Origin: Thalassobaculaceae bacterium
Lineage (GTDB): Bacteria; Pseudomonadota; Alphaproteobacteria; Thalassobaculales; Thalassobaculaceae
NCBI GenBank assembly: GCA_029212785.1
Contig: JARGOG010000007.1
Location: forward strand, 1-64,000
Length of the DNA: 64,000 nt
Direction: 5' to 3'
Shown here piece by piece: positions 1 to 64,000 of this stretch (the first letter of the stretch is position 1; each line of letters starts with the position of its first letter). The notes below the pieces were generated by a model. That model was not told the origin of the DNA and did no database searches. It was given only the letters and a program-made list of their open reading frames with translations. A program made the position numbers and the translations under genes.

Positions 1-2
1 TT

Positions 3-2213
3 CAGCTCGGGGCTTTCCGCGACGAGGCAGCGGCACGCAGCGAATGGAACCGGCTGACCAAAAAGTACTCGAGTGTGTTGGGGGGTCTCAGCTTGCGGAT
101 CCAGCAGATCGATCTTGGCGCCGGCAACGATGTCGGGGTGTTCAATGTCGACGAGAACCGCAACACCCGCGGCACCGACGATTACCGTGGCGGGTCGGGC
201 AGCGACACGCTGCGCGTCGAGGTCTCGTCCGACATGCTCGACGGGCGTGCCGGCGACGACGTCTTCGCCGTCAAGGACTACTTCCAGGATATCAAGGATG
301 GCACCGCCAGCGCCGAGGCCACCAAGGTCTTCGAGGGGCTGGACCTGAAGGTCGACAGTTTCGAGAACGTCCAGTTCGTGGTCGACGGCGAGGTCACCGA
401 CATCAACCGTGGCCCGGTGGTCACCGGTGTCGAGCCGATCAGCCTGTCGATCAGCGAAGACGGCGGGCTCGACAGCGCCACCCTCGGCAGCGGCCGGAAC
501 AGTGAGGCCCTGGAGACGACGGCCGGCGCCGGCGAGGCCAGTCCGGGCAGCATCGCGCTGCTTTCCCAGGTGGCGGTCAGCGACGCCGACCGCGAGGACT
601 CGATCAGCCGGGCCGAGGTCCGCATCGAGAACCTGGGCACGGCCGGAACCGTGACCGTCGGCGGCGGTGTCGCCGGGATTACCGCCACCGTGACGGCCCA
701 GGAGGACGGCAGCGTCGTCGTCAGTTTCGAGGGCGATGCCTCTCCCGCCAGTTATACCGAGGCCCTGCGCTCGGTCTCGCTCAGCCTGTCGGAGACGCGA
801 TCGGGCGATGGCGAGGCCCGCATCAGTGTGGTCGTCGAGGACGAGCACGGTGCGTCCAACGAGGCGGTGACCGCCGATCTCGATATCGACGACGACCGCC
901 CGGAAGTGATCGACGGCGAGGGGGCGGACAGCCTGAGCGGCGGCGCCGGAGGGGATACCCTGACGGCGAGCGACGACGGCAACGACCTGATCGTCGGCGG
1001 CAACGGGTCCGACCAGATCTATGGCGGCTCCGGCAGCGACACGCTGTCCGGCGGCGACGGCGATGACTATATCGACGGCGGTTCCGGTGCCGATACCATG
1101 GCCGGCGGGCGTGGCGGCGACACGTTCGTGGCGACCGATGGCGACGTGATCACCGACTACGACAACCAGGATGTCGTGCGTATCAACGGTTCCTTCGGCG
1201 CCGACAACATCGCGCTGCAATCCGACGGGACCACCACGGAGGTCACGATCGATCTCGACGGCGACGGGGCCGGCGACGGCGCCTTCTCCATGACCGGCAA
1301 TTTCGACTCCGTGTCGGCCTCGAGCGATGGCGAGACGACGGATCTGTATTTCGGGTCGGGCCAGCCCAGCGGCTCGAACAATGGCGGCGGCGCCTCCAGC
1401 GGCGGTTCCGGCGGTGGGTCGAGCAATGCCAAGGCCGGCGAGACGCTGACCGGCACCGATGGCGACGATACGCTCAACGGCGGCCATGGCGACGACCTGC
1501 TCTCCGGCGGTGCCGGCAATGACGATCTGAACGGCGGCAATGGCAGCGACACCCTGTCGGGCGGTGCCGGCGACGACGATCTGGACGGCAGCCATGATCC
1601 CGACGTGCTGTATGGCGGCGAGGGGAACGATACGCTGAAGGGCGGCAATGGTTCCGACTCCCTGTCGGGCGGTGACGGCGACGACGTTCTGGAAGGCAGT
1701 CACGACGCCGATCAGCTCTCGGGCGGGGCCGGAAACGATACGCTGTCCGGCGGCAACGGTGCCGACACCATCGTCGGCGGCGAGGGTGACGATGCCCTGC
1801 GCGGCAGCCACGACAACGATGCGCTGTCCGGCGGTGCCGGCAACGACACGCTGTCAGCCGGCAACGGCAATGACACGCTCTCGGGCGGCGACGGCGATGA
1901 CGTGCTGGAAGGCGGCCACGGCGACGACGTGCTGTATGGCGGAGACGGGATCGACGAGGACGCGGCTCTCTTCGCCGAGGTCGAGTCCGGAGACGCGGTC
2001 GACCAGGACCAGGACTGGGTGTCGATGAGCGAAGGCGCGGCCGAGGACGATATCGGTGTCGGCGACGACGGCGGTACCGGCGACGGCGGTGATGACGGCG
2101 GCGACGGGGGTGACGGCTGGAACGACGGCGATGGCGATAACAGCGATCCCGGGGACGGCACACCTCTGAGCGAGGACCTGGACAGCAACATGCAGGTCGC
2201 CGGCTTCGGCTGA
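3..2213 (+). CDS. RTX calcium-binding repeat protein, 5' end cut by window
   Basis: The frame is open to the left edge (736 residues visible), so the true start is outside; the GTG at 75 is not convincing. After about 38 residues resembling a SPOR domain come RTX-like turns (GGSGSDTL, DGRAGDDVF), a cadherin/VCBS-like region (about residues 130-300, acidic and Thr/Ser rich), a first GGxGxDxLx nonapeptide block (about 300-365), a Gly/Ser linker, a second long nonapeptide block (about 480-645) and an acidic Gly/Asp tail. RTX nonapeptides bind Ca2+ outside the cell and are typical of type I secretion substrates. The convergent type I secretion operon that follows is the likely exporter (inference from context). 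No enzymatic domain was recognised; an adhesin or surface protein is the best guess. Confidence 0.85.
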   Translation, partial: QLGAFRDEAAARSEWNRLTKKYSSVLGGLSLRIQQIDLGAGNDVGVFNVDENRNTRGTDDYRGGSGSDTLRVEVSSDMLDGRAGDDVFAVKDYFQDIKDGTASAEATKVFEGLDLKVDSFENVQFVVDGEVTDINRGPVVTGVEPISLSISEDGGLDSATLGSGRNSEALETTAGAGEASPGSIALLSQVAVSDADREDSISRAEVRIENLGTAGTVTVGGGVAGITATVTAQEDGSVVVSFEGDASPASYTEALRSVSLSLSETRSGDGEARISVVVEDEHGASNEAVTADLDIDDDRPEVIDGEGADSLSGGAGGDTLTASDDGNDLIVGGNGSDQIYGGSGSDTLSGGDGDDYIDGGSGADTMAGGRGGDTFVATDGDVITDYDNQDVVRINGSFGADNIALQSDGTTTEVTIDLDGDGAGDGAFSMTGNFDSVSASSDGETTDLYFGSGQPSGSNNGGGASSGGSGGGSSNAKAGETLTGTDGDDTLNGGHGDDLLSGGAGNDDLNGGNGSDTLSGGAGDDDLDGSHDPDVLYGGEGNDTLKGGNGSDSLSGGDGDDVLEGSHDADQLSGGAGNDTLSGGNGADTIVGGEGDDALRGSHDNDALSGGAGNDTLSAGNGNDTLSGGDGDDVLEGGHGDDVLYGGDGIDEDAALFAEVESGDAVDQDQDWVSMSEGAAEDDIGVGDDGGTGDGGDDGGDGGDGWNDGDGDNSDPGDGTPLSEDLDSNMQVAGFG
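1500..1931 (+). repeat. Four 108-bp in-frame superrepeats of RTX nonapeptides
   Basis: Four consecutive 108-bp units (1500-1607, 1608-1715, 1716-1823, 1824-1931) each encode 36 residues, that is four RTX nonapeptides. In units 1-3 the fourth nonapeptide is altered to a GSHDxD form; in unit 4 it is GGHGDD. The regular 36-residue period suggests growth by duplication of four-turn blocks. Confidence 0.8.
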
Positions 2214-2255
2214 AGCCCTCACTGACCAGGCCGCTCTCTCTCCCAAGCCAGAGAC

Positions 2256-2286
2256 ATCCCGGACGCCCTTCGGGGCGATCCGGGAT
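2256..2286. repeat. REP-like palindrome between convergent genes
   Basis: ATCCCGGACGCCC, a short loop, then GGGGCGATCCGGGAT: an imperfect hairpin with one bulged base. No T-run follows, so it is not a classical Rho-independent terminator. It shares the ATCCCGG core with palindromes at 10534, 15122 and 23419. It lies in the 213-bp gap between the RTX gene and the type I secretion operon; nothing else is evident there. Confidence 0.5.
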
Positions 2287-2426
2287 CCGCGGCCGGCCAA
2301 GCGGCGCGCCCGGATCACGCTATGCGCGACCGGGACGCCGGACGGGTTCCCGCGACAAATCCCAGAGGTGTCTGGCGCCGCTACGCGGGCAGCGTAGCGA
2401 TCCGGAGTCAGTGCTCGGTCAAGGGG

Positions 2427-3785
2427 TCAGCGCTCGGTGAAGCCGATCTGGAAGGCCCGGGTGATCGGTTTGGCGAGGTAATCCAGCAGGGTGCGGTCCG
2501 AGGTGCGGATATCCGCCTGCACGATCATGCCCGGCAGCACCATGTGCTTGCCCTGTTCCTCGCCGAAATGATTGTGATCGAGCCGGATCACCACGTTGTA
2601 GAAGCTACCGCCATTGTCGGTCGTGATGGTCGTCGGCGAGATCCGCTCCACCTTGCCCGGCATGCCGCCGTACTGGGCGAAGTCGTAGGCGGTGATGCGC
2701 ACGGTCGCCTCCTGACCCGGCGAGACGAAGGCCACGTCTTTCGGGTTCAACAGTACTTCGACCACAAGATCGTCCTCGATGGGCACGATTTGCGCCACTT
2801 GGGCGCCCGGAGCGACGACCGCGCCCGGTGTGGTGAAGGCCAGGTCCTGGACGACACCGCGGATCGGCGACGTGATCTCAAGGCGTGCAAACCGGTCCTC
2901 GAAGCGGTGAATCGATTCCACCACTTCGGCACGCTCGGCGGAGATCGTGCTGATCTCCGCCAGCGCCTGGCTGTCACTTGTGCTTTCGAACGAGACCCGG
3001 CGCGCGTCGATCTCGGCGATCTCCTGGCGGGTCCGCGAGAGCAGGCCGTCAAGCTGGACCAGCTGGCCGCGCGTGCGGTTCAGGTCGCGCAGCACGTCGA
3101 GATAGGTGAAGCGCCGGGTCAGGCCCTTGTCGAGCAGCTCTTTGCGGAGCTTCTCCTCTTCCTCGATGAGTTTGATGCTCTCCTCAATCGTGCCGCGCTG
3201 GGACAGCAGGGTCGCGAGCTGGATGTTCTGGTCCTTCAACTGCTCGTCGAACAGCTGCATGCGGTCCTTGCGGGTCGCGAGGCTGGCGGCGAGCAGTTGG
3301 GTCTGTTCCTTGGTCAGGTCGGGATACGTGGCCTGCCAGGGGGCGAAATCCGGTTCGCGATGTTGGATCTGTGCATAGAGCCGCTCGAGGCGCATGGCCA
3401 GCGACGCGCCGCGGCTTCGAAGCTGGCGGAGTTCCGATCCGGCGCCGGTACCGCTCATACGCACAATGGTCTGACCGGGCTCGACGATGTCGCCGGGACG
3501 TACCATCACCTGCTCGATGATACCGCCCTCCAGGTGCTGCAGAACCGAGACATTGGTCGACGGTATGACCTTGCCGTCCGCACGTGCGACCTGATCGAGG
3601 CGCGCTGTCGCGGCCCAGGCGATCGCGCCGGCGACGGCCACGGCAAGCAGCAGGATGGTCAACCGGATCAGCCGCGGCGAACTGCTCTCCTCCAGATGGA
3701 TCGACTGGGCGAGATAGGAGGTCCGGCGCATCGCGGGCGAGCCGGCGGCGCGGGTCTGACGGGCGGGGACGGCGGCATTGCTCAT
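2427..3785 (-). CDS. Type I secretion membrane-fusion protein (HlyD family)
   Basis: 452 aa, the usual size for HlyD/PrtE-type periplasmic adaptors linking an inner-membrane ABC exporter to a TolC-like pore. It has a cytoplasmic N-tail, one membrane segment at about residues 39-59, a lipoyl/barrel-sandwich half with GGIIEQVMVRPGD, a long charged coiled-coil region (about 120-300), the second barrel half (ITSPIRGVVQDLAF) and a beta-barrel domain ending in the HlyD-like DRTLLDYLAKPI segment. Its ATG overlaps the stop of the upstream ABC gene (ATGA), so the two are translationally coupled. No TolC homologue lies in the window. Confidence 0.93.
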   Translation of the reverse strand: MSNAAVPARQTRAAGSPAMRRTSYLAQSIHLEESSSPRLIRLTILLLAVAVAGAIAWAATARLDQVARADGKVIPSTNVSVLQHLEGGIIEQVMVRPGDIVEPGQTIVRMSGTGAGSELRQLRSRGASLAMRLERLYAQIQHREPDFAPWQATYPDLTKEQTQLLAASLATRKDRMQLFDEQLKDQNIQLATLLSQRGTIEESIKLIEEEEKLRKELLDKGLTRRFTYLDVLRDLNRTRGQLVQLDGLLSRTRQEIAEIDARRVSFESTSDSQALAEISTISAERAEVVESIHRFEDRFARLEITSPIRGVVQDLAFTTPGAVVAPGAQVAQIVPIEDDLVVEVLLNPKDVAFVSPGQEATVRITAYDFAQYGGMPGKVERISPTTITTDNGGSFYNVVIRLDHNHFGEEQGKHMVLPGMIVQADIRTSDRTLLDYLAKPITRAFQIGFTER

Positions 3786-5908
3786 GAGCTTGGGGTCCCG
3801 GAGATCGAAAGGGAGTCGCGCTTCATCTCTGTGACGCGGCCCTGGTTGAGCTCGAACACGCGGTCGGCCAGGCGCATCGCGCTCGGCCGGTGCGTCACGA
3901 AGAAGATGGTGCGGTGGCCCTTGAGCGCCTGCAATTCGCGCGTCAGGGCCTCGTCGCCGCCGCCATCGAGATTCTGGGCCGGTTCATCCAGCAGCATCAC
4001 CGGGCTGTCCTTCAGCCAGATCCGGGCGAGCGACAGCTTCTGCTGGAAGCTTTCCGGCAGGCTGATGCTCTTCTCGTCGCCGACCACGGTGTCGAAGGCA
4101 TCCGGCAGGCTCTCGATCTCGTCGAGAACGCCGGCCCGGTCGCAGGCGTCACGCAGGGACTGGAACGGCGCGTCGGGACGGGCGAGGCGCAGGTTCTGGG
4201 CGATGGTGCCGTGGAACAGGTCGGTGGTCTGCGACAGGTAGCCGACATTGCGGCGATGCTCGACCGGGCCGAGGTGACGCATCTCCACACCGCCGAAAGA
4301 GATCGTGCCGGCCTGCGGGCGCAGCAGCCCGGCCATGATCTTGAGCAGTGTCGACTTGCCGGATCCGCTCGGCCCGATCAGGGCGACCATCTCGCCCGGC
4401 TTGACGTCGAGCGAGACGGCGAGCAGGGCCGGATCGGCATCCTGATTATAGCGGACCGACACACGTCGCACGGCGATGCTGGAGGTGAACCGGTGGTCGG
4501 CGACGCGGGTGTCGGTCGCGGTGTCCTCCGACTTCGCGCGCATCAGCCGGTCGACCTGGGCGATGGTACCGCGCATCTGCACCAGGCGCGGCAAGCTCTG
4601 ACAGCCGATCTGCGCCGGCATCAGGATGCGCCAGACCAGTGCCATGGAGGCGACCAGGGCGCCGGTGGTCATGGATTGGTTGATCACCGCCTCGGCACCG
4701 AAGGACAGCGTCATCAGGCCGGTCGCCATCAGCACGCCGTGCAGCAGCGACTGCAGGGTGGTGTTCAGCCGGGCCGAGCGGTTGCGTTCCAGCGCGGTGC
4801 GGGCGGAAAGCGGACGCAGGCGCTCCATGAAGGCCGATCCCAAGACGGTGGCTCGGATGCCGCGCTGCTTGGAGATCACTTCGGTTGCCAACTGGTCTCG
4901 GGCCGCTCGGGCGGTCGACGACCGGCGCTCGGCCCGCTGGATCGCCGGCACGAACAGCGCGCCGATCAGGGCGATGAACAGAAGCCCGATCAACGGAACC
5001 AGCACGATCGGGCGAGCGATGATCGCGATCACCAGGATCGAGGTGACGATCAGCGGGATCTCCAGGATCAGCGTCATCACCGGGGAATTCATGACATCCC
5101 GCAAGCCCTGGAACCCGCGGAAGCGCGAGAGCTGGGCGCCGAGCGTGCTGCCTTCGGTGCCGGTCGGGGGCAGCGAGAGGATCTTGCGGAACAGCTCGGT
5201 CGACAGCAGGTAGTCGACGCGTCCGGCGATATGGGCGACCGATGCGCCGCGGATCTGGCGCAGGCAGAAATCCACGACCAGCGCCAGCGCCACTCCCGGC
5301 AGCAGCCAGTAGAGGCTGCTCGGTGAGGCGGCGGGGATCACGCTGTCATATACCGTCATCACGAAGATCGGCACGATCACGCCGAACAGCGACCCGATCA
5401 CGCTGGTGATCGCCACCATGGATATCTCTCGGTGGAACCGACGGAATAGAGCGCCGACGAAGGACGTCTCCTGAGTCGCCCCGTCCTCGTCATCCTGGTT
5501 GCGGGCGAAGGTGTAGTAGTAGCCGATCACCCGCGACGCGCGGAATCGCACGACCTCTCGGGTGCGGCTGTCGAAGGCGGTGACTTCGCCGGCGGTGCGG
5601 CTCAGGATCACCAGCGGCACCCCGGAATCGGTCACGAACAGGCACGGCGTCAGGCGCGGGTCGATGTTCGCCGCGTTCCCTTTATGGCGCACGCTGACAT
5701 AGCCGAGCTCGGCCAGAACGTTGCGGAAATCGATCAGGTCGATGCGTTCCGCCACGTGGGGCAGGGCGCGCAGCAGGGCATCGGCATCCGGCGCCCAGCC
5801 GAGCGCGGTGAGCAGCGGCATCAGACAGGCGGCAAAGTCGGAAGCCTGCTCGAAGCGGCCCATCTCCTCCTGGCGCAACGCCTCGGCGAGACCGTCGCGG
5901 ACAACCAT
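3782..5908 (-). CDS. Type I secretion ABC transporter with C39-like N-domain
   Basis: 708 aa from ATG 5908; a TTG at 5917 overlapping the upstream stop is the alternative. Domain order: a C39-peptidase-like N-domain (about 20-135) lacking an evident catalytic Cys/His pair, as in HlyB-type exporters; ABC transmembrane region (about 160-430); nucleotide-binding domain. Walker A GPSGSGKST (about 512-520), Walker B MLLDE (about 638) and the H-loop His (VTHRP, about 673) are intact. The LSGGQ signature is replaced by LPESF (about 617). It is followed by the HlyD gene (4-nt overlap) and preceded by a second half-transporter, so a heterodimeric exporter is likely. Probable substrate: the adjacent RTX protein (inference). 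Confidence 0.9.
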   Translation of the reverse strand: MVVRDGLAEALRQEEMGRFEQASDFAACLMPLLTALGWAPDADALLRALPHVAERIDLIDFRNVLAELGYVSVRHKGNAANIDPRLTPCLFVTDSGVPLVILSRTAGEVTAFDSRTREVVRFRASRVIGYYYTFARNQDDEDGATQETSFVGALFRRFHREISMVAITSVIGSLFGVIVPIFVMTVYDSVIPAASPSSLYWLLPGVALALVVDFCLRQIRGASVAHIAGRVDYLLSTELFRKILSLPPTGTEGSTLGAQLSRFRGFQGLRDVMNSPVMTLILEIPLIVTSILVIAIIARPIVLVPLIGLLFIALIGALFVPAIQRAERRSSTARAARDQLATEVISKQRGIRATVLGSAFMERLRPLSARTALERNRSARLNTTLQSLLHGVLMATGLMTLSFGAEAVINQSMTTGALVASMALVWRILMPAQIGCQSLPRLVQMRGTIAQVDRLMRAKSEDTATDTRVADHRFTSSIAVRRVSVRYNQDADPALLAVSLDVKPGEMVALIGPSGSGKSTLLKIMAGLLRPQAGTISFGGVEMRHLGPVEHRRNVGYLSQTTDLFHGTIAQNLRLARPDAPFQSLRDACDRAGVLDEIESLPDAFDTVVGDEKSISLPESFQQKLSLARIWLKDSPVMLLDEPAQNLDGGGDEALTRELQALKGHRTIFFVTHRPSAMRLADRVFELNQGRVTEMKRDSLSISGTPSS

Positions 5909-5913
5909 CGTGC

Positions 5914-7647
5914 TCAAAGCCCGCCCCCGCTGGCGGTGAGGATCCGGGCCTGGGCCTGGACGTCGACGGTCGGCGCTTCATCCGAGGCCGCCGCGCCAAC
6001 CACGTCGCCGCCGATGGTGATCTCCCGATGGGCCAGCGCCTGAAAGGAAGGGCGTGGGGTGACCATCATGATCGTCGTGCTGGTTTGACGGCGCGCCAGG
6101 GCCGCCCGGAACCGGTCGTCCGCATCGCGATCGAGGTTCGAATTGCACTCGTCGATCAGGACGATGTCCGGCAGCCGCGCCAGCGCCCGGACGATCGGAA
6201 TCTGCTGGCGGATCGAGGCCGGCAGCGTCTCGCTACCGGTGGCCCGCACCTCGGTCTGGAAGCCGAGCGGCAATTTCGAGACCGCCTCGGTCAGCCCGAG
6301 CTCTTCGGCGATGTCCTCCGCCACTTCGATATGCTCGGGTGAGGAATCGAAACCGGTGATGTTGTCGAAGATCGTGCCTTCGAACAGCGACGGATTCTGC
6401 CCCAGATAGGCGATGCGTGAACGCAGCCACTCGTCGTCGAAGGCCTCGGCCTCGATGTTGTCGTATAACACCGTGCCACTGTCCGGCAGCAGGATGTGAC
6501 CGGCCAGCGCCAGCAGGGTCGACTTCCCGCCCCAATTGCCGCGCGAACTGACCAGAACCGTTTCCGCCGAATCGACCGCCAGGGTCAGATTCTCGAAGAC
6601 CGCGCGGCCGTTGGTGTAGGTGAAGGTCACGTCGCGGAACTCGATGGTGCCATGCAGGGATTCCCGCACGATACCGCCGCCGGAGGCGATGGTCGGCATC
6701 GCCGCCAGTTCCCGGATCCGCTGTTTGGCGATCCGCACCGACTGGTACTGGCTCCACAGCATCGAGGCCCGGTTCAGCGGCTGCAGCGCCCGGCCGGTCA
6801 GCAGCATGCAGGCGGCGATCCCGCCGATCGTCATGCTGCCGTTCACCACGGCCAGACTGCCGGCGGCGACGATGGAGATCTGCGCCGCCTGGGTCACAAG
6901 GTTGGTCAATGCCTGGGCCGAGATGCTGCCCTGGATCAGTTTGGCGGTGATCGTGGCGCTGGACTCCATCACCCGCTCGTAGCGCCGCTTCATCAGCGGC
7001 TCCATGGCGTAGGATTTGATGGTCGCGATACCGGTCAGCACTTCCATCATGAAGTTGGCCTGGGCCGAATTGTTGGCCTGACGCGCCTCCATCCGGCTGC
7101 GCACGGTCAGGCCGCTGATGACGGCGGCAATCGCGGTGATCACGACGAAGCTCAGCAGCACGAAGCCCAGCGGCCCGCCGATCAGGAAGACCAGGGCGAC
7201 GAACAGGATGAAGAACGGGAAGTCGACAATCAGCTGGGGCAGGTAGCCGGCGCGGGATTCGCGGATCGCGTCGATCGCGCCGAGCCGTTCCAGGTGCAGC
7301 GCCGTGGACTCTGTCTGGAAGCTGCGGGGGTCGGCGGCGAAGACCTTCTCCATCACCCCGAGAAAAGCGCGGTGTCCGTAGCGGGCGGCCCGGTGTCCGA
7401 CGATCGCGCCGCGGGCAATGCGGATCATCACGTCGATCGCCACCGCGCCCAGCACCCCGGCGGTCAACAGGCTCAGCGTGTATTCGGAGGCGTTCGGCAG
7501 AACCCGGTCATAGATGATCAGAATCGCGATCGGTAGCCCGGTCGCCATCAGATTCGAGATAAGCGACGCCAGCACGATCGACGGTGTCGCCGCGTTCGGA
7601 ATTTTCTCGATGTCCTTGGCGAAGCTGTTGTCGCTCGCGCTCATCAT
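5914..7647 (-). CDS. Second type I secretion ABC half-transporter, degenerate ATPase
   Basis: 577 aa: ABC transmembrane domain (about 22-300) plus nucleotide-binding domain, without a C39-like N-domain. Several ATPase motifs are altered. Walker A reads SRGNWGGKST (first Gly replaced by Arg, about 369), the signature is LPASI rather than LSGGQ (about 475), and the switch His is Pro (VTPRP, about 531). Walker B IVLIDE is intact. The protein probably binds but hydrolyses nucleotide poorly, and would pair with the downstream half-transporter. First gene of the ABC-ABC-HlyD operon. PrtD/HlyB-like family membership is clear; heterodimer formation is inference. Confidence 0.88.
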   Translation of the reverse strand: MMSASDNSFAKDIEKIPNAATPSIVLASLISNLMATGLPIAILIIYDRVLPNASEYTLSLLTAGVLGAVAIDVMIRIARGAIVGHRAARYGHRAFLGVMEKVFAADPRSFQTESTALHLERLGAIDAIRESRAGYLPQLIVDFPFFILFVALVFLIGGPLGFVLLSFVVITAIAAVISGLTVRSRMEARQANNSAQANFMMEVLTGIATIKSYAMEPLMKRRYERVMESSATITAKLIQGSISAQALTNLVTQAAQISIVAAGSLAVVNGSMTIGGIAACMLLTGRALQPLNRASMLWSQYQSVRIAKQRIRELAAMPTIASGGGIVRESLHGTIEFRDVTFTYTNGRAVFENLTLAVDSAETVLVSSRGNWGGKSTLLALAGHILLPDSGTVLYDNIEAEAFDDEWLRSRIAYLGQNPSLFEGTIFDNITGFDSSPEHIEVAEDIAEELGLTEAVSKLPLGFQTEVRATGSETLPASIRQQIPIVRALARLPDIVLIDECNSNLDRDADDRFRAALARRQTSTTIMMVTPRPSFQALAHREITIGGDVVGAAASDEAPTVDVQAQARILTASGGGL

Positions 7648-7978
7648 TTCGTCTCACGGGACCAGGGTAGTTCCGAAGTCATACCGCAGATCCAAGAAAA
7701 TTGAACTAATTCTCATAGATCTTGCCGGAACCGGCGCAAAGCAGCGCGTTTCCAAGGCTCCGAACCGGTCATACCCGGTCGCGCCGGGATGTCCAAAAGC
7801 CGATTCGCATCGGATCGATGCTGTTGGTCACCAAGGCGCAGCCAAAAGTGTACCCTGTTCGCCGGTGATCAACAACGCGTAGCGTGCGGAGCTCATCTGG
7901 GCGCTATATATTGCGGCTGAGATCGACGAGTGGCCCGTCGGTCCAGACTGGTGCGAGGCCATGCGAGGGAAAACGAAC
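7648..7978. other. 331-bp divergent intergenic region, no gene seen
   Basis: Separates the type I secretion operon (minus) from the ThyX-like gene (plus) and should hold both promoters. Visible elements are a TATATT-like -10 at 7907-7912 for the plus-strand gene, an A/T-rich stretch at about 7695-7720 on the secretion-operon side, and small GC dyads (CCCGG-N5-CCGGG near 7775). No convincing small ORF or RNA gene was recognised. Confidence 0.4.
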
Positions 7979-9280
7979 ATGCGGATTGTGATCGAGGACG
8001 AGGTCACGCCCGAGGCGAACGCCATGCTTCAGGCGCTGTACAGCCGTTCGGCGGCCAGCGTGGTCGACCATCTGGCCCGCGTCCAGGAGCGCGGGTTCCG
8101 CAAGTTCATGGAGAGCTATTACGTCGGCTACGGCCACGACTCGATCGGTGATTGCGGGTTCACGACGATCTTCATCGAGGACGTCTCGATCCTGACCTGC
8201 AAGGCCGTACAGGACACGCCGCTCTATTTCGGCCAGGAGACCTCGACCCGGTATCTGGATTTCTCCGCCCAGGGCTTCAGCGATCCGGTCGGCACGGCGG
8301 CTTCGGAGGCCGTCATCCGCGGTTGGCTCGATCTGTACGCCAAGATCAATGCCGAAACCCTGGTCGAGTTGCAGGCGACGAAACCCTGCCCCGAGGGGGT
8401 GAAGGAGGGGGTCTGGGCGAAAACGCTGGAGGCGCGTGCCTTCGACATCGCGCGGGGCTTCCTGCCGGCGGGTATCCATTCCCAGCTCTCCTGGACCACG
8501 AATCTGCGTCAGGCAGCCGATCGATTGCGCGACCTCGCCGCTCATCCGCTCGCCGAGACCCGCGGCGTCGCCGCCAGGATCCTGGCGGATCTGCAGGCGC
8601 GCTATCCCGGCTCGTTCAGCCACAAGGACTATCCGGCCCAATCGGCCTACCGCGCCATGGCCGCCGGCGGAGAGGCGTATTATCGCGGTCAGGACGACCA
8701 TCCGGCCTTCGCCTATGTCTGCACCGCCGACCGGGACGGGATCGACCTGCTGGATCGGCGGATCTTCACCGACCGGCCGAAATACGAACCGCTGCCGCGC
8801 CGGGCCGGGTCCTACGCATCCTTCGAGTGCCAGTTCCTGCTGGATTTCGGATCGTTCCGGGATATTCAGCGCCATCGCAACGGGTTCTGCGAGATGCCGC
8901 TGCTGAGCTGGGACCACGGCTTCCATCCCTGGTACCTCGACAGCCTGCCGGCGGCGACCCGGGCGGCGGTGGAGCCTCGGATGGCGGAGCTTCGGACTGC
9001 GGCGGAGAGGCTGGCGACGACCGACGAGGAGCGCCAGAACTATCTCCCACTCGGACTGCTGGTGCCGTGCCGCGTGGTCTACGACCTGCGTCAGATGGCC
9101 TATGTCGCCGAACTCAGGTCGGGCAAGACGGTGCATGCCACCCTGCGGACAGTCGCCCACCAGTTGCATGACGCGGTCAAGGCCGAGTTCCCCTTCGTCG
9201 CCCTGCATTGCGATCTGGATGACAGCGGGTTGGACGCGCGGCGTGGAACCCAGGATATCAAGCCCTCCGCCAAAATCTGA
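7979..9280 (+). CDS. Tandem ThyX-like (FAD-dependent thymidylate synthase family) protein
   Basis: 433 aa from ATG 7979, preceded by GAGGGA at 7965-7970; an upstream ATG at 7961 is possible. About twice the usual ThyX length. Both halves look like ThyX: N-half GHDSIGDCGF (about 52), QETSTRY (86-92) and NLRQ...AETR (about 175-195); C-half SYASFECQFLLDF, QRHR (297-300) and DLRQMAYVAELR...TLR (about 369-390). ThyX uses RHRxxSxxExSxR(Y) for FAD/dUMP; here the N-half keeps only the ExSxRY part and the C-half only RHR. Classical ThyX makes dTMP from dUMP with FAD and methylene-THF. Whether this divergent form does so is unknown. It stands alone, with no folate gene nearby. Confidence 0.75.
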   Translation: MRIVIEDEVTPEANAMLQALYSRSAASVVDHLARVQERGFRKFMESYYVGYGHDSIGDCGFTTIFIEDVSILTCKAVQDTPLYFGQETSTRYLDFSAQGFSDPVGTAASEAVIRGWLDLYAKINAETLVELQATKPCPEGVKEGVWAKTLEARAFDIARGFLPAGIHSQLSWTTNLRQAADRLRDLAAHPLAETRGVAARILADLQARYPGSFSHKDYPAQSAYRAMAAGGEAYYRGQDDHPAFAYVCTADRDGIDLLDRRIFTDRPKYEPLPRRAGSYASFECQFLLDFGSFRDIQRHRNGFCEMPLLSWDHGFHPWYLDSLPAATRAAVEPRMAELRTAAERLATTDEERQNYLPLGLLVPCRVVYDLRQMAYVAELRSGKTVHATLRTVAHQLHDAVKAEFPFVALHCDLDDSGLDARRGTQDIKPSAKI

Positions 9281-9379
9281 TAAGACACGCAAAGATAGTG
9301 TAATCTTCCCGATCCGGCAGTCCGTCCGGTCAAAAGAACCGGCGTCTGTCGGCATAACAAGAAAGTTCGGGAGGACATC

Positions 9380-10516
9380 ATGATCAAGCGTGCACAGCCG
9401 CCGAGAAGCGGCGATACCCCTGATGTGACCGAAGCGACCGGCGGCAGCGGCTTCAACCGCCGCGCGTTCCTGTCGGCGGCGGCGGCGGTTGCGACGACCA
9501 CGGCGATGGCACCGGACGCCTTCGCCCGGAATTTTGGGCCGAATGCCGAACCGGTGCGTTATCCGGAACCGGACGTGATCCCGTTGGATCCGCGCTTCAA
9601 GTACAAGCTCGGCAACACGCCGATCCAGCGGCTCTACACCGGCACGCTCTGGGCCGAGGGTCCGGCCTGGAACGGCGTCGGTCGCTATCTGATCTGGAGC
9701 GATATTCCCAATAACGAGCAGCTCCGTTGGGTCGAGGAAGAGGGGCAGGTGACCCGCCGCTTCCGTTATCCGTCGGGCAACTCCAACGGCAACACCTTCG
9801 ACTATCGCGGCCGGCAGATCGCCTGCGAGCATGGCAACCGCCGCGTCGTGCGCTATGAGTATGACGGTTCGATCACGGTACTGGCCGACAGCTTCGAGGG
9901 GGCCGAGTTCAACGCCCCGAACGACGCGGTGGTGCATCCCGATGACGGCTCGATCTGGTTTACCGATCCGGGCTATGGCGGCCTGATGGAGTATGAGGGG
10001 CATCGCCTGGACACCGGGTCGGTTCAGCCGAACCGCAAGGAGGCGGTGTACCGGATCGACGTCAATAGCGGGGCGATCGCCAAGGTGGCCGACGAGCCGT
10101 TCAAGCCGAACGGGCTCTGCTTCTCGCACGACTACAAGAAGCTCTATGTCGCCGACACCGGCATCTCCCACTATCCGGACGCCAAGAGCCAGATCTGGCA
10201 GTACGACCTGGACGGCGCCAAACTGTCCAACCCGCGGACCTTCACCAGCATGGAGTGGGACGGCAGGATCGGCTTCGCCGACGGCATCCGCTGCGACGAG
10301 GACGGCAATGTGTGGTCCAGCGCCGGGTGGGTCGGCGACGGCTATGACGGCGTCCACGTCTTCGCTCCCAACGGCGACCGCATCGGCCAGATCAAGCTGC
10401 CGGAGATCTGCTCCAATCTTTGCTTCGGTGGCACCAAGCGGAACCGACTGTTCATGACGGCGAGCCAGTCGATCTACGCCGTCTATGTGGAGACGCGGGG
10501 CGCGCACATCACCTGA
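9380..10516 (+). CDS. Tat-exported SMP-30/gluconolactonase family protein
   Basis: 378 aa. The ATG is preceded by GGGAGGA. The N-terminus carries a twin-arginine signal (FNRRAFLSA followed by an Ala-rich hydrophobic stretch, about residues 24-50), predicting export of a folded protein to the periplasm. The rest matches a six-bladed SMP-30/LRE propeller: LWAEGPAW with the metal-binding Glu, NAPNDAVVHPDDGSIWFTD, KPNGLCFS and GFADGIRCDEDGNVWSS. The family hydrolyses sugar lactones and related esters using one divalent metal ion. The substrate cannot be read from the sequence. It appears monocistronic, with a palindromic repeat downstream. Confidence 0.88.
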   Translation: MIKRAQPPRSGDTPDVTEATGGSGFNRRAFLSAAAAVATTTAMAPDAFARNFGPNAEPVRYPEPDVIPLDPRFKYKLGNTPIQRLYTGTLWAEGPAWNGVGRYLIWSDIPNNEQLRWVEEEGQVTRRFRYPSGNSNGNTFDYRGRQIACEHGNRRVVRYEYDGSITVLADSFEGAEFNAPNDAVVHPDDGSIWFTDPGYGGLMEYEGHRLDTGSVQPNRKEAVYRIDVNSGAIAKVADEPFKPNGLCFSHDYKKLYVADTGISHYPDAKSQIWQYDLDGAKLSNPRTFTSMEWDGRIGFADGIRCDEDGNVWSSAGWVGDGYDGVHVFAPNGDRIGQIKLPEICSNLCFGGTKRNRLFMTASQSIYAVYVETRGAHIT

Positions 10517-10533
10517 CGCCGCTTAACGCCTAA

Positions 10534-10590
10534 CCCCGTCATCCCGGCCGATCTCCGGGCCACGCCCGCAGCTCGCCGGGATGACGAGGG
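10534..10590. repeat. REP-like palindrome (CGTCATCCCGGC family)
   Basis: Arms CGTCATCCCGGC (10537-10548) and GCCGGGATGACG (10575-10586) are perfect reverse complements separated by 26 nt. It lies between the SMP-30 gene and the acyl-CoA ligase gene. The same core occurs at 23419-23484 and, shortened, at 15122 and 2256. Confidence 0.65.
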
Positions 10591-10696
10591 AAGGCGGACA
10601 GTGCATGCAGCTCTCCAACCCCCGCCGTTGCGTCCGGGGCGGGTTCGGTTCCATGCTGTTCCCAACAAACAAAAAACATCCACGGGAGGAACACGC

Positions 10697-12235
10697 ATGG
10701 CCACGCCGTCGAGTGTGTATGAGTTGCTGCAGGTCGGGGCCGCAGCCGATCCGGCCATCGGGGCGCCGGGGCGCCAGGATCTCACCTACGGGGCCCTGCG
10801 CGATCTCGTGGCGGCGACGGGAAAGGCCCTGGCCGGGGCCGGGATCGTGCCGGGCGACCGGGTCGGCATCGTGCTGGCCAACGGCCCGTCCATGGCCGCT
10901 TGCTTCCTCGCCGTGGCCGCCCATGCGACGGCGGCGCCGCTCAACCCCGGATACCGGGCGGACGAATTCGACTTCTACATCTCCGACCTGCAGGCCAAGG
11001 CGGTCATCGTTGCCGCCGGCGACGACACGCCGGCCCGCGCGGTGGCCGAGCGCCACGGGGCGACTGTGATCGAGCTTTCCGAGGATGAGGGCGATCCCGC
11101 CGGCAGCTTCACCCTGGCCGTCGCCGCGCCGATCTCCGACGCCGCGCCGCTCGCGGGGCCGGACGACACCGCCCTGGTCCTTCATACCTCCGGCACGACG
11201 TCGCGGCCGAAGATCGTGCCGCTCTCCGGTGCCAACCTGGCGAGTTCCGCCGGGCATATCGCGGCCTCCCTGGCGCTGACGCCGGCAGACAGGTGCCTGA
11301 ACATCATGCCGCTGTTCCACATCCACGGGCTGATGGCGGCGGTCAGCGCATCGGTGCGGGCCGGCGCCTCGGTGCACTGTGCGCCGGGGTTCAATGCCTT
11401 GCGCATCTTTCCGCAGTTCGAGGAGGTCCGCCCAAGCTGGTACACCGCCGTGCCGACCATGCATCAGGCGATCGTCGGCCGGGCGGCGCGCAACAAGGAG
11501 GTCATCGACAAGCTTGGTCTGCGGTTTGTGCGCTCGTCCTCCTCGTCGCTGCCGCCTCAGGTCATGGCCGAGTTGGAGCAGGTGTTCGGCTGTCCGGTGA
11601 TCGAGAGCTACGGCATGACCGAGGCGTCGCACCAGATGGCGTCCAACCCGTTGCCGCCGGCATCGCGCAAGCCGGGCACGGTCGGCATCGCCGCTGGCCC
11701 GGAGATCCGGCTGATGGACGCGTCCGGCCGTTTCGTCGGGGCGGACGAGGCCGGGGAGATCGTGATCCGCGGGCCGAATGTCACCGCCGGCTACGAGGCC
11801 AACCCCAAGGCCAATGCCGAAAACTTCCCGGCCGATCCGGACGGGGGCGCGCGCTGGTTCCGCACCGGCGACGAAGGTCGCATAGATGCCGACGGTTATC
11901 TCTCCATTACCGGCCGGTTGAAGGAGATCATCAACCGGGGCGGTGAGAAGATCGCGCCGCGCGAGGTCGACGAGGTGCTTATGGACCATGACGCGGTGGC
12001 CCAGGCGGTCACCTTCGCCGTCGCCCATCCGAAGCTTGGCGAGGAGGTTGGCGCCGCCGTCGTGCTCGGCGAGGGCAAGACCGCCAGTGAGCAAGACCTC
12101 AAGGATTTCGTTTCGGCGCGGCTCGCCGACTTCAAGGTGCCGCGCAAGCTGGTGATCCTGGACGAGATCCCGAAAGGGGCGACCGGCAAGCTCCAGCGCA
12201 TCGGGCTCGCCAAGAAACTGGGCCTGGAGGAATAA
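10697..12235 (+). CDS. AMP-forming acyl-CoA ligase, oxalyl-CoA synthetase-like
   Basis: 512 aa. ATG 10697 is preceded by GGGAGGA. ANL-superfamily motifs: HTSGTTSRPK (about 163-172, phosphate loop), FHIHGL, the SYGMTEASHQM A5 motif, WFRTGDEG, GRLKEIINRGGEKI and a C-terminal GATGKLQR with the catalytic Lys. The run from the FVRSSSSSL segment through TEASHQMASNPLP resembles plant AAE3 and yeast Pcs60 (oxalate-CoA ligases) more than fatty-acyl ligases. That assignment rests on pattern memory. It would activate a short acid to its CoA thioester in the cytoplasm. The ketopantoate-reductase-like gene follows after 4 nt, so the two form an operon. No oxalyl-CoA decarboxylase is in the window. Confidence 0.85.
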   Translation: MATPSSVYELLQVGAAADPAIGAPGRQDLTYGALRDLVAATGKALAGAGIVPGDRVGIVLANGPSMAACFLAVAAHATAAPLNPGYRADEFDFYISDLQAKAVIVAAGDDTPARAVAERHGATVIELSEDEGDPAGSFTLAVAAPISDAAPLAGPDDTALVLHTSGTTSRPKIVPLSGANLASSAGHIAASLALTPADRCLNIMPLFHIHGLMAAVSASVRAGASVHCAPGFNALRIFPQFEEVRPSWYTAVPTMHQAIVGRAARNKEVIDKLGLRFVRSSSSSLPPQVMAELEQVFGCPVIESYGMTEASHQMASNPLPPASRKPGTVGIAAGPEIRLMDASGRFVGADEAGEIVIRGPNVTAGYEANPKANAENFPADPDGGARWFRTGDEGRIDADGYLSITGRLKEIINRGGEKIAPREVDEVLMDHDAVAQAVTFAVAHPKLGEEVGAAVVLGEGKTASEQDLKDFVSARLADFKVPRKLVILDEIPKGATGKLQRIGLAKKLGLEE

Positions 12236-12239
12236 GGCA

Positions 12240-13214
12240 ATGCGGGTCTGCATCTACGGCGCCGGAGCGATCGGCGGCTATCTCGGTGTGTCCCTGGCCG
12301 AGGCGGGCTGCGAGGTCAGCCTCGTGGCACGGGGGCCGCATCTGGCGGCCATTCGGGAGAACGGCCTGACTCTCCTGAAGGATGGAGAACGGCGCACGGT
12401 CCGGCTCAAGGCGTCCGAGGACCCGGCCGAGCTCGGTCCCCAGGACCACGTTATCGTGGCGCTGAAGGCCCATTCGGTACCGGCCGTGGCCGCCGGGATG
12501 ACGGCACTGATCCATGACTCCACAACCGTCGTGACCGCGGTGAACGGTGTGCCATGGTGGTATTTCCACGGTCTCGGCGGCACCCTCGACGGTACCCGGC
12601 TGGAAAGCGTCGACCCGGGCGGGGTGCAATGGGATGTCCTTGGCCCGCAGCGGGCGATCGGCTGCGTGGTCTATCCGGCCTGCGAGATCGAGGAGCCGGG
12701 GGTGATCACCCATCAGGACGGCGACCGATTCACCCTGGGCGAGCCGTCGGGCGAGAAGACCGACCGGGTGACGGCCCTGTCCGAGGCGATGCGAGCCGGC
12801 GGGCTGAAGGCGCCGGTGCGGCCGCGCATTCGCGACGAGATTTGGGTGAAGCTGTGGGGCAACCTGTCCTTCAACCCGATCAGCGCGCTGACCGGCGGCA
12901 CGTTGGAGGAGATCTGCCGCGATCCCGAGACCCGCGCCGTCGCCCGGGCGATGATGTTGGAGGGGCAGGCGATCGGCGAGGCGCTGGGCGTGAAGTTCGC
13001 CATCAATGTCGATAAGCGCATCGCCGGGGCCGAGGCAGTGGGCGCGCACAAGACATCCATGCTGCAGGACCTGGAGCGGGGGCGGGCGATGGAAATCGAC
13101 GCGCTGGTCGCCGCGGTGCAGGAACTTGGCCGTCTGACCGGGGTTGCGACCCCGACCATCGACGCGGTGCTGGGCCTGGTGAAGCTGCGCGGCAGGACGG
13201 CGGGGTGCTACTGA
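12240..13214 (+). CDS. Ketopantoate reductase (PanE/ApbA) family oxidoreductase
   Basis: 324 aa. The N-terminal Rossmann motif GAGAIGGYLG binds NADP(H), and VALKAHSVPA is typical of the family. The C-terminal helical domain carries the conserved Lys/Asn region (EIWVKLWGNLSFNPISALTG) and the E residue near ERGRAMEIDAL. PanE reduces 2-dehydropantoate to pantoate for CoA synthesis, but many paralogues reduce other 2-keto acids. Cotranscription with a CoA ligase fits either CoA supply or a dedicated organic-acid pathway. ATG lies 4 nt after the ligase stop. Confidence 0.87.
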   Translation: MRVCIYGAGAIGGYLGVSLAEAGCEVSLVARGPHLAAIRENGLTLLKDGERRTVRLKASEDPAELGPQDHVIVALKAHSVPAVAAGMTALIHDSTTVVTAVNGVPWWYFHGLGGTLDGTRLESVDPGGVQWDVLGPQRAIGCVVYPACEIEEPGVITHQDGDRFTLGEPSGEKTDRVTALSEAMRAGGLKAPVRPRIRDEIWVKLWGNLSFNPISALTGGTLEEICRDPETRAVARAMMLEGQAIGEALGVKFAINVDKRIAGAEAVGAHKTSMLQDLERGRAMEIDALVAAVQELGRLTGVATPTIDAVLGLVKLRGRTAGCY

Positions 13215-13287
13215 CGTCCCGCGTCCTCTCGGGTGTCGACCCCGGATTTGTCTCCATGATTCGGAAAAACGGAACGACACCGAAAAA

Positions 13288-13316
13288 TTGTTTTCGACGT
13301 TTACCGAATCTTTAGA
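13288..13316 (+). promoter_or_regulatory. Possible sigma70-type promoter for the small Gln/Gly-rich gene
   Basis: TTGTTT at 13288-13293 and TTTAGA at 13311-13316 with a 17-nt spacer, in a locally A/T-rich patch 55 nt upstream of the 107-aa gene. Weak matches to consensus; position and spacing are the main support. Confidence 0.3.
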
Positions 13317-13370
13317 TCGTTCGGCGATAGTCCCCTCGAACAAACGATAATGTGTTGAGGAGGACGTCCC

Positions 13371-13694
13371 ATGGCGATCAGCGGTATCGGTGCCGGAACC
13401 GGGTTGGGCTATCAGGCCCTGAGCCAGCTTCAGGGCCTGCAGGCGGGCCAGGCGCTTGGCGGCGGTCAGGGTACCGGCCAGGGCGGCAGCCAGGCGGCGC
13501 AGCAGACCGGCTCCCAGGGTACGCGCATCCAGGGCCCGTCCCAGTCGGCCGCCTCCACCAACATCACCCCGAATGCCGTGGAAGAGGTCGAGACGGACAA
13601 CTCCCGCACGTCGCAGACCGCATCGTCCACCGCCACCTCGCCGGCGCCGCCGGCCGGCTCCGGCCGCGGTCAGATCGTCGATATCTCCGCCTGA
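13371..13694 (+). CDS. Small Gln/Gly/Ser-rich protein of unknown function
   Basis: 107 aa. ATG 13371 follows GAGGAGG at 13358-13364, a strong ribosome-binding site. The N-terminus (MAISGIGAGTGLGYQAL) could form a short amphipathic stretch. The middle is low complexity (GQGTGQGGSQAAQQTGSQG), and the C-terminus ends in SGRGQIVDISA. There is no signal peptide, membrane span or recognised domain. Third-position GC and the strong RBS argue it is real. Likely intrinsically disordered. It sits alone between an A/T-rich promoter-like region and a strong hairpin. Not recognised. Confidence 0.65.
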   Translation: MAISGIGAGTGLGYQALSQLQGLQAGQALGGGQGTGQGGSQAAQQTGSQGTRIQGPSQSAASTNITPNAVEEVETDNSRTSQTASSTATSPAPPAGSGRGQIVDISA

Positions 13695-13734
13695 TACAGG
13701 CCCGTTTTCCACGTATTGCGCGCTAGCCGCGCTC

Positions 13735-13783
13735 CGTACGATCCTTCGGCCAGTCCCCTCCCAAACGGCCGAAGGATCGTACG
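13735..13783 (+). promoter_or_regulatory. Perfect 17-bp stem-loop enclosing the RBS of the M20 gene
   Basis: Left arm CGTACGATCCTTCGGCC (13735-13751), 15-nt loop, right arm GGCCGAAGGATCGTACG (13767-13783). The arms are perfect reverse complements. The right arm contains the GAAGGA ribosome-binding site (13771-13776) and ends directly before ATG 13784, so in mRNA the RBS would be fully paired. No T-run follows. It may be a translational switch, an operator for a dimeric protein at DNA level, or an RNA-binding site. Confidence 0.7.
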
Positions 13784-15103
13784 ATGAATTCCCCAGCCAC
13801 AGGCACGGCTCCAGGACAGCTCGACCCGGCACTCGCCAAGCGTATCACCGATGCGGTTGACGCGGCGTTCGACAGTCAGATTGCCTTCACCAAGGATCTA
13901 GTCTCCCGCCCGTCAATTCGTGGCCAGGAGCATCTCGCCCAGGACCTGATGGCCGAAGCCATGGCCAAGCGCGGCTACGCGGTCGACCGCTGGCTGGTCC
14001 GCGAGGACGATATCAAACACCACGAAGGCTTCTCGCCGATCAAGGTCGACTATGCCAACGCCTGGAACGTTGTCGGCACCCACCGTCCGCGCAACGAGAC
14101 CGGCCGCTCGCTGGTGCTGAACGGCCATGTGGACGTGGTACCGGAAGGCCCGCTCGACATGTGGACGAGCCCGCCCTATCAGCCGCGCATCGACGGCGAC
14201 TGGATGTACGGCCGCGGTGCCGGCGACATGAAGGCCGGCGTGGTCTCCAACATGTTCGCGCTCGACGCGCTCAAGGCGGCGGGTGTTCAGCCGGCGGGCC
14301 GGGTCCATCTGGAAAGCGTCTGCGAGGAGGAGAGCACCGGCAACGGCGCGCTCGCAACATTGGTCCGCGGCTACACCGCCGAGGCCTGCCTGATCAGCGA
14401 ACCGTCCTCCGGTACCGTGAACCGGGCGGTGATGGGGGTGTCCTGGTTCCGTGTGCATGTGCGCGGCTTCCCGGTCCATGTGAAGGAGGCTGGCAGCGGC
14501 TCGAACGCCATCCTGGCGGCCTATGACCTGATGAAGGATCTGAAGGAGCTGGAGGCGCGCTGGAACGCCAAGAAGGGCGAGACCAAGAACTACAAGGACG
14601 CCAAGCATCCGATCAACATGAACGTCGGCAAGATCGAGGGCGGCGATTGGGCCTCCTCTGTGCCGGCCTGGTGCACCTTCGACTGCCGGGTGTCCTATTT
14701 CCCGGGCTTCAAGCCGCAGGAGATGGCCCGCGACATCGAGGATACGATCCGCAAGGCCGCGGCCAACCATCCGTTCCTGTCGAACAGCCCGCCGGAGGTC
14801 GAGTTCAACGGCTTCTTCACCGAGGGCTACGACCTGGAGCCGGGTACGGAGGCCGAATTGACGCTCGCCCGCCAGCACGAGATGGTGGCCGGCACGCCGC
14901 TCGAGGAGCGGATCGCGACCGCCTATATCGACAGCCGGGTCTTCGTGCTCTACGCGGGCATCCCCTGTCTGGTCTACGGGGCCCATGCGGAGAATGTGCA
15001 CGGCTTCGATGAGCGGGTGAGCATCGAGTCGATCCGCGAGTCGACCAAGGCGATCGCCTTGTTCGTCGCCGACTGGTGCGGCACCGAACCGGTCGCGGCT
15101 TAG
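13784..15103 (+). CDS. M20 family (ArgE/DapE-type) metallopeptidase/deacylase
   Basis: 439 aa. Dinuclear-zinc M20 motifs are complete: GHVDVVP (His115, Asp117), GRGAGDMKAG (bridging Asp148), CEEESTGNG (catalytic Glu181/Glu182), ISEPSSG and a late HAENVHGFDE His ligand. The dimerisation lid occupies about 210-330. The family hydrolyses N-acyl amino acids or dipeptides in the cytoplasm; this long version (about 430-440 aa) is usually annotated only as ArgE/DapE deacylase. The start is fixed by the RBS in the preceding hairpin. It seems monocistronic; the downstream gene is convergent. Confidence 0.88.
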   Translation: MNSPATGTAPGQLDPALAKRITDAVDAAFDSQIAFTKDLVSRPSIRGQEHLAQDLMAEAMAKRGYAVDRWLVREDDIKHHEGFSPIKVDYANAWNVVGTHRPRNETGRSLVLNGHVDVVPEGPLDMWTSPPYQPRIDGDWMYGRGAGDMKAGVVSNMFALDALKAAGVQPAGRVHLESVCEEESTGNGALATLVRGYTAEACLISEPSSGTVNRAVMGVSWFRVHVRGFPVHVKEAGSGSNAILAAYDLMKDLKELEARWNAKKGETKNYKDAKHPINMNVGKIEGGDWASSVPAWCTFDCRVSYFPGFKPQEMARDIEDTIRKAAANHPFLSNSPPEVEFNGFFTEGYDLEPGTEAELTLARQHEMVAGTPLEERIATAYIDSRVFVLYAGIPCLVYGAHAENVHGFDERVSIESIRESTKAIALFVADWCGTEPVAA

Positions 15104-15121
15104 GGCGGCCACTTCCCCAAA

Positions 15122-15208
15122 CCCCGCCATCCCGGCGGAGCGAAGTTTCGGCCGGGATCCGGCAGAGCCGCGTCCAACTCCCGAGCGGCGCCGAGGCGCT
15201 CTCGGGAG
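15122..15208. repeat. REP-like palindrome plus a second hairpin between convergent genes
   Basis: CCATCCCGGC at 15127-15136 pairs with GCCGGGAT at 15151-15158, a short member of the ATCCCGG family. A second dyad, CTCCCGAG (15179-15186) with CTCGGGAG (15201-15208), follows. Neither has a T-run; they may still protect the 3' ends of the convergent transcripts. Confidence 0.45.
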
Positions 15209-15222
15209 GACAGGACGACGGT

Positions 15223-17232
15223 CTATGCCGAAAGGCTGACCGGTCCGACCGGATGCGCCCGGCAGGCCAGCACGTAACCGTCGGGCGGCGGAGCGTCGGG
15301 TGTGCGGGCATACCCGACCGCGCCGGACAGCAGCTTCACCGCGCAGGTCCCGCAGCGTCCCGACCGGCAGGAGAAGTCGATCGGCACGCCTGCCGCTTCG
15401 GCGAGGTCGAGGAGGGAGCCGTTCTCCGGCGCCCAGGTCGCGGTCCGGCCGCTCTCGGCGAAGGTGACCTCGGCCGGATCGGCGTCGATCCTGGTCGCTG
15501 CGTCGTCTACCGACGGCAGCGATGACGGTCCGAAGAACTCATACCGGATCCGGTCCTCCGCCACGTTCAGGCCACGCAGGCCCGCGTGCAGCTCGGCGAC
15601 GAAGGCGCCCGGTCCGCAGAGATAGAAGTCGTAGTCGCCGAACGCCAGCAGCCCCTGGATCAGTGCCAGGTCGACCCGTCCGGTACTGGCGTAGTCCCGG
15701 CCCAGGACGTCCTCCGGTCGGGGCTGGCTGAAGCGGATGTGCAGGCCGAGTCCAGGGGCGTTCGCAGCGAGGTGTCGCAGGTGATCGCCAAACGGCTGTT
15801 CGGTACCGTCGCGGGCACCGTGGATGACATGAATTTGTCGAAACCGGCCGCTCTTAACGCCGTCGCGGACCAACTCGTTCAGCATGGCGATCATCGGCGT
15901 GATCCCGACCCCGGCCGACAGCAGGACCACGGGCCGCTCGGAGGCGCCGTTCAGAATGAAGTCGCCGCGCGGCGCCATCGTCTCAATCGTGCCGCCGACC
16001 GCGAGCGCGTCGTGCAGGTGTCGGGAGGCGATGCCGTGCGCCTCGCGCTTCACGCTGATCCGAAGCGTGTCCGGCTGAGCCGCATCGGAGACGGTGTAGG
16101 TCCGCAGGACCGGCTTCCCGATCCCCGGAACCGTCAGTCGGATCGGCAGGTACTGGCCGGCCCGGTGCGGGGCGATGCCGCCACCATCGGCCGGTTTCAG
16201 ATAGAAGGATCGGATCGTGGCGCTCTCGTCCACGATCCGGGCGATCGTGAAGGGACGATAGCGGTCGCGTTCCGTCAGGGCGGCACGGGTCTTCTCCGCC
16301 TCGTCCCAGGTGCCGGTCGCCACCAGCACCGGTGACGGCTGCCACGGCTCGAAACGGATGGGCAGGACGCCGTGGCGGAGTACGATCCGCGACGGCGAGA
16401 GGCGCACCAACCGTTCCGCTCCCCGAAACGCGGCAAGCTCCGGGCCGTCCCAGAGGATCTCCGCGGTGCCGGCGATCTGCAACAGGTCGCCGGTTTCGAA
16501 ATCGGCGAACAGCAGGCCGGCATGCGGGTCGAGCGACAGATTGCCGAGTGTGTTGAAGTAGTTGTTGCCGGAGAATTCGGGCCAGAGCAGGGCTCCGTCC
16601 TCTGTCACCCTCACGAATCCCGGCCTCCCGCCCCGGTGCGAGACATCGACGCCAGCGGGCGCGGCGCTGGCGATGAAGAACGTGTCCGCCTGCGCGATGC
16701 GGTCCCGGATGGCTTCGGTGATCTGCTCGGAAGTTTCCGCCGGTGGCCGCGCGCCGACCGCCGCCGGGACCCGGGTGCGGGTGTGGATGTATTGCGGGCA
16801 GTTGCCGAAGCTCTGCTCGATCTCGACGGTGAAACCCTCGCCGCCGAGGCTTCCGACGCGTCCGTTGGCCCGGTTGCGCCGCCGGTTCTCCGGCATCAGG
16901 CCGAGCAGGCCGATCGGGGCGCCGTCACCCAGACCCGACCGGGCGGGGTCGTCCGCCTCGGGTAGCAGCGACACGGTCAGACGTGTGCCGGTCGGTGCGG
17001 CGATGAAACCCGGCTCCCCCGCGAGAACGGTCGCCCAGGGCTGTCCCGTCGCATCGATGCTGCCGAGGAATAGCAGGTCCAACTCGCCAAAGAACTGGCG
17101 GTGCTGGTCCGGCATGCAGCGTCGGATGTTGCGCGCGCCGACGGCGGCGATCCGCTCGCGCACGCCGGCGCGGTCCTGCACCGCAAGCTCGCCGTCATGG
17201 AACGGGGAGGCCGTTGGGGTGGATTCCGACAT
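15223..17232 (-). CDS. Fused flavin split-barrel, ferredoxin reductase and 2Fe-2S ferredoxin
   Basis: 669 aa with three modules. Residues about 1-310: pyridoxamine-phosphate-oxidase-like FMN split barrel (QFFGELDLLFLGSID, EFSGNNYFNTLGNLSLDPHAGLL). About 325-560: ferredoxin-NAD(P) reductase fold (LRTYTVSDA FAD loop, LLSAGVGITPMIAML pyridine-nucleotide loop, FYLCGPGAF). About 575-669: plant-type ferredoxin with Cys622, Cys627, Cys630 and Cys657 in CX4CX2C...C spacing. This is a self-contained electron chain from NAD(P)H through flavin to iron-sulfur; the split barrel may be the substrate site. RBS GGGAG lies before ATG 17232. It sits 32 nt downstream of the GST gene, probably in the same TetR-controlled transcript, suggesting a detoxification role. 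Confidence 0.85.
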   Translation of the reverse strand: MSESTPTASPFHDGELAVQDRAGVRERIAAVGARNIRRCMPDQHRQFFGELDLLFLGSIDATGQPWATVLAGEPGFIAAPTGTRLTVSLLPEADDPARSGLGDGAPIGLLGLMPENRRRNRANGRVGSLGGEGFTVEIEQSFGNCPQYIHTRTRVPAAVGARPPAETSEQITEAIRDRIAQADTFFIASAAPAGVDVSHRGGRPGFVRVTEDGALLWPEFSGNNYFNTLGNLSLDPHAGLLFADFETGDLLQIAGTAEILWDGPELAAFRGAERLVRLSPSRIVLRHGVLPIRFEPWQPSPVLVATGTWDEAEKTRAALTERDRYRPFTIARIVDESATIRSFYLKPADGGGIAPHRAGQYLPIRLTVPGIGKPVLRTYTVSDAAQPDTLRISVKREAHGIASRHLHDALAVGGTIETMAPRGDFILNGASERPVVLLSAGVGITPMIAMLNELVRDGVKSGRFRQIHVIHGARDGTEQPFGDHLRHLAANAPGLGLHIRFSQPRPEDVLGRDYASTGRVDLALIQGLLAFGDYDFYLCGPGAFVAELHAGLRGLNVAEDRIRYEFFGPSSLPSVDDAATRIDADPAEVTFAESGRTATWAPENGSLLDLAEAAGVPIDFSCRSGRCGTCAVKLLSGAVGYARTPDAPPPDGYVLACRAHPVGPVSLSA

Positions 17233-17264
17233 TGTGATCTCCCGGTGCAGGGTCTGACGTGGGA

Positions 17265-17885
17265 TCAGCCGAGGATGTCGGCCGCGTGAACGAAGGGGGC
17301 GAAGCGCGGATGCGCCTCGATCCTGGCGAGCCAGTTCCGGACATGGGCGTAGGAGGCAAGGTCGACCTCGCCTTCCGGCGCCCGCGCGACATAGCTGTAG
17401 ATCGCCACGTCGGCGAAGGTCAGGTGGTCCGACACCAGATACGCCCGCTCGGCCAGATGCGCGTCGAGCAGCGAGAGGATCTGGGCGGCGGTCTGCAGGC
17501 AGGCGGCGTGGTCGAGCGGGGCACCGAACACCTTCACCAGTCGGGCGGCGCCGGGGCCGTACTTGATCTCTCCGGCGGCGACCGAGAACCAGCGCTGGAC
17601 CTGGGCGATGCCCACCGGGTCCCGTGGCATCAGGGTGCCGTCATCGTATTTGGCGGCGAGGTAGGCGAGGATGGCGTTGCTGTCGGCGATGACCGTGCCG
17701 TCGTCGTCGAGCACCGGAACCTGGCCGAACGGATTGAGGGCGAGGAAGTCGGGCTGCTTATGGGCGCCGGCACGCAGATCGACAGTCACGGACTCGAACG
17801 CCAGGCCGAGCAGCGAGAGGGCGAGGGTGATCCGGTGACCGTGACCGGATAGCGGGTGCGTATAGAGGGTGATTTTGGGGGGCAT
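17265..17885 (-). CDS. Glutathione S-transferase family protein
   Basis: 206 aa, normal GST size. Thioredoxin-like N-domain with the active-site region [12 protein letters not shown], the cis-Pro motif GQVPVL, and [13 protein letters not shown] for glutathione binding. The helical C-domain carries the N-capping motif [12 protein letters not shown]. Predicted cytoplasmic; conjugates or reduces electrophiles using glutathione. A TetR-type palindrome lies 24 nt upstream (17909-17922), the TetR gene comes before it, and the flavoprotein-ferredoxin fusion comes after it. Confidence 0.9.
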
Positions 17886-17908
17886 GACTGGATCCTGGAT
17901 TAAAATGA

Positions 17909-17922
17909 ACCGAACGATCGGT
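17909..17922. promoter_or_regulatory. TetR-type operator upstream of GST
   Basis: ACCGAACGATCGGT is an inverted repeat of ACCGA with a 4-nt centre, 24 nt upstream of the GST start. The first 12 bases recur exactly at 18545-18556, upstream of the TetR gene. That points to one shared regulator. Confidence 0.6.
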
Positions 17923-17968
17923 ACATAATTTGTCCAACGGGAACGTCAAGTGGATTCGAGGCGCGAAA

Positions 17969-18526
17969 TTATCGGATCAGCGTGTCGGGAAGTGTGTCGA
18001 GCGCGCGGCGGAACGGCGCGGTGTCGCCGAGGCCGCGGGAAACCACCAGTCCGCCATGGATCGCGACCATGGCCGCCTCCGCTCGGCGCGCGGCGTCCGG
18101 TGCGGCGTGCCCGGCCTCTTCGGCGATCCGCGCCAGGATCTGTGTCAGGGTGGTGAGCCGCTGGGCCACCCGGTCGCCGAAGACGTCGCGTGCATCGCCG
18201 ATGGCGAACAGTTCGAGCAGACAGGACCGCTTGCCACCGCTGTAGAAATCGTCGAACGCGGCGACGACGCGGCGGGCCTTCTCCTCGGGGGCTGCGTCAC
18301 TCGCCAGCACCGGGCCGAGCGTATTCGCACCCCAGGCCTCCGCCTGGTCGAGCACGGCTTCGGCCATGTCCTCCTTCCCGTTGGGGAAGTAGTGATAGAG
18401 GCTGGAGCGGCCGAGCCCGGTCGCGCCCGACAGCAGCTTCAGGCTCGCTCCTTCGTAGCCGTGGCGCCGGAACACCTCGCCTAGTCTATCTACAATCTCT
18501 TCGCGCGGGACGGCGGGGCGCGGCAT
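17969..18526 (-). CDS. TetR/AcrR family transcriptional regulator
   Basis: 185 aa from ATG 18526, chosen because GGAGG lies 7 nt upstream. The helix-turn-helix is at about residues 6-55 (VFRRHGYEGASLKLLSGATG, then LGRSSLYHYFPNGKEDM). The C-terminal ligand domain (about 60-185) resembles the YcdC/C-terminal-16 type found next to GST or reductase genes. It would repress its own gene and the downstream GST/flavoprotein genes through the two matching palindromes (inference). The ligand is unknown, perhaps an electrophile. Confidence 0.88.
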   Translation of the reverse strand: MPRPAVPREEIVDRLGEVFRRHGYEGASLKLLSGATGLGRSSLYHYFPNGKEDMAEAVLDQAEAWGANTLGPVLASDAAPEEKARRVVAAFDDFYSGGKRSCLLELFAIGDARDVFGDRVAQRLTTLTQILARIAEEAGHAAPDAARRAEAAMVAIHGGLVVSRGLGDTAPFRRALDTLPDTLIR

Positions 18527-18544
18527 CCATGGACCTCCAACTAG

Positions 18545-18558
18545 ACCGAACGATCGAT
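18545..18558. promoter_or_regulatory. Operator-like site upstream of tetR
   Basis: ACCGAACGATCGAT shares 12 bases with the palindrome before GST and lies 19 nt upstream of the TetR start codon. Its right half-site is imperfect (TCGAT rather than TCGGT), so binding could be weaker. Consistent with autoregulation. Confidence 0.5.
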
Positions 18559-18602
18559 ATAGAGTCCGGACCCTCTTTCGCAACCGGTTTCGGGCTGTGG
18601 GA

Positions 18603-19616
18603 TCAGACGATCAGGTCGTAGAGATACCCGGCGGCGAGCGACCCGGCGACCGCCAGCGCGAGATACAGCAGGAACGGTCGAAGCCGGAGCACGGGCGCGA
18701 TCGCCATGGCGCCCCAGATGCTGACCACCCCGCCGGAGACCAGAAACGCGAGGGCCGCTCCCGGTGACATCCCGTGGTCCATAAGGCTGCGGGTAAGCGG
18801 CAGGGCGGCGTAACCGTCGAGATAGGCGGGCGCGCCGACGAACACGGCGAGCGGGACAGCCCAGCGGCTGTCGGCACCGACATAGGCGGCGAGCGCATCC
18901 GGTGCCAGGAACTGCGCGAGCAGGTGTTCAGCGGCAAAGGCGGGGGTCAGGCAGAGCAGGATCAATCCGGTCATCGACCGCAGGTCGACCAGGAAATGCC
19001 GGCGCCGGGCCGGATCCCGCCAAATCGCCCAGACGACGTCCGGCGCCGCTTCGCAGGCGCCGCCGGCGCATGTGGAAACTCCCGGCCGAAGAGGCGCCGC
19101 GACCCATCGCCGACGCGCGAGAACCGCGACGACGGCGCCGCCGAACAGACCGATGAGGAAGGCGGCGAGGGTTTTGGCGACCGCCATTTCGATGCCGAGC
19201 AGGGCGGCCGTGGCGGCGATCATGGCGGGGTCGGTGACCGGTGAGGACAGCCAGAACGCCATCACCGGCGCCAGCGGCACGCCCGCGCCCAGCAGTCCCG
19301 TCATCAGCGGCAGCACGGTGACCCCGCAGACGGGGGTGACGGCGCCGATCGCCGAGGCCGTCACGACCGCCGCCGTCCTGTTCCGCGAGAATTTGTCGGA
19401 CAGGTGTCCGCCGACGCCGCTGGCGGCGACCCATGCGGATAGCAGCATGCCCGGTATGACGAGCGGGGCGACGGAGACGAATCCGGACAGCACGAACCAC
19501 AGGGTGCTGGCGGCCGGCTCGGGAAAGACGATGGCCAGGGCGACCGCCACCGTGGCAGCCATCCCCCAGAGCCATCTCCGGCCGACGCGCGCGCCGTGGT
19601 CACTTGTCGTCGCCAT
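18603..19616 (-). CDS. ArsP-like (PF03773-type) membrane permease
   Basis: 337 aa from ATG 19616. About eight hydrophobic segments. The signature TPVCGVTVLPLMTGLLGAG followed by FWLSSPVTDP matches the predicted-permease/ArsP family, whose studied members export trivalent organoarsenicals. A second VFVGAPAYLDG loop precedes the last helices. A Cys pair (STCAGGACEA) lies in the central loop. The substrate cannot be assigned. It diverges from a LysR gene over an 85-bp A/T-rich region, suggesting regulation by that protein. The start is somewhat uncertain, since an open frame continues upstream. Confidence 0.8.
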   Translation of the reverse strand: MATTSDHGARVGRRWLWGMAATVAVALAIVFPEPAASTLWFVLSGFVSVAPLVIPGMLLSAWVAASGVGGHLSDKFSRNRTAAVVTASAIGAVTPVCGVTVLPLMTGLLGAGVPLAPVMAFWLSSPVTDPAMIAATAALLGIEMAVAKTLAAFLIGLFGGAVVAVLARRRWVAAPLRPGVSTCAGGACEAAPDVVWAIWRDPARRRHFLVDLRSMTGLILLCLTPAFAAEHLLAQFLAPDALAAYVGADSRWAVPLAVFVGAPAYLDGYAALPLTRSLMDHGMSPGAALAFLVSGGVVSIWGAMAIAPVLRLRPFLLYLALAVAGSLAAGYLYDLIV

Positions 19617-19685
19617 GCGTCCGGCCCTCGATCCGATCCTGCTTGCCGGCAGTTTCGGCATGGTCGTAGTATTTGTAAAACGAGT

Positions 19686-19699
19686 TAATTGGATAATTA
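19686..19699. promoter_or_regulatory. LysR-type dyad in the divergent region
   Basis: TAATTGGATAATTA is a perfect TAATT/AATTA dyad with a 4-nt centre, in the A/T-rich gap between the permease and LysR genes. It fits the T-N11-A rule for LysR boxes. It lies just 2 nt before ATG 19702, so if that start is right it also occupies the RBS region. That may favour the ATG at 19723. Confidence 0.4.
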
Positions 19700-19701
19700 T
19701 C

Positions 19702-20577
19702 ATGAGTTTTGTAAATGAATCGATGCTGCCATTGGACAGTGACCTGTTGCGCACATTCCTCGCCGTCGCCGCGGCCGGCAGCGTGACCGTCGGGGCGCGG
19801 CGGGTTCTGCGGTCACAGTCGGCTGTCAGTCTTCAGATCAAACGGCTGGAGGAGATCCTCGGCAGGCGTGTCTTCGAGCGGCGCGGCCGCGGGATCGCGC
19901 TCAGCGCCTATGGCGGGACCCTGCTGCCGGTGGCTCAGCGGGTGGTGGGGCTGCTTGACGGAGCGGTTGCGGACGCCCGCGCCGAGGGGCTACGCGGTCG
20001 GCTGCGGATCGGCGTGCCCGAGGAGGTGGGGGAGGACGGTCTGGCGACCATCGTCTCCCATATCGCGCGGGAGCACCCGGACATCGACCTGACCGTGCGA
20101 TGCGGGATCAGCTCGGGCTTCCCCGATGCCGTCGCTGGCGGGGACTTGGATGCGGCGATCTGCGATGTCGAGGCGGTTGAGCCTGGCTGGTCGGTCCTGC
20201 GCCCGGTGGCGCGGGTCTGGATCGCTGCGACCGCTCGTGTCGCGGCAGACCGCGAGCCGCTGCCCGTGGCACTGTTCGATCGGGCATGCGCCTGGCGCGA
20301 TCTTGCGCTAGAAGCCCTGAACGCGGCCGGGCGGGACTATCGCATCGTCTATACGAGCGAGTCCGTCGCCGGAATCCTAGCGGCGGTCCGCTCCGGGTTG
20401 GCGGTTGCGCTGATGGGAGAGTTCGGAAGGGAACAGGGGATCATGCGGCTCGACGGGCTACCGGTCGTACCGGACTCACAGCTTGTGCTGATGTGCCGCC
20501 CGGGGCTGGACCCGGAGGTCGGCGCGGCACTCGAAGCGGCGGCACGCACGGTGTTCCAGCCGACAGTGCGGCGATGA
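19702..20577 (+). CDS. LysR family transcriptional regulator
   Basis: 291 aa from ATG 19702; 284 aa if ATG 19723 is used. Neither has a strong RBS. N-terminal winged HTH LLRTFLAVAAAGSVTVGARR followed by SQSAVSLQIKRLEEILG, then VFERRGRGIALSAYG. The C-terminal periplasmic-binding-like effector domain (about 95-285) contains RLRIGVPEEVGED and SGLAVALMGEFG. It diverges from the ArsP-like permease and overlaps the downstream oxidase gene by 4 nt (ATGA), so it probably controls both. Effector unknown. Confidence 0.88.
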   Translation: MSFVNESMLPLDSDLLRTFLAVAAAGSVTVGARRVLRSQSAVSLQIKRLEEILGRRVFERRGRGIALSAYGGTLLPVAQRVVGLLDGAVADARAEGLRGRLRIGVPEEVGEDGLATIVSHIAREHPDIDLTVRCGISSGFPDAVAGGDLDAAICDVEAVEPGWSVLRPVARVWIAATARVAADREPLPVALFDRACAWRDLALEALNAAGRDYRIVYTSESVAGILAAVRSGLAVALMGEFGREQGIMRLDGLPVVPDSQLVLMCRPGLDPEVGAALEAAARTVFQPTVRR

Positions 20578-21650
20578 GCGGTCCCCGGATCGCGGTCGTC
20601 GGTGCCGGGATCGTCGGCGCGTCCCTGGCCTATCACCTCGCGGCGCGCGGTGCTTCGGTCACGCTGCTGGACGCGGCCGAGCCGGCGGCCGGGGTGACAC
20701 GGCGTGCATTCTCCTGGATCAACATCGCCCATGCGGACCCGCATCCCTACGAGGCGCTGCGCCAGGCGGCGATTGGCGACTGGCACCGCGTCGAAGCGGA
20801 ACTCGGCGGGGCCGTCCAGGTCGACTGGTGCGGAGCGCTGGCCTGGGAAGAGGACCTCGCCGATACCAGGCGTCAGGTCGCCCACCATGCGGCGGCGGGC
20901 TGCGACGTGCGGCTGCTGACCCGATCCCAGATCGCCGACCTCGAACCCGGATTGGTTGACCCGCCCCGTGTTGCCGCTCATGCACCGGGCGAGGGCGCCG
21001 TCGATCCGGTTGCGGCGACGCGCGCGTTCTGCGCCGCCGCGCGCGCGGCCGGAGCGGATCTGCGCTTCGGCGCGCAGGTGTCCGGTCTGATCGACGCGCG
21101 AGGCACGGTCGCCGGCCTGACGGTGGACGGCGAGGAGCTTGCCGCCGACATCGTCATCGCGGCGGCGGGAATGGGGTCGGTCGATCTGGTGCGTGGCGTC
21201 GGTGTGGATCTCCCGGTCCATGCCTCGCCGTCCGTACTGATCCGGATGCGGGTCGAGCACCCGCTGGTGCGCGGCATCGTTGCCGGGCCGGATTTCGAGG
21301 TGCGACAGGGCGGCGACACCCTGCTGCTTTCCGCCGCCAGCTATATCGACGACACACCGGAGAACGGGCCGGACTCCGTCGGGCGACGGGTTCTGAATGC
21401 CGTGCGCGCGGGGCTGCGTGGCGGGGAGAGTGCCACCCTGATCGACACCGAGGTCGGCTGGCGCCCAATGCCGGATGACGACGGTCCGATCATCGGTTTC
21501 ACGTCCGATATCGGCGGACTGTATCTGGCGGCGATGCATGGCGGCATCATCCTGGCACCCGTGATCGGCCGACTGGCGGCGGACGAGATCCTCGGGGGTC
21601 ATGCCGTCGACGCACTGCAGCTGTGCCGGCCGGATCGCTTCCACCTCTAG
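20574..21650 (+). CDS. FAD-dependent oxidoreductase, glycine/D-amino-acid oxidase (DAO) type
   Basis: 358 aa. The ATG at 20574 overlaps the LysR stop. The N-terminal dinucleotide-binding motif GAGIVGASLAYHLAARG binds FAD. SWINIAHADPH and the C-terminal GWRPMPDDDGPIIG and GLYLAAMHGGIILAP are characteristic of DAO-fold enzymes that oxidise secondary or primary amines of amino acids. Substrate unknown. Cytoplasmic. The TPP enzyme begins 66 nt downstream with its own RBS, so LysR-oxidase-TPP enzyme may be one unit. Confidence 0.87.
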   Translation: MSGPRIAVVGAGIVGASLAYHLAARGASVTLLDAAEPAAGVTRRAFSWINIAHADPHPYEALRQAAIGDWHRVEAELGGAVQVDWCGALAWEEDLADTRRQVAHHAAAGCDVRLLTRSQIADLEPGLVDPPRVAAHAPGEGAVDPVAATRAFCAAARAAGADLRFGAQVSGLIDARGTVAGLTVDGEELAADIVIAAAGMGSVDLVRGVGVDLPVHASPSVLIRMRVEHPLVRGIVAGPDFEVRQGGDTLLLSAASYIDDTPENGPDSVGRRVLNAVRAGLRGGESATLIDTEVGWRPMPDDDGPIIGFTSDIGGLYLAAMHGGIILAPVIGRLAADEILGGHAVDALQLCRPDRFHL

Positions 21651-21715
21651 GCATGGCCCTGTCCGGCTCGCCATACTCCCTCGAAATCAAATGATAATCC
21701 GATGGGAGGGTGACG

Positions 21716-23398
21716 ATGGCGGAGAATACTGGGGCCGAGAATACTGGGGCCGAGAAATATCTGGTGGGCGACCTCGTCGCCGACTTTCTGCAGCGCATGG
21801 AGGTGGAGACGGTGTTCGGCATCGTCTCGGTGCACAACATTCCGACCCTCGATGCCATCGGCCGTCGCAATGCCATCCGCTTCGTCACCGCCCGCAGCGA
21901 ATATGGCGGCGGCCACATGGCCGATGCCTATGCGCGGGTGCATGGCGGCCTCGGTGTGCTGATTTCCAGCACCGGACCGGGCGCGGCGAACGCGGTCCCG
22001 GCCCTTGTGGAGGCCGGCTTCGCCTCGACGCCGCTGCTGCACATCACCGGCCAGACACCGACCAACATGCTCGACCGGGACATGGGCTCGGTCCACGACG
22101 TACCGGGCCAGTCCGCGATGCTCGCCTCGGTGTGCAAGAGCGCCTACCGCATCCTGTCGCCGGCCGCCGCCCTGGGCATCCTCACCCGCGCGGTCGAGGA
22201 CGCGATGACGGCGCCGACCGGACCGGTCAGTGTCGAGATCCCGATCAACGTACAGCGCGCCGAGATCGAGCGGCCGGCCGAGCTGGAAACCCTGTCGCTG
22301 CCGCGCCCGGCCGCCATCGCGCCGGATGACGCGGCGTTCGAGGCGCTGGTCGCCAAGGTGACGGCCGCGCGTCGGCCGCTGCTCTGGGTCGGCAATGGGG
22401 CCAAGCAGGCGACCGGTGCCGTGCAGGCGATGGTCGATCTCGGCATTCCGGTGATCAGCAGCTGGAACGGCCGGGGGGCCGTTCCGGAGGATCATCCGCT
22501 GTCGCTTGCCGCCGGCGCGGGCCTGCCGGAGGTCCAGGGCTTTCTCGATACGGTCGACCTGCTGATCGTCGCCGGTTCGCGGCTGCGCGGCCACGAGACC
22601 CAGGATCAGTCACTGGCGCTTCCGGCGCAGCGGGTGCAGATCGATATCGACCCCAAGGCCCAGGGCCGGACCTATGCGACCGATCTGTTCGTGCGGGGCG
22701 AGGCCGGGGCGACCCTGTCGGCGCTCGCGGAACGGCTTTCCGGTGGCCTCTCGCTCGACCCGGCGCTGGCCGGCGACGTGGCGGCGGCGCGCAAGGCGGG
22801 GAAGGCGGCCTATGCCGCGTTCCTGAACGGCTACGCGGCGATGCCCGAGATCGTCCGCCGGGTGCTGCCACGCGACGGAATTTTCGTGCGCGATGTGACC
22901 CTGTCGCACACCACCTGGGGCCATCGGGCGTTCGAGGTCTACGGACCACGGGATACGCTGTACCCGGTTGGCGCCGCCATCGGGCCGGGACTGTCCATGG
23001 GCATCGGTGCGGCTATGGGAGCCGGTGGGCGCAAGACGCTGTGCATCAGCGGCGACGGCGGCTTCGCGATGAATCTCGGCGAGCTCTGGACCGCGGCGGA
23101 CGAGCAGGCGGATGTGGTCTTCATGGTGATGAACGACCGTGGCTTCGGCGTGATCAAGCACATCCAGGACAGTCTTTACGGCGGCCGGCACCACTTCGCC
23201 GATCCCACGCCGCCGGATTTCGGGCGGCTGGCTGAGGGTTGTGGCATGCCCTACGCGGTCGTGCAGTCGATGGACGCGCTGGAGGCGGCGCTGGAAGCCG
23301 CGCTCGCCCATCCGGGACCGGCAATGGTCGAGGTCGACATGACCGCTGTCGGCCCGTATCCGCGCTACTACACGCCGCCGCCCTACGCGAAGGGCTGA
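21716..23398 (+). CDS. Thiamine-pyrophosphate enzyme, acetolactate-synthase-like
   Basis: 560 aa from ATG 21716, with GGAGGG at 21705-21710. The N-terminal pyrimidine-binding domain has the cofactor-activating Glu in TARSEYGGGHMADAYAR (about residue 62). The central domain covers about 190-330. The C-terminal PP domain has GDGGFAMNLGELWTA...MVMNDRGFGVI (Mg2+/TPP motif GDG...N). The family includes acetolactate synthase, benzoylformate decarboxylase and sulfoacetaldehyde acetyltransferase; the reaction cannot be told from sequence alone. The first residues contain a duplicated ENTGA from a 15-bp tandem repeat. Confidence 0.88.
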   Translation: MAENTGAENTGAEKYLVGDLVADFLQRMEVETVFGIVSVHNIPTLDAIGRRNAIRFVTARSEYGGGHMADAYARVHGGLGVLISSTGPGAANAVPALVEAGFASTPLLHITGQTPTNMLDRDMGSVHDVPGQSAMLASVCKSAYRILSPAAALGILTRAVEDAMTAPTGPVSVEIPINVQRAEIERPAELETLSLPRPAAIAPDDAAFEALVAKVTAARRPLLWVGNGAKQATGAVQAMVDLGIPVISSWNGRGAVPEDHPLSLAAGAGLPEVQGFLDTVDLLIVAGSRLRGHETQDQSLALPAQRVQIDIDPKAQGRTYATDLFVRGEAGATLSALAERLSGGLSLDPALAGDVAAARKAGKAAYAAFLNGYAAMPEIVRRVLPRDGIFVRDVTLSHTTWGHRAFEVYGPRDTLYPVGAAIGPGLSMGIGAAMGAGGRKTLCISGDGGFAMNLGELWTAADEQADVVFMVMNDRGFGVIKHIQDSLYGGRHHFADPTPPDFGRLAEGCGMPYAVVQSMDALEAALEAALAHPGPAMVEVDMTAVGPYPRYYTPPPYAKG

Positions 23399-23418
23399 GG
23401 GGCAGGGCGCTCAAAATA

Positions 23419-23484
23419 CCCGTCATCCCGGCGAGCTCCCGGGCAGCCCCCCGGATCACGCCAGGGGGCACCTGGGATGACGGG
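23419..23484. repeat. REP-like palindrome between convergent genes
   Basis: CCCGTCATCCC (23419-23429) is the perfect reverse complement of GGGATGACGGG (23474-23484), same family as 10534-10590. The interior (CGGGCAGCCCCCCGGATCACG) also resembles the tail of the element at 2256. It lies in the 109-bp gap between the TPP-enzyme and lyase genes. Confidence 0.6.
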
Positions 23485-23507
23485 CCTAGAACGCAAAAGA
23501 CCGCGCC

Positions 23508-24824
23508 CTACAGCGCCAGCACCCGGTTGATGATCTCCTGCGAGGCGCCGAGATAATTGGCGGGCTCCGCGGCCGCGTCCCAGTCCACCGGGGCGTCGGT
23601 GCGCTCGCGCAGCAGGTCGGTGATGGAGCGCCCGGTCGAGGGCGCGTCCAGGCAGGCCCGCTTGACCAGCGCCTGGGCCTCGACCTTGCCGACATGGGCG
23701 GCCAGCGCGGTCGTCACCGCCTCGGCCATGATCAATCCAGTATCGAGGTTGAGATTGGCCCGCATGCGCGCGGTATCGACCGTGAGGTCGCTGAACACCT
23801 CGCCCGCGATCCGCAGAGCCGCGGCCGTGCCCAGCACCATCTGCGGCAGGTTGATCCATTCCAGCGTCCATCCGGGACCGCCGCGCTCGTGCTCCTGGAT
23901 CGCCGCGTGATGCAGGCCGGAGATCGACGTGGCGTTGGAGCGCGCCAGGGTGACCAGCATCTCGACGCCGATCGGGTTTGCCTTCTGCGGCATGGCGCTG
24001 GATCCGCCGCCGGAGCCGGGCCGCACTTCGGCCACCTCATTCTGGCCCATCAGCAGCAGGTCGGCGCCGATCTTGCCCAGGGTGCCGGTTACCCCGGCGA
24101 GCCAGCCGCCGAGACCGAGGATGCCGTCGCGGCCGGTATGCCAGGGACTGTCGGCGCGCTCCAGTCCGAGCTCGTCGGCCAGGGTGTCGGCCACGTCCAT
24201 CCCCCCGTCGCCGAGTGCCGCCAGCGTGCCCGCCGCGCCACCGAACTGCACGACCAGCAGGTCTTCGCGCACCCAGTACAGGCGTTGACGGTGGCGTTTC
24301 AGCGGCGCCAGCCAGCCCGCGACTTTGGCGCCGAAACTGATCGGGATTGCCTGCTGGGTACGGGTTCGGCCGGCCATAACCGTATGACGGTGATCGTCGG
24401 CCAGGGTCGACAGCAGGGCGATCAGGGTATCCATCTGCCCCTTTACCCGATCGGTCGCGGCGGCGAGGCAGAGCAGCTGTGCGGTGTCGTAGATGTCCTG
24501 GCTGGTGGCACCGGCATGAACATAGTCGCGCGCGGCGGCACCGACCTCGGCCCGCAGCTGGCTGACCAGGGCAACGATCGGCACGCCGGCGGCCTTCATG
24601 CCGTCGCCGAGTTTCTCCATGTCGGGGAAGAATCCGGTCAGCGCGCTGTCGATCGTCTCGGCGGCGTCGGCGGGGATGATGCCGAGTTTCCCTTGGGCCC
24701 GGGCGAGCGCACGCTCGACCTCGACCATCGCCCGGGTGGTCGCCGCGTCATCGATCAGGGCGGCGATCTCCGGGTCCGACAGGAGCGGAGCCGTCAGGGC
24801 GGAGTCGAAGGCGGTAACGGGCAT
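23508..24824 (-). CDS. pcaB: 3-Carboxy-cis,cis-muconate cycloisomerase-like (PcaB) lyase
   Basis: 438 aa. ATG 24824 has AAGGA upstream. Aspartase/fumarase superfamily signature GGSSAMPQKANPI (about residues 270-283), with the AGATSQDIYDTAQ motif (about 95) and the GRTRTQQAIPI segment characteristic of PcaB/adenylosuccinate-lyase-like enzymes. PcaB lactonises 3-carboxy-cis,cis-muconate in the protocatechuate branch of the beta-ketoadipate pathway. No other pca genes lie nearby, so an orphan lyase acting on another succinate-type substrate is possible. Divergent from the GMC oxidoreductase gene. Confidence 0.82.
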   Translation of the reverse strand: MPVTAFDSALTAPLLSDPEIAALIDDAATTRAMVEVERALARAQGKLGIIPADAAETIDSALTGFFPDMEKLGDGMKAAGVPIVALVSQLRAEVGAAARDYVHAGATSQDIYDTAQLLCLAAATDRVKGQMDTLIALLSTLADDHRHTVMAGRTRTQQAIPISFGAKVAGWLAPLKRHRQRLYWVREDLLVVQFGGAAGTLAALGDGGMDVADTLADELGLERADSPWHTGRDGILGLGGWLAGVTGTLGKIGADLLLMGQNEVAEVRPGSGGGSSAMPQKANPIGVEMLVTLARSNATSISGLHHAAIQEHERGGPGWTLEWINLPQMVLGTAAALRIAGEVFSDLTVDTARMRANLNLDTGLIMAEAVTTALAAHVGKVEAQALVKRACLDAPSTGRSITDLLRERTDAPVDWDAAAEPANYLGASQEIINRVLAL

Positions 24825-24955
24825 GCCGGCAGTCCTTGATAGTGCATATTTCGGCAGCATAGCGCGGAGTGCTTGCCGGCTCGACAGATCGCCGCTGCCG
24901 TGCTCGCATTCCACGAAGCTGCACCCAGAGAAGGGCAGCATGGGAGGTATTGCTG

Positions 24956-26581
24956 ATGCAAGGTTCAGACTCCGCCGTGGGCGACGTCGATTTCATTATC
25001 GTGGGCGCCGGTTCGGCCGGTGCCGTTCTGGCGAACCGGCTGACCGAGAGCGGCCGCCACAAGGTTCTGCTGCTGGAAGCGGGGGCGGCGAGCCATCCCT
25101 ACAGCCGGATGCCGGCGAGCTTCGGGTTGCTGATCTCCGACCCGGCGGCCAACTGGTGCTACAAATCGACGCCGGAGGCGGCCACCGCCAATCGCGAGAT
25201 CTCGGTACCCCGGGGGAAGCTGCTCGGTGGCTCGTCGTCGATCAACGGCCTGGTCTACGTCCGCGGACAGCCGCTGGACTATGACACCTGGGCACAGCGC
25301 GGCAACCGCGGTTGGAGCTTCGACGACGTCCTGCCGATCTTCAAGCGGATGGAGAATTACGAGCATGGAGCCGACGACATGCGAGCCCAGGGCGGCCCGC
25401 TGCATGTCTGCGAATCCTACGATCAGAGTCCGCTCTACGAAGCGATCTTCCGGGCCGGGGAATCCATCGGCATCCGGCGGAACCCGGACTACAACGGCGC
25501 CGATCAGGAAGGGTTCGTGCGGACCCAGACCACGATCAAGAACGGCTTCCGACAAAGTACGGCGGTGGCCTATCTCGCGCCTGTCAGAAGCCGGCCGAAT
25601 CTGCGGATCGTCACCGGCGCCCTGGCGACCCGATTGATTCTGGAGGGCAAACGCTGCGTCGGTGTGGCCTACCGCATCGCCAACAGCGAAGAAGTCGAGG
25701 TCCGTGCCGGTCGCGAGGTCATCGTGTCCTGCGGCGGCGTCGCGGCACCGCAGCTCCTGGAACTTTCCGGCATCGGCCGACCCGACGTGCTGAAGCCGCT
25801 CGGCATCGAGGTGAAGCACGAACTGGCCGCGGTTGGCGAGAACCTGCGCGATCACATCAACGCCCGCATGGTCTGGCGCCTGAAGCAGCGCGGTGTCTCC
25901 TACAACGAGCGCATGGCCGGGCTGATCCCGCGCGGTTGGCAGTTCCTGCGCTACCTGGCGACACGGCGCGGGTTCATGGCGATGCCGTCGGCGCCGATCC
26001 TCGGGTTCCTGAAGACCCGCCAGGAACTGGAGACGCCGGATATCCAGGTCCATGTCATGCCCTATGTGATTCGCGACGCCACCCGGCGGCTGCTGCAGGA
26101 TTGGCCGGGTATGACGATGACCTGCTACCAGCTGCGCCCGGAAAGCCTCGGCTCGATCCATGTCCGTTCCGCCGATGCCCGCGACCATCCGGATATCCGC
26201 TTCAACTTCCTCTCCGACGCCCTGGACCGCCAGACCATGATCGATGGCCTGCGACTGGTCCGCAAAGTGGCCGAGGCGACGCCGATGGATCCGTTGCGCG
26301 GCGAGGAGGTCGAGCCGGGTACCGGGGCGACCAGCGACGCGGACCTGCTGAATCATGTCCGTAATACCGCCAACACCGCCTTCCACCCGGTCGGCACCTG
26401 CCGGATGGGGCCGGGCGAGGACTGCGTCGTCGACTCCCGCCTGAGGGTGCACGGCATTGCCGGATTGCGGGTTGCGGACGCGTCCATCATGCCGACCATG
26501 GTATCCGGTAACACCAACGCCGCGGCGATCATGATCGGCGAGAAAGCCTCCGATATGATCCGCGAAGATCATCCGAACTGA
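24956..26581 (+). CDS. GMC family FAD-dependent oxidoreductase (choline/alcohol dehydrogenase type)
   Basis: 541 aa from ATG 24956, with GGGAGG 8 nt upstream. GMC features: N-terminal VGAGSAGAVLANRL (FAD), PRGKLLGGSSSINGLVYVRG (signature 1), SCGGVAAPQLLELSGIG (signature 2), and the C-terminal catalytic FHPVGTCRMG His plus NTNAAAIMIGEKA. The family oxidises alcohols to aldehydes or ketones, passing electrons to O2 or quinones. First of four genes (GMC, MDR reductase, MaoC hydratase, VOC protein) in the same direction with gaps of 11 nt or less, so probably one operon. Confidence 0.92.
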   Translation: MQGSDSAVGDVDFIIVGAGSAGAVLANRLTESGRHKVLLLEAGAASHPYSRMPASFGLLISDPAANWCYKSTPEAATANREISVPRGKLLGGSSSINGLVYVRGQPLDYDTWAQRGNRGWSFDDVLPIFKRMENYEHGADDMRAQGGPLHVCESYDQSPLYEAIFRAGESIGIRRNPDYNGADQEGFVRTQTTIKNGFRQSTAVAYLAPVRSRPNLRIVTGALATRLILEGKRCVGVAYRIANSEEVEVRAGREVIVSCGGVAAPQLLELSGIGRPDVLKPLGIEVKHELAAVGENLRDHINARMVWRLKQRGVSYNERMAGLIPRGWQFLRYLATRRGFMAMPSAPILGFLKTRQELETPDIQVHVMPYVIRDATRRLLQDWPGMTMTCYQLRPESLGSIHVRSADARDHPDIRFNFLSDALDRQTMIDGLRLVRKVAEATPMDPLRGEEVEPGTGATSDADLLNHVRNTANTAFHPVGTCRMGPGEDCVVDSRLRVHGIAGLRVADASIMPTMVSGNTNAAAIMIGEKASDMIREDHPN

Positions 26582-26592
26582 AGGATCCAGCG

Positions 26593-27618
26593 ATGAAGAG
26601 CACTCAGATCCGCCTCGCGTCCCGGCCCAAGGGCGAGCCCGTGGCCGGCGACTTCGAGAAAATCGAGGTCGACTTGCCGGAGATTGGGGAGGGCCAGGTC
26701 GCGCTCCGCACGATCTATCTGTCGCTCGACCCGTATATGCGCGGCCGGATGAGCGATGCGCGGTCCTACGCCACGCCGGTGGCGATCGGCGGCGTGATCA
26801 CCGGTGGCACGGTCTGCCAGGTGATGGCGTCCAGGCACCCGAAATTCGTCGAGGGCGATTACGTGCTCTCGATGTCCGGATGGCAAAGCGCCGATGTGGT
26901 CGATGCCACGGGCCTGCGCAAGCTCGACCCCGCCGACGCGCCGATCTCCACTGCCGTCGGTGTGCTCGGCATGCCGGGTCTGACAGCCTATGTCGGCCTG
27001 CTGGATATCGGCCAGCCCAAGGAAGGCGAGACGGTGGTGGTCTCCGCCGCTTCGGGCGCCGTCGGCTCCGTCGTCGGCCAATTGGCGAAGATCAAGGGCG
27101 CCCGCGCCGTCGGCGTCGCCGGCTCGCCTGAGAAGGTGGCCTTCGTGACGGAGGAGCTCGGCTTCGACGCCTGCGTGTCGCACCGCTCCGAGACCCTGAA
27201 GGACGACCTGAAGGCGGTCTGCCCGAAGGGCGTGGACGTGTATTTCGAGAATGTCGGCGGCCCGACGCTGGACGCCGCCTTGTCGCAGATGAACCCGTTC
27301 GGCCGCATTCCGGTCTGCGGGATGATCTCGCTCTACAACGCCACCTCACTGGAGGGCGGGGCGAGCCGGGCCAGCCTGATGCGTCAGATCCTGACCGACC
27401 GGCTGCACATCCAGGGCTTCATCGTCACCGAGCGCTGGAACCGGTTCCCCGACTTCATCAAGGAGGTCGGCGGATACATCCGCTCCGGCGAGTTGAAGTA
27501 CCGAGAGGATATCGTCGAGGGGCTGGAAAAGGCGCCCGAGACCTTCGTTGGCTTGCTTAAGGGCGAGAATTTCGGGAAGCAGCTGATTAGGGTGTCCGAG
27601 GATCCGACCCTTGGCTAG
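26593..27618 (+). CDS. NADP-dependent medium-chain reductase (CurA/leukotriene-B4 type)
   Basis: 341 aa, zinc-independent MDR. IYLSLDPYMRGRM near residue 40 is diagnostic of the LTB4 dehydrogenase/CurA group; GMPGLTAYVGLLDIG and SAASGAVGSVVGQLAKIKG form the nucleotide-binding fold. These enzymes reduce the double bond of alpha,beta-unsaturated ketones or aldehydes with NADPH. It lies 11 nt after the GMC gene. Its end overlaps the MaoC gene by 8 nt. Confidence 0.9.
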   Translation: MKSTQIRLASRPKGEPVAGDFEKIEVDLPEIGEGQVALRTIYLSLDPYMRGRMSDARSYATPVAIGGVITGGTVCQVMASRHPKFVEGDYVLSMSGWQSADVVDATGLRKLDPADAPISTAVGVLGMPGLTAYVGLLDIGQPKEGETVVVSAASGAVGSVVGQLAKIKGARAVGVAGSPEKVAFVTEELGFDACVSHRSETLKDDLKAVCPKGVDVYFENVGGPTLDAALSQMNPFGRIPVCGMISLYNATSLEGGASRASLMRQILTDRLHIQGFIVTERWNRFPDFIKEVGGYIRSGELKYREDIVEGLEKAPETFVGLLKGENFGKQLIRVSEDPTLG

Positions 27619-28084
27619 TCCGCGGGTCTTCGAGACGGTCGCGGCATTCGAGGCCTGCATCGGCGAGGAGATCGGTGTCAGCGGCTGGGTCGAGATGGAG
27701 CAGGCGCGGATCGACCTCTTCGCCGAGGCGACCGAGGACCGCCAGTGGATCCATATCGACCGGCAGCGGGCGGCGGCGGAATCGCCTTTCGGCACCACCA
27801 TCGCGCATGGCTATCTGACCCTGTCGATGCTGCCGCGGATCACCGCCGAGGCGTTCGACCTGAAGCCACGCACGACGGGGATCAACTACGGGCTCGACAA
27901 GGTCCGTTTCGTCGCCCCGGTGCCGGCGGGGGCGCGTATTCGCGGCCGGGTCGCGCTCGACCAAATGGTGCGCCAGAAGCCCGACACGATCCGCGCGCAC
28001 TTCACCGTCACAGTGGAGATCGAGGGCGGCGAGAAGCCCGCCTGCGTCGCCCAGGCGATTGCGGTCTATATCGTGGCGGAGTAG
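27611..28084 (+). CDS. MaoC-like (R)-specific enoyl-CoA hydratase
   Basis: 157 aa, hot-dog fold. The catalytic Asp/His motif is visible as DRQWIHIDRQRA...FGTTIAHGYLTLSM (about residues 43-73). The start is a TTG at 27611 overlapping the preceding stop by 8 nt; no ATG lies early enough to keep the complete fold, so the TTG is preferred. It hydrates trans-2-enoyl-CoA to (R)-3-hydroxyacyl-CoA. Its position after a double-bond reductase supports a role in short unsaturated acyl metabolism. Confidence 0.85.
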   Translation: MASPRVFETVAAFEACIGEEIGVSGWVEMEQARIDLFAEATEDRQWIHIDRQRAAAESPFGTTIAHGYLTLSMLPRITAEAFDLKPRTTGINYGLDKVRFVAPVPAGARIRGRVALDQMVRQKPDTIRAHFTVTVEIEGGEKPACVAQAIAVYIVAE

Positions 28085-28090
28085 GCGGTG

Positions 28091-28483
28091 ATGAGCCTGA
28101 AGGACATCCACAATCTCGACTATACCGTCCTGCTCTGCACCGACATGGCGGCGACCCGACGGTTCTACGAGGAGGTGATGGGCTTCGCGGTGGAAACCGA
28201 CACGCCGAGCTGGGTGAGTTTCCGTGTCGGCGGCACGCTGCTGACTCTGCGTCCGCGGGACGGCATGCCGATCTGGCAGGACGGGCCGGTGGCCGAGGGG
28301 GCGGCATCGGTGCAGCTTGCCTTCCGAGTGCCGCCACCGGCGGTCGATGCCTGCTATCGGGAACTCGTGGACCAGGGCGTGGCAATCGTGCGCGAGCCGA
28401 CCGACCTGCCGAGCTGGCGCCATCGCACGCTGTTCTTCCGGGATCCGGAGAACAACGTCATCGAGATCTATGCTGAATATTGA
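28091..28483 (+). CDS. VOC (glyoxalase/bleomycin resistance) family protein
   Basis: 130 aa from ATG 28091 (GTG 28088 is adjacent). Two beta-alpha-beta-beta-beta repeats: YTVLLCTDMAATRRFYEEVMG at the start of the first and LAFRVPPPAVDACYRELVDQG at the second, ending in the typical FFRDPENNVIEIYAEY with the metal-binding Glu. The family covers metal-dependent isomerases, dioxygenases and binding proteins; no specific reaction can be assigned. Last gene of the GMC operon, followed by a strong hairpin. Confidence 0.85.
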   Translation: MSLKDIHNLDYTVLLCTDMAATRRFYEEVMGFAVETDTPSWVSFRVGGTLLTLRPRDGMPIWQDGPVAEGAASVQLAFRVPPPAVDACYRELVDQGVAIVREPTDLPSWRHRTLFFRDPENNVIEIYAEY

Positions 28484-28511
28484 ACGCGCGCTGCGGGGCT
28501 GACTGAAACCA

Positions 28512-28540
28512 AGAAGGCCGCACGCGTGGTGCGGCCTTCT
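28512..28540. terminator. Strong hairpin terminator between convergent genes
   Basis: AGAAGGCCGCAC (28512-28523), 5-nt loop, GTGCGGCCTTCT (28529-28540): a perfect 12-bp stem between the VOC gene (plus) and csbD (minus). The ends are only modestly T-rich on either strand, but position and symmetry fit a bidirectional terminator. Confidence 0.75.
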
Positions 28541-28560
28541 GACGTCTTGGCGCAGGCCGA

Positions 28561-28758
28561 TCAGAGCGTGTCGGCCCAGTCGTGCACGGCCTGTTTCGCT
28601 TCCTCGCGGGTCTTGCCGTAGCGCTGCTGGATCAGGCCTTCCAGCTCGGTCTGCTTGCCTTCGATCTTGTCCAGGTCGTCGTTGGTGAGGTCGCCCCACT
28701 GCTGTTGGGCCTTACCCTTGAACGACTTCCAGTTGCCTTCGATTTGATCCCAGTTCAT
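28561..28758 (-). CDS. CsbD family general-stress protein
   Basis: 65 aa. Matches the CsbD family from its first residues (MNWDQIEGNWKSFKGKAQQQ) through WGDLTNDDLDKIEG and LIQQRYGKTREEAK. These small, charged, helical, soluble proteins are induced by stress or stationary phase in many bacteria; the molecular role is unsettled. Length is typical. Divergent from a small Pro-rich gene across a 179-bp gap in which no other element was identified. Confidence 0.92.
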   Translation of the reverse strand: MNWDQIEGNWKSFKGKAQQQWGDLTNDDLDKIEGKQTELEGLIQQRYGKTREEAKQAVHDWADTL

Positions 28759-28937
28759 GGCGTCTGCCTCGATAAGGTTGGGGGATGCCGGTCAAACGCC
28801 TCCCTGGCGGCGAGGTTCCCAACAACCGTAACTGACGCCAGTGATTTCGGCCGGCGTCCCGGAACCGTAGATTTCCGGGAACCGCCTGCGCGTTGCGTCG
28901 TTTCTTCGATCAGACGCAACCGCACGAGGAAGCACCC

Positions 28938-29093
28938 ATGGCCGATAAGTCGAACCCGCCGGAGCATCCTGTCGATCCGTTGCAGCCGGGCTCGGTCCCG
29001 TTCTCGAAGCCGCCGCGCCCCAAGGCGCCGGACGCGGCCGGGGCGGACCATGAGGAGAATCACAAGGACAAGAAACCGCCGATCGAGCGGTAA
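28938..29093 (+). CDS. Small Pro/Lys-rich hypothetical protein
   Basis: 51 aa from ATG 28938, with GAGGA 7 nt upstream. Highly hydrophilic and disordered in character (PPEHPVDPLQPGS, SKPPRPKAPDAAG, HKDKKPPIER), with no membrane span, Cys or recognised domain. Evidence for it is the RBS, coding-like composition and a downstream hairpin terminator. Proximity to csbD hints at a stress-related small protein, but this is only a guess. Confidence 0.6.
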   Translation: MADKSNPPEHPVDPLQPGSVPFSKPPRPKAPDAAGADHEENHKDKKPPIER

Positions 29094-29136
29094 TCCGAGC
29101 GGTAACCACGGAAACCATGATCTGCCGAAGGGCGAC

Positions 29137-29163
29137 GTGCCGGCGTATCTCCCACGCCGGCAC
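29137..29163. terminator. Rho-independent terminator of the small Pro-rich gene
   Basis: GTGCCGGCGT (29137-29146), 7-nt loop, ACGCCGGCAC (29154-29163): a perfect 10-bp stem followed by TTCCTGTTT. Lies between the plus-strand 51-aa gene and the minus-strand OYE gene. Confidence 0.7.
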
Positions 29164-29181
29164 TTCCTGTTTGCGGACCCT

Positions 29182-30339
29182 TTATTCGGCCGCCTGATCG
29201 CGGGCATAGGCGCGCAGGCCCTTGTCCCACTTCTCCAACCACCAGGCGTACTGGTGCGGCCACTTCTCGAAATCGGGATCGATGTCGAAATGCTGGACGG
29301 CGTGCAGCGGCCAGAACGGGTCGACCAGCGCTTGCCGGCCGATGGCGATCAGGTCCGCGCGCTCCTCCTGCAGGATCTGCTCGGCCAGGTCGGGCTCGCG
29401 GATCAGCCCGACCGCCATGGTCTGGATGCCGACTTCCTTCTTGATGCGCTCGGCGAAGGGCACCTGATAGCCGGGGCCGCGCTTCAGGTTGGCGTTGGTG
29501 GCGCCCTTCGGCGAGTTGCCGCCCGACGAGCAGTCGATCACGTCGACCCCACGCTCCTTCAGCGCCTTGGCCAGCACCACGCTCTCGTCCATCTCCCAGC
29601 CGCCGTCCATGCCGTCGACCGAGGAGATCCGCACGAAGAGCGGCTTGTCGGCGGGCCAGGCGGCGCGCACCGCCTCGGCGACCTCCAGCGGGAAGCGCAT
29701 GCGTCCCTCCAGGTCGCCGCCAAAGCTGTCGTTGCGTTTGTTCGACAGCGGCGACAGGAAGGTCTGCAGCAGATAGCCGTGGGCCATGTGGATCTCGACG
29801 ATCTCGAACCCGGCGTCCAACGCGCGCTTGGCGGCGTCGGCGAAGTCCTGTTTGGTCTGCTTGAGGTCGGCATCGTCCATCATCTTCGGCGTCAGCCAGC
29901 CGTCCGATAGGGGCAGGTCCGAGGGGCCGTAGGGGGTCCACTGCTTGTCGCCCTGGGCGATCTCCTTCGGGCCGACCGGACCGCCACCCTCCCAGGGGCG
30001 TTGCGTCGAGGCCTTGCGGCCGCCATGGCCGATCTGCACCGCAGGGATCGAGCGCTGCTGGCGGATGAAATCGGTCAACGGGCGGAAGCCGTCGACCTGC
30101 GCCTGGTTGTACAGGCCGGGGCAGCCGTTGGTGATGCGGCCGCGCTCCGACACGCCGGTTGCCTCGACGATCACCGCGGCGGCGCCGCCCATGGCGAATT
30201 TTCCGTAGTGGACGAGGTGATAGGTGTTCGGCACGCCGTCGATGGCGGAATACTGATCCATCGGCGAGATGACGATGCGGTTGTTCAGGGTCGTCGACTT
30301 GATGGTCAGCGGCTCGAACAGGCGCGGCGATGCGGTCAT
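29182..30339 (-). CDS. NADH:flavin oxidoreductase, Old Yellow Enzyme (YqjM-like)
   Basis: 385 aa from ATG 30339, preceded by GGGAGGAG. TIM-barrel FMN enzyme: N-terminal LFEPLTIKSTTLNNRIVISPM, QIGHGGRKAS (substrate-binding His region), AHGYLLQTFLSPLSNKRNDSFGG signature, and the C-terminal ADLIAIGRQALVDPFWP phosphate-binding segment. Reduces activated C=C bonds (enones, maleimides, nitro compounds) with NAD(P)H. The YqjM-like class is inferred from the residues around HGGRK. Divergent from the thiolase operon over 186 bp. Confidence 0.93.
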   Translation of the reverse strand: MTASPRLFEPLTIKSTTLNNRIVISPMDQYSAIDGVPNTYHLVHYGKFAMGGAAAVIVEATGVSERGRITNGCPGLYNQAQVDGFRPLTDFIRQQRSIPAVQIGHGGRKASTQRPWEGGGPVGPKEIAQGDKQWTPYGPSDLPLSDGWLTPKMMDDADLKQTKQDFADAAKRALDAGFEIVEIHMAHGYLLQTFLSPLSNKRNDSFGGDLEGRMRFPLEVAEAVRAAWPADKPLFVRISSVDGMDGGWEMDESVVLAKALKERGVDVIDCSSGGNSPKGATNANLKRGPGYQVPFAERIKKEVGIQTMAVGLIREPDLAEQILQEERADLIAIGRQALVDPFWPLHAVQHFDIDPDFEKWPHQYAWWLEKWDKGLRAYARDQAAE

Positions 30340-30525
30340 GGAACTCCTCCCGGTAGCTTTTTCACCGCGAAGGAGACCGCTTCGCAGCGGCGATGACAAG
30401 GGCACCATTGGCGGTGCCGCGGAACGAACGTGGTTCCCGTCGCGGCACGGTCCTGCTATCGATGCTGCAACCATATCGCGGCACCATCTATCGGCGTCGA
30501 CGGAACAAACAGCAGGGAGGGCCTC

Positions 30526-31707
30526 ATGCGCGAGGCGGTCATCGTGTCCACAGCCCGGACGCCGATTGGCAAGGCGTTTCGGGGCGCGTTCAACAACACC
30601 CATGGTGCCGTACTCGCCGGTCACGCGATCCACCACGCCGTCGCCCGCTCCGGTCTGGATCCGGCCGAAATCGAGGATGCGATCATCGGTTGCGGCCTGC
30701 CCGAAGCGGCGACCGGGCAAAACATCGCCCGCCTTTCCGCGATACGCGCCGGACTGCCGATCACGACGGGCGGGACGACGGTGAACCGGTTCTGCAGTTC
30801 CGGCCTGCAGACCATCTCGATGGCGGCCCAGCGGGTCATCGTCGACGGCGTGCCGGCCATGGTCGCCGGCGGGGTGGAGTCGATCAGCCTGACCCAGGCC
30901 AACCTGAACAAGACCCACCTGACCGAGAGCTGGCTCCTGGAGCACAAGCCGGCGCTGTGGATGTCGATGATCGAGACCGCCGATATCGTCGCCACCCGCT
31001 ACGGCGTCAGCCGCGAGGCGCAGGACGAATACGCCGCCGAGAGCCAGCGGCGAACGGCTGCCGCCCAGGCCGAGGGCCGGGTTTCGGAGGAGATCGTGCC
31101 GCTGGAAAGCACCATGCTGGTCAAGGATAAGGAGACCGGCGAGGTCAGCGAGCGGACGGTGACGCTGGAGAAGGACGAGGGCAACCGGCCGTCGACCACT
31201 CTGGAAGGGCTGTCGGGGCTGGAACCGGTGCGGGGGCCGGACCAGTTCATCACCGCCGGCAATGCCAGCCAGCTTTCCGATGGGGCGTCGGCCTGCGTGA
31301 TCATGGATTCCAAGGAGGCGGAAAAGCGCAACATCGAGCCGCTCGGCATCTATCGCGGTCTCGCCGTCGCCGGCTGCGAACCGGACGAGATGGGCATAGG
31401 CCCGGTCTTCGCCGTGCCGCGCCTGCTGGAGCGCGCCGGCCTGAAAATCGACGACATCGACCTCTGGGAGCTCAACGAGGCCTTCGCCAGCCAGGTCCTG
31501 TACTGCCGCGACACGCTCGGCATCCCGAACGACAAACTGAACGTGAACGGCGGATCGATCTCCATCGGCCACCCCTACGGCATGAGCGGTGCGCGCATGG
31601 TCGGCCACGCGCTGATCGAGGGTAAGCGGCGCGGCGCGAAATTTGTCGTCACCACCATGTGCGTCGGCGGCGGCCAGGGCGTGGCCGGCCTGTTCGAAGT
31701 CGCCTGA
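30526..31707 (+). CDS. Acetyl-CoA C-acyltransferase (thiolase)
   Basis: 393 aa from ATG 30526, with GGGAGG upstream. All thiolase hallmarks are present: nucleophilic Cys90 in [32 protein letters not shown] (active-site His) and the C-terminal MCVGGGQG (second Cys). It cleaves 3-ketoacyl-CoA, or condenses acetyl-CoA, in the cytoplasm. First gene of a run with three acyl-CoA dehydrogenases, so the degradative direction (beta-oxidation) is most likely. Confidence 0.94.
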
Positions 31708-31731
31708 TATCTGGGAACGAGGAGACCGGTC

Positions 31732-32931
31732 ATGGACGTGGTTCTGTCGCCCGAAGAAGAGGCCTTCCGTCAGGATGTGATGGCGTTTCTCAAGGAGAAG
31801 CTGCCCGCCGATATCGCCGAGAAGACCGGGAACGGGTTCCGGATCTCCAAGGATGATCACGTGCGTTGGCAGAAGATCCTGCACGAGAAGGGCTGGATCG
31901 CCCCGAACTGGCCGGTCGAGCATGGCGGCACCGGCTGGACGCCGATGCAGAAGCACATCTTCGACGAAGAATGCGCGCTGGCCGGGGCGCCGATGGTGAT
32001 CCCGTTCGGTGTCACCATGGTCGCCCCGGTGATCATGAAGTTCGGCAACCAGACGCAGAAGGACCGGTTCCTGCCGCGCATCCACAGTTCCGAGGACTGG
32101 TGGTGCCAGGGCTATTCCGAGCCCGGCTCCGGCTCCGACCTCGCCTCGCTGCGCACCAAGGCGGTGCTCGACGGCGATCACTACGTCGTCAGCGGCCAGA
32201 AGACCTGGACCACGCTGGCCCAGCACGCCGACTGGATGTTCACCCTGGTGCGCACGTCCGATGCCGGCAAGCCGCAGGAGGGCATCACCTTCCTGCTGAT
32301 CGACATGAAGAGCCCCGGCATCAGCGTCCATCCGATCACCACGATCGACGGCAGCGCCGAGATCAACAGCGTGTTCCTCGAGGACGTGCGGGTGCCGGTG
32401 GAGAACCGGATCGGCGAGGAGGGCAAGGGCTGGACCTACGCCAAGTATCTGCTCGGCCATGAGCGCACCAGCATCGCCGCGGTCGGGCGGTCCAAGGCGC
32501 AGCTCCGCAAGCTGAAGGGCATCGCCCGCACCGAACTGGCCGGCGGCAAGCCGATCATCGAGGACCCGGACTACGCTCGCCGCCTCGCGCAGATTGAGAT
32601 CGACCTGCTGTCGCTGGAAAGTCTGGTGCTGCGTACCCTCTATGCGGAGAGCGAGGGTCGTCCCGTCGGCGCCGAGCCGTCCTTTCTGAAGATCAAGGGC
32701 ACCCAGATCCAGCAGGGTCTGACCGACCTGCTGATGGAGGCGATCGGCCCCTACGCGGCGCCGTTCCAGCCGGAGGCGTTCCGCGACGATGGCTGGAACG
32801 AGGAACCGGTCGGCCCGGATTACGGCCCGGCGCTGGCGCCGCTGTATTTCAACTGGCGCAAGGCCTCGATCTACGGCGGGTCGAACGAGATCCAGAAGAA
32901 CATCCTGGCGAAGATGGTGCTCGGCCTATGA
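31732..32931 (+). CDS. Acyl-CoA dehydrogenase family protein, probable alpha-type subunit
   Basis: 399 aa. ACAD fold with GYSEPGSGSDLASLRTKA (FAD/substrate loop), KTWTTLAQHADWMF and C-terminal [21 protein letters not shown]. The MCAD-type catalytic Glu position in IYxG is Gly here, as in many two-subunit FadE enzymes, so the base must lie elsewhere. It overlaps the next, shorter ACAD by 4 nt. That arrangement parallels the alpha2beta2 FadE pairs of actinobacterial steroid degradation (established for those; inferred here). Oxidises acyl-CoA to 2-enoyl-CoA via FAD and ETF. Confidence 0.92.
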   Translation: MDVVLSPEEEAFRQDVMAFLKEKLPADIAEKTGNGFRISKDDHVRWQKILHEKGWIAPNWPVEHGGTGWTPMQKHIFDEECALAGAPMVIPFGVTMVAPVIMKFGNQTQKDRFLPRIHSSEDWWCQGYSEPGSGSDLASLRTKAVLDGDHYVVSGQKTWTTLAQHADWMFTLVRTSDAGKPQEGITFLLIDMKSPGISVHPITTIDGSAEINSVFLEDVRVPVENRIGEEGKGWTYAKYLLGHERTSIAAVGRSKAQLRKLKGIARTELAGGKPIIEDPDYARRLAQIEIDLLSLESLVLRTLYAESEGRPVGAEPSFLKIKGTQIQQGLTDLLMEAIGPYAAPFQPEAFRDDGWNEEPVGPDYGPALAPLYFNWRKASIYGGSNEIQKNILAKMVLGL

Positions 32932-34058
32932 GTTTCACGTCCACCGACGACCAGCGCCAGCTGGCGGACAGCATCGCCCGTTATCTGGCCGACAAGTACG
33001 GGTTCGAGCAGCGCAACCGGATCTGCGCCGGCGAGGGGGGGTGGTCGCGCGCCGTGTGGGCCGAGTTCGCCGAACTCGGCTGGCTCGGCTTCCCGGTTGC
33101 CGAGGAGCATGGCGGGCTCGGCGGCTCCACCGTCGACCTGGCATTGATGCTGGAGGCGTTCGGCAAGGCCCTGGTGGTCGAGCCGTTCATCGCCACCATC
33201 GTGCTCGGCGCGGAGACGGTTGCCCGAGCCGACCCGGCCAGAGCGGCGGAGATCCTGCCGTCGGTCGTCGAGGGCAGGCGCCTGCTGGCCCTGGCTCATG
33301 GCGAGCCGACCAGCCGCTACGACCTCGCCCGGGTCTCGACCATGGCGACCGAGAACGACGAGGGTTGGGTGCTGGACGGCCACAAGGCGGTCGTTCTGCA
33401 CGGCGACTGCGCCGACACGCTGATCGTCTCCGCCCGTACCGGCGGCCGCGACGACGACCGCAACGGCGTCACCCTGTTCCTGGTGCCGGGCGATGCGGCG
33501 GGGCTGACCAAGCGCGCCTATCCCACCATCGACGGTCTGCGCGGCGCCGATCTTGAACTCGACGGAGTGCAGGTCGGCCGCGACGCGGCCCTCGGACCCA
33601 AGGGCGGGGCGGTGGCGATCGTCGAGGCGGTGATCGACCGGGCCTGCGTGGCGTTGTCGGCCGAAGCGGTCGGCGCCATGGCGGCGACGGTCGCGCTGAC
33701 CACCGAGTACCTGAAGACCCGCACCCAGTTCGGCAAGCCACTCGGCAGTTTCCAGGTGTTGCAGCACCGCGCCGTCGAGATGCTGTCGGAGACCCAGTTC
33801 GCCCATGCGCTCTGCTATCGCACGGCCAGCCTGATGGATACGGCGACGGGCGCCGAGCGGTCGCGCGCGGCCTCGGCCGTGAAGGCGGAGATCGGCCGCG
33901 CCGGAAAGATCGTCGGCGAGGAGGCGATCCAGCTCCATGGCGGTATGGGCATGACCGACGAGATGGCGGTCGGGCACTATTTCAAGCGGCTTCGGCTGAT
34001 CGACGTGGCCTTCGGCAATACCGGGCACCATCTGAAACGATTCATCGACCTCGGCTGA
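32928..34058 (+). CDS. Acyl-CoA dehydrogenase family protein, probable beta-type subunit
   Basis: 376 aa, starting in the ATGA overlap with the upstream ACAD. Shorter and more divergent N-half ([21 protein letters not shown], no clear SEPxxGSD loop). Conserved C-half: [43 protein letters not shown]. Probably the partner of the 399-aa protein in a hetero-oligomer. The next ACAD gene starts 10 nt later with GAGGAGA upstream. Confidence 0.9.
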
Positions 34059-34068
34059 GGAGACCTCC

Positions 34069-35274
34069 ATGATTCCCGAGATGAGCGACAAGGCGGCCGA
34101 GCTGCGCAACCGCGTCCAGGCTTTCATGGACGAGCATGTCTATCCGGCAGAAGAGGTCTACGAGCACCAGGTCGCCGAGGGGCCGAGCCGGTGGACCGCT
34201 CCTCCGATCATGGAAGAGCTGAAAGCCAAGGCGAAAGCCGCCGGCCTGTGGAACATGTTCCTGCCGGAGAGCGATCTCGGCGCCGGACTCAGCAACCGCG
34301 ACTATGCGCCGATCTGCGAGGTCATGGGGCGGTCCTCCATCGGCTCGGAAGTCTTCAACTGCTCCGCCCCGGACACCGGTAACATGGAGGTGCTGGTCCG
34401 CTACGGCACCGATGCGCAGAAGGCCAAATGGCTCACCCCGCTGATGGGAGGCGAGATCCGCTCCGCCTTCGCCATGACCGAGCCGGCGGTGGCCTCCTCG
34501 GACGCCACCAACATCGAGGCGCAGATCGCCCGCGAGGGCGACGACTACGTGATCAACGCCCGCAAATGGTGGACCTCCGGCGCGCTCGACGAGCGCTGCA
34601 AGATCATGATCTTCATGGGCAAGACCGATCCGAATGCGGACAAGTACCGCCAGCAGTCGATGATTCTGGTGCCGATCGACACCCCGGGCGTGACGGTGAA
34701 GCGGGCGTTGACCGTGTTCGGTTACGACCACGCGCCGCATGGCCATGCGGAGGTGACCTTCGAGAACGCGCGGGTGCCGGTGTCCAACGTCCTGCTCGGT
34801 GAGGGACGCGGCTTCGAGATCGCCCAGGGGCGCCTCGGCCCGGGGCGTATCCACCACTGCATGCGCCTGATCGGTCAGGCCGAGCGGGCGCTTGAGTCCA
34901 TGAAGGCGCGCGCCCGGTCCCGCGTCGCCTTCGGCAAGGCGCTGTCCGAGCAGGGGGCGTTGCGTCACACCATCGCCGAATGCCGGATCAACATCGATCA
35001 GGCGCGGCTGATGGTGCTGTATGCCGCCCACAAGATGGACACGGTCGGCAACAAGGCGGCGCGCCAGGAAATCTCCATGATCAAGGTTATCGCCCCGCGC
35101 ATGGCCTGCGAGGTGATCGACAAGGCGATCCAGGTTCATGGCGGCGGCGGTGTGTCCCAGGACTTCCACCTGGCCCATGCCTATGGCCACAGCCGGGCGT
35201 TGCGCCTCGCCGACGGTCCGGACGAGGTGCACCTGGAGTCGATCGCCAAGTCGGAGCTGCGAAAGAACGACTGA
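34069..35274 (+). CDS. Acyl-CoA dehydrogenase, ACAD10/ACAD11-like
   Basis: 401 aa. ACAD motifs [50 protein letters not shown] and [11 protein letters not shown]. The C-terminal [20 protein letters not shown] is the pattern of the ACAD domain of human ACAD10/11 and of the levulinate-pathway enzyme LvaC (recognised from memory). Those enzymes work with an aminoglycoside-phosphotransferase-like kinase on 4-hydroxyacyl-CoA; a free-standing kinase of that family is encoded at 38778-39836. Third ACAD of the run; the next gene is convergent. Confidence 0.9.
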
Positions 35275-35279
35275 CCGGC

Positions 35280-35579
35280 TCAGGGGGTCTGATGCCGCCG
35301 GCCGATCAGCAGTCTGGCGCCTTTGGGACCGGCGCCCTCGGTGTGCGGAACCCCGGCGGAGAGCTCGACGGTGTCGCCGGTGCGACAGTCGGACCGTCCG
35401 TCGGCCGTCGCCACGAAGAACGCGCCGTCCAATATCAACGCACGCACATCCCATTCGTGGACATGTTCGTCGAGATCGGCGCCGGGGGCGGCATCGCGGG
35501 TCAGGATCTCGGTGTAGCGGTCCCGGAGAGTACCGAATATCCACTGTAAGGGGGTGTACACGGTCCAGGCACGCCCCAC
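35280..35579 (-). CDS. Small cupin-domain protein
   Basis: 99 aa, GTG start at 35579 with no strong RBS. Single beta-barrel cupin: [17 protein letters not shown] (metal-ligand His residues and Glu of motif 1) and [15 protein letters not shown] (motif 2 with His). Possibly a metal-dependent isomerase or a sensor; no function is assignable. Tail-to-tail with the ACAD gene (5 nt gap) and divergent from glgC. Confidence 0.78.
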
Positions 35580-35632
35580 ACTCTAAGGTATCGAGCGTCC
35601 AAGTCTCGAAGTGCCGCAGGGGGAGAGCAGCC

Positions 35633-36904
35633 ATGGTCCACACACCGGGGGCGACCCGTCTCGCCCAGCAATCCATGGCGTTCGTACTCGCCGGGGGCCG
35701 CGGCAGTCGACTGATGGAACTCACCGACCGGCGGGCCAAGCCGGCGGTCTATTTCGGCGGCAAGAGCCGGATCATCGATTTCGCCCTGTCCAACGCCGTC
35801 AATTCCGGCATCCGCCGGATCGCCGTGGCCACCCAGTACCGGGCCCACAGTCTGATCCGTCACCTGCAGCGCGGTTGGAGCTTCTTCAGGGCCGAGCGCA
35901 ACGAGTTTCTCGACATCCTGCCCGCCTCGCAGCAGTCCGGTGGAGAGAACTGGTATCTCGGCACCGCCGACGCGGTGCTCCAGAACATCGACATCATCGA
36001 CGGTTACGACCCGGAATACATCGTCATCCTGGCCGGCGACCATATCTACAAGATGGACTATGAGCTGATGCTGCGCCAGCATCTGGAGTCCGGCGCCGAC
36101 GTGACGGTCGGCTGTCTGACGCTGCCGCGGAGCGAGGCGTCGGCTTTCGGCGTCATGGCGGTGGACGACACCGGACGTATCGTCGATTTCGTGGAGAAAC
36201 CGGCCGACCCGCCGCCGCTGCCGGGTGACCCGGACCGGGCGCTTGCCAGCATGGGGATCTACGTCTTCGCCTGGTCGGTTCTGCGCGATCTGCTGCTGAC
36301 CGATGCCGGCGACACGACCTCCAGCCACGATTTCGGCAAGGACATCATCCCGGCGGTGGTCAGGGGGGGGGGCGCCTACGCGCATTTCTTCTCGGATTCC
36401 TGTGTGATGAGCGGCAACGAGCCGGCGCCATACTGGCGCGACGTCGGCACCGTCGACGCGTTCTGGGAAGCCAATATCGACCTGACCGACTTCGTGCCCG
36501 GCCTCGACCTATTTCACGAAGATTGGCCGATCTGGACCTATGGAGAGGTCGTGCCACCGGCGAAGTTCATCCACAACGAGGAGAACCGCCGCGGCAGCGC
36601 CGTGAGCTCGATGGTGTCCGGCGGTTGCATCGTCTCCGGCTCGAATATCGAGCGGTCGCTGCTGTTCACCAAGTGCCACACCCATTCCTTCTCCGAACTC
36701 TTCGAGGTCGTCGCCCTGCCCAAGGTGGTGGTGAACCGCCACGCGCGTCTCACCAGGGTGGTCATCGACCGGGGTGTCGAGATTCCCGAAGGGCTGGTCG
36801 TCGGCGAGGACCCTGAGGAGGATGCGAAATGGTTCCGCCGAACTGAGGCCGGAACCTGTCTGATCACCCGCCCGATGGTCGAGCGCTGGTTGGAGGCTCG
36901 ATGA
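35633..36904 (+). CDS. glgC: Glucose-1-phosphate adenylyltransferase
   Basis: 423 aa from ATG 35633, with GGGGGAGAG upstream. Nucleotidyltransferase signature [49 protein letters not shown] and FVEKPAD, then a left-handed beta-helix C-domain. Makes ADP-glucose from Glc-1-P and ATP, the committed step of glycogen synthesis. Its stop overlaps glgA (ATGA), so the two are coupled. The coding sequence contains a G10 run (36363-36372) in frame, an unusual slippage-prone tract. Confidence 0.96.
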
Positions 36905-38346
36905 GGGTCCTGTTCGTCGCCTCGGAATGCGTGCCGCTGGTGAAGACCGGCGGGCTGGCCGACGTGGTCGGTGCGCTGCCCAAGGCGCTGGCGGCCAAAG
37001 GGGTCGATGTTCGGGTCCTGCTGCCCGGATATCCGGGCGTGATGGCGCGGGTCGATGGGAAGAAGGGTGTCTGGCAGGCGGAGGACGTTTTCGGCAAGCG
37101 CGCGGTTGTCCGCCGCGCCGCCGTCGACGGGCTGGATCTGCTGGCCCTCGATATGCCGGACTATTTCGACCGCGACGGTCTCTACGTTACCGACGAGGGC
37201 GCGGATTGGCCCGACAATCCGTTCCGCTTTGCCTCTCTGTCATGGGTGGCGGCGGAGATCGCCCGCGACGGCCTCACCGATGGGTGGCGGCCCGACATCG
37301 TCCATGCCCATGACTGGCAGACCGGCCTGATCGCGCTTTACCTCGGTGCCTGGGGTGTCGGCGATGTTGCCACGATCCTCACCATCCACAACATATCCTA
37401 TCAGGGACTCTGCGACGCCACGCTGCGCCGCGCCCTCAAGCTGCCGGAACGCGGCTTCACCTCCCAGGGCTATGAGTTTTACGGGCGGATCAACTTCCTG
37501 AAGGCCGGGCTGATCCATTCCGACGTGGTGACGACGGTCAGCCCGACCTATGCCCGTGAGCTGGAGAGCCCGGAATTCGGCTGTGGGCTTGAGGGCGTGC
37601 TGGCGGCGCGGCAGGAGCGGGCGATCGGCATCCTCAACGGCATCGACACCGAGCTTTGGGATCCTGCCCGCGATGCCGCGATCGAGACGTTCTCGGTGCA
37701 GTCCCTGTCCGGACGGCGGGCGTCGCGCAAGGCGCTGCTCAAGGCCTTCGCGCTCGACGGAAAGCGATCGGGGCCGCTGTTCGGCGTGGTCAGCCGGCTG
37801 ACCGATCAGAAGGGACTGGATCTGCTGCTCGGGGTTTTGCCGGAAATGCTGCGGGCCGATGGATCTCTGGTCCTGCTCGGCAGCGGCGACCGGCGTCTGG
37901 AGGAGGCCTTCGCGGGGGCGGCGCGCGACCATGCCGACGCCGTCGGCGTGCGGATCGGTTATGATGAAACACTGGCCCACCGGATCTACGCCGGATCGGA
38001 TGCGATCCTGGTGCCGTCGCGCTTCGAGCCCTGCGGGCTGACGCAAATGTACGCCATGCGCTACGGGGCGCTGCCGGTCGTCGCTCGCACCGGCGGGCTG
38101 GCCGATACCATCATCGATGCCAACGCGGCAGCCCTCGGCGCCGGGGTGGCGACCGGCTTCCAGTTCGACCCCGGCTCGCGCGAGGCGCTGTCCAATGCGA
38201 TCGCCAAGACTTTCGCGGTCTTCGGCGAGACATCGTTGTGGCGGAAATTGCAGCGCAACGCGATGAAGCATCCGGTCGGCTGGAACGGTCCGGCCGAACG
38301 CTATGTCGACCTGTACGCCGAAACCCTGGCAACGCGTCGGGGATGA
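36901..38346 (+). CDS. glgA: Glycogen synthase (ADP-glucose type, GT5)
   Basis: 481 aa, full length. N-terminal ADP-glucose site [17 protein letters not shown] (Lys15), [16 protein letters not shown] and [10 protein letters not shown]. The C-terminal GT-B motif [26 protein letters not shown] carries the retaining-transferase Glu. It elongates alpha-1,4-glucan from ADP-glucose in the cytoplasm. Together with glgC it forms a two-gene glycogen operon; branching and debranching enzymes are not in the window. Confidence 0.96.
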
Positions 38347-38383
38347 GGGGGAAGCTCGGTTCCGGCGCCCGGGGGTCGGCGGT

Positions 38384-38773
38384 TCAGGTCTCGACCTTGT
38401 AGGGGAGCGCCAATTCGTCGCCGATCCTGCCGCGGATGCCCCAGTTCGCCATCGGTGCCTCGATGATCGTGATCTCCACCGCCTCCACATCGATCCCGGC
38501 CGCCGCCGGCACGGCCCGCATCAGCCCGCGCAGGCAGGCCCGCTTGGCGGCGTCGCTGCGGCCCTCGAACATCAGGATTTCGATCACCGTGTAGCCGTCG
38601 CTCCGGTCGGCCGGGTGGATGAAGTCGGCGTCCTCCAGCGCGATGAACCGGTGGAAGCGCTTGTCCTCGGGCAGCCCGAGCGTCTCCATCATCACGCCGT
38701 GGATAGCGTCCGAGACCGCCTGGCGGTGTCGGTCGATGACGGGGCGCCGCGCGTGGATCTTGATCTGCGCCAT
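38384..38773 (-). CDS. Tautomerase superfamily protein (4-oxalocrotonate tautomerase-like)
   Basis: 129 aa from ATG 38773. Two beta-alpha-beta halves: AQIKIHARRPVIDRHRQAVS at the N-terminus and YTVIEILMFEGRSDAAKRAC for the second strand-helix, then VEITIIEAPMANWGIRG. Classical tautomerases use an N-terminal Pro after Met removal; here residue 2 is Ala and no Pro start is available, so the catalytic mode must differ or the protein is not a tautomerase. Gap to the upstream kinase gene is 4 nt (operon). Convergent with glgA. Confidence 0.8.
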   Translation of the reverse strand: MAQIKIHARRPVIDRHRQAVSDAIHGVMMETLGLPEDKRFHRFIALEDADFIHPADRSDGYTVIEILMFEGRSDAAKRACLRGLMRAVPAAAGIDVEAVEITIIEAPMANWGIRGRIGDELALPYKVET

Positions 38774-38777
38774 CGCC

Positions 38778-39836
38778 TCAGGCCTTTCCGCTGGCGATCG
38801 CCCAGCCGATTTCGGCGAGCCTGGGAGCCTTGGCACCGACCTCGAGCGCGTTGTCGGAGCTCGCATTGCCCTGGAGGCCGCGGAAATAGACACCCTGGCA
38901 GATGGCGGCGAGGCGGAAGAAGGAAAGCGCGTGGAAATACGTCATGTCGGGCAGGGAGGCGCGCCCGGTGCGTTGACGGTACTTCTCCAGGTATTCCTCT
39001 TCGCTCGGGATACCAAGGCCCGGCAGGTCAAGCCCGACCATGCCCTTCAGCGCCTTCTCCGAATGGGCCATGCGGTAGGGCATGCAGGTATAGGCAACAT
39101 CGGCCAGCGGATGGCCCAGCGTCGCCAGTTCCCAGTCGAGAATGGCGATTACCTTGGGCTCGCTCGGATGCAGCATCAAGTTCGGCAGGCGGTAGTCGCC
39201 ATGGGCGATCGAGACCTCGTCGGGCACGCCCGGATGCGCGTTCAGCCACTCCGTCAGCCGGTCCATATCCGGCATGGGGTCGGTCTTCGAGGCCTCGAAC
39301 TGCTTGGTCCAGCGTGCGATCTGCCGCCCGCAGTAATTCGCCGGCCGGCCGAAATCGCCGAGGCCCACGGCCTCCGAATCGACGGTGTGCAGCTTGGCGA
39401 GCGCCGCATTGGCGCTGTCCCAGGTCGCCGCGCGTTCTTCCGGGGTGTAGCCCTCGTCCAGGGACGGCTCGTCCGGAATGCGACCGTCGAGATGATCCAT
39501 GACGTAGAACGCCGTGCCGATGACCGAGGCGTCCTCGCAGAGATGTCGCATCACCGGCACCGGCACCTCGGTCTGCGCCAGGGCCGCCATAACCCGATAC
39601 TCGCGCTCCACCATATGGGCCGAGGGCAGCAGGTCGCCCGGCGGCTTCTTGCGCAGCACATAGGCGGCATTGCCGTCGGCGGTGTCGAGCCGGAAGGTCG
39701 GATTGGACTGCCCGCCCTGGAACTGCCGGACGGTCAGGCCGGAGGCGGCACCGTCCAGCCCCTGGTCCGCGAGGTAGCGGGCGAGCCTCGCTTCATCGAA
39801 GCGGTGGGCGTCGGTGACCGGGCCGAGATGCGCCAT
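38778..39836 (-). CDS. APH-like phosphotransferase (ACAD10/11 kinase-domain type)
   Basis: 352 aa from ATG 39836. Kinase-like fold: VRQFQGGQSNPTFRL and YVLRKKPPG (nucleotide-binding strands with Lys), SIAHGDYRLPNLML (catalytic HGDxxxxN), and VIAILDWELATLGHPLADVAY (metal-binding Asp). This is the pattern of the acyl-CoA-dehydrogenase-associated kinases (ACAD10/11 N-domain, LvaA), which phosphorylate 4-hydroxyacyl-CoA. It probably works with the ACAD10/11-like enzyme encoded at 34069-35274. It lies in a minus-strand run with two SDRs upstream and the tautomerase-like gene downstream. Confidence 0.88.
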   Translation of the reverse strand: MAHLGPVTDAHRFDEARLARYLADQGLDGAASGLTVRQFQGGQSNPTFRLDTADGNAAYVLRKKPPGDLLPSAHMVEREYRVMAALAQTEVPVPVMRHLCEDASVIGTAFYVMDHLDGRIPDEPSLDEGYTPEERAATWDSANAALAKLHTVDSEAVGLGDFGRPANYCGRQIARWTKQFEASKTDPMPDMDRLTEWLNAHPGVPDEVSIAHGDYRLPNLMLHPSEPKVIAILDWELATLGHPLADVAYTCMPYRMAHSEKALKGMVGLDLPGLGIPSEEEYLEKYRQRTGRASLPDMTYFHALSFFRLAAICQGVYFRGLQGNASSDNALEVGAKAPRLAEIGWAIASGKA

Positions 39837-39846
39837 GACCGATGCC

Positions 39847-40611
39847 TCAGGAGGGGTCGCCGATGGTCCGGCCACCATCGGCGACGATGGTTTGGCCGGT
39901 AACGAAGCGCGCACCGTCGGAGGCCAGGTAGGTGGCCAGCCAGCCGATATCCTCCGGCTCGCCGATCCGCTGCAGCGGAGTGACGGTCTCCATCAGCGCG
40001 CGCCGCTTGTCGTCCTCCCACAGGGCGCGGGCGAAGTCGGTGCGGATCAGGCCCGGGGCGATGGCGTTGACCCTGATGTTCTTCGGCCCCCATTCGACCG
40101 CCAGGTTGCGCACGAGCTGCTGCTCGGCCGCCTTGGACACACCATAGATGCCGAGCTTGCGGTTGCCGTACATCGAGGCGATGGAGGAGATCAGGATCAC
40201 CGCGCCGTCGCCGCGCTCGGCCATTTCCGGCAGCACCATGTTGCACAGCCAGAACGCGCCCTTCACGTTGGTGTCCATGATCTTGTCATAGGCCTCGTCG
40301 GAGACCTCGGTCATCGGGCCGAAGACCGGGTTGGTGGCGGCGTTGCAGACCAGGATGTCGATCCGGCCGAACGCCTTGTGGGTGCCGTCGACCAGCGCCT
40401 GGAGCTCTTCCTTGCGGCCGATGTTGCAGGGGATCGCCACGGCCTCGCCGCCGCCCGCCTTGATCTCGTCGGCGACCGCATTGCAGGCGTCTGCCTTGCG
40501 CGAGGAGATCACCACCTTCGCCCCCTGTTTCACCATGCACTCGGCGATCGACTTGCCGATGCCCTTCGACGAGCCGGTGATCAGCGCCACCTTGCCGGTC
40601 AGATCGAACAT
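39847..40611 (-). CDS. Short-chain dehydrogenase/reductase
   Basis: 254 aa classical SDR: TGSSKGIGKSIAE (NAD(P) motif), CNAA in the NNAG position, catalytic Ser in ISSIAS, YGVSK (Tyr and Lys), and C-terminal GARFVTGQTIVADGG. It resembles 3-oxoacyl or 3-hydroxyacyl-CoA dehydrogenases of this class; substrate not assignable. Its end lies 10 nt before the phosphotransferase start, and another SDR is 33 nt upstream, so these form one catabolic transcript. Confidence 0.92.
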   Translation of the reverse strand: MFDLTGKVALITGSSKGIGKSIAECMVKQGAKVVISSRKADACNAVADEIKAGGGEAVAIPCNIGRKEELQALVDGTHKAFGRIDILVCNAATNPVFGPMTEVSDEAYDKIMDTNVKGAFWLCNMVLPEMAERGDGAVILISSIASMYGNRKLGIYGVSKAAEQQLVRNLAVEWGPKNIRVNAIAPGLIRTDFARALWEDDKRRALMETVTPLQRIGEPEDIGWLATYLASDGARFVTGQTIVADGGRTIGDPS

Positions 40612-40644
40612 GAATGTGTCTCCCTCAAAAGAATGGGTCGGGCG

Positions 40645-41424
40645 TTACATCGCGCAGATGCCGCCATCGACCGTCAGTTCGGTGCCGGTGACGAAGGCGC
40701 TGTCGTCACTCGCCAGGTACAGGACCGCGCCGGCCACGTCGGCGGGCGCGCCCATGCGGCCCAGCGGGGCCGCCGCCTCGATCGCCTGACGCAGGCGCTC
40801 GGGGTTGTGATGGCCGTCGACCATGCGGTCGACCATGGGCGTGTCGGTATAGGACGGATGCACCGAGTTGCAGCGGATGCCGTAGCCCTTCTTCGCGCAG
40901 TGCAGGGCGACCGATTTGGTCAGCAGGCGCACGGCGCCCTTGGAGGCGGAATAGACCGGGATCGCCGGTGCGCCGACCAGGCCGGCGATGCTCGACATGT
41001 TGACGATGGAGCCGCCGACCGGATCCTGGTTCGGCTTCATGGCGGCGACGCCGAATTTGCAGCCGAGGAACACGCCCTTGCCGTTGATGTCCATCACCCG
41101 GTCCCAGTCGTCGACCGAGGCGTCCTCGATCGATCCGCCGGAGCCGCCGGTGCCGGCATTGTTCACCAGCACGTCCAGACGCCCGTGGCGGTCCAGGATC
41201 TCGGTGGTCACCCGTCGCCAGCCGTCCGCGCCGCGCACGTCGAGCAGCGCAAAGGTTGCACCGATCTCCGAGGCGGCCGCGTTGCCGCGGGCGGCATCGA
41301 TATCGGCGATGACGACGGTCGCCCCCTGTTCGATGAAGATCTCGGCAATCGACCGGCCGATTCCCGAGGCGCCGCCGGTGATCAGCGCGGTCTTCCCTGC
41401 AAGCCTGTCCCTGCCGGCGGCCAT
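40645..41424 (-). CDS. Short-chain dehydrogenase/reductase
   Basis: 259 aa from ATG 41424, with GGGGAGGA upstream. TGGASGIGRSIAE, NNAGTGG, MSSIAGL with catalytic Ser, YSASKGAV with Tyr/Lys, and C-terminal FVTGTELTVDGGICAM. The region after the Lys (SVHPSYTDTPMVDRM) is like cyclohexanol or 3-alpha-hydroxysteroid dehydrogenase-type SDRs, though substrate remains open. First gene of the minus-strand run (SDR, SDR, kinase, tautomerase-like). Divergent from the nucleoside transporter operon over 198 bp with no further element recognised. Confidence 0.91.
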   Translation of the reverse strand: MAAGRDRLAGKTALITGGASGIGRSIAEIFIEQGATVVIADIDAARGNAAASEIGATFALLDVRGADGWRRVTTEILDRHGRLDVLVNNAGTGGSGGSIEDASVDDWDRVMDINGKGVFLGCKFGVAAMKPNQDPVGGSIVNMSSIAGLVGAPAIPVYSASKGAVRLLTKSVALHCAKKGYGIRCNSVHPSYTDTPMVDRMVDGHHNPERLRQAIEAAAPLGRMGAPADVAGAVLYLASDDSAFVTGTELTVDGGICAM

Positions 41425-41622
41425 GCGTCCTCCCCTGTATTCGGTCGTATGGGTCTTGGTCCCGTCTCGCGCGGGCTCGGTTCGCCTCAGTCTAGGACAC
41501 CGTGTCCGGCGCATGCATCCCCAAAGCGTGCGGGTGCGCTGCAACAAGACGCTCGACTCCGGCGCCGCCAGCCTCTACCCAGGTGGATCGACACGCGACC
41601 ATCCCGGCGGGGGCAGGGCCGA

Positions 41623-43158
41623 ATGAGCGACTTCCTCCTGGAGGCCGTCCATATCACCAAGAAGTTCGGCGATTTCGCCGCAAATGACGACGTGACTCTG
41701 CGGCTCCGGCCGGGCGAGATCCATGCGCTGCTCGGCGAGAACGGGGCCGGAAAATCCACCCTGGTCAAGATGATGTACGGCGCGCTCCAGCCGAGCGAGG
41801 GCGAGTTGCGCTGGCGTGGCGAGGCGGCGCGGATCGCCAATCCGGCCGCCGCCCGTGCGCTCGGCATCGGCATGGTGTTTCAGCATTTCTCCCTGTTCGA
41901 GGCGCTGAGCGTCGCCGAGAACATCGCGCTTGCGTTGCCGGGCGATACCGACATGAAGGGGCTGTCGGCACGGATCGAGCGGGTCTCGCGCGAATATGGC
42001 CTGCCGCTGGAGCCGGGCGCGCTGGTTGCCGACCTCTCCGTCGGCCAGCGCCAGCGGATCGAGATCGTGCGCTGCCTGCTGCAGGAGCCGTCGCTGCTGA
42101 TCATGGACGAGCCGACGGCGGTGCTGACCCCGCAGGAGGCGGATCAGCTCTTCGTCACCCTGCGCCGACTGGCGTCCGAGGGCTGCGCCATCCTCTACAT
42201 TTCCCATCGTCTGGAGGAGGTGAAGGCGCTGTGCCACGAGGCGACGGTGCTGCGCCTCGGCCGGGTTGTGGCGCATGTCGACCCCAAGCAGGAGACCGCC
42301 GCCTCGCTCGCCCGGCACATGGTCGGGATCGACGTGGCCGCGGTCTCCACCCGCACGGCCCCGGCGCCGGGCGAGGCGATCCTGAAACTGGACCGGGTCT
42401 CGCTGCCGGCGGACGGGCCGTTCGGCACCGCCCTGCGCGACGTCTCCCTGGAGATCTCCGGTGGCGAGGTCGTCGCCATCGCCGGGGTGGCGGGCAACGG
42501 TCAGTCGGAGCTGTTCGACGCGGTGTCCGGCGAGCGGCTGGAGGGGTTGACCGGGATGATCTCCATTGCTGGACATGCCTGTGCCGTGCGCGGGATCAAG
42601 GCGCGCCGGGCGCTGGGGGCGGCCTTCGTGCCGGAGGAGCGGCTCGGTCATGGCGCGGTCCCGGACTTCCCCCTGTCGCAGAACGTGATCCTGACCCGCT
42701 TTGCCGTGGATGACGGGATGGTGCGGCGCGGGCTGGTCAATCTCGGCCTCGCGGGCGACGTGGCGGGGCGGGTGTCCGGCGCCTTCGATGTGCGTACTTC
42801 CCGCAATGACCCCGAAGCGCGCTCGCTGTCCGGCGGCAACCTGCAGAAATTCGTCATCGGCCGCGAACTCGACCGCAAGCCGCGCCTGCTGGTGGTCAAT
42901 CAGCCGACCTGGGGCGTCGACGCCGGTGCCGCCGCCGTCATCCGCCAGGCGCTGATCGACCTGGCGCGTGACGGATCGGCCGTGCTGGTGATCAGCCAGG
43001 ATCTGGACGAGATCTTCGCCATCGCCGACCGCATCGCCGTGATCTCCCGCGGCCAGTTGTCCGCGGCGACGCCCACCGCGAAGATCGACCGCGAGGCGAT
43101 TGGTCTGATGATGGCCGGCGCGCATGAGGTCGACGACGGCGGGAGGGCAGCTTCGTGA
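41623..43158 (+). CDS. Nucleoside-type ABC transporter, double ATPase subunit
   Basis: 511 aa from ATG 41623; the frame is open far upstream, but homology begins at MSDFLLEAVHITKKFGDF. Two ABC domains, as in RbsA/NupA-type importers: the first with GENGAGKSTLVKMMYG, LSVGQRQRIEIVRCL and LLIMDEPTAVL; the second with GVAGNGQSELFDAVSG (no canonical GKS), LSGGNLQKFVIGREL and LLVVNQPTWGVD. Energises uptake with the two permeases and BMP protein that follow. It overlaps the first permease by 4 nt (GTGA). Confidence 0.93.
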   Translation: MSDFLLEAVHITKKFGDFAANDDVTLRLRPGEIHALLGENGAGKSTLVKMMYGALQPSEGELRWRGEAARIANPAAARALGIGMVFQHFSLFEALSVAENIALALPGDTDMKGLSARIERVSREYGLPLEPGALVADLSVGQRQRIEIVRCLLQEPSLLIMDEPTAVLTPQEADQLFVTLRRLASEGCAILYISHRLEEVKALCHEATVLRLGRVVAHVDPKQETAASLARHMVGIDVAAVSTRTAPAPGEAILKLDRVSLPADGPFGTALRDVSLEISGGEVVAIAGVAGNGQSELFDAVSGERLEGLTGMISIAGHACAVRGIKARRALGAAFVPEERLGHGAVPDFPLSQNVILTRFAVDDGMVRRGLVNLGLAGDVAGRVSGAFDVRTSRNDPEARSLSGGNLQKFVIGRELDRKPRLLVVNQPTWGVDAGAAAVIRQALIDLARDGSAVLVISQDLDEIFAIADRIAVISRGQLSAATPTAKIDREAIGLMMAGAHEVDDGGRAAS

Positions 43159-44222
43159 GGCTGGTGCTCGAACGCCGCGCCGAGCGCTCGCGCCTGATGG
43201 GCTGGCTGTCGCCGGTGGTGGCGGTGGCGCTGACCCTGGCGACCGGCGCGGTGATCTTCTCGCTGATGGGGCTCGATCCGGCGCGCGCGCTCTATGTCTA
43301 TTTCCTGGAACCGGTGCTCTGGTGGTGGTCGCTCGAGGAACTGGTGGTGAAGGCTGCCCCGCTGGTGATGATCGGCGTCGGCCTTGCCGTGTGCTTCCGT
43401 GCCAATGTCTGGAATATCGGAGCGGAGGGGCAGCTCACCATGGGCGCGCTGTTCGGCTCCGCCCTGCCGATCCTCTGGCACGAGTTCCAGAGCTTTCCGG
43501 TCATGGTGTTGATGCTGTTGATGGGGGCGCTGGGCGGTGCGCTCTACGCGGCGATCCCGGCCTTCCTGCGGACCCGCTTCGGCACCAATGAGATCCTGAC
43601 CAGCCTGATGCTGGTCTATGTGGCCCAGCTCATTGCCGACTGGTTCATCCGCGGTCCGTGGCGCGACCCGCAGGGCTTCAATTTTCCGAAATCGGTCCAG
43701 TTCGAGGGCTGGCAGCTGCTGCCGACGCTCGGTGACGGCCGCATGCATCTCGGCGCCGGTCTCGCCCTGGTGGCCGTGGTGGTGCTCTATGTCGTGATGT
43801 CGCGCACGCTCAAGGGGTTCGAGGTGCGGGTGGTCGGCACCGCGCCGCGCGCCGGCACCTTCGCCGGCTTCTCCTCCAAGCGCATGGTGTGGTTTTGCCT
43901 GCTGCTGTCCGGCGGGCTGGCCGGGCTCGCTGGGATCTGCGAGGTGGCGGGGCCGAGCGGACATCTGCAGCCGGCGATCTCGCCCGGCTACGGTTTCACC
44001 GCGATCATCGTCGCGTTCCTTGGCCGCCTGAATCCGGTCGGCGTGTTGGTCGCCGGCGTGATGCTCGGCATCAGCTATCTCGGCGGCGAGGCGGCGCAGA
44101 TCGACCTCGGGATCTCCGACAAGACCGCCCAGGTGTTCCAGGGCATCCTGCTGTTCTTCATCCTGGCCTGCGACACGCTGATCCTCTACCGGATCCGCCT
44201 GCTGCGCCCGCAGACGGCGTAG
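43155..44222 (+). CDS. Nucleoside-type ABC transporter permease 1
   Basis: 355 aa, about nine or ten hydrophobic segments, BPD_transp_2 (branched-chain/ribose/nucleoside) family. Conserved NVWNIGAEGQLTMGAL and the RTRFGTNEILTSLMLVYVA and YGFTAIIVAFLGRLNPVGV segments match the YufP/NupP-type subunit paired with BMP binding proteins. GTG start inside the ATPase stop. Inner membrane; forms the channel with the second permease. Confidence 0.93.
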   Translation: MRLVLERRAERSRLMGWLSPVVAVALTLATGAVIFSLMGLDPARALYVYFLEPVLWWWSLEELVVKAAPLVMIGVGLAVCFRANVWNIGAEGQLTMGALFGSALPILWHEFQSFPVMVLMLLMGALGGALYAAIPAFLRTRFGTNEILTSLMLVYVAQLIADWFIRGPWRDPQGFNFPKSVQFEGWQLLPTLGDGRMHLGAGLALVAVVVLYVVMSRTLKGFEVRVVGTAPRAGTFAGFSSKRMVWFCLLLSGGLAGLAGICEVAGPSGHLQPAISPGYGFTAIIVAFLGRLNPVGVLVAGVMLGISYLGGEAAQIDLGISDKTAQVFQGILLFFILACDTLILYRIRLLRPQTA

Positions 44223-44235
44223 GGGAGGCGGGGCG

Positions 44236-45156
44236 GTGACGGGATTGGAAGCGGTCATCCTGACGATCATCACGGCCTCCACGCCGCTGCTGCTGGCGGC
44301 GATCGGCGAACTGGTGGTGGAACGCTCCGGCGTGCTCAACCTCGGGGTCGAGGGGATGATGGTGGTCGGTGCCGTCTGCGGCTTCGCCACCGCCTATACG
44401 ACCGGGTCGCCCTATCTCGGCGTGCTCGCCGGCATCCTCGCCGGCATGGCGATGTCCCTGCTGTTCGGCTTCCTGACCCAGACCCTGGCGACCAACCAGG
44501 TCGCCTCGGGCTTGGCGCTGACCCTGCTCGGCCTCGGCCTGTCCGGGTTGATCGGCGAGAGCTTCACCGGTCTGCCGGGGGTGAAGCTGCAGCCGATCGA
44601 CATCCCGGTCCTCAGCGAGATCCCGTTCCTCGGCCCGATCCTGTTCGGCCAGGACATCCTGGTTTACATCTCCGTCGCGCTGGTCTTCGTGGTGTCGCAT
44701 GTGATGGCCCGGACCCGCACCGGCCTGGTAATTCGGGCGGTCGGCGACAACCACCACTCGGCCCACGCGCTTGGCTATAACGTGATCGCGGTGCGCTACG
44801 GCTGTATCCTCTTCGGCGGCGCCTGCGCCGGCCTGTCGGGGGCCTATCTCTCGCTCGCCTATACGCCGCAATGGATCGAGAACATGACCTCCGGGCGCGG
44901 CTGGATCGCCCTGGCGCTGGTGGTGTTCGCCACCTGGATCGCGCGGCGGGTACTGATCGGCGCCTATCTCTTCGGCACGGTCTGGATCATGGGACTGTAC
45001 GCTCAGGCCTTGGGGATCGGTATTCCCTCCCAGGTCTTGTCGTCCTTCCCCTATTTGATCACCATTCTGGTCCTGGTCCTGATCTCTCGAAACAGGACGC
45101 TGACCAAGATCAACACGCCGGCCTGTATCGGACAGACGTTCGTGCCGGACCGTTGA
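44236..45156 (+). CDS. Nucleoside-type ABC transporter permease 2
   Basis: 306 aa, GTG start at 44236 after GGGGAGGCGG. Hydrophobic throughout. ELVVERSGVLNLGVEGMM is the hallmark of the YufQ/NupQ-type partner permease, followed by the internal NQVASGLALTLLGLGLSG and VGDNHHSAHALGYN loops. Works with the 355-aa permease as a heterodimer. 13 nt downstream of it. Confidence 0.93.
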   Translation: MTGLEAVILTIITASTPLLLAAIGELVVERSGVLNLGVEGMMVVGAVCGFATAYTTGSPYLGVLAGILAGMAMSLLFGFLTQTLATNQVASGLALTLLGLGLSGLIGESFTGLPGVKLQPIDIPVLSEIPFLGPILFGQDILVYISVALVFVVSHVMARTRTGLVIRAVGDNHHSAHALGYNVIAVRYGCILFGGACAGLSGAYLSLAYTPQWIENMTSGRGWIALALVVFATWIARRVLIGAYLFGTVWIMGLYAQALGIGIPSQVLSSFPYLITILVLVLISRNRTLTKINTPACIGQTFVPDR

Positions 45157-45219
45157 ACCAGGGCCGACAGTCACGGCCGCAAAACGTTATCCGAAAGAAC
45201 AGGACAGGAGACGGGGACA

Positions 45220-46299
45220 ATGAGGAAGATACTTAAGCTGGCAGTCGCGACGGCACTGCTTGCCGCCGGTGCCATGACCGCCGGCGCGGCCAACGCCGCC
45301 GACCCGCTGAAGGTCGGGTTCATCTATGTCGGCCCGATCGGCGACCATGGCTGGTCGTATCAGCACGACCAGGGCCGTCTGGCCATCGAGGCGGCGCTCG
45401 GCGACAAGGTCGAGACCGTCTATGTGGAGAAGGTGGCCGAGGGCCCGGATGCCGAGCGGGCGATCACCCGTCTGGCGCGCCAGGGGGCCGGCCTGATCTT
45501 CACCACCTCTTTCGGGTTCATGGAGCAGACGCTGGCCGTCGCCAAGAAATTCCCGGACATCAAGTTCGAGCACGCCACCGGTTACAAGCGGGCCGATAAC
45601 GTCTCGACCTATTCCGCGCGCTTCTACGAGGGCCGCTACGTGATCGGCCAGATCGCCGCCAAGATGTCGAAGAGCGGCATCGCCGGCTATGTCGCCTCGT
45701 TCCCGATCCCCGAGGTGGTGCGGGGCATCAACGCCTTCCTGCTGGGCGCGCAGTCGGTCAATCCCGACTTCAAGCTCAAGGTCGTGTGGGTGAACTCCTG
45801 GTTCGATCCGGGCAAGGAAGCCGACGCCGCCAAGGTGCTGATCGGTCAAGGCGCCGACATCATCACCCAGCACACGGATTCTACCGCTCCGCTGCAGATC
45901 GCCGAGGAGCAGGGCGTGGTCGGCTTCGGCCAGGCCTCGAACATGATCAAGTTCGCGCCGAAGGCGCAGTTGACGGCGATCGTGGATGACTGGTCGACCT
46001 ACTATATCGACCGGACCAAGGCGGTTCTGGACGGCACCTGGACGTCGACCGACACCTGGGGTGGCATGGGCGCGAAGATGGTCGGCATGTCCGAGTACAC
46101 CAACATGCCGGACGACGTGAAGGCGATGGCCATGGAAACCCAGGCGAAGATCACGTCGGGTGCGTTCCATCCCTTCGCCGGCCCGATCTACAAGCAGGAC
46201 GGCGAGCTAGCCGTCGCCGAGGGCGCGGTGCTGAATGACGGGACGCTTGCCGGCATGAACTGGTACGTGAAGGGCGTCGACGACACCCTGCCGCAGTAA
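45220..46299 (+). CDS. BMP family substrate-binding protein
   Basis: 359 aa. Sec signal peptide (MRKILKLAVATALLAAGAM, cleaved after ANA) rather than the lipobox common in Gram-positive BMP proteins. The mature protein has VGFIYVGPIGDHGWSYQHD, typical of BMP/PnrA purine-nucleoside binders, then GADIITQHTDSTAPLQIA and VVGFGQASNM. Captures nucleosides (or a related ligand) in the periplasm for the preceding ATPase/permeases. Last gene of the operon, followed by a strong terminator. Nucleoside specificity is inferred from family; some BMP systems carry other ligands. Confidence 0.93.
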   Translation: MRKILKLAVATALLAAGAMTAGAANAADPLKVGFIYVGPIGDHGWSYQHDQGRLAIEAALGDKVETVYVEKVAEGPDAERAITRLARQGAGLIFTTSFGFMEQTLAVAKKFPDIKFEHATGYKRADNVSTYSARFYEGRYVIGQIAAKMSKSGIAGYVASFPIPEVVRGINAFLLGAQSVNPDFKLKVVWVNSWFDPGKEADAAKVLIGQGADIITQHTDSTAPLQIAEEQGVVGFGQASNMIKFAPKAQLTAIVDDWSTYYIDRTKAVLDGTWTSTDTWGGMGAKMVGMSEYTNMPDDVKAMAMETQAKITSGAFHPFAGPIYKQDGELAVAEGAVLNDGTLAGMNWYVKGVDDTLPQ

Positions 46300-46334
46300 T
46301 CCTCTCCGTCGACCCCACTGCCGGACGATACCGA

Positions 46335-46366
46335 CCCCTTCCTCGATCTCTCGAGGGAGGGGTTTT
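46335..46366 (+). terminator. Rho-independent terminator of the BMP transporter operon
   Basis: CCCCTTCCTCGA (46335-46346), loop TCTC, TCGAGGGAGGGG (46351-46362): a 12-bp stem with one G-U type mismatch, followed by TTTTCTTT. It begins 36 nt after the BMP stop codon. Confidence 0.88.
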
Positions 46367-46469
46367 CTTTCGCGTCGGGCTCAAATGGGCGCGCGAGCGT
46401 TTCACCATCTGATCTGATCGAGGATTGGGTGATGACGGGAACCCGGCTCTCACCGGGGATTGCGACCCG

Positions 46470-46520
46470 TTGACTGAATTTCGCGGCCATACCAGTTAAA
46501 TTTAGTAAATTTTAATTCAG
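46470..46520 (+). promoter_or_regulatory. Promoter/regulatory region of the epimerase-STAS unit
   Basis: TTGACT at 46470-46475 resembles a -35 box. The segment 46495-46520 is nearly all A/T and almost palindromic (TTAAATTTAGTAAATTTTAA at 46496-46515), in sharp contrast to the surrounding high GC. It lies 86-136 nt upstream of the epimerase start. It could be a promoter with a regulator or nucleoid-protein site; the exact -10 is unclear. The remainder of the 306-bp gap holds only the upstream terminator. Confidence 0.4.
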
Positions 46521-46605
46521 TCTGTTGTTTCATGCGTAGGAGTATGGTTCGGGATATTCTGAGACGGTGGTGAACACTCACTGCCGTCCTTGGTGGGAGG
46601 ATCGA

Positions 46606-47538
46606 GTGAGAATTCTGGTGACCGGCGGATGCGGGTTCATCGGCAGCCATGTTGTCGATGCGCTTCTGGCCGCGGGCGACGAGCCGGTGGTCCTGGACGA
46701 CCTGTCCACAGGCAAGCGCACAAACATCCCCGATGCGACCGATCTCATCGAAGCCTCGATCGAGGATGGCGACGCCGTGCGCCGGGCGATGACCGGCTGC
46801 AAGGGCGTGATCCATCTTGCCGCCATCGCCTCGGTGCAGAAATGCAACGAGACCTGGGCCGACAGCCACGCGGTGAATGTCGGCGGGACCGTCAAGGTGC
46901 TGGAGGCGGCGCGCGATACCGGCCGGATTCCGGTGGTCTATGCCTCATCGGCGGCGATCTACGGCGACAACACCAACACCCCGCTCTCCGAGCGCGAGGC
47001 GGCGGCGCCGCTGACGGCCTATGGCGCCGACAAGTACGGCTCCGAGCTGCATGCGGGCGTTGCCGGTCGGATCCACGGGGTGCCGAGCTTCGGTCTGCGG
47101 TTCTTCAACGTCTTCGGTCCGCGTCAGGACCCGTCCTCACCATATTCCGGCGTGATCTCGATCTTTGCCTCGCGGTTCGCTCGCGGCGACGGTGTGGCGA
47201 TCCATGGCGATGGCGGTCAGGTCCGCGACTTCGTCTATGTCGGCGACGTGGTGGCCCATATCCTGGCGGCGCTCAAGGCGGCGGATGCGGCTGCGCCGGT
47301 TGCCAATGTCTGCACCGGGAACCCGACCAGCGTGCTCGATCTCGCGACGTCCCTGAAGTCGATGACCGGCAGTTCGGCGGAGATCACCTTCGGTCCCGCA
47401 CGGGCCGGAGACATTCGCGTGTCGGTCGGCAATCCAGGATTCGCCGGGGACCGTATAGGGGTGCGGGCGGAAATCACACTTGAGGAGGGCTTGCGACGTC
47501 TGTTGCGTGACGATTACGCAGTGGAACCGAGCGCCTAA
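46606..47538 (+). CDS. UDP-hexose 4-epimerase-like SDR, possible PelX analogue
   Basis: 310 aa from GTG 46606, chosen for GGGAGG at 46593-46598. Extended SDR: TGGCGFIGSHVVDALL (NAD binding), DDLSTGKRTNI, catalytic YASSAAIYGD Ser/Thr region and YGADKYGSE (Tyr, Lys), then GLRFFNVFGPRQDPSSPYSGVI as in GalE/WbpP-type enzymes. It would interconvert UDP-Glc(NAc) and UDP-Gal(NAc). Pel is rich in GalNAc, and some pel loci carry the epimerase PelX, so supplying UDP-GalNAc to the pel system encoded further right is plausible (inference). The STAS gene follows within 10-60 nt. Confidence 0.85.
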   Translation: MRILVTGGCGFIGSHVVDALLAAGDEPVVLDDLSTGKRTNIPDATDLIEASIEDGDAVRRAMTGCKGVIHLAAIASVQKCNETWADSHAVNVGGTVKVLEAARDTGRIPVVYASSAAIYGDNTNTPLSEREAAAPLTAYGADKYGSELHAGVAGRIHGVPSFGLRFFNVFGPRQDPSSPYSGVISIFASRFARGDGVAIHGDGGQVRDFVYVGDVVAHILAALKAADAAAPVANVCTGNPTSVLDLATSLKSMTGSSAEITFGPARAGDIRVSVGNPGFAGDRIGVRAEITLEEGLRRLLRDDYAVEPSA

Positions 47539-47545
47539 CGGACGG

Positions 47546-47935
47546 ATGACGGGCATAATTGATATGACAGACCAAATGTCGCAACTGGGGGCGAGAATGG
47601 GATTTACCATCGACCGGGCGGATGACCATGCGGTGATTGTCTTCGGTGGCGACCTGGATTCGGCCGAGGTTCAGGAGGCACGCGCGGACGTTGAGGCGCT
47701 GATCGTCGAGGGGCGGTCGCTGGTGTTCGATCTGAGTCGGGTTGAATTCATCGACAGCTCGGGGATCGGTCTGATCGTCCACGCGTTCCGCGCCCTCAGC
47801 GCCAAGCGCGCCAAGGTGGCGATCTGCGGCGCGAGCGATCAGCCGCTCGAACTGCTGAAGGCGACCCAACTCGACCGTTTCATGGCGTTCTCGGACTCGG
47901 CCGACGAGGCGCGCGTCGCCGTCGGCGCCGCCTGA
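47546..47935 (+). CDS. Single-domain STAS protein (anti-sigma-factor-antagonist type)
   Basis: 129 aa from ATG 47546; ATG 47564 or 47597 is also possible (the domain proper begins near MGFTIDRADDHAVIVFGGDL). SpoIIAA/RsbV-type STAS fold with the phosphorylatable Ser motif in FDLSRVEFIDSSGIGLIVHAF (Ser71/72). Such proteins switch partners according to Ser phosphorylation. The obvious kinase/phosphatase is the three-domain protein encoded tail-to-tail with it (stop codons adjacent, 47935/47936). It resembles SypA of Vibrio fischeri in size and context. The downstream target is not visible in the window. Confidence 0.88.
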   Translation: MTGIIDMTDQMSQLGARMGFTIDRADDHAVIVFGGDLDSAEVQEARADVEALIVEGRSLVFDLSRVEFIDSSGIGLIVHAFRALSAKRAKVAICGASDQPLELLKATQLDRFMAFSDSADEARVAVGAA

Positions 47936-49495
47936 CTACCCGTCCACCGCCCGTCTTCCGATTGCTATCAGACTGGTGTCGTCGTCCAGCGTGCGGGTCG
48001 AGGCCAAATGCGCGCGCAGCACTTCGAACGGCATATCCGCCACCGGAACGTCGGTATTGCGAAGCAGCAGGTCGAACAGGCGTTCGCCGGCGGCGGCCGG
48101 ATCGCGGCGCACGGATGCGACCTCAGACAGACCGTCGGTATAGAGCAGGATGCGGCTGCCGGGTTCCGGCACCAGACGCACCGTCGGGAACGGCAGGTCC
48201 TGTTCCAGAGCGGGTAGCGGGCCGCTGATTTCGACCCAGCGCATGGCGCCGCCGGTAATCAGCACGGGGAACGGGTGTCCGGCGGAGCAGATCTCGATCC
48301 CGCCTTCCGGGTCGAGCGCGATGAGCTGGATCGAGACCACCGTGCGCTCGAATGTCGGGTCGGAGAACAGATTGTTCGAGAGCTGCGTCATCAGCTCGTC
48401 GATGCCGGCGGCGGGATCGGCGCCGAGAAGCACCGACCGGAAATAGGCGGCCACGCCATGGGCGAAGAACCGCGCGGCGAGTCCATGGCCCATCACGTCG
48501 GCAAGCAGGATGATCAGGCGCTCGCCGACCTGGCCGGACTGGATCAGGTCGCCACCGCCGAGCGACGCGGGTTTGGTGGCGTAACCGAGGTCGAAGCCCT
48601 TGAAGGCTTTCGGCAGGTTGACCTGGAGCCCGTCTGACAGATCCTTGGCCGACCTCGCGATCAGTGCCTCGCGGACCTTGCGCGATCGGGTGATCAGCCG
48701 CCGCGCGATCCGCAGCAACATGACGGGATCGATCGGCTTGGGGACGAAATCGTCGATACCGAGATCGCCGGCCTCGCTCATCGTCGCGTCGTCCCCCAGG
48801 GCCGAGAGAAAGACGAAAGGCACGATGTCGGTGTCGATATCGCGGGCCAGTTCCTTGCGCAGGGTGATCCCGTCCATCTCCGGCAGGCCGATATCCGACA
48901 GGATCAGATCCGGCTGGTAGCTGCGGATCAGGCGCAGGGCCTGGCTCGGTCGCTCGAAGTCAAAGACTCGGAACTCCTGGCGCAGGATCGCCTTGATCAG
49001 TTGGCGGGTGGCGGCCTCGTCCTCGATCACCACGATCATCGGCCGGATGATGAATTCCGCCCGGGGCGGGAAGCACAGCGAGAGCCGGTTCGGCCGGGTC
49101 AGGCCGTTGCCGGTGTCGTATTCGTAGTCGGCGAAGCGGGTGCCGATGAACTTCATGCCCATGCCGTGGGTGCGCGGACCCTTGCGTCGGTCGGCAAAGG
49201 TCGCCAGCGCCAGATAGGCGTCGAAATTCTGGAACGGTCCGCCGTCGTCGAAGATTTCGAGCGACCAGACCGCACCGTCATCATGCAGATGGACCTTGAT
49301 CTCGGACGGCGCCGGGGCGCCGTGGTTCAGGAGGTTGGTGGTATGTTCCTGCAGGGCCAGTTGCAGATCCTGGGCGAGGCGGATCGGGATGTCGGTGCGG
49401 GCGAGGGCGTCCTTCAGCCCATGGCGCAAGGTCCGCAGGGACGCGAGGTCCGGCTCCCTGACGGTCGCCTCGAAGACGGGGGTGCTATGGGCCAT
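47936..49495 (-). CDS. RsbW-like kinase / receiver / PP2C phosphatase fusion (SypE-like)
   Basis: 519 aa. Residues about 1-150: HATPase_c of anti-sigma-kinase type, N-box ALQEHTTNLLNHG (Glu50, Asn54) and glycine loops FDDGGPF and HGMGMKF. About 152-262: receiver with acidic pair Glu158/Asp159, phospho-acceptor Asp201 (SDIGLPEMDG), Ser231 and Lys253 (PKP). About 300-513: SpoIIE/RsbU-type PP2C with GGGDLIQ, LADVMGHG (Asp333), LYTDGLSE (Asp454) and LDDDTSLI. All key residues are intact, so it should both phosphorylate and dephosphorylate a STAS partner under control of an unseen histidine kinase. The order matches V. fischeri SypE. It starts 9 nt after the glmS stop, placing it at the end of the pel-glmS transcript. 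Confidence 0.9.
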   Translation of the reverse strand: MAHSTPVFEATVREPDLASLRTLRHGLKDALARTDIPIRLAQDLQLALQEHTTNLLNHGAPAPSEIKVHLHDDGAVWSLEIFDDGGPFQNFDAYLALATFADRRKGPRTHGMGMKFIGTRFADYEYDTGNGLTRPNRLSLCFPPRAEFIIRPMIVVIEDEAATRQLIKAILRQEFRVFDFERPSQALRLIRSYQPDLILSDIGLPEMDGITLRKELARDIDTDIVPFVFLSALGDDATMSEAGDLGIDDFVPKPIDPVMLLRIARRLITRSRKVREALIARSAKDLSDGLQVNLPKAFKGFDLGYATKPASLGGGDLIQSGQVGERLIILLADVMGHGLAARFFAHGVAAYFRSVLLGADPAAGIDELMTQLSNNLFSDPTFERTVVSIQLIALDPEGGIEICSAGHPFPVLITGGAMRWVEISGPLPALEQDLPFPTVRLVPEPGSRILLYTDGLSEVASVRRDPAAAGERLFDLLLRNTDVPVADMPFEVLRAHLASTRTLDDDTSLIAIGRRAVDG

Positions 49496-49504
49496 CGACG
49501 GGAC

Positions 49505-51328
49505 TTATTCCACTGTCACCGACTTGGCGAGGTTGCGGGGCTGATCCACGTCGGTGCCGCGCAGAACGGCGGCGTGATACGCGAGGAGCTGAAGCGGCAC
49601 CGCAAGCACGATCGGCGCGATAAACGGGTGCGTCTCCGGCAGGGTCAGGCCGACATCGACATAGTCGTCGAGCTGCTTCATTCCCTTGGCGTCGCTGATC
49701 GCCAGCACGCGTCCCTTGCGGGCGCGCACCTCGGCGATGTTGGAGGCGCTCTTCTCGAACCACGGATCGGTCGGCGCCAGCACGACAATCGGCATCTTCT
49801 CGTCGATCAGCGCGATCGGGCCGTGCTTCATTTCGCCGGCGGCATATCCCTCGGCATGGATGTAGGAGATCTCCTTCAGCTTCAGCGCGCCTTCCATGGC
49901 CAGCGGAAACAGGGTGCCGCGGGCGAGGTAGAGGGCGTGATCGGCATCGGCCAGGAAGCTGGCGGCCTCTTCGATCTGGGGCTCGCAGGCGAGGGCGTCG
50001 GCCATCAGGTTCGGCGCGGTCAGCAATGCTTCTGTCAACTCCATCTCGCGGGCCGCGTCGATGGTGCCGCGGGTATGGGCGATGTGCAGCACCAGACAGG
50101 CCATGGCGATGAGCTGGCTGGTGAAGGCCTTTGTCGAGGCGACACCGATCTCGGGTCCGGCGTAAGTCCGCAGCGTGGCGTCGGCCAGCCGCGCCATGGA
50201 ACTCGACGGCACGTTGACCAGGGAGATACAGATCTGGCCCTGGGCCTTGGCGTGCTCCATAGCTGCCAGAGTGTCGGCGGTCTCGCCTGACTGGCTGATG
50301 AAGATCGCCACCCCACCCTTGGGAAGATACGGCCGTCGGTAGCGGAACTCGGAGGCGACCTCGACGTCGCAGGTCACTTGGGCCAGATCCTCCATCCAGT
50401 ACCGCGCCACGCAACCGGAATAATAGGAGGTGCCGCAGGCGACGATGGACACTTTGGAGACCACGGTGAAATCCGCCTCCAGGAACGGCATCACGATGCG
50501 CTTGGTCTCCGGGTCGATCAGCGAGCGCAGGCGGTCGCCGGCGACGGCGGGCTGTTCGTAGATCTCCTTGTGCATGAAGTGCCGGTGCCCGGCCTTGCCG
50601 ATGGCCGCCCCGGTCAGATGGGTCGCCCGGACCTCGCGCTGCGCGGCATTGCCGTCGGCGTCGATCACCGTCGCGCCGTCGCGGGTGATCGTTGCGATGT
50701 CGCCGTCGTCGAGGAAGGCGATGCGGTCGGTCATCGGCGCCAGCGCGATGGCATCGGAGCCGATGAACATCTCCCCGTCGCCGTGGCCGATGGCGAGTGG
50801 GCTGCCCTTGCGGGTTACGATCAGAAGGTCGGGAGCATCGCGGAATATCACGGCGAGCGCGTATGCACCGTGCAGGCGGGCGACGGCGGCACGCACCGCC
50901 TCCATTGGCGTCTTGCCCTGGTCCAGGTAGTCGCTGACCAGGTGGACGATGACTTCGGTGTCGGTCACCGAGGTGAACGCCCGCCCGCGGCCCTCGAGTT
51001 CGGTGCGTAGCTCGCGAAAGTTCTCGATGATGCCGTTATGGACGACCGCGACTTTGCCGTCGGAATGGGGGTGGGCGTTGACCTCGTTCGGGGCGCCGTG
51101 AGTGGCCCAACGGGTGTGGCCGATACCGGTGGTGCCGGCCAGCGGCGCCTCGCGCAGGCGAGCCTCCAGGTTGCGCAGCTTGCCCTCGGCCCGGCGCCGG
51201 TCGATCCCGCCGCCGGTCAACGTGGCGATGCCGGCGCTGTCGTATCCCCGGTACTCAAGCCCCCTAAGGCCTGCGACCAGCCGGTCGACCGAGTCCTCGG
51301 TGCTGACGATGCCCACGATGCCGCACAT
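49505..51328 (-). CDS. glmS: Glutamine-fructose-6-phosphate aminotransferase (isomerising)
   Basis: 607 aa from ATG 51328, full length. N-terminal glutaminase with nucleophile Cys2 (MCGIVGIV), GLEYRGYDSAGIA and TRWATHGAPNEVNAHPH. Two SIS domains: GTSYYSGCVARYWMEDLA and SQSGETADTLAAM, then the C-terminal KSVTVE typical of GlmS. It produces glucosamine-6-P for UDP-GlcNAc, a precursor of peptidoglycan and of amino-sugar polymers such as Pel. It is 10 nt downstream of pelG, so amino-sugar supply is tied to Pel production. This could be the only or a second glmS of the cell. Confidence 0.97.
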   Translation of the reverse strand: MCGIVGIVSTEDSVDRLVAGLRGLEYRGYDSAGIATLTGGGIDRRRAEGKLRNLEARLREAPLAGTTGIGHTRWATHGAPNEVNAHPHSDGKVAVVHNGIIENFRELRTELEGRGRAFTSVTDTEVIVHLVSDYLDQGKTPMEAVRAAVARLHGAYALAVIFRDAPDLLIVTRKGSPLAIGHGDGEMFIGSDAIALAPMTDRIAFLDDGDIATITRDGATVIDADGNAAQREVRATHLTGAAIGKAGHRHFMHKEIYEQPAVAGDRLRSLIDPETKRIVMPFLEADFTVVSKVSIVACGTSYYSGCVARYWMEDLAQVTCDVEVASEFRYRRPYLPKGGVAIFISQSGETADTLAAMEHAKAQGQICISLVNVPSSSMARLADATLRTYAGPEIGVASTKAFTSQLIAMACLVLHIAHTRGTIDAAREMELTEALLTAPNLMADALACEPQIEEAASFLADADHALYLARGTLFPLAMEGALKLKEISYIHAEGYAAGEMKHGPIALIDEKMPIVVLAPTDPWFEKSASNIAEVRARKGRVLAISDAKGMKQLDDYVDVGLTLPETHPFIAPIVLAVPLQLLAYHAAVLRGTDVDQPRNLAKSVTVE

Positions 51329-51338
51329 GAAGTGTCTC

Positions 51339-52727
51339 CTATGCTCCGGTGACGGAGGGGTTGTTGCGCACGAATGAGAAGTAGGGGAGCTGGCGCAGCA
51401 CGTTGAAGAGCAGCACCACGCCGACGGCGAACGACACCAGGGTCGCCGCGAAATAGCCGTAACCGAGATAGGCGAAGCCGAGACCGATCGTCGCCCAGGT
51501 GAAGCCGGCATTGGTCGCCAGGAAGATGATGTTGAGCAGCAACGCCGGGCGGCGGGCGTCGAAATAAATCAGCAGGATGCCGCAGAACAGCATCAGCACG
51601 TGGAACAGCGCGCCGAGCACACCGAAGCGGAACACGCCGATCTGCCGCGAGGCACCGCCCGTGATCTCCAGGATCGCCGGGGCGAAGAAGATCACCAGGA
51701 CCGAAATGACGATCTGGATCACCATCACCGAGCGCAGGCCATCGGTGGCGGAATGCACCACGGCGTCCTGATTCTCGCGAATGGTGGCCAGCGTGGCGTG
51801 ATCGCCGATCTGGCGGTAGAAGCGCTGGTAATCCTCGAAGAACCGGGTCTCGATCGACACCGTGAAGATCGCCAGCGCCGGCACGATCGTGAGATAGGCG
51901 AGGAACATCGCTCCGTCATAGAGCGGCATGGTCACCAGCGCGCCGCCGACCACAGATGTGTCGGGCACGGTTGCCCAGATCACCCATTTATCGATCCAGA
52001 TGCCGAGATTGTAGATCAGCCCGCCGAGCGCCAGGTCCCAGTAATTGCGGAAATACCGGAGCAGGTCGAACGGGCGGCGCATCGGATAGCGGTACTCCGC
52101 CAGCACCGTCGCCATCAGCACCAGTTGGGTGATCGCCAGTCCGCCGGTGAAGGCGGCCATCGCGCCGTCGGCGCCATACCGAGCGCCGATGAAATAAGTC
52201 AGCGCAACCGAGCCCGCCATGCCGGCGCCGAAAGACAGGGTGACCCGGACATAGGCCTTGAGGGCGGACAGGAACAGCCCGTTAACCCAGATCGCCGAGA
52301 TGACCGCGTAGTTCGCCAGCGCCAGCAGGGCGAGCGGGATCGGGATGGTACAGATGAAGAAGTAGAACCAGATGGCAAGCGCCAGGCCGGGCACGGTCCC
52401 AAGGATGGTCGCGACGACCATCAGGGCCGGCGCGGTGTCGACCTTCTTCTCGAACACCCGGTCGGCGAGATAGCGGGTGGCGATCAGGATCACCGGCCCG
52501 GTGATCACTAGGCTCACCGAGAAATTGTAGACGATGATCGAGCGGAACAGCTCCAGGCTCGCCCGGGGCATGGCGCCGGTCAGGATGACGTTGATGGCGA
52601 TCAGCGCCAGAACGGTCAGCAGCCAGGGTCCGGCCGAGATGAAGACCGAATGGCCGTAGCCAATCACCGCGCCGATCAGATCGTCGCGCTGGGTCAGCCG
52701 GCGGAGCGTGAAGCCGATGCCCGCCAT
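51339..52727 (-). CDS. pelG: Pel polysaccharide inner-membrane transporter PelG
   Basis: 462 aa with about twelve hydrophobic segments. The N-terminus MAGIGFTLRRLTQRDDLIGA is highly typical of PelG, a Wzx/MOP-like membrane protein that with PelD, PelE and PelF forms the Pel synthase/translocation complex. ATG overlaps the pelF stop (TGATG). Followed 10 nt later by glmS. Confidence 0.93.
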   Translation of the reverse strand: MAGIGFTLRRLTQRDDLIGAVIGYGHSVFISAGPWLLTVLALIAINVILTGAMPRASLELFRSIIVYNFSVSLVITGPVILIATRYLADRVFEKKVDTAPALMVVATILGTVPGLALAIWFYFFICTIPIPLALLALANYAVISAIWVNGLFLSALKAYVRVTLSFGAGMAGSVALTYFIGARYGADGAMAAFTGGLAITQLVLMATVLAEYRYPMRRPFDLLRYFRNYWDLALGGLIYNLGIWIDKWVIWATVPDTSVVGGALVTMPLYDGAMFLAYLTIVPALAIFTVSIETRFFEDYQRFYRQIGDHATLATIRENQDAVVHSATDGLRSVMVIQIVISVLVIFFAPAILEITGGASRQIGVFRFGVLGALFHVLMLFCGILLIYFDARRPALLLNIIFLATNAGFTWATIGLGFAYLGYGYFAATLVSFAVGVVLLFNVLRQLPYFSFVRNNPSVTGA

Positions 52728-54298
52728 CAGCGTCTCCCGCTCGACGCCACGGGGGCCAGCGGGGCGGCGGCGCGACCGGACGGCTGGGTCGCGTAGGCCT
52801 GGGCAGTGTCGGGCGTCGCCATCATGCGCAGGTACATTTCGTTATAGACGCGGTCGATCTCGCGCTTGTTGTAATAGCGCTCGGTGCGGGCGCGGATCGC
52901 GTCGCTGCAGCGCTGCCACCAGTCGCGGTCGAGCAGCAAGCGGCCCATGGCGGCGGCGGCGGCGTTCGGCGAGGACAGGGACACGATCTCTCCCGCGGGA
53001 CCGAGTACCGGGTCCTCGTCCGGCCGGCCCTCGATCATCTCCCGGCAGGCGCCGACATCGGTCGCCACCGTCGGCACGCCGGCGGCACCTGCCTCCAGGA
53101 TCACCAGCGGCTGGGCCTCGGAGATCGAGGTCAGCGCGAGGACGTCGATCTTGCCGAGATAGTCGGCGATCTTCACCCGGCCGAGGAACTGGATCGTGTC
53201 CTCAAGCTCGAGATAGCGCACCAGTTCGAAGCATTCCTCGGCGTATTCCTTGTCCTCGTCCGCCGGGCCCATGACCCAGCACAGGACGTTCGGCACGGAT
53301 TTCCGCAGCACGTCGGCGGCGCGGATATAGGTCTTGATGTCCTTGATCGGCACGACCCGGCCGATCAGGGCGACCGTCGGGCGCCGCTCGGAGGTGTCGC
53401 GGTGGATTGCGCCGTAGAATTCGGCATCGATGCCGTTCGGGATGATCCGCATCCGCTCCGGCGGGGCGCCGTCCGCCCGCTGGAGGATCTGGTTGCCGCC
53501 ATATAGCGTGGTGATCTCGGTGCAGCTCTCGTAGCAGACCCGGGCATAGGCCTGGAACGCGGCCATCCAGAGCTGGCGCAGGTCCCAGCGTGGGGTCTCG
53601 ATCTGATACCAGCTCTCGGCCGCGTCGTAGAGCCACTCGGCCATGGTGATCTCGATACGGCGCTCGTTGGTATAGATTCCGTGCTCGGTCAGCACCGAGG
53701 GCCGCCCGGTCTCCAGGGCCGCCCGCGCCGCCACCAGCCCCGCATAGCCGGTCGAGATGGTGTGATAGACCTTGGCCTTCGGCAGGTCGCAAAGCAGGGT
53801 GGCGAACAGGCCGCCGAACAGCGCCCGCCAGGTCCAGAAATACTCCAGGAACGAGCTCTCCGGCGCATCCTCCCGGTACATGGCGGTGATCATCTCCCAG
53901 GCAGCGGGCGAGTTCATCAGCATGCGGGTGCCGAGCGAGCTGCGCGCCTTGGAGATCAGAGCGACGGCCTGACGGAAACCCTGAAAGGACGTTTCGCCGC
54001 GCATTTCGATCAAGGCGCGGGTCAGTTCCCGGATCATTCGCGTCGTGCCGACCCGACCCTCCGATCCTTCGGCACGCGAGCGCAGCGCCACTTGGACGAC
54101 ACCGACCACATTCTCCGGCAGTTCGTAGCGCAGCTCCCGCGGCTGCTCGTCGGAGGTCAGCGCCACGATGGAGAAGGTCAATGGCGCCTGGGCCTTGATC
54201 AGATCATTGGCCCAGGTCGATACCCCGCCGGCCACATAGGGGTAGGAGCCTTCCAGGATCAGGCAGACATCGGCGTCCTCGATACGGCTCTGGGTCAC
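52727..54298 (-). CDS. pelF: Pel glycosyltransferase PelF (GT4 type)
   Basis: 523 aa, GTG start inside the pelE stop (GTGA). GT-B fold: N-terminal CLILEGSYPYVAGGVSTW as in PelF, LTEHGIYTNERRIEI, IIPNGIDAEFYGA, VALIGRVVPIKDIKTYIRA and the retaining-transferase EX7E motif EAQPLVILE (Glu394/Glu402). Cytoplasmic, soluble. It polymerises the amino-sugar chain from a UDP-sugar donor, studied in Pseudomonas aeruginosa with UDP-linked substrates. Confidence 0.94.
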   Translation of the reverse strand: MTQSRIEDADVCLILEGSYPYVAGGVSTWANDLIKAQAPLTFSIVALTSDEQPRELRYELPENVVGVVQVALRSRAEGSEGRVGTTRMIRELTRALIEMRGETSFQGFRQAVALISKARSSLGTRMLMNSPAAWEMITAMYREDAPESSFLEYFWTWRALFGGLFATLLCDLPKAKVYHTISTGYAGLVAARAALETGRPSVLTEHGIYTNERRIEITMAEWLYDAAESWYQIETPRWDLRQLWMAAFQAYARVCYESCTEITTLYGGNQILQRADGAPPERMRIIPNGIDAEFYGAIHRDTSERRPTVALIGRVVPIKDIKTYIRAADVLRKSVPNVLCWVMGPADEDKEYAEECFELVRYLELEDTIQFLGRVKIADYLGKIDVLALTSISEAQPLVILEAGAAGVPTVATDVGACREMIEGRPDEDPVLGPAGEIVSLSSPNAAAAAMGRLLLDRDWWQRCSDAIRARTERYYNKREIDRVYNEMYLRMMATPDTAQAYATQPSGRAAAPLAPVASSGRR

Positions 54299-55395
54299 GG
54301 CGAAGCGTCCATCGGATCGAGGCCGACAAGGGCGGAGATCTGCCAGAGATTGATCATCGGATTGATGCCGGAATACTCGTCTCTAAGGCCGAGTTGCGTC
54401 AGTTTCGGCTCGTTCAGCACCCGGCGCAGGTCGTCGAAGCGGCGTAGGCGGAACAGGCATTCCGCATGCCAGAGCAAGGGTCGAGGATCCTCGTACCGCA
54501 GGGTCAGGCCGGACATATGCAGTTCCGCCTCCTCGATCATGTCGAGGCGCAGCATCAGTCGGCCGACCGCGAGATCCACATCCTCGCGCGCGCCGAGCAA
54601 TCGGTTGGCGGTCCGGTACGCGGTCAGCGCATCGCGCATCACCGCCTGCTGGCGGTCGTCGTCCAGCACACCGGCATAGGCGTAATCGTCGAGATGTTGG
54701 GCGAGCGCCAATAGGGCGTCCGGATCTTCGGGGGCTGCCTGCACCGCGTCCTCAAGGTCCAGGCGGGTGTTGTGATAACGCTCTTCGATGGCGCTGGCGG
54801 CGGTTGCCGCCTGCACCCGGATCGAGGCTTCGGGATCGGCCAGCGCCATCTGCAGGGCCGGGGCGAACTCGCTGCGGAACCGACGGGCAAGCAGCGCCAC
54901 CACCGCCTGCTTCGCCCGGGTTGAGCCGGTGAACAGCACGTCGGTGAGGGAACTGACGGACCCTTCGGCCAACGCGTCCTCGCGGCCGGCCAGAAGGCGG
55001 CGGTAGAGCAGTTCGCTGCGGGTCTCGTGGTCGTCGGGGAAAAGGCTTTCGTACCATTCCTCGAACGGCCGGGCGGTGCGGGTGAAGATGAGCGTCATGA
55101 CCGCCAGAAGGCCGGTCGCCACCGGTCCGGCCGGGCCCATGGTCAGGGTCAGCCAGGCAAGCCAGGTGAGCAGCCGGGTCTCGCCCCCCTTATGGCCGCG
55201 CCAGGTCGCGAGCAGCGCCAGCGCCAGGCTCAACAGCAGGTGTCCGGCGATGGCCGGGGGCCAGCCGACCAGTCCTCGCATGACGGACCAGACGAGTGCC
55301 GCTTCGACCATCAGGGCGACCGCGGCGACCGCGGCTTCGCCGCTAATGCGCACCGGATGCTCCTGCGGCAGATCGATGGCCTCTTGCCCGCTCAT
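54295..55395 (-). CDS. pelE: Pel synthase complex protein PelE
   Basis: 366 aa. Two N-terminal hydrophobic helical regions (about 20-65 and 75-107), then a soluble alpha-helical TPR-like domain (DLEDAVQAAPEDPDALLALA, HAECLFRLRRFDDLRRVL). Topology, length and position between pelD and pelF fit PelE, which links PelD and the glycosyltransferase at the inner membrane. ATGA overlap with pelD. Primary-sequence conservation of PelE is low, so the call relies partly on context. Confidence 0.88.
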   Translation of the reverse strand: MSGQEAIDLPQEHPVRISGEAAVAAVALMVEAALVWSVMRGLVGWPPAIAGHLLLSLALALLATWRGHKGGETRLLTWLAWLTLTMGPAGPVATGLLAVMTLIFTRTARPFEEWYESLFPDDHETRSELLYRRLLAGREDALAEGSVSSLTDVLFTGSTRAKQAVVALLARRFRSEFAPALQMALADPEASIRVQAATAASAIEERYHNTRLDLEDAVQAAPEDPDALLALAQHLDDYAYAGVLDDDRQQAVMRDALTAYRTANRLLGAREDVDLAVGRLMLRLDMIEEAELHMSGLTLRYEDPRPLLWHAECLFRLRRFDDLRRVLNEPKLTQLGLRDEYSGINPMINLWQISALVGLDPMDASP

Positions 55396-56798
55396 GGCGT
55401 CACCGCGTCGGGGGCCGGGGCCAAATCATTCTCGATCGTGCGTGCTTCGATCAGGATGGCCGCCGACGGCAGACTCGGCGGCAGCCGGCGTTCCAGGGCC
55501 GTCCGTAGCTTGCCGGCAAGCAACTCGGCATCGTCCAGGGGCGTGCCGGGCAGAAGGATGGCGTATTCGGCGTCCTCCCGTTCGCGCTCGAAGGCGAGGT
55601 CGGTGGCGCGGAAGGTCGTGCGCACCGCTTCGCCCAGCGCGAGGGCGAGGATCGAGTGCTGTTCGGGTCCGAGCGCGTCCGGGTCGCTCGGCCGCACGAT
55701 GAGTTGGCTCGACGAGAAGCCCTTGCGGTGGCCGAGCTGGGCCAGCAGGGCGAAGACCCGCTCGGAGACTTCCGCGGACATCAGCAGATCGTTGGCCCCG
55801 GTCACCCGGTCGGCCTGCAACTGCCGCCACCGCCGGGCGCGCACACGGGCCGCGCCGATCCACGAGCAGATCACGTTGAAGTTCTCGAGGGTGTAGAGGT
55901 TGAAGTCGAGGAAGGCGGTCTCCTCGATCTTCAGCATGCCGACGATCTCGCCGCTGTCCATATCGATGAGCGCGCCGGCCAGCAGCCCCTGGCCGAGCAG
56001 CTTGCGCTCGTCGGCCGGCCGGGCGGCGCAGAGGGCGGGCTCGCGGCCGAGGATGTGTTGAACCAGCGGATGGGCGAGTTCGAGCCGGCGCTCGTAAGTG
56101 TCGGTTTCGGTCCATCCGACCGCGCGCTCAAACTCGAACCCGTCGGGACCGAGGGACCACAGGGAGTATTTCTGCGGCGACAGGATCGACTGGATCAACT
56201 GATCAAGGCCGCGGGACAGCCGCTCCTCGTCGGTGACATCCATCGACTGGGCGGCGCGGTAGGTGGTGATGACCGTGCGGAACTGCCGCGCGATCCGGGC
56301 TTCGAGCGCCGACTTCGTGCGTTTCAGCTCCTCGAAACCGTTGGCAATGAGTTGGTTCTGTTCCTCGAGATCGGTGATCCGCGTTCGCAGTCGTGCGCGG
56401 TCGACCAGTTCCCGGTCGCGCATCTGTCCCAGGATCTGACCGACGCCGATCCACAGCGCGGGGCGCAGCCCGACCCCGGCCCAATACTGGAACACGTCGG
56501 CGCCGAGTTCCGGCGTCGGCAGGTTGCCGGCGGTGAGGGCCAAGCTGGCGGTGAGCCCGGCGACCAGGCTGGCATTGGCGCCGTACTGGACCGCCACCAG
56601 GATGACAATCAGCCAGAACGGGTGCGGCCGGACGCTCCAGAAGCGGTCGCCGTCCAGGACAAAGAAGTCGATCGCCAACGCGGCGGCGATGAACACGACG
56701 ATCTCCAGCCAGGCGACCGGGCGCACGCCTAGGATCACGCGCGGCGTGCTTGGCCCCTTCGGGGGAGGAGGCTGGATGGAAGGAGTCGGTTCGGTCAC
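55392..56798 (-). CDS. pelD: c-di-GMP receptor PelD
   Basis: 468 aa, GTG start. Four hydrophobic segments near residues 28-48, 60-72, 75-92 and 108-123, a coiled-coil linker (about 130-170), a GAF domain (about 175-325) and a degenerate GGDEF domain (about 330-450). The GGDEF site is lost (EREDAEYAILLPG), but the preceding RATD (397-400) retains the RxxD inhibitory-site motif that binds c-di-GMP in P. aeruginosa PelD. So Pel output should be activated post-translationally by c-di-GMP. It starts 28 nt after pelC and overlaps pelE by 4 nt. Confidence 0.92.
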   Translation of the reverse strand: MTEPTPSIQPPPPKGPSTPRVILGVRPVAWLEIVVFIAAALAIDFFVLDGDRFWSVRPHPFWLIVILVAVQYGANASLVAGLTASLALTAGNLPTPELGADVFQYWAGVGLRPALWIGVGQILGQMRDRELVDRARLRTRITDLEEQNQLIANGFEELKRTKSALEARIARQFRTVITTYRAAQSMDVTDEERLSRGLDQLIQSILSPQKYSLWSLGPDGFEFERAVGWTETDTYERRLELAHPLVQHILGREPALCAARPADERKLLGQGLLAGALIDMDSGEIVGMLKIEETAFLDFNLYTLENFNVICSWIGAARVRARRWRQLQADRVTGANDLLMSAEVSERVFALLAQLGHRKGFSSSQLIVRPSDPDALGPEQHSILALALGEAVRTTFRATDLAFEREREDAEYAILLPGTPLDDAELLAGKLRTALERRLPPSLPSAAILIEARTIENDLAPAPDAVTP

Positions 56799-56826
56799 GG
56801 CGCGGCCGGAGCTGGTTGACCCAGGG

Positions 56827-57402
56827 TCAACGTTGCGTCAGTGGGGCGACCATCGCCGAGATCACGCGCTGGGCGGTGGCGTTGAGCGAGCCGCGCTCCA
56901 GATAACCGCCGCCAAGGGCCGAGTGGCTCGACGCCCAGAGCACGTTGCCGGTTGCGGCCTCAACCAGTCGGGCGTTCAGGCCGACCACCGGCTCCTCCCG
57001 CAATCCCTGCTGGTAGCCGAACTCCGACACGGTGCCGACCACGATGGCGTCGACCTCCAGCAGTCCGGCCGCCTGCTGAGCGGCGGCGACGGAGGTCAGA
57101 TTCTCCGGGTCGATCTTCATCTGCGCCAGGGTCTGTCGGGTCTCGGTTGATTCCTGCAGTTGGAAAATGCCGCGCTCATACAGCTCGGTCGCCATCAGTT
57201 CGGCGGCGATCCGGCCGGCATTGGGATAGTTCGTCAGGTTTTCGAACGGCAGGACCGCGACCTTCATCTTGGTGAAATCGGCGGTCGGATCGAGGTAGTC
57301 GCGAGCCTGCCGGTCGCCAGAGGCGCAGCCGACCAGGATGAGGCCGAGGGCCAGGGTTGCCACCATGCGGGCGGCAGCCGCCAGCGGTGTTGCGATCGTC
57401 AT
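56827..57402 (-). CDS. pelC: Outer-membrane lipoprotein PelC
   Basis: 191 aa from ATG 57402, chosen because AAGGAGGG lies 8 nt upstream; an adjacent in-frame GTG at 57405 is less likely. Lipoprotein signal with lipobox LVGC (Cys26). The mature domain has VAVLPFENLTNYPNAGRIA and DAIVVGTVSEFGYQ, like the CsgG/PelC anticodon-binding-like fold. In P. aeruginosa PelC forms a dodecameric ring at the inner face of the outer membrane that funnels Pel to the PelB pore. It lies between the porin gene and pelD. Confidence 0.92.
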   Translation of the reverse strand: MTIATPLAAAARMVATLALGLILVGCASGDRQARDYLDPTADFTKMKVAVLPFENLTNYPNAGRIAAELMATELYERGIFQLQESTETRQTLAQMKIDPENLTSVAAAQQAAGLLEVDAIVVGTVSEFGYQQGLREEPVVGLNARLVEAATGNVLWASSHSALGGGYLERGSLNATAQRVISAMVAPLTQR

Positions 57403-57437
57403 CACTCATTCCCTCCTTTGTGCCGCGCGCTGCGCGG

Positions 57438-58970
57438 TCAGAACCGGGTTCTCAGGGACAGCCCACCATAGAAGAGCTGATTTTCGGTGCCCCGGGACTC
57501 GCTCAGGCTTGTCCCCAGGGTAGTGCTGATTTCCAGATCGACCAGCGGTTCGTATGTCAGGTTCACTTCGGCAAGCGGTCCGCCGCCGTTCAAGCGGTCG
57601 TAGGTGTAACCGGCCAGGCCTTGGGCGCGCAGATAAGGCCCGATATCACGTTCCGTGGTCACGTCGATCGTATGGCCCTCGCGTGAGCTCAGGGGCAGCA
57701 GCTCGGCACCGCTCGCGGGGTTGTCCTGGGCGTTCAGGATATATTCGGCGTCGAGCCGGTAGCCGATGGTCGACAGCATCCAATGCTCCGGCAGCCGGCG
57801 ACGGGCAGCCAGGATAAACTCGGCACCGGCGCCGGCATGGTCGCCACCCAGGGTGTAGCGGTTCAGCGCGCTGCCCGCCGAGAACTCGTAGGTGTCGTCG
57901 TAGCTCCATTGCCAGTCCGCCCCGATCCGGTCGCGCGCGCCGCCGTCGATGATGCCTTCGACGAAATTGAATGTCGGCTCGGACCAGCGGGCTTCGACGC
58001 CGACCGTTCGATTGCCGTGATCGAGGTCGAGTGCGACCCCGGCGCCGACCACCTGATTGGAGGCGAACAGGCTACCGGCCACCTGCACGTCACCGTCGCG
58101 CGGCGGTGTGAGGGTGAGGGAGCCGCGCTGGCGGTCGCCCTCGAACCGTTCCACCGTGCCGTCGCGGCGGGTCACGGCGCCGGCCACCATGGTGCGGTTC
58201 TCCAGCGTGTAGCCGAGCGTCAGGCCCTCGCCGCCGGAGCGCTTGCCGTCGAGGGTGGTGATGGTCTGGGTCTCGCCGTTCTCGACATCCTGATAGAGAG
58301 TGGAGAGGTGGGCAGTGTCCGCCAGGTCGCGGGCGAGACGCTGGCGATCCCGGATCGCGCCCGGCAGGTTCGGATCGAGGGCGAGGGTGTGGTCGTAAAG
58401 CATCACCGCTCGGCGCGGCCGGCCCATCTGTTCCTCGGCGCGGGCGAGCAGCAGCATGACCTCGATGTTGCGCGGGTCGGCGCGCAGCAGGCGGACCAGG
58501 ATCGCCCGACCGTCGGCAATGGCGCCGGACTCGATCAGCGCCAACGCGCGATAGTAGTCGAGGCGGACGCGCTGGGGATCCGCGCGGCCCGGGCCGGACG
58601 CTGCCACGGGGGCTTGCTGGACGACCGCGCGACTGGCGAAGATGGTGAGGCCTCCGTCGGCCGGTTCGATCAGAATCTGAACGGTCGGGGTGAAACGGAT
58701 GACCAGGGAATCGTAGCCGTACTCGATCGTCTCGATCCAGGTGGGGTTGTCCCGGGCGGTCTCCTCCACCCGTCTTGGATTGATCGGCTCGGCGAACCGG
58801 ACGACGACCTCCTGGCCGCTGACCTCGGTGTCCTGCGGCACGGCGCCTTGGATGGCCAGACTGAGCGCGGCCCCCGTGCCCGGGTGCGCCTGCAGCGTCA
58901 CCGGTGTCTGGGCGGCAGCGGGATGAGCCAGGATCAGGCCGAGCAGGGTCAGGGCGGCAACGGCGCGCAT
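57438..58970 (-). CDS. PelB C-terminal half as a separate protein: beta-barrel porin with TPRs
   Basis: 510 aa with its own Sec signal peptide (MRAVAALTLLGLILAHPAAA, cleaved before Gln). An N-terminal beta-rich AMIN-like domain (about 22-115) precedes three or so TPRs (about 128-225: YYRALALIESGAIADGRAIL, ARAEEQMGRPRRAVMLYDHT) and a C-terminal beta-barrel (about 235-510) of alternating-pattern strands. It ends in Phe (GGLSLRTRF), the beta-signal of outer-membrane proteins. In P. aeruginosa the export pore is the C-terminal part of one long PelB; here it is a distinct gene, 7 nt downstream of the TPR scaffold gene. Confidence 0.85.
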   Translation of the reverse strand: MRAVAALTLLGLILAHPAAAQTPVTLQAHPGTGAALSLAIQGAVPQDTEVSGQEVVVRFAEPINPRRVEETARDNPTWIETIEYGYDSLVIRFTPTVQILIEPADGGLTIFASRAVVQQAPVAASGPGRADPQRVRLDYYRALALIESGAIADGRAILVRLLRADPRNIEVMLLLARAEEQMGRPRRAVMLYDHTLALDPNLPGAIRDRQRLARDLADTAHLSTLYQDVENGETQTITTLDGKRSGGEGLTLGYTLENRTMVAGAVTRRDGTVERFEGDRQRGSLTLTPPRDGDVQVAGSLFASNQVVGAGVALDLDHGNRTVGVEARWSEPTFNFVEGIIDGGARDRIGADWQWSYDDTYEFSAGSALNRYTLGGDHAGAGAEFILAARRRLPEHWMLSTIGYRLDAEYILNAQDNPASGAELLPLSSREGHTIDVTTERDIGPYLRAQGLAGYTYDRLNGGGPLAEVNLTYEPLVDLEISTTLGTSLSESRGTENQLFYGGLSLRTRF

Positions 58971-58977
58971 TACCGGC

Positions 58978-61900
58978 TCACTTCAGCTTCAGGATCGTGC
59001 GGGCGCGTCGCAGATCGCCGGATTCAATCAGCAGATCGGCGAAGTCCGCACGCAGACCGTCATCTTCCGGGTGCTGCCGGATCAACACGTCCATCAGGTT
59101 CACCGCTTCGTGGATTCGGTCAAGTCGGCGCAGCAGGTTAGCGCGTGCGACCTCCTGGGTGAAATCGCGTTGCTCAATCTCCGTCAACTGGTCGTAGGCG
59201 CGTCGGTAGAACGGTGTCGCCTGCGCCGACCGATTGGTCCGCGCCAGGGTGTCGGCAAAGTAGTAATTCGCCTCGTAGTCCCCCTTGCCGTTGGCGAGAT
59301 AGGCGCCGAGCAGTCGCTCGGCATCGATCAACCGGCCTTCGTCATAGGCGATCAGGCCGAGGGTGCGCTGTGCCTCCCGATCGGCCGGCGATGCCTTCAG
59401 GACCGCCTGCCAGGTCGCCGTGATCAGGCCGCGGTCGCGCGTGTTCTCGGCCGTGCGGGCGAGATCGCGCAGGGTCTCGGTATCATTGATCCGCGAGATC
59501 GCCTGGGTGATCGCATCATGCAGCTTCTGGCGGTCGTCGCCCAGGGCGTAGGCTTGAACCAGATTCAGCAGATCACGGTCGGTCTTCGCGCCGTCGATCC
59601 CGCCGATGATCGCGGTGACACGGTTGCCGGCCCGCATCTCGACCAGTTTGTCGAGCCAGGCTTGCCGGGCGCCGACATCGGCGGCGCGCGCTTTGGCCTC
59701 GATCCAGTCCAGGGCTTCCGGGCGCGGTCGGGGTCCCCAGAGGTAGAAGAGTTGGCGCACGCTGTCGCTGTCGGGGCCGGCATCGGCGGCGGCGCGTCGG
59801 AACAGCCGCTCGGCGGCACCTCGATCGCCGGCCTCCAGCGCCCGGAACCCGGTATCGCGGGCGTAGGCGTCACCGAACCGGCCGCTTTCCGCCGTCGAGA
59901 TCTCGAAAGCCAGGGCCTTGTCGCGCTTGCCCGCGCGGCGCAGCAGATCGGCGTAGAGATCGGCGAAGAGCCGGCTCGATTGGGCACGGGTTGCGACGGC
60001 GGCGGCGGCAGCATCCGGATCCAGGTCGGCCAGTCCGTAGGCAAGCGAGAGGGCGCGGTCGGGCGCCTGCTCCTGGGCGAGCCGGGTGGTCGTCCAGTCG
60101 ATCAGTTCCTGGCGGAGGCCGAGATCGCGCAGGATGCCGACATAGGCGTCGTCCCATTTGGCGGGCGCCCGGTCGGCCAGGGAGCGGAACAGTGGAAGCG
60201 CGGCCTGACGGTCGGTGTCGGCGACGGCGTAGACGATGGCGGTCGCTTCCTCGGAGGTCGGATCGGTGTCGGCGAGGCGTTTGCGCGCGGCCGCGACCAG
60301 ATCGCCGACCCGTCCGAGGCGCCCGGCGGCACCGGCGGCCGTGTACCACCAACCGCCGCCCTGATCGACCGCGAGATCGAGCAGCCGGTCCCAGACCACT
60401 GCGTCGGCGCCGACCTCCCACAGATTATAGACCAGCCCCTCCCGGTCGGCCTCCGAGAGACCCGGCCGGGCAAACTGGCGCGCCCACAGCGCCGCCAGCT
60501 CCGTCGTGCGGCCGAGCGCGCGCAGAATGTCGGCATAGAGCGGCTCCATGTCCGGATGGCGCCCGATAACGGGTGTGATGACCTCCAGCGCCTCCTCGTT
60601 GGCGCCACGTTGGAACAGGGCGTAAGCCAGACGCTGAGCTGCGCCGTCTCCCGGGTCCAGTTTGATCAGGCGTCGTGCGGCGGACACCGCGACCCCCCAG
60701 GCGGCGCGCCGTTCGGCCAGGAAATAGAGATCGTTGACGGTCCCTGCATCCAGAGCCGACTCACGGGCCAGCCATTCCGCCACCATATCCGTGCGGTCGG
60801 TGGCCAACGCAAGCTGCGCCCAGATCCCCCGCAAGCGCGGCGTATTGCGTTGGGCGAGCAGAGCCGCCACATCCCAGAACCCGTCCTCTGCCCGGTCGAG
60901 CCGGACATAGAGCTCGGCCAGCAGGAGGGCGCCCTCCACCGGCAGGACCGGGTCGGCGACGTAGGGATGCAGGAGGTCGAAGGCCTGATCGTTACGATTC
61001 AGGCGGGCCAGCACCCCGGCCAGGGCGAGATGGTTGTCGATCGTGCTCGAGAGGTGCTTCATGGCGAGGTCGGCCAACCGTCCGGCCTCGTCCAACCGGT
61101 CGCGCTCGAGCATGATCTCGGCGCCGAGGATCGGCTCCTCCTCCAGGGCATCCTCGCCGAGCTCCGCGATCAGCTTGTCGACGGCCTGGGTGCGTCCCGC
61201 CCGGTGGAGTTCGCCGATCAGCGACAGTGCCGAGGAGGCGCCGACGCGATCCAGTCCGTACCGCGAGAAGACGCTGACGGCGGTATCGAGGTCGTTGTGC
61301 TGGACGGAGAGGTCGATGAGGCTCGCGGCGCTGTCGGGGTGTAGGTGTCCGGCATGCCACCAGGCGGTCAGCTTCCGCCAGGCCTCGTCGTTGCGGCCGA
61401 CCGCGCGCAGAGCGCTCGCGTGGACGCGCCGCCAATCCGCATTGGTCTCCTCCAGATCCGAACGTTTGTGCAGCAGATCCAGCGCGAGGTCCGGGGCGCC
61501 TCGGTAGATCGCGATGTCGGCGAAGGTGATGGTCATGCCTTCCGGCGCGTCCGGTGTCAGGATCGCATCGGCGATCAGGGCGGCCCGGTCCCGCTGGTCC
61601 TGGTGCAGGCAGAGGTCGAAGAGTTGCTGGCGAAATGACGGGTCGAGGGCGTCGGGCGCTGTCTCGAAGATCCCGGCCAGGGTGTCGATCGCCGCGTCGT
61701 AGCGCCCGGTGGCGATTTGCAACTCGGACAGTTCGATCAGGCGTGCGACCGGGGCATCGCCGAACGACCGCCGCCACTCCAGCGAGGCGACCTGTTCTTC
61801 CGTCTTGCCGGCTTTGTAATAGGCATCGGCCAGTTCCTCGACCCGCTCCTGGGTCGGGTCGATGGCGGTGAGGCGGGCCAGCGCGTGCAGGTACAGACCG

Positions 61901-62220
61901 AAACGGCGGTCCTGGCGATAGAGCTCGACCAGACGCTGCAGGATATCGGGAGCGGTGCCGATCGCCTTTTCGTAGCTGCCGACCAGGTTGATGGCCCGAT
62001 CGACATCGCCGTTGCGGATGTAGATCTCCAGCAGACCGGTGATCAACTGGGGCGAGGTGTCGCCGGCGGCGATCTGCTGCTCGAAATACGTGCGCGACTC
62101 CTCGTACTCACGGTCGCGCAGCAGCATGGTGCCGAGCTCTTTCTGGCTCGGCAGCAGTAGGAAGCTGAGGCCGAGTGCTACGATCACCACAAGGACGGTG
62201 ATGGCCGCGAACTGTCGCAT
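58978..62220 (-). CDS. pelB: PelB N-terminal half as a separate protein: membrane-anchored TPR scaffold
   Basis: 1080 aa from ATG 62220, which overlaps the pelA stop (TGATG); the frame is open upstream but non-homologous. One N-terminal membrane anchor (about residues 4-24), then a periplasmic superhelix of many TPR units (for example YEESRTYFEQQIAAGDTSPQ, LLGAYLANGKGDYEANYYFA) running to the C-terminus LRRARTILKLK. There is no beta-barrel in this polypeptide; the pore is encoded by the next gene. In P. aeruginosa the PelB TPRs bind and activate PelA, and that should apply here. Confidence 0.87.
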   Translation of the reverse strand: MRQFAAITVLVVIVALGLSFLLLPSQKELGTMLLRDREYEESRTYFEQQIAAGDTSPQLITGLLEIYIRNGDVDRAINLVGSYEKAIGTAPDILQRLVELYRQDRRFGLYLHALARLTAIDPTQERVEELADAYYKAGKTEEQVASLEWRRSFGDAPVARLIELSELQIATGRYDAAIDTLAGIFETAPDALDPSFRQQLFDLCLHQDQRDRAALIADAILTPDAPEGMTITFADIAIYRGAPDLALDLLHKRSDLEETNADWRRVHASALRAVGRNDEAWRKLTAWWHAGHLHPDSAASLIDLSVQHNDLDTAVSVFSRYGLDRVGASSALSLIGELHRAGRTQAVDKLIAELGEDALEEEPILGAEIMLERDRLDEAGRLADLAMKHLSSTIDNHLALAGVLARLNRNDQAFDLLHPYVADPVLPVEGALLLAELYVRLDRAEDGFWDVAALLAQRNTPRLRGIWAQLALATDRTDMVAEWLARESALDAGTVNDLYFLAERRAAWGVAVSAARRLIKLDPGDGAAQRLAYALFQRGANEEALEVITPVIGRHPDMEPLYADILRALGRTTELAALWARQFARPGLSEADREGLVYNLWEVGADAVVWDRLLDLAVDQGGGWWYTAAGAAGRLGRVGDLVAAARKRLADTDPTSEEATAIVYAVADTDRQAALPLFRSLADRAPAKWDDAYVGILRDLGLRQELIDWTTTRLAQEQAPDRALSLAYGLADLDPDAAAAAVATRAQSSRLFADLYADLLRRAGKRDKALAFEISTAESGRFGDAYARDTGFRALEAGDRGAAERLFRRAAADAGPDSDSVRQLFYLWGPRPRPEALDWIEAKARAADVGARQAWLDKLVEMRAGNRVTAIIGGIDGAKTDRDLLNLVQAYALGDDRQKLHDAITQAISRINDTETLRDLARTAENTRDRGLITATWQAVLKASPADREAQRTLGLIAYDEGRLIDAERLLGAYLANGKGDYEANYYFADTLARTNRSAQATPFYRRAYDQLTEIEQRDFTQEVARANLLRRLDRIHEAVNLMDVLIRQHPEDDGLRADFADLLIESGDLRRARTILKLK

Positions 62221-64000
62221 CAGTCGCCGACCCGGTCGATGCGGATGCGGGTCTCCACAATCGCGTCGGCGTTTTCGCCGGCATCGAACGACAGTTTTCT
62301 GTCCTCGCCGACGCTGATTTCTTTGAGCCAGACGTTGGAACCGTCCTGGGTGAGCCGGACCCGCCAGCGGCCCGGTTGCGGTACGATCCAGGTCATCGAC
62401 AGGGGCCCATACCCTTGCGCCTGCACCGACAGCACGCCGTCGGGAGCGACCTCGACGCCGCGCATCGGCCAACGGCTTTCCAGCAGATAGGGCACAGATG
62501 CGGGGTCGAGGGTCAGCGGTTCGTCCCGGTCTATCAGGGCGACGACCGGTGTATCGACCGCCGGATCGAGCGCGACATAGAGGCTGCCGTGGAGCGGTCG
62601 CGCGCCGACCACGCCGGCCGAGCGTTCGAAATCAACTGCTGTGAGGCTTGCATGATCGAAGCGCAGGGTCTGCAGGGCCCCGCGGCCTTCGACCCGCCAG
62701 CGCCGGTCGCCGAGTGGAATGAAACGGGTCGTGTAGAAGCCTCCGGCGATCTCGGCGAAGCGCGAGGTCGTCACCGGAGCGATCTCGTGGTCGCGCATGG
62801 CCTCATGCGCCTGGATCAGCGCATTGGTCGAGGCGACCTTTTCGGCCGAATAGCTGTGATAGTAGAGGTTGATCGGCTTCACGCGGATCGGCAGGTTGGT
62901 CCGTCTCACGGTCTCCAGCACATGACGATAGCCGAAATACCGGCCGCTCCAGAGGTCGGTATAGGTGTTCTCGTTGCTCATCGAGGCGTAGATCTGACGC
63001 TCGGCCCCGACGGTGATGCTGATCGGAGCGACGAAGCCGTAGGAGCGGTAGTCGCTGTCGAAGCGGGTGTCGCCACCGTTGATGTTCGGGATGCCGGCCT
63101 TTCGGGTCGCCGCAACGGCGGCCTCGTAGGGCGAGGTGTCCCCCGACCACTGCAGGACCCGCACGGGCCTGCCGACGACCTCGGCGATCTTCTCGAGAGA
63201 CCCGGCGATCTCCCGGTCCAGATCGTAGGGTTTGGTGAAGAACGCGCGGGGGACAGTGTAGTGCCCGAGATCGGCTTGTTTCTGACCTGAGGCGTCGGTG
63301 CCGGCCTCCTCGGCAACATCGGCATATCCCTGATGGATGTCGTGATCGGTGCCGGCCCGCAACACGATGGCGCGCTCCTGCTCAGCGTCGTAGTGACGGA
63401 AGTAGGACCAGTTGAACGGATGGCTGTAGGTGTGGGAACCGACCTCGACGTGAGGCTGCGCGAAGAACGCGCGGGCCACGTCGCGGGCCTCCGCCTCATC
63501 GACCCAGTCCGGATCCAGCTCGGCGGCGATCGGCGCGATCGTCACGGGCAGGTCCGGATACCGCTTCACGACGCGCTCCAGCAGGACACGGGCGGCGCTG
63601 ACGGTTTCTTCGTCGATCTTCACTTCCGAAAGGCTTCGCCAGCCGTCGCCATCCACATGGCTGTAGAACATGCGGCGACCGACCAGCGTCGTCGTATCCG
63701 GCTTCGGCAGGTCGTCGGTGGCGAAGGCGATCCGGAAGTATTCGAATGGATTGATGATCCAACGCCGGATGCTGGAGCCCGGATCGACCTCCGCGGCGAA
63801 GAACGGTGCGACAATGCCGCCGTTAGGTCCGGTGACGACGAGATCGGCATGGACCGGGCGGGCTCCCGTAGCCTCCACGGTCAGGTGAGACACCGCTCTC
63901 GGGTCGACGACCGTCCATTCCTGGAATGCCGGAGGCAGGGGAGGTGTATGTTCGAACCCCCAGATCCGCGGGTCCCGGATGCTGTAGTTCATCCCGGATG
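62220..64000 (-). CDS. pelA: PelA deacetylase, N-terminal part outside the window
   Basis: The frame is open through the right edge (592 residues visible); ATG 63992 is not the true start, since P. aeruginosa PelA is about 950 aa and the glycoside-hydrolase N-domain is missing here. The visible part is the polysaccharide de-N-acetylase region with YSHVDGDGW (metal Asp) and SHTYSHPFNW (His-X3-His metal ligands), followed by a C-terminal beta-rich domain from about residue 440. PelA partly deacetylates Pel in the periplasm, making it cationic, and can hydrolyse it. First visible gene of the pel operon; its stop overlaps the TPR gene start. Confidence 0.92.
   Translation of the reverse strand, partial: SGMNYSIRDPRIWGFEHTPPLPPAFQEWTVVDPRAVSHLTVEATGARPVHADLVVTGPNGGIVAPFFAAEVDPGSSIRRWIINPFEYFRIAFATDDLPKPDTTTLVGRRMFYSHVDGDGWRSLSEVKIDEETVSAARVLLERVVKRYPDLPVTIAPIAAELDPDWVDEAEARDVARAFFAQPHVEVGSHTYSHPFNWSYFRHYDAEQERAIVLRAGTDHDIHQGYADVAEEAGTDASGQKQADLGHYTVPRAFFTKPYDLDREIAGSLEKIAEVVGRPVRVLQWSGDTSPYEAAVAATRKAGIPNINGGDTRFDSDYRSYGFVAPISITVGAERQIYASMSNENTYTDLWSGRYFGYRHVLETVRRTNLPIRVKPINLYYHSYSAEKVASTNALIQAHEAMRDHEIAPVTTSRFAEIAGGFYTTRFIPLGDRRWRVEGRGALQTLRFDHASLTAVDFERSAGVVGARPLHGSLYVALDPAVDTPVVALIDRDEPLTLDPASVPYLLESRWPMRGVEVAPDGVLSVQAQGYGPLSMTWIVPQPGRWRVRLTQDGSNVWLKEISVGEDRKLSFDAGENADAIVETRIRIDRVGD

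Follow-up and report, generated by a model that had tools for sequence, protein, structure and literature searches.

Hairpins that silence translation on read-through transcripts are known chiefly from insertion sequences and from phage genes. In IS10 and IS50, the transposase is subject to fold-back inhibition on read-through transcripts. In bacteriophage T4, long transcripts of genes e, soc and 49 and of I-TevI that begin upstream fold in such a way that the Shine-Dalgarno (SD) sequence or AUG is hidden (PMC3014915, PMC2988022). For gene e and I-TevI, a promoter in or beside the 5' strand of the stem gives rise to mRNAs that lack this strand and are translated (PMC3014915, PMC2988022). Occlusion of the ribosome binding site (RBS) in E. 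coli adhE and in lambda cIII is relieved by RNase III (PMC5371410).

The stretch of DNA analyzed here, designated the window, comprises 64,000 nucleotides from a Thalassobaculaceae bacterium whose nearest named relative is Thalassobaculum litoreum DSM 18839 (94% protein identity). The hairpin described below, its leader elements, and the two genes that flank it all lie on the + strand. An inverted-repeat search found two arms of 17 nt each, 100% complementary: the left arm CGTACGATCCTTCGGCC (13735..13751), which is the complement of the SD region, and the right arm GGCCGAAGGATCGTACG (13767..13783), with a loop of 15 nt between them (13752..13766). A previous sequence-only reading had reported this perfect 17-bp stem and its loop, and had placed GAAGGA in a right arm that ends directly before an ATG; both observations are correct. 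The candidate SD sequence GAAGGA occupies 13771..13776, 7 nt 5' of the start codon ATG (13784-13786), and the last base of the repeat is 13783. The range given in that reading, 13735-13786, contains the repeat but takes in the ATG as well. The start codon belongs to a gene of the M20/ArgE-DapE family (13784..15103) that encodes a 439-residue deacylase with matches to Pfam families PF01546 and PF07687; its score against NCBIfam model NF005306, "ArgE/DapE family deacylase", is 645.7 bits, where the cut-off is 376.

The next longest perfect inverted repeats in the 64-kb window, allowing loops of up to 40 nt, have 12-bp arms. By our own arithmetic, a perfect 17-bp repeat with a loop of at most 20 nt is expected by chance about 1e-4 times per window. 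RNA folding of the region 13690-13830 gave a z-score of -3.9, with 0 of 200 shuffled sequences equally stable, and the isolated hairpin of the window has a predicted energy of -32.1 kcal/mol.

Four Thalassobaculum genomes hold an orthologue of the deacylase and make up the alignment used here: the window's own, T. litoreum (G002), and two others, G003 and G004. The hairpin is found at the same position in all four. Conservation of the pairing among orthologues had been proposed in the sequence-only reading as a check, and it holds for every one of these genus members, while orthologues from other genera lack the structure; searches of 36 genomes of the family and of 385 sampled across the class gave no match to the repeat core in another genus. 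The fraction of invariant positions across the four species is 94% in each arm, 81% in the segment 13719-13734, and 80% in the deacylase gene. It is 47% in the loop, 48% in a 107-residue gene 5' of the hairpin, 42% from the stop codon of that gene to a -35-like hexamer described below, and 28% in the intergenic stretch 5' of the 107-residue gene. The conserved block reaches past the hairpin in the 5' direction, starting 19 nt before the stem at TTGCGCGCnnGCCGCGC, and its upstream segment includes TTGCGCGC..GCCGCGC. A small GC inverted repeat, GCGCG-N5-CGCGC, is located at 13718..13732; its arms are invariant and two of its loop bases vary.

Standard pairing is retained at 17 of 17 stem positions in all four species. 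Fifteen pairs never vary, both substitutions within the arms produce G.U pairs, and no compensatory double changes occur among the four sequences. Predicted hairpin energies for the four species are -32.1, -33.0, -31.7, and -33.9 kcal/mol. An additional A-U pair extends the stem to 18 bp in G003 and G004, while in T. litoreum a rearranged apex, with one bulged U and CCGUU/AACGG, leaves a stem of about 20 pairs. The distance between arms drifts by 1-2 bases across species. By our own count, only one of the six possible single changes to a G-C pair gives G.U, and the chance that two of two changes would do so without selection on RNA pairing is estimated at roughly 0.03-0.1. The two G.U-preserving changes may thus be taken as supportive, not decisive, evidence for selection on RNA pairing. 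The loop does contain CCCCTCCC, the pyrimidine run to which the sequence-only reading had drawn attention as possibly pairing elsewhere, but no partner was found to support such pairing, and the length of the loop is not constant.

A riboregulator, a protein-binding RNA, and a DNA operator had all been named as possible roles, with no choice made among them. If the element were an operator, its arms would be two inverted transcription-factor sites lying over the -10 region and the RBS, and the folding of the RNA would be incidental. The nearly invariant sequence of both arms is consistent with this, as is the roughly palindromic character of each arm in itself (CCGTACGATCCTTCGG, judged by eye to be symmetric at 12 of 16 positions). 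In contig C1 of G003, moreover, perfect 12-bp repeats resembling self-operators occur directly before regulator genes that we named, by eye, ArsR-like (987438-987467) and LysR-like (852917-852947). However, 17 contiguous symmetric base pairs exceed the length usually read by dimeric regulators, the spacing of the arms drifts by two bases, both substitutions preserve pairing as G.U, and a conserved second site was not found in the genus. With up to 2 mismatches allowed in the 17-mer, the arm had no further copy in the window's own genome. Further copies outside this locus were likewise absent from the four Thalassobaculum genomes at 0-1 mismatches, and on this ground an operator with a regulon, or a repeated element, was rejected. 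The sole regulator found among the neighbor genes tested, a TetR gene at 17969-18583 that lies beyond a GST gene, has no known link to the deacylase, and the GST gene was not found beside the deacylase in G004, although G004 keeps the hairpin. Arm changes restricted to G.U, a loop of drifting length, and a nearly constant energy appear to favor nucleic acid folding over an operator, modestly so with four sequences, and we consider the operator improbable, though it is, with the RNA switch described below, one of the two main rivals to our preferred reading.

The accessibility of the SD sequence was modeled by partition-function folding of transcripts with varied 5' ends in the four species. 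For transcripts starting at least 45 nt 5' of the ATG, the predicted probability that the SD sequence is unpaired is 0.00-0.01, and in all four species it is 0.00 once the start lies at least 50 nt away. The proposal that the stem hides the RBS is therefore upheld, by prediction, for transcripts that start 5' of the left arm, on which this probability is about zero. Occlusion is predicted to be partly relieved once the 5' end passes approximately 13746, and with the 5' end 34-38 nt from the ATG, where transcripts from the candidate promoter described below would start, the probability is about 0.2-0.5. The ATG itself is predicted to be mostly open in long transcripts, and the block would therefore fall on the SD sequence. 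The hairpin is real, conserved, specific to the genus, and, as predicted from sequence, RBS-hiding. It resembles the T4 gene e type in having the SD sequence within a stable stem on long transcripts, as predicted for four species. In contrast to the phage genes, which are timed by late promoters, the gene here is a metabolic gene of a bacterial chromosome, and its internal promoter is a prediction only. Hairpins of this kind are already known, and this instance appears to be new.

Only one promoter-like pair, TTGCGC-N15-TACGAT, occurs within the conserved block. The -35-like hexamer TTGCGC (13716..13721) forms the sharp 5' edge of the block, and the -10-like hexamer TACGAT (13737..13742) lies inside the left arm. 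Both are invariant in all four species, 7 of 12 positions agree with the E. coli consensus, and the TTGC resembles -35 sites of tRNA genes in the genus. The spacer of 15 nt is atypical: across the window and 1.6 Mb of G003, pairings of TTG with TANN(A/T)T are commonest at a distance of 17 nt (45, vs. 14-32 at other distances, and 28 at 15). Pairs found upstream of tRNA genes in G003, of a form resembling TTGCNN / TANGTT and with C-rich DNA after them, include TTGCCA-17-TAGGTT, TTGCAT-17-TAGGTT, TTGCAA-17-TACGTT, and TTGCTT-18-TATGTT; they serve as a rough guide only, the scoring having favored TTG and a 17-nt spacer. A consensus scan found no promoter at the leader. A promoter motif built by expectation-maximization was set aside after it had drifted into codon periodicity, and two promoter-like matches of the form CTTGCGCGC...GATACGTT apparently fall within coding sequence. 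TTGCGC-N15-TACGAT is a plausible if weak candidate for the deacylase's own promoter. Transcription would be predicted to start at about 13749, inside the left arm, and the local mRNA would consequently lack most of that arm. The sequence-only reading had set against its own proposal a transcription start within 13735-13767, and this may prove to be the case. In our view, such a start would explain the hairpin, not abolish it, because silencing would then fall on transcripts from upstream and spare the local ones.

A source of upstream transcripts may be present. The 107-residue gene (13371..13694), found in the four Thalassobaculum genomes, runs in the same direction as the deacylase, ends with a stop codon 40 nt 5' of the stem, and is a possible origin of read-through. 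Its protein is rich in Gly, Gln, and Ser, with the C-terminal sequence GRGQIVDISA, and has no match in Pfam or NCBIfam; beyond the four genomes of the genus, a single weak match (E-value 5e-5) was found, in a genome from another family. The gene order SMP30, acyl-CoA ligase, panE, 107-residue gene, hairpin, deacylase is kept in four of four Thalassobaculum genomes. None of these neighbors was found beside the deacylase orthologues of other genera in the family (53-75% identity), which are also without the hairpin. The hairpin is seen only where the deacylase lies behind the co-directional cluster that runs from SMP30 to the 107-residue gene. At 75-2213 the window also encodes a 712-residue protein with RTX calcium-binding nonapeptide repeats (PF00353).

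Among the explanations considered, the one we favor, at a confidence somewhat short of even, is that the hairpin acts in cis in the mRNA and keeps the deacylase from being translated on transcripts begun upstream, while a promoter overlapping the left arm supplies local mRNA that escapes. Read-through from the SMP30, acyl-CoA ligase, panE, and 107-residue genes would enter the deacylase gene; the resulting mRNA would fold, its SD sequence would be hidden, and it would go untranslated in the cell. The local promoter would start a translatable mRNA at about 13749, and expression of the deacylase would in this way depend on that promoter, as with T4 gene e and I-TevI. The model agrees with where the promoter-like block lies, with the presence of a co-directional cluster upstream, and with the restriction of the hairpin to that gene order. 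Points against it include the 15-nt spacer, the agreement with the E. coli consensus at no more than 7 of 12 positions, the negative consensus scan, the lack of a compensatory double change among four sequences, and the only partial SD accessibility (0.2-0.5) predicted for the short transcript. Silencing confined to impinging read-through transcripts, as proposed here, would be a likeness to IS10 and IS50, but no transposon or terminal repeat is seen at the locus.

The conserved pairing would also fit with an RNA switch on a long leader, transcribed from upstream, kept off by the hairpin, and opened by RNase III, an RNA-binding protein, or a trans-acting RNA. Relief of RBS occlusion by RNase III is documented for adhE and cIII (PMC5371410), in which, as predicted here, secondary structure of the leader hides the RBS, and the invariant GC repeat at 13718-13732 might belong to a structured leader. 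However, at about -32 kcal/mol the stem is too stable to open thermally, a genome search with the 17-mer, allowing up to 2 mismatches, gave no further arm copy that might serve as an antisense RNA, and no Rfam family is matched. Opening by ribosomes on a leader peptide is made unlikely by an upstream ORF that stops 40 nt 5' of the stem and a leader frame that varies. We regard the switch as unlikely, while giving it some weight.

Several described classes of leader were considered as well. Like RNA thermometers and translational riboswitches, the locus has its SD sequence sequestered in the 5' leader; unlike them, it has no recognized ligand domain, no Rfam match, and a stem too stable for melting at growth temperature. 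A thermometer would call for a marginally stable stem that melts close to growth temperature, and the perfect stem of -32 kcal/mol speaks against one. No Rfam family was found at 13200-14200, where a sub-threshold match elsewhere in the range (E-value up to 1) is presumably due to chance. A leader peptide of the erm/cat type, which would need a conserved small ORF across the stem, and translational coupling were rejected: in the window a TTG-initiated ORF (13716-13787) ends at the TGA of ATGA, but indels in the loop, whose length varies, shift the frame between species. An intrinsic terminator was also rejected, since the stem is followed by ATGAATTCC, with no U run, and does not appear in the results of a terminator scan. 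Long perfect stems are plausible substrates for RNase III, and one situated between co-directional genes might be an element for mRNA processing or stability, such as an RNase III site separating the messages of the 107-residue protein and the deacylase, with no regulatory occlusion of the SD sequence. This would leave unexplained, in four of four species, both the SD sequence within the right arm and the exact abutment on the ATG, and the stem has no U-tract after it, hence is no terminator; we judge a purely processing role very unlikely.

In 2.4 Mb of G003, five perfect repeats of 10 bp or longer carry an SD-like sequence in the right arm and precede an ATG with a coding-like ORF. Three of them are convincing in appearance, namely those at the deacylase, at a methionine-synthase-like gene (161506), and at a 257-residue gene (1096345). 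In the second of these (G003:C1:161471-161500), the SD sequence lies in a perfect 12-bp hairpin reaching around the start codon, and three Thalassobaculum species share its CCTCCC/GGGAGG core. In the third (G003:C1:1096311-1096343), a ACTCCCTCCCG/CGGGAGGGAGT hairpin lies one base 5' of the ATG; the window's own genome has a similar hairpin of altered sequence. SD-hiding stems of 6-8 bp show no excess in the genus over reversed controls (30/8/2 vs. 30/12/4). A broad class of SD-hiding hairpins was therefore rejected for the genus, in which short stems are not enriched and the notable cases are limited to a few long stems. G003 also contains dispersed long hairpins with arms of 27-29 bp, CGTCATCCCGAACTTGTTTCGGGACCT, and differing loops, at 446536, 248266, 888961, 4488409, 4576037, and other positions; these are a repetitive element family of that genome.

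We suggest, more tentatively, that at the deacylase a single DNA segment could serve both as the -10 region of a promoter and as the anti-SD strand of a hairpin, so that a chromosomal metabolic gene would carry a T4-style silencer, acquired upon placement of the gene behind the co-directional cluster in Thalassobaculum. Closely packed head-to-tail genes and leaky terminators make bacterial chromosomes a setting in which the silencing of read-through matters. If the explanation is true, this conserved chromosomal case, with its perfect stem of 17-18 bp, would show that ordinary metabolic genes share a trick with phages and insertion sequences.
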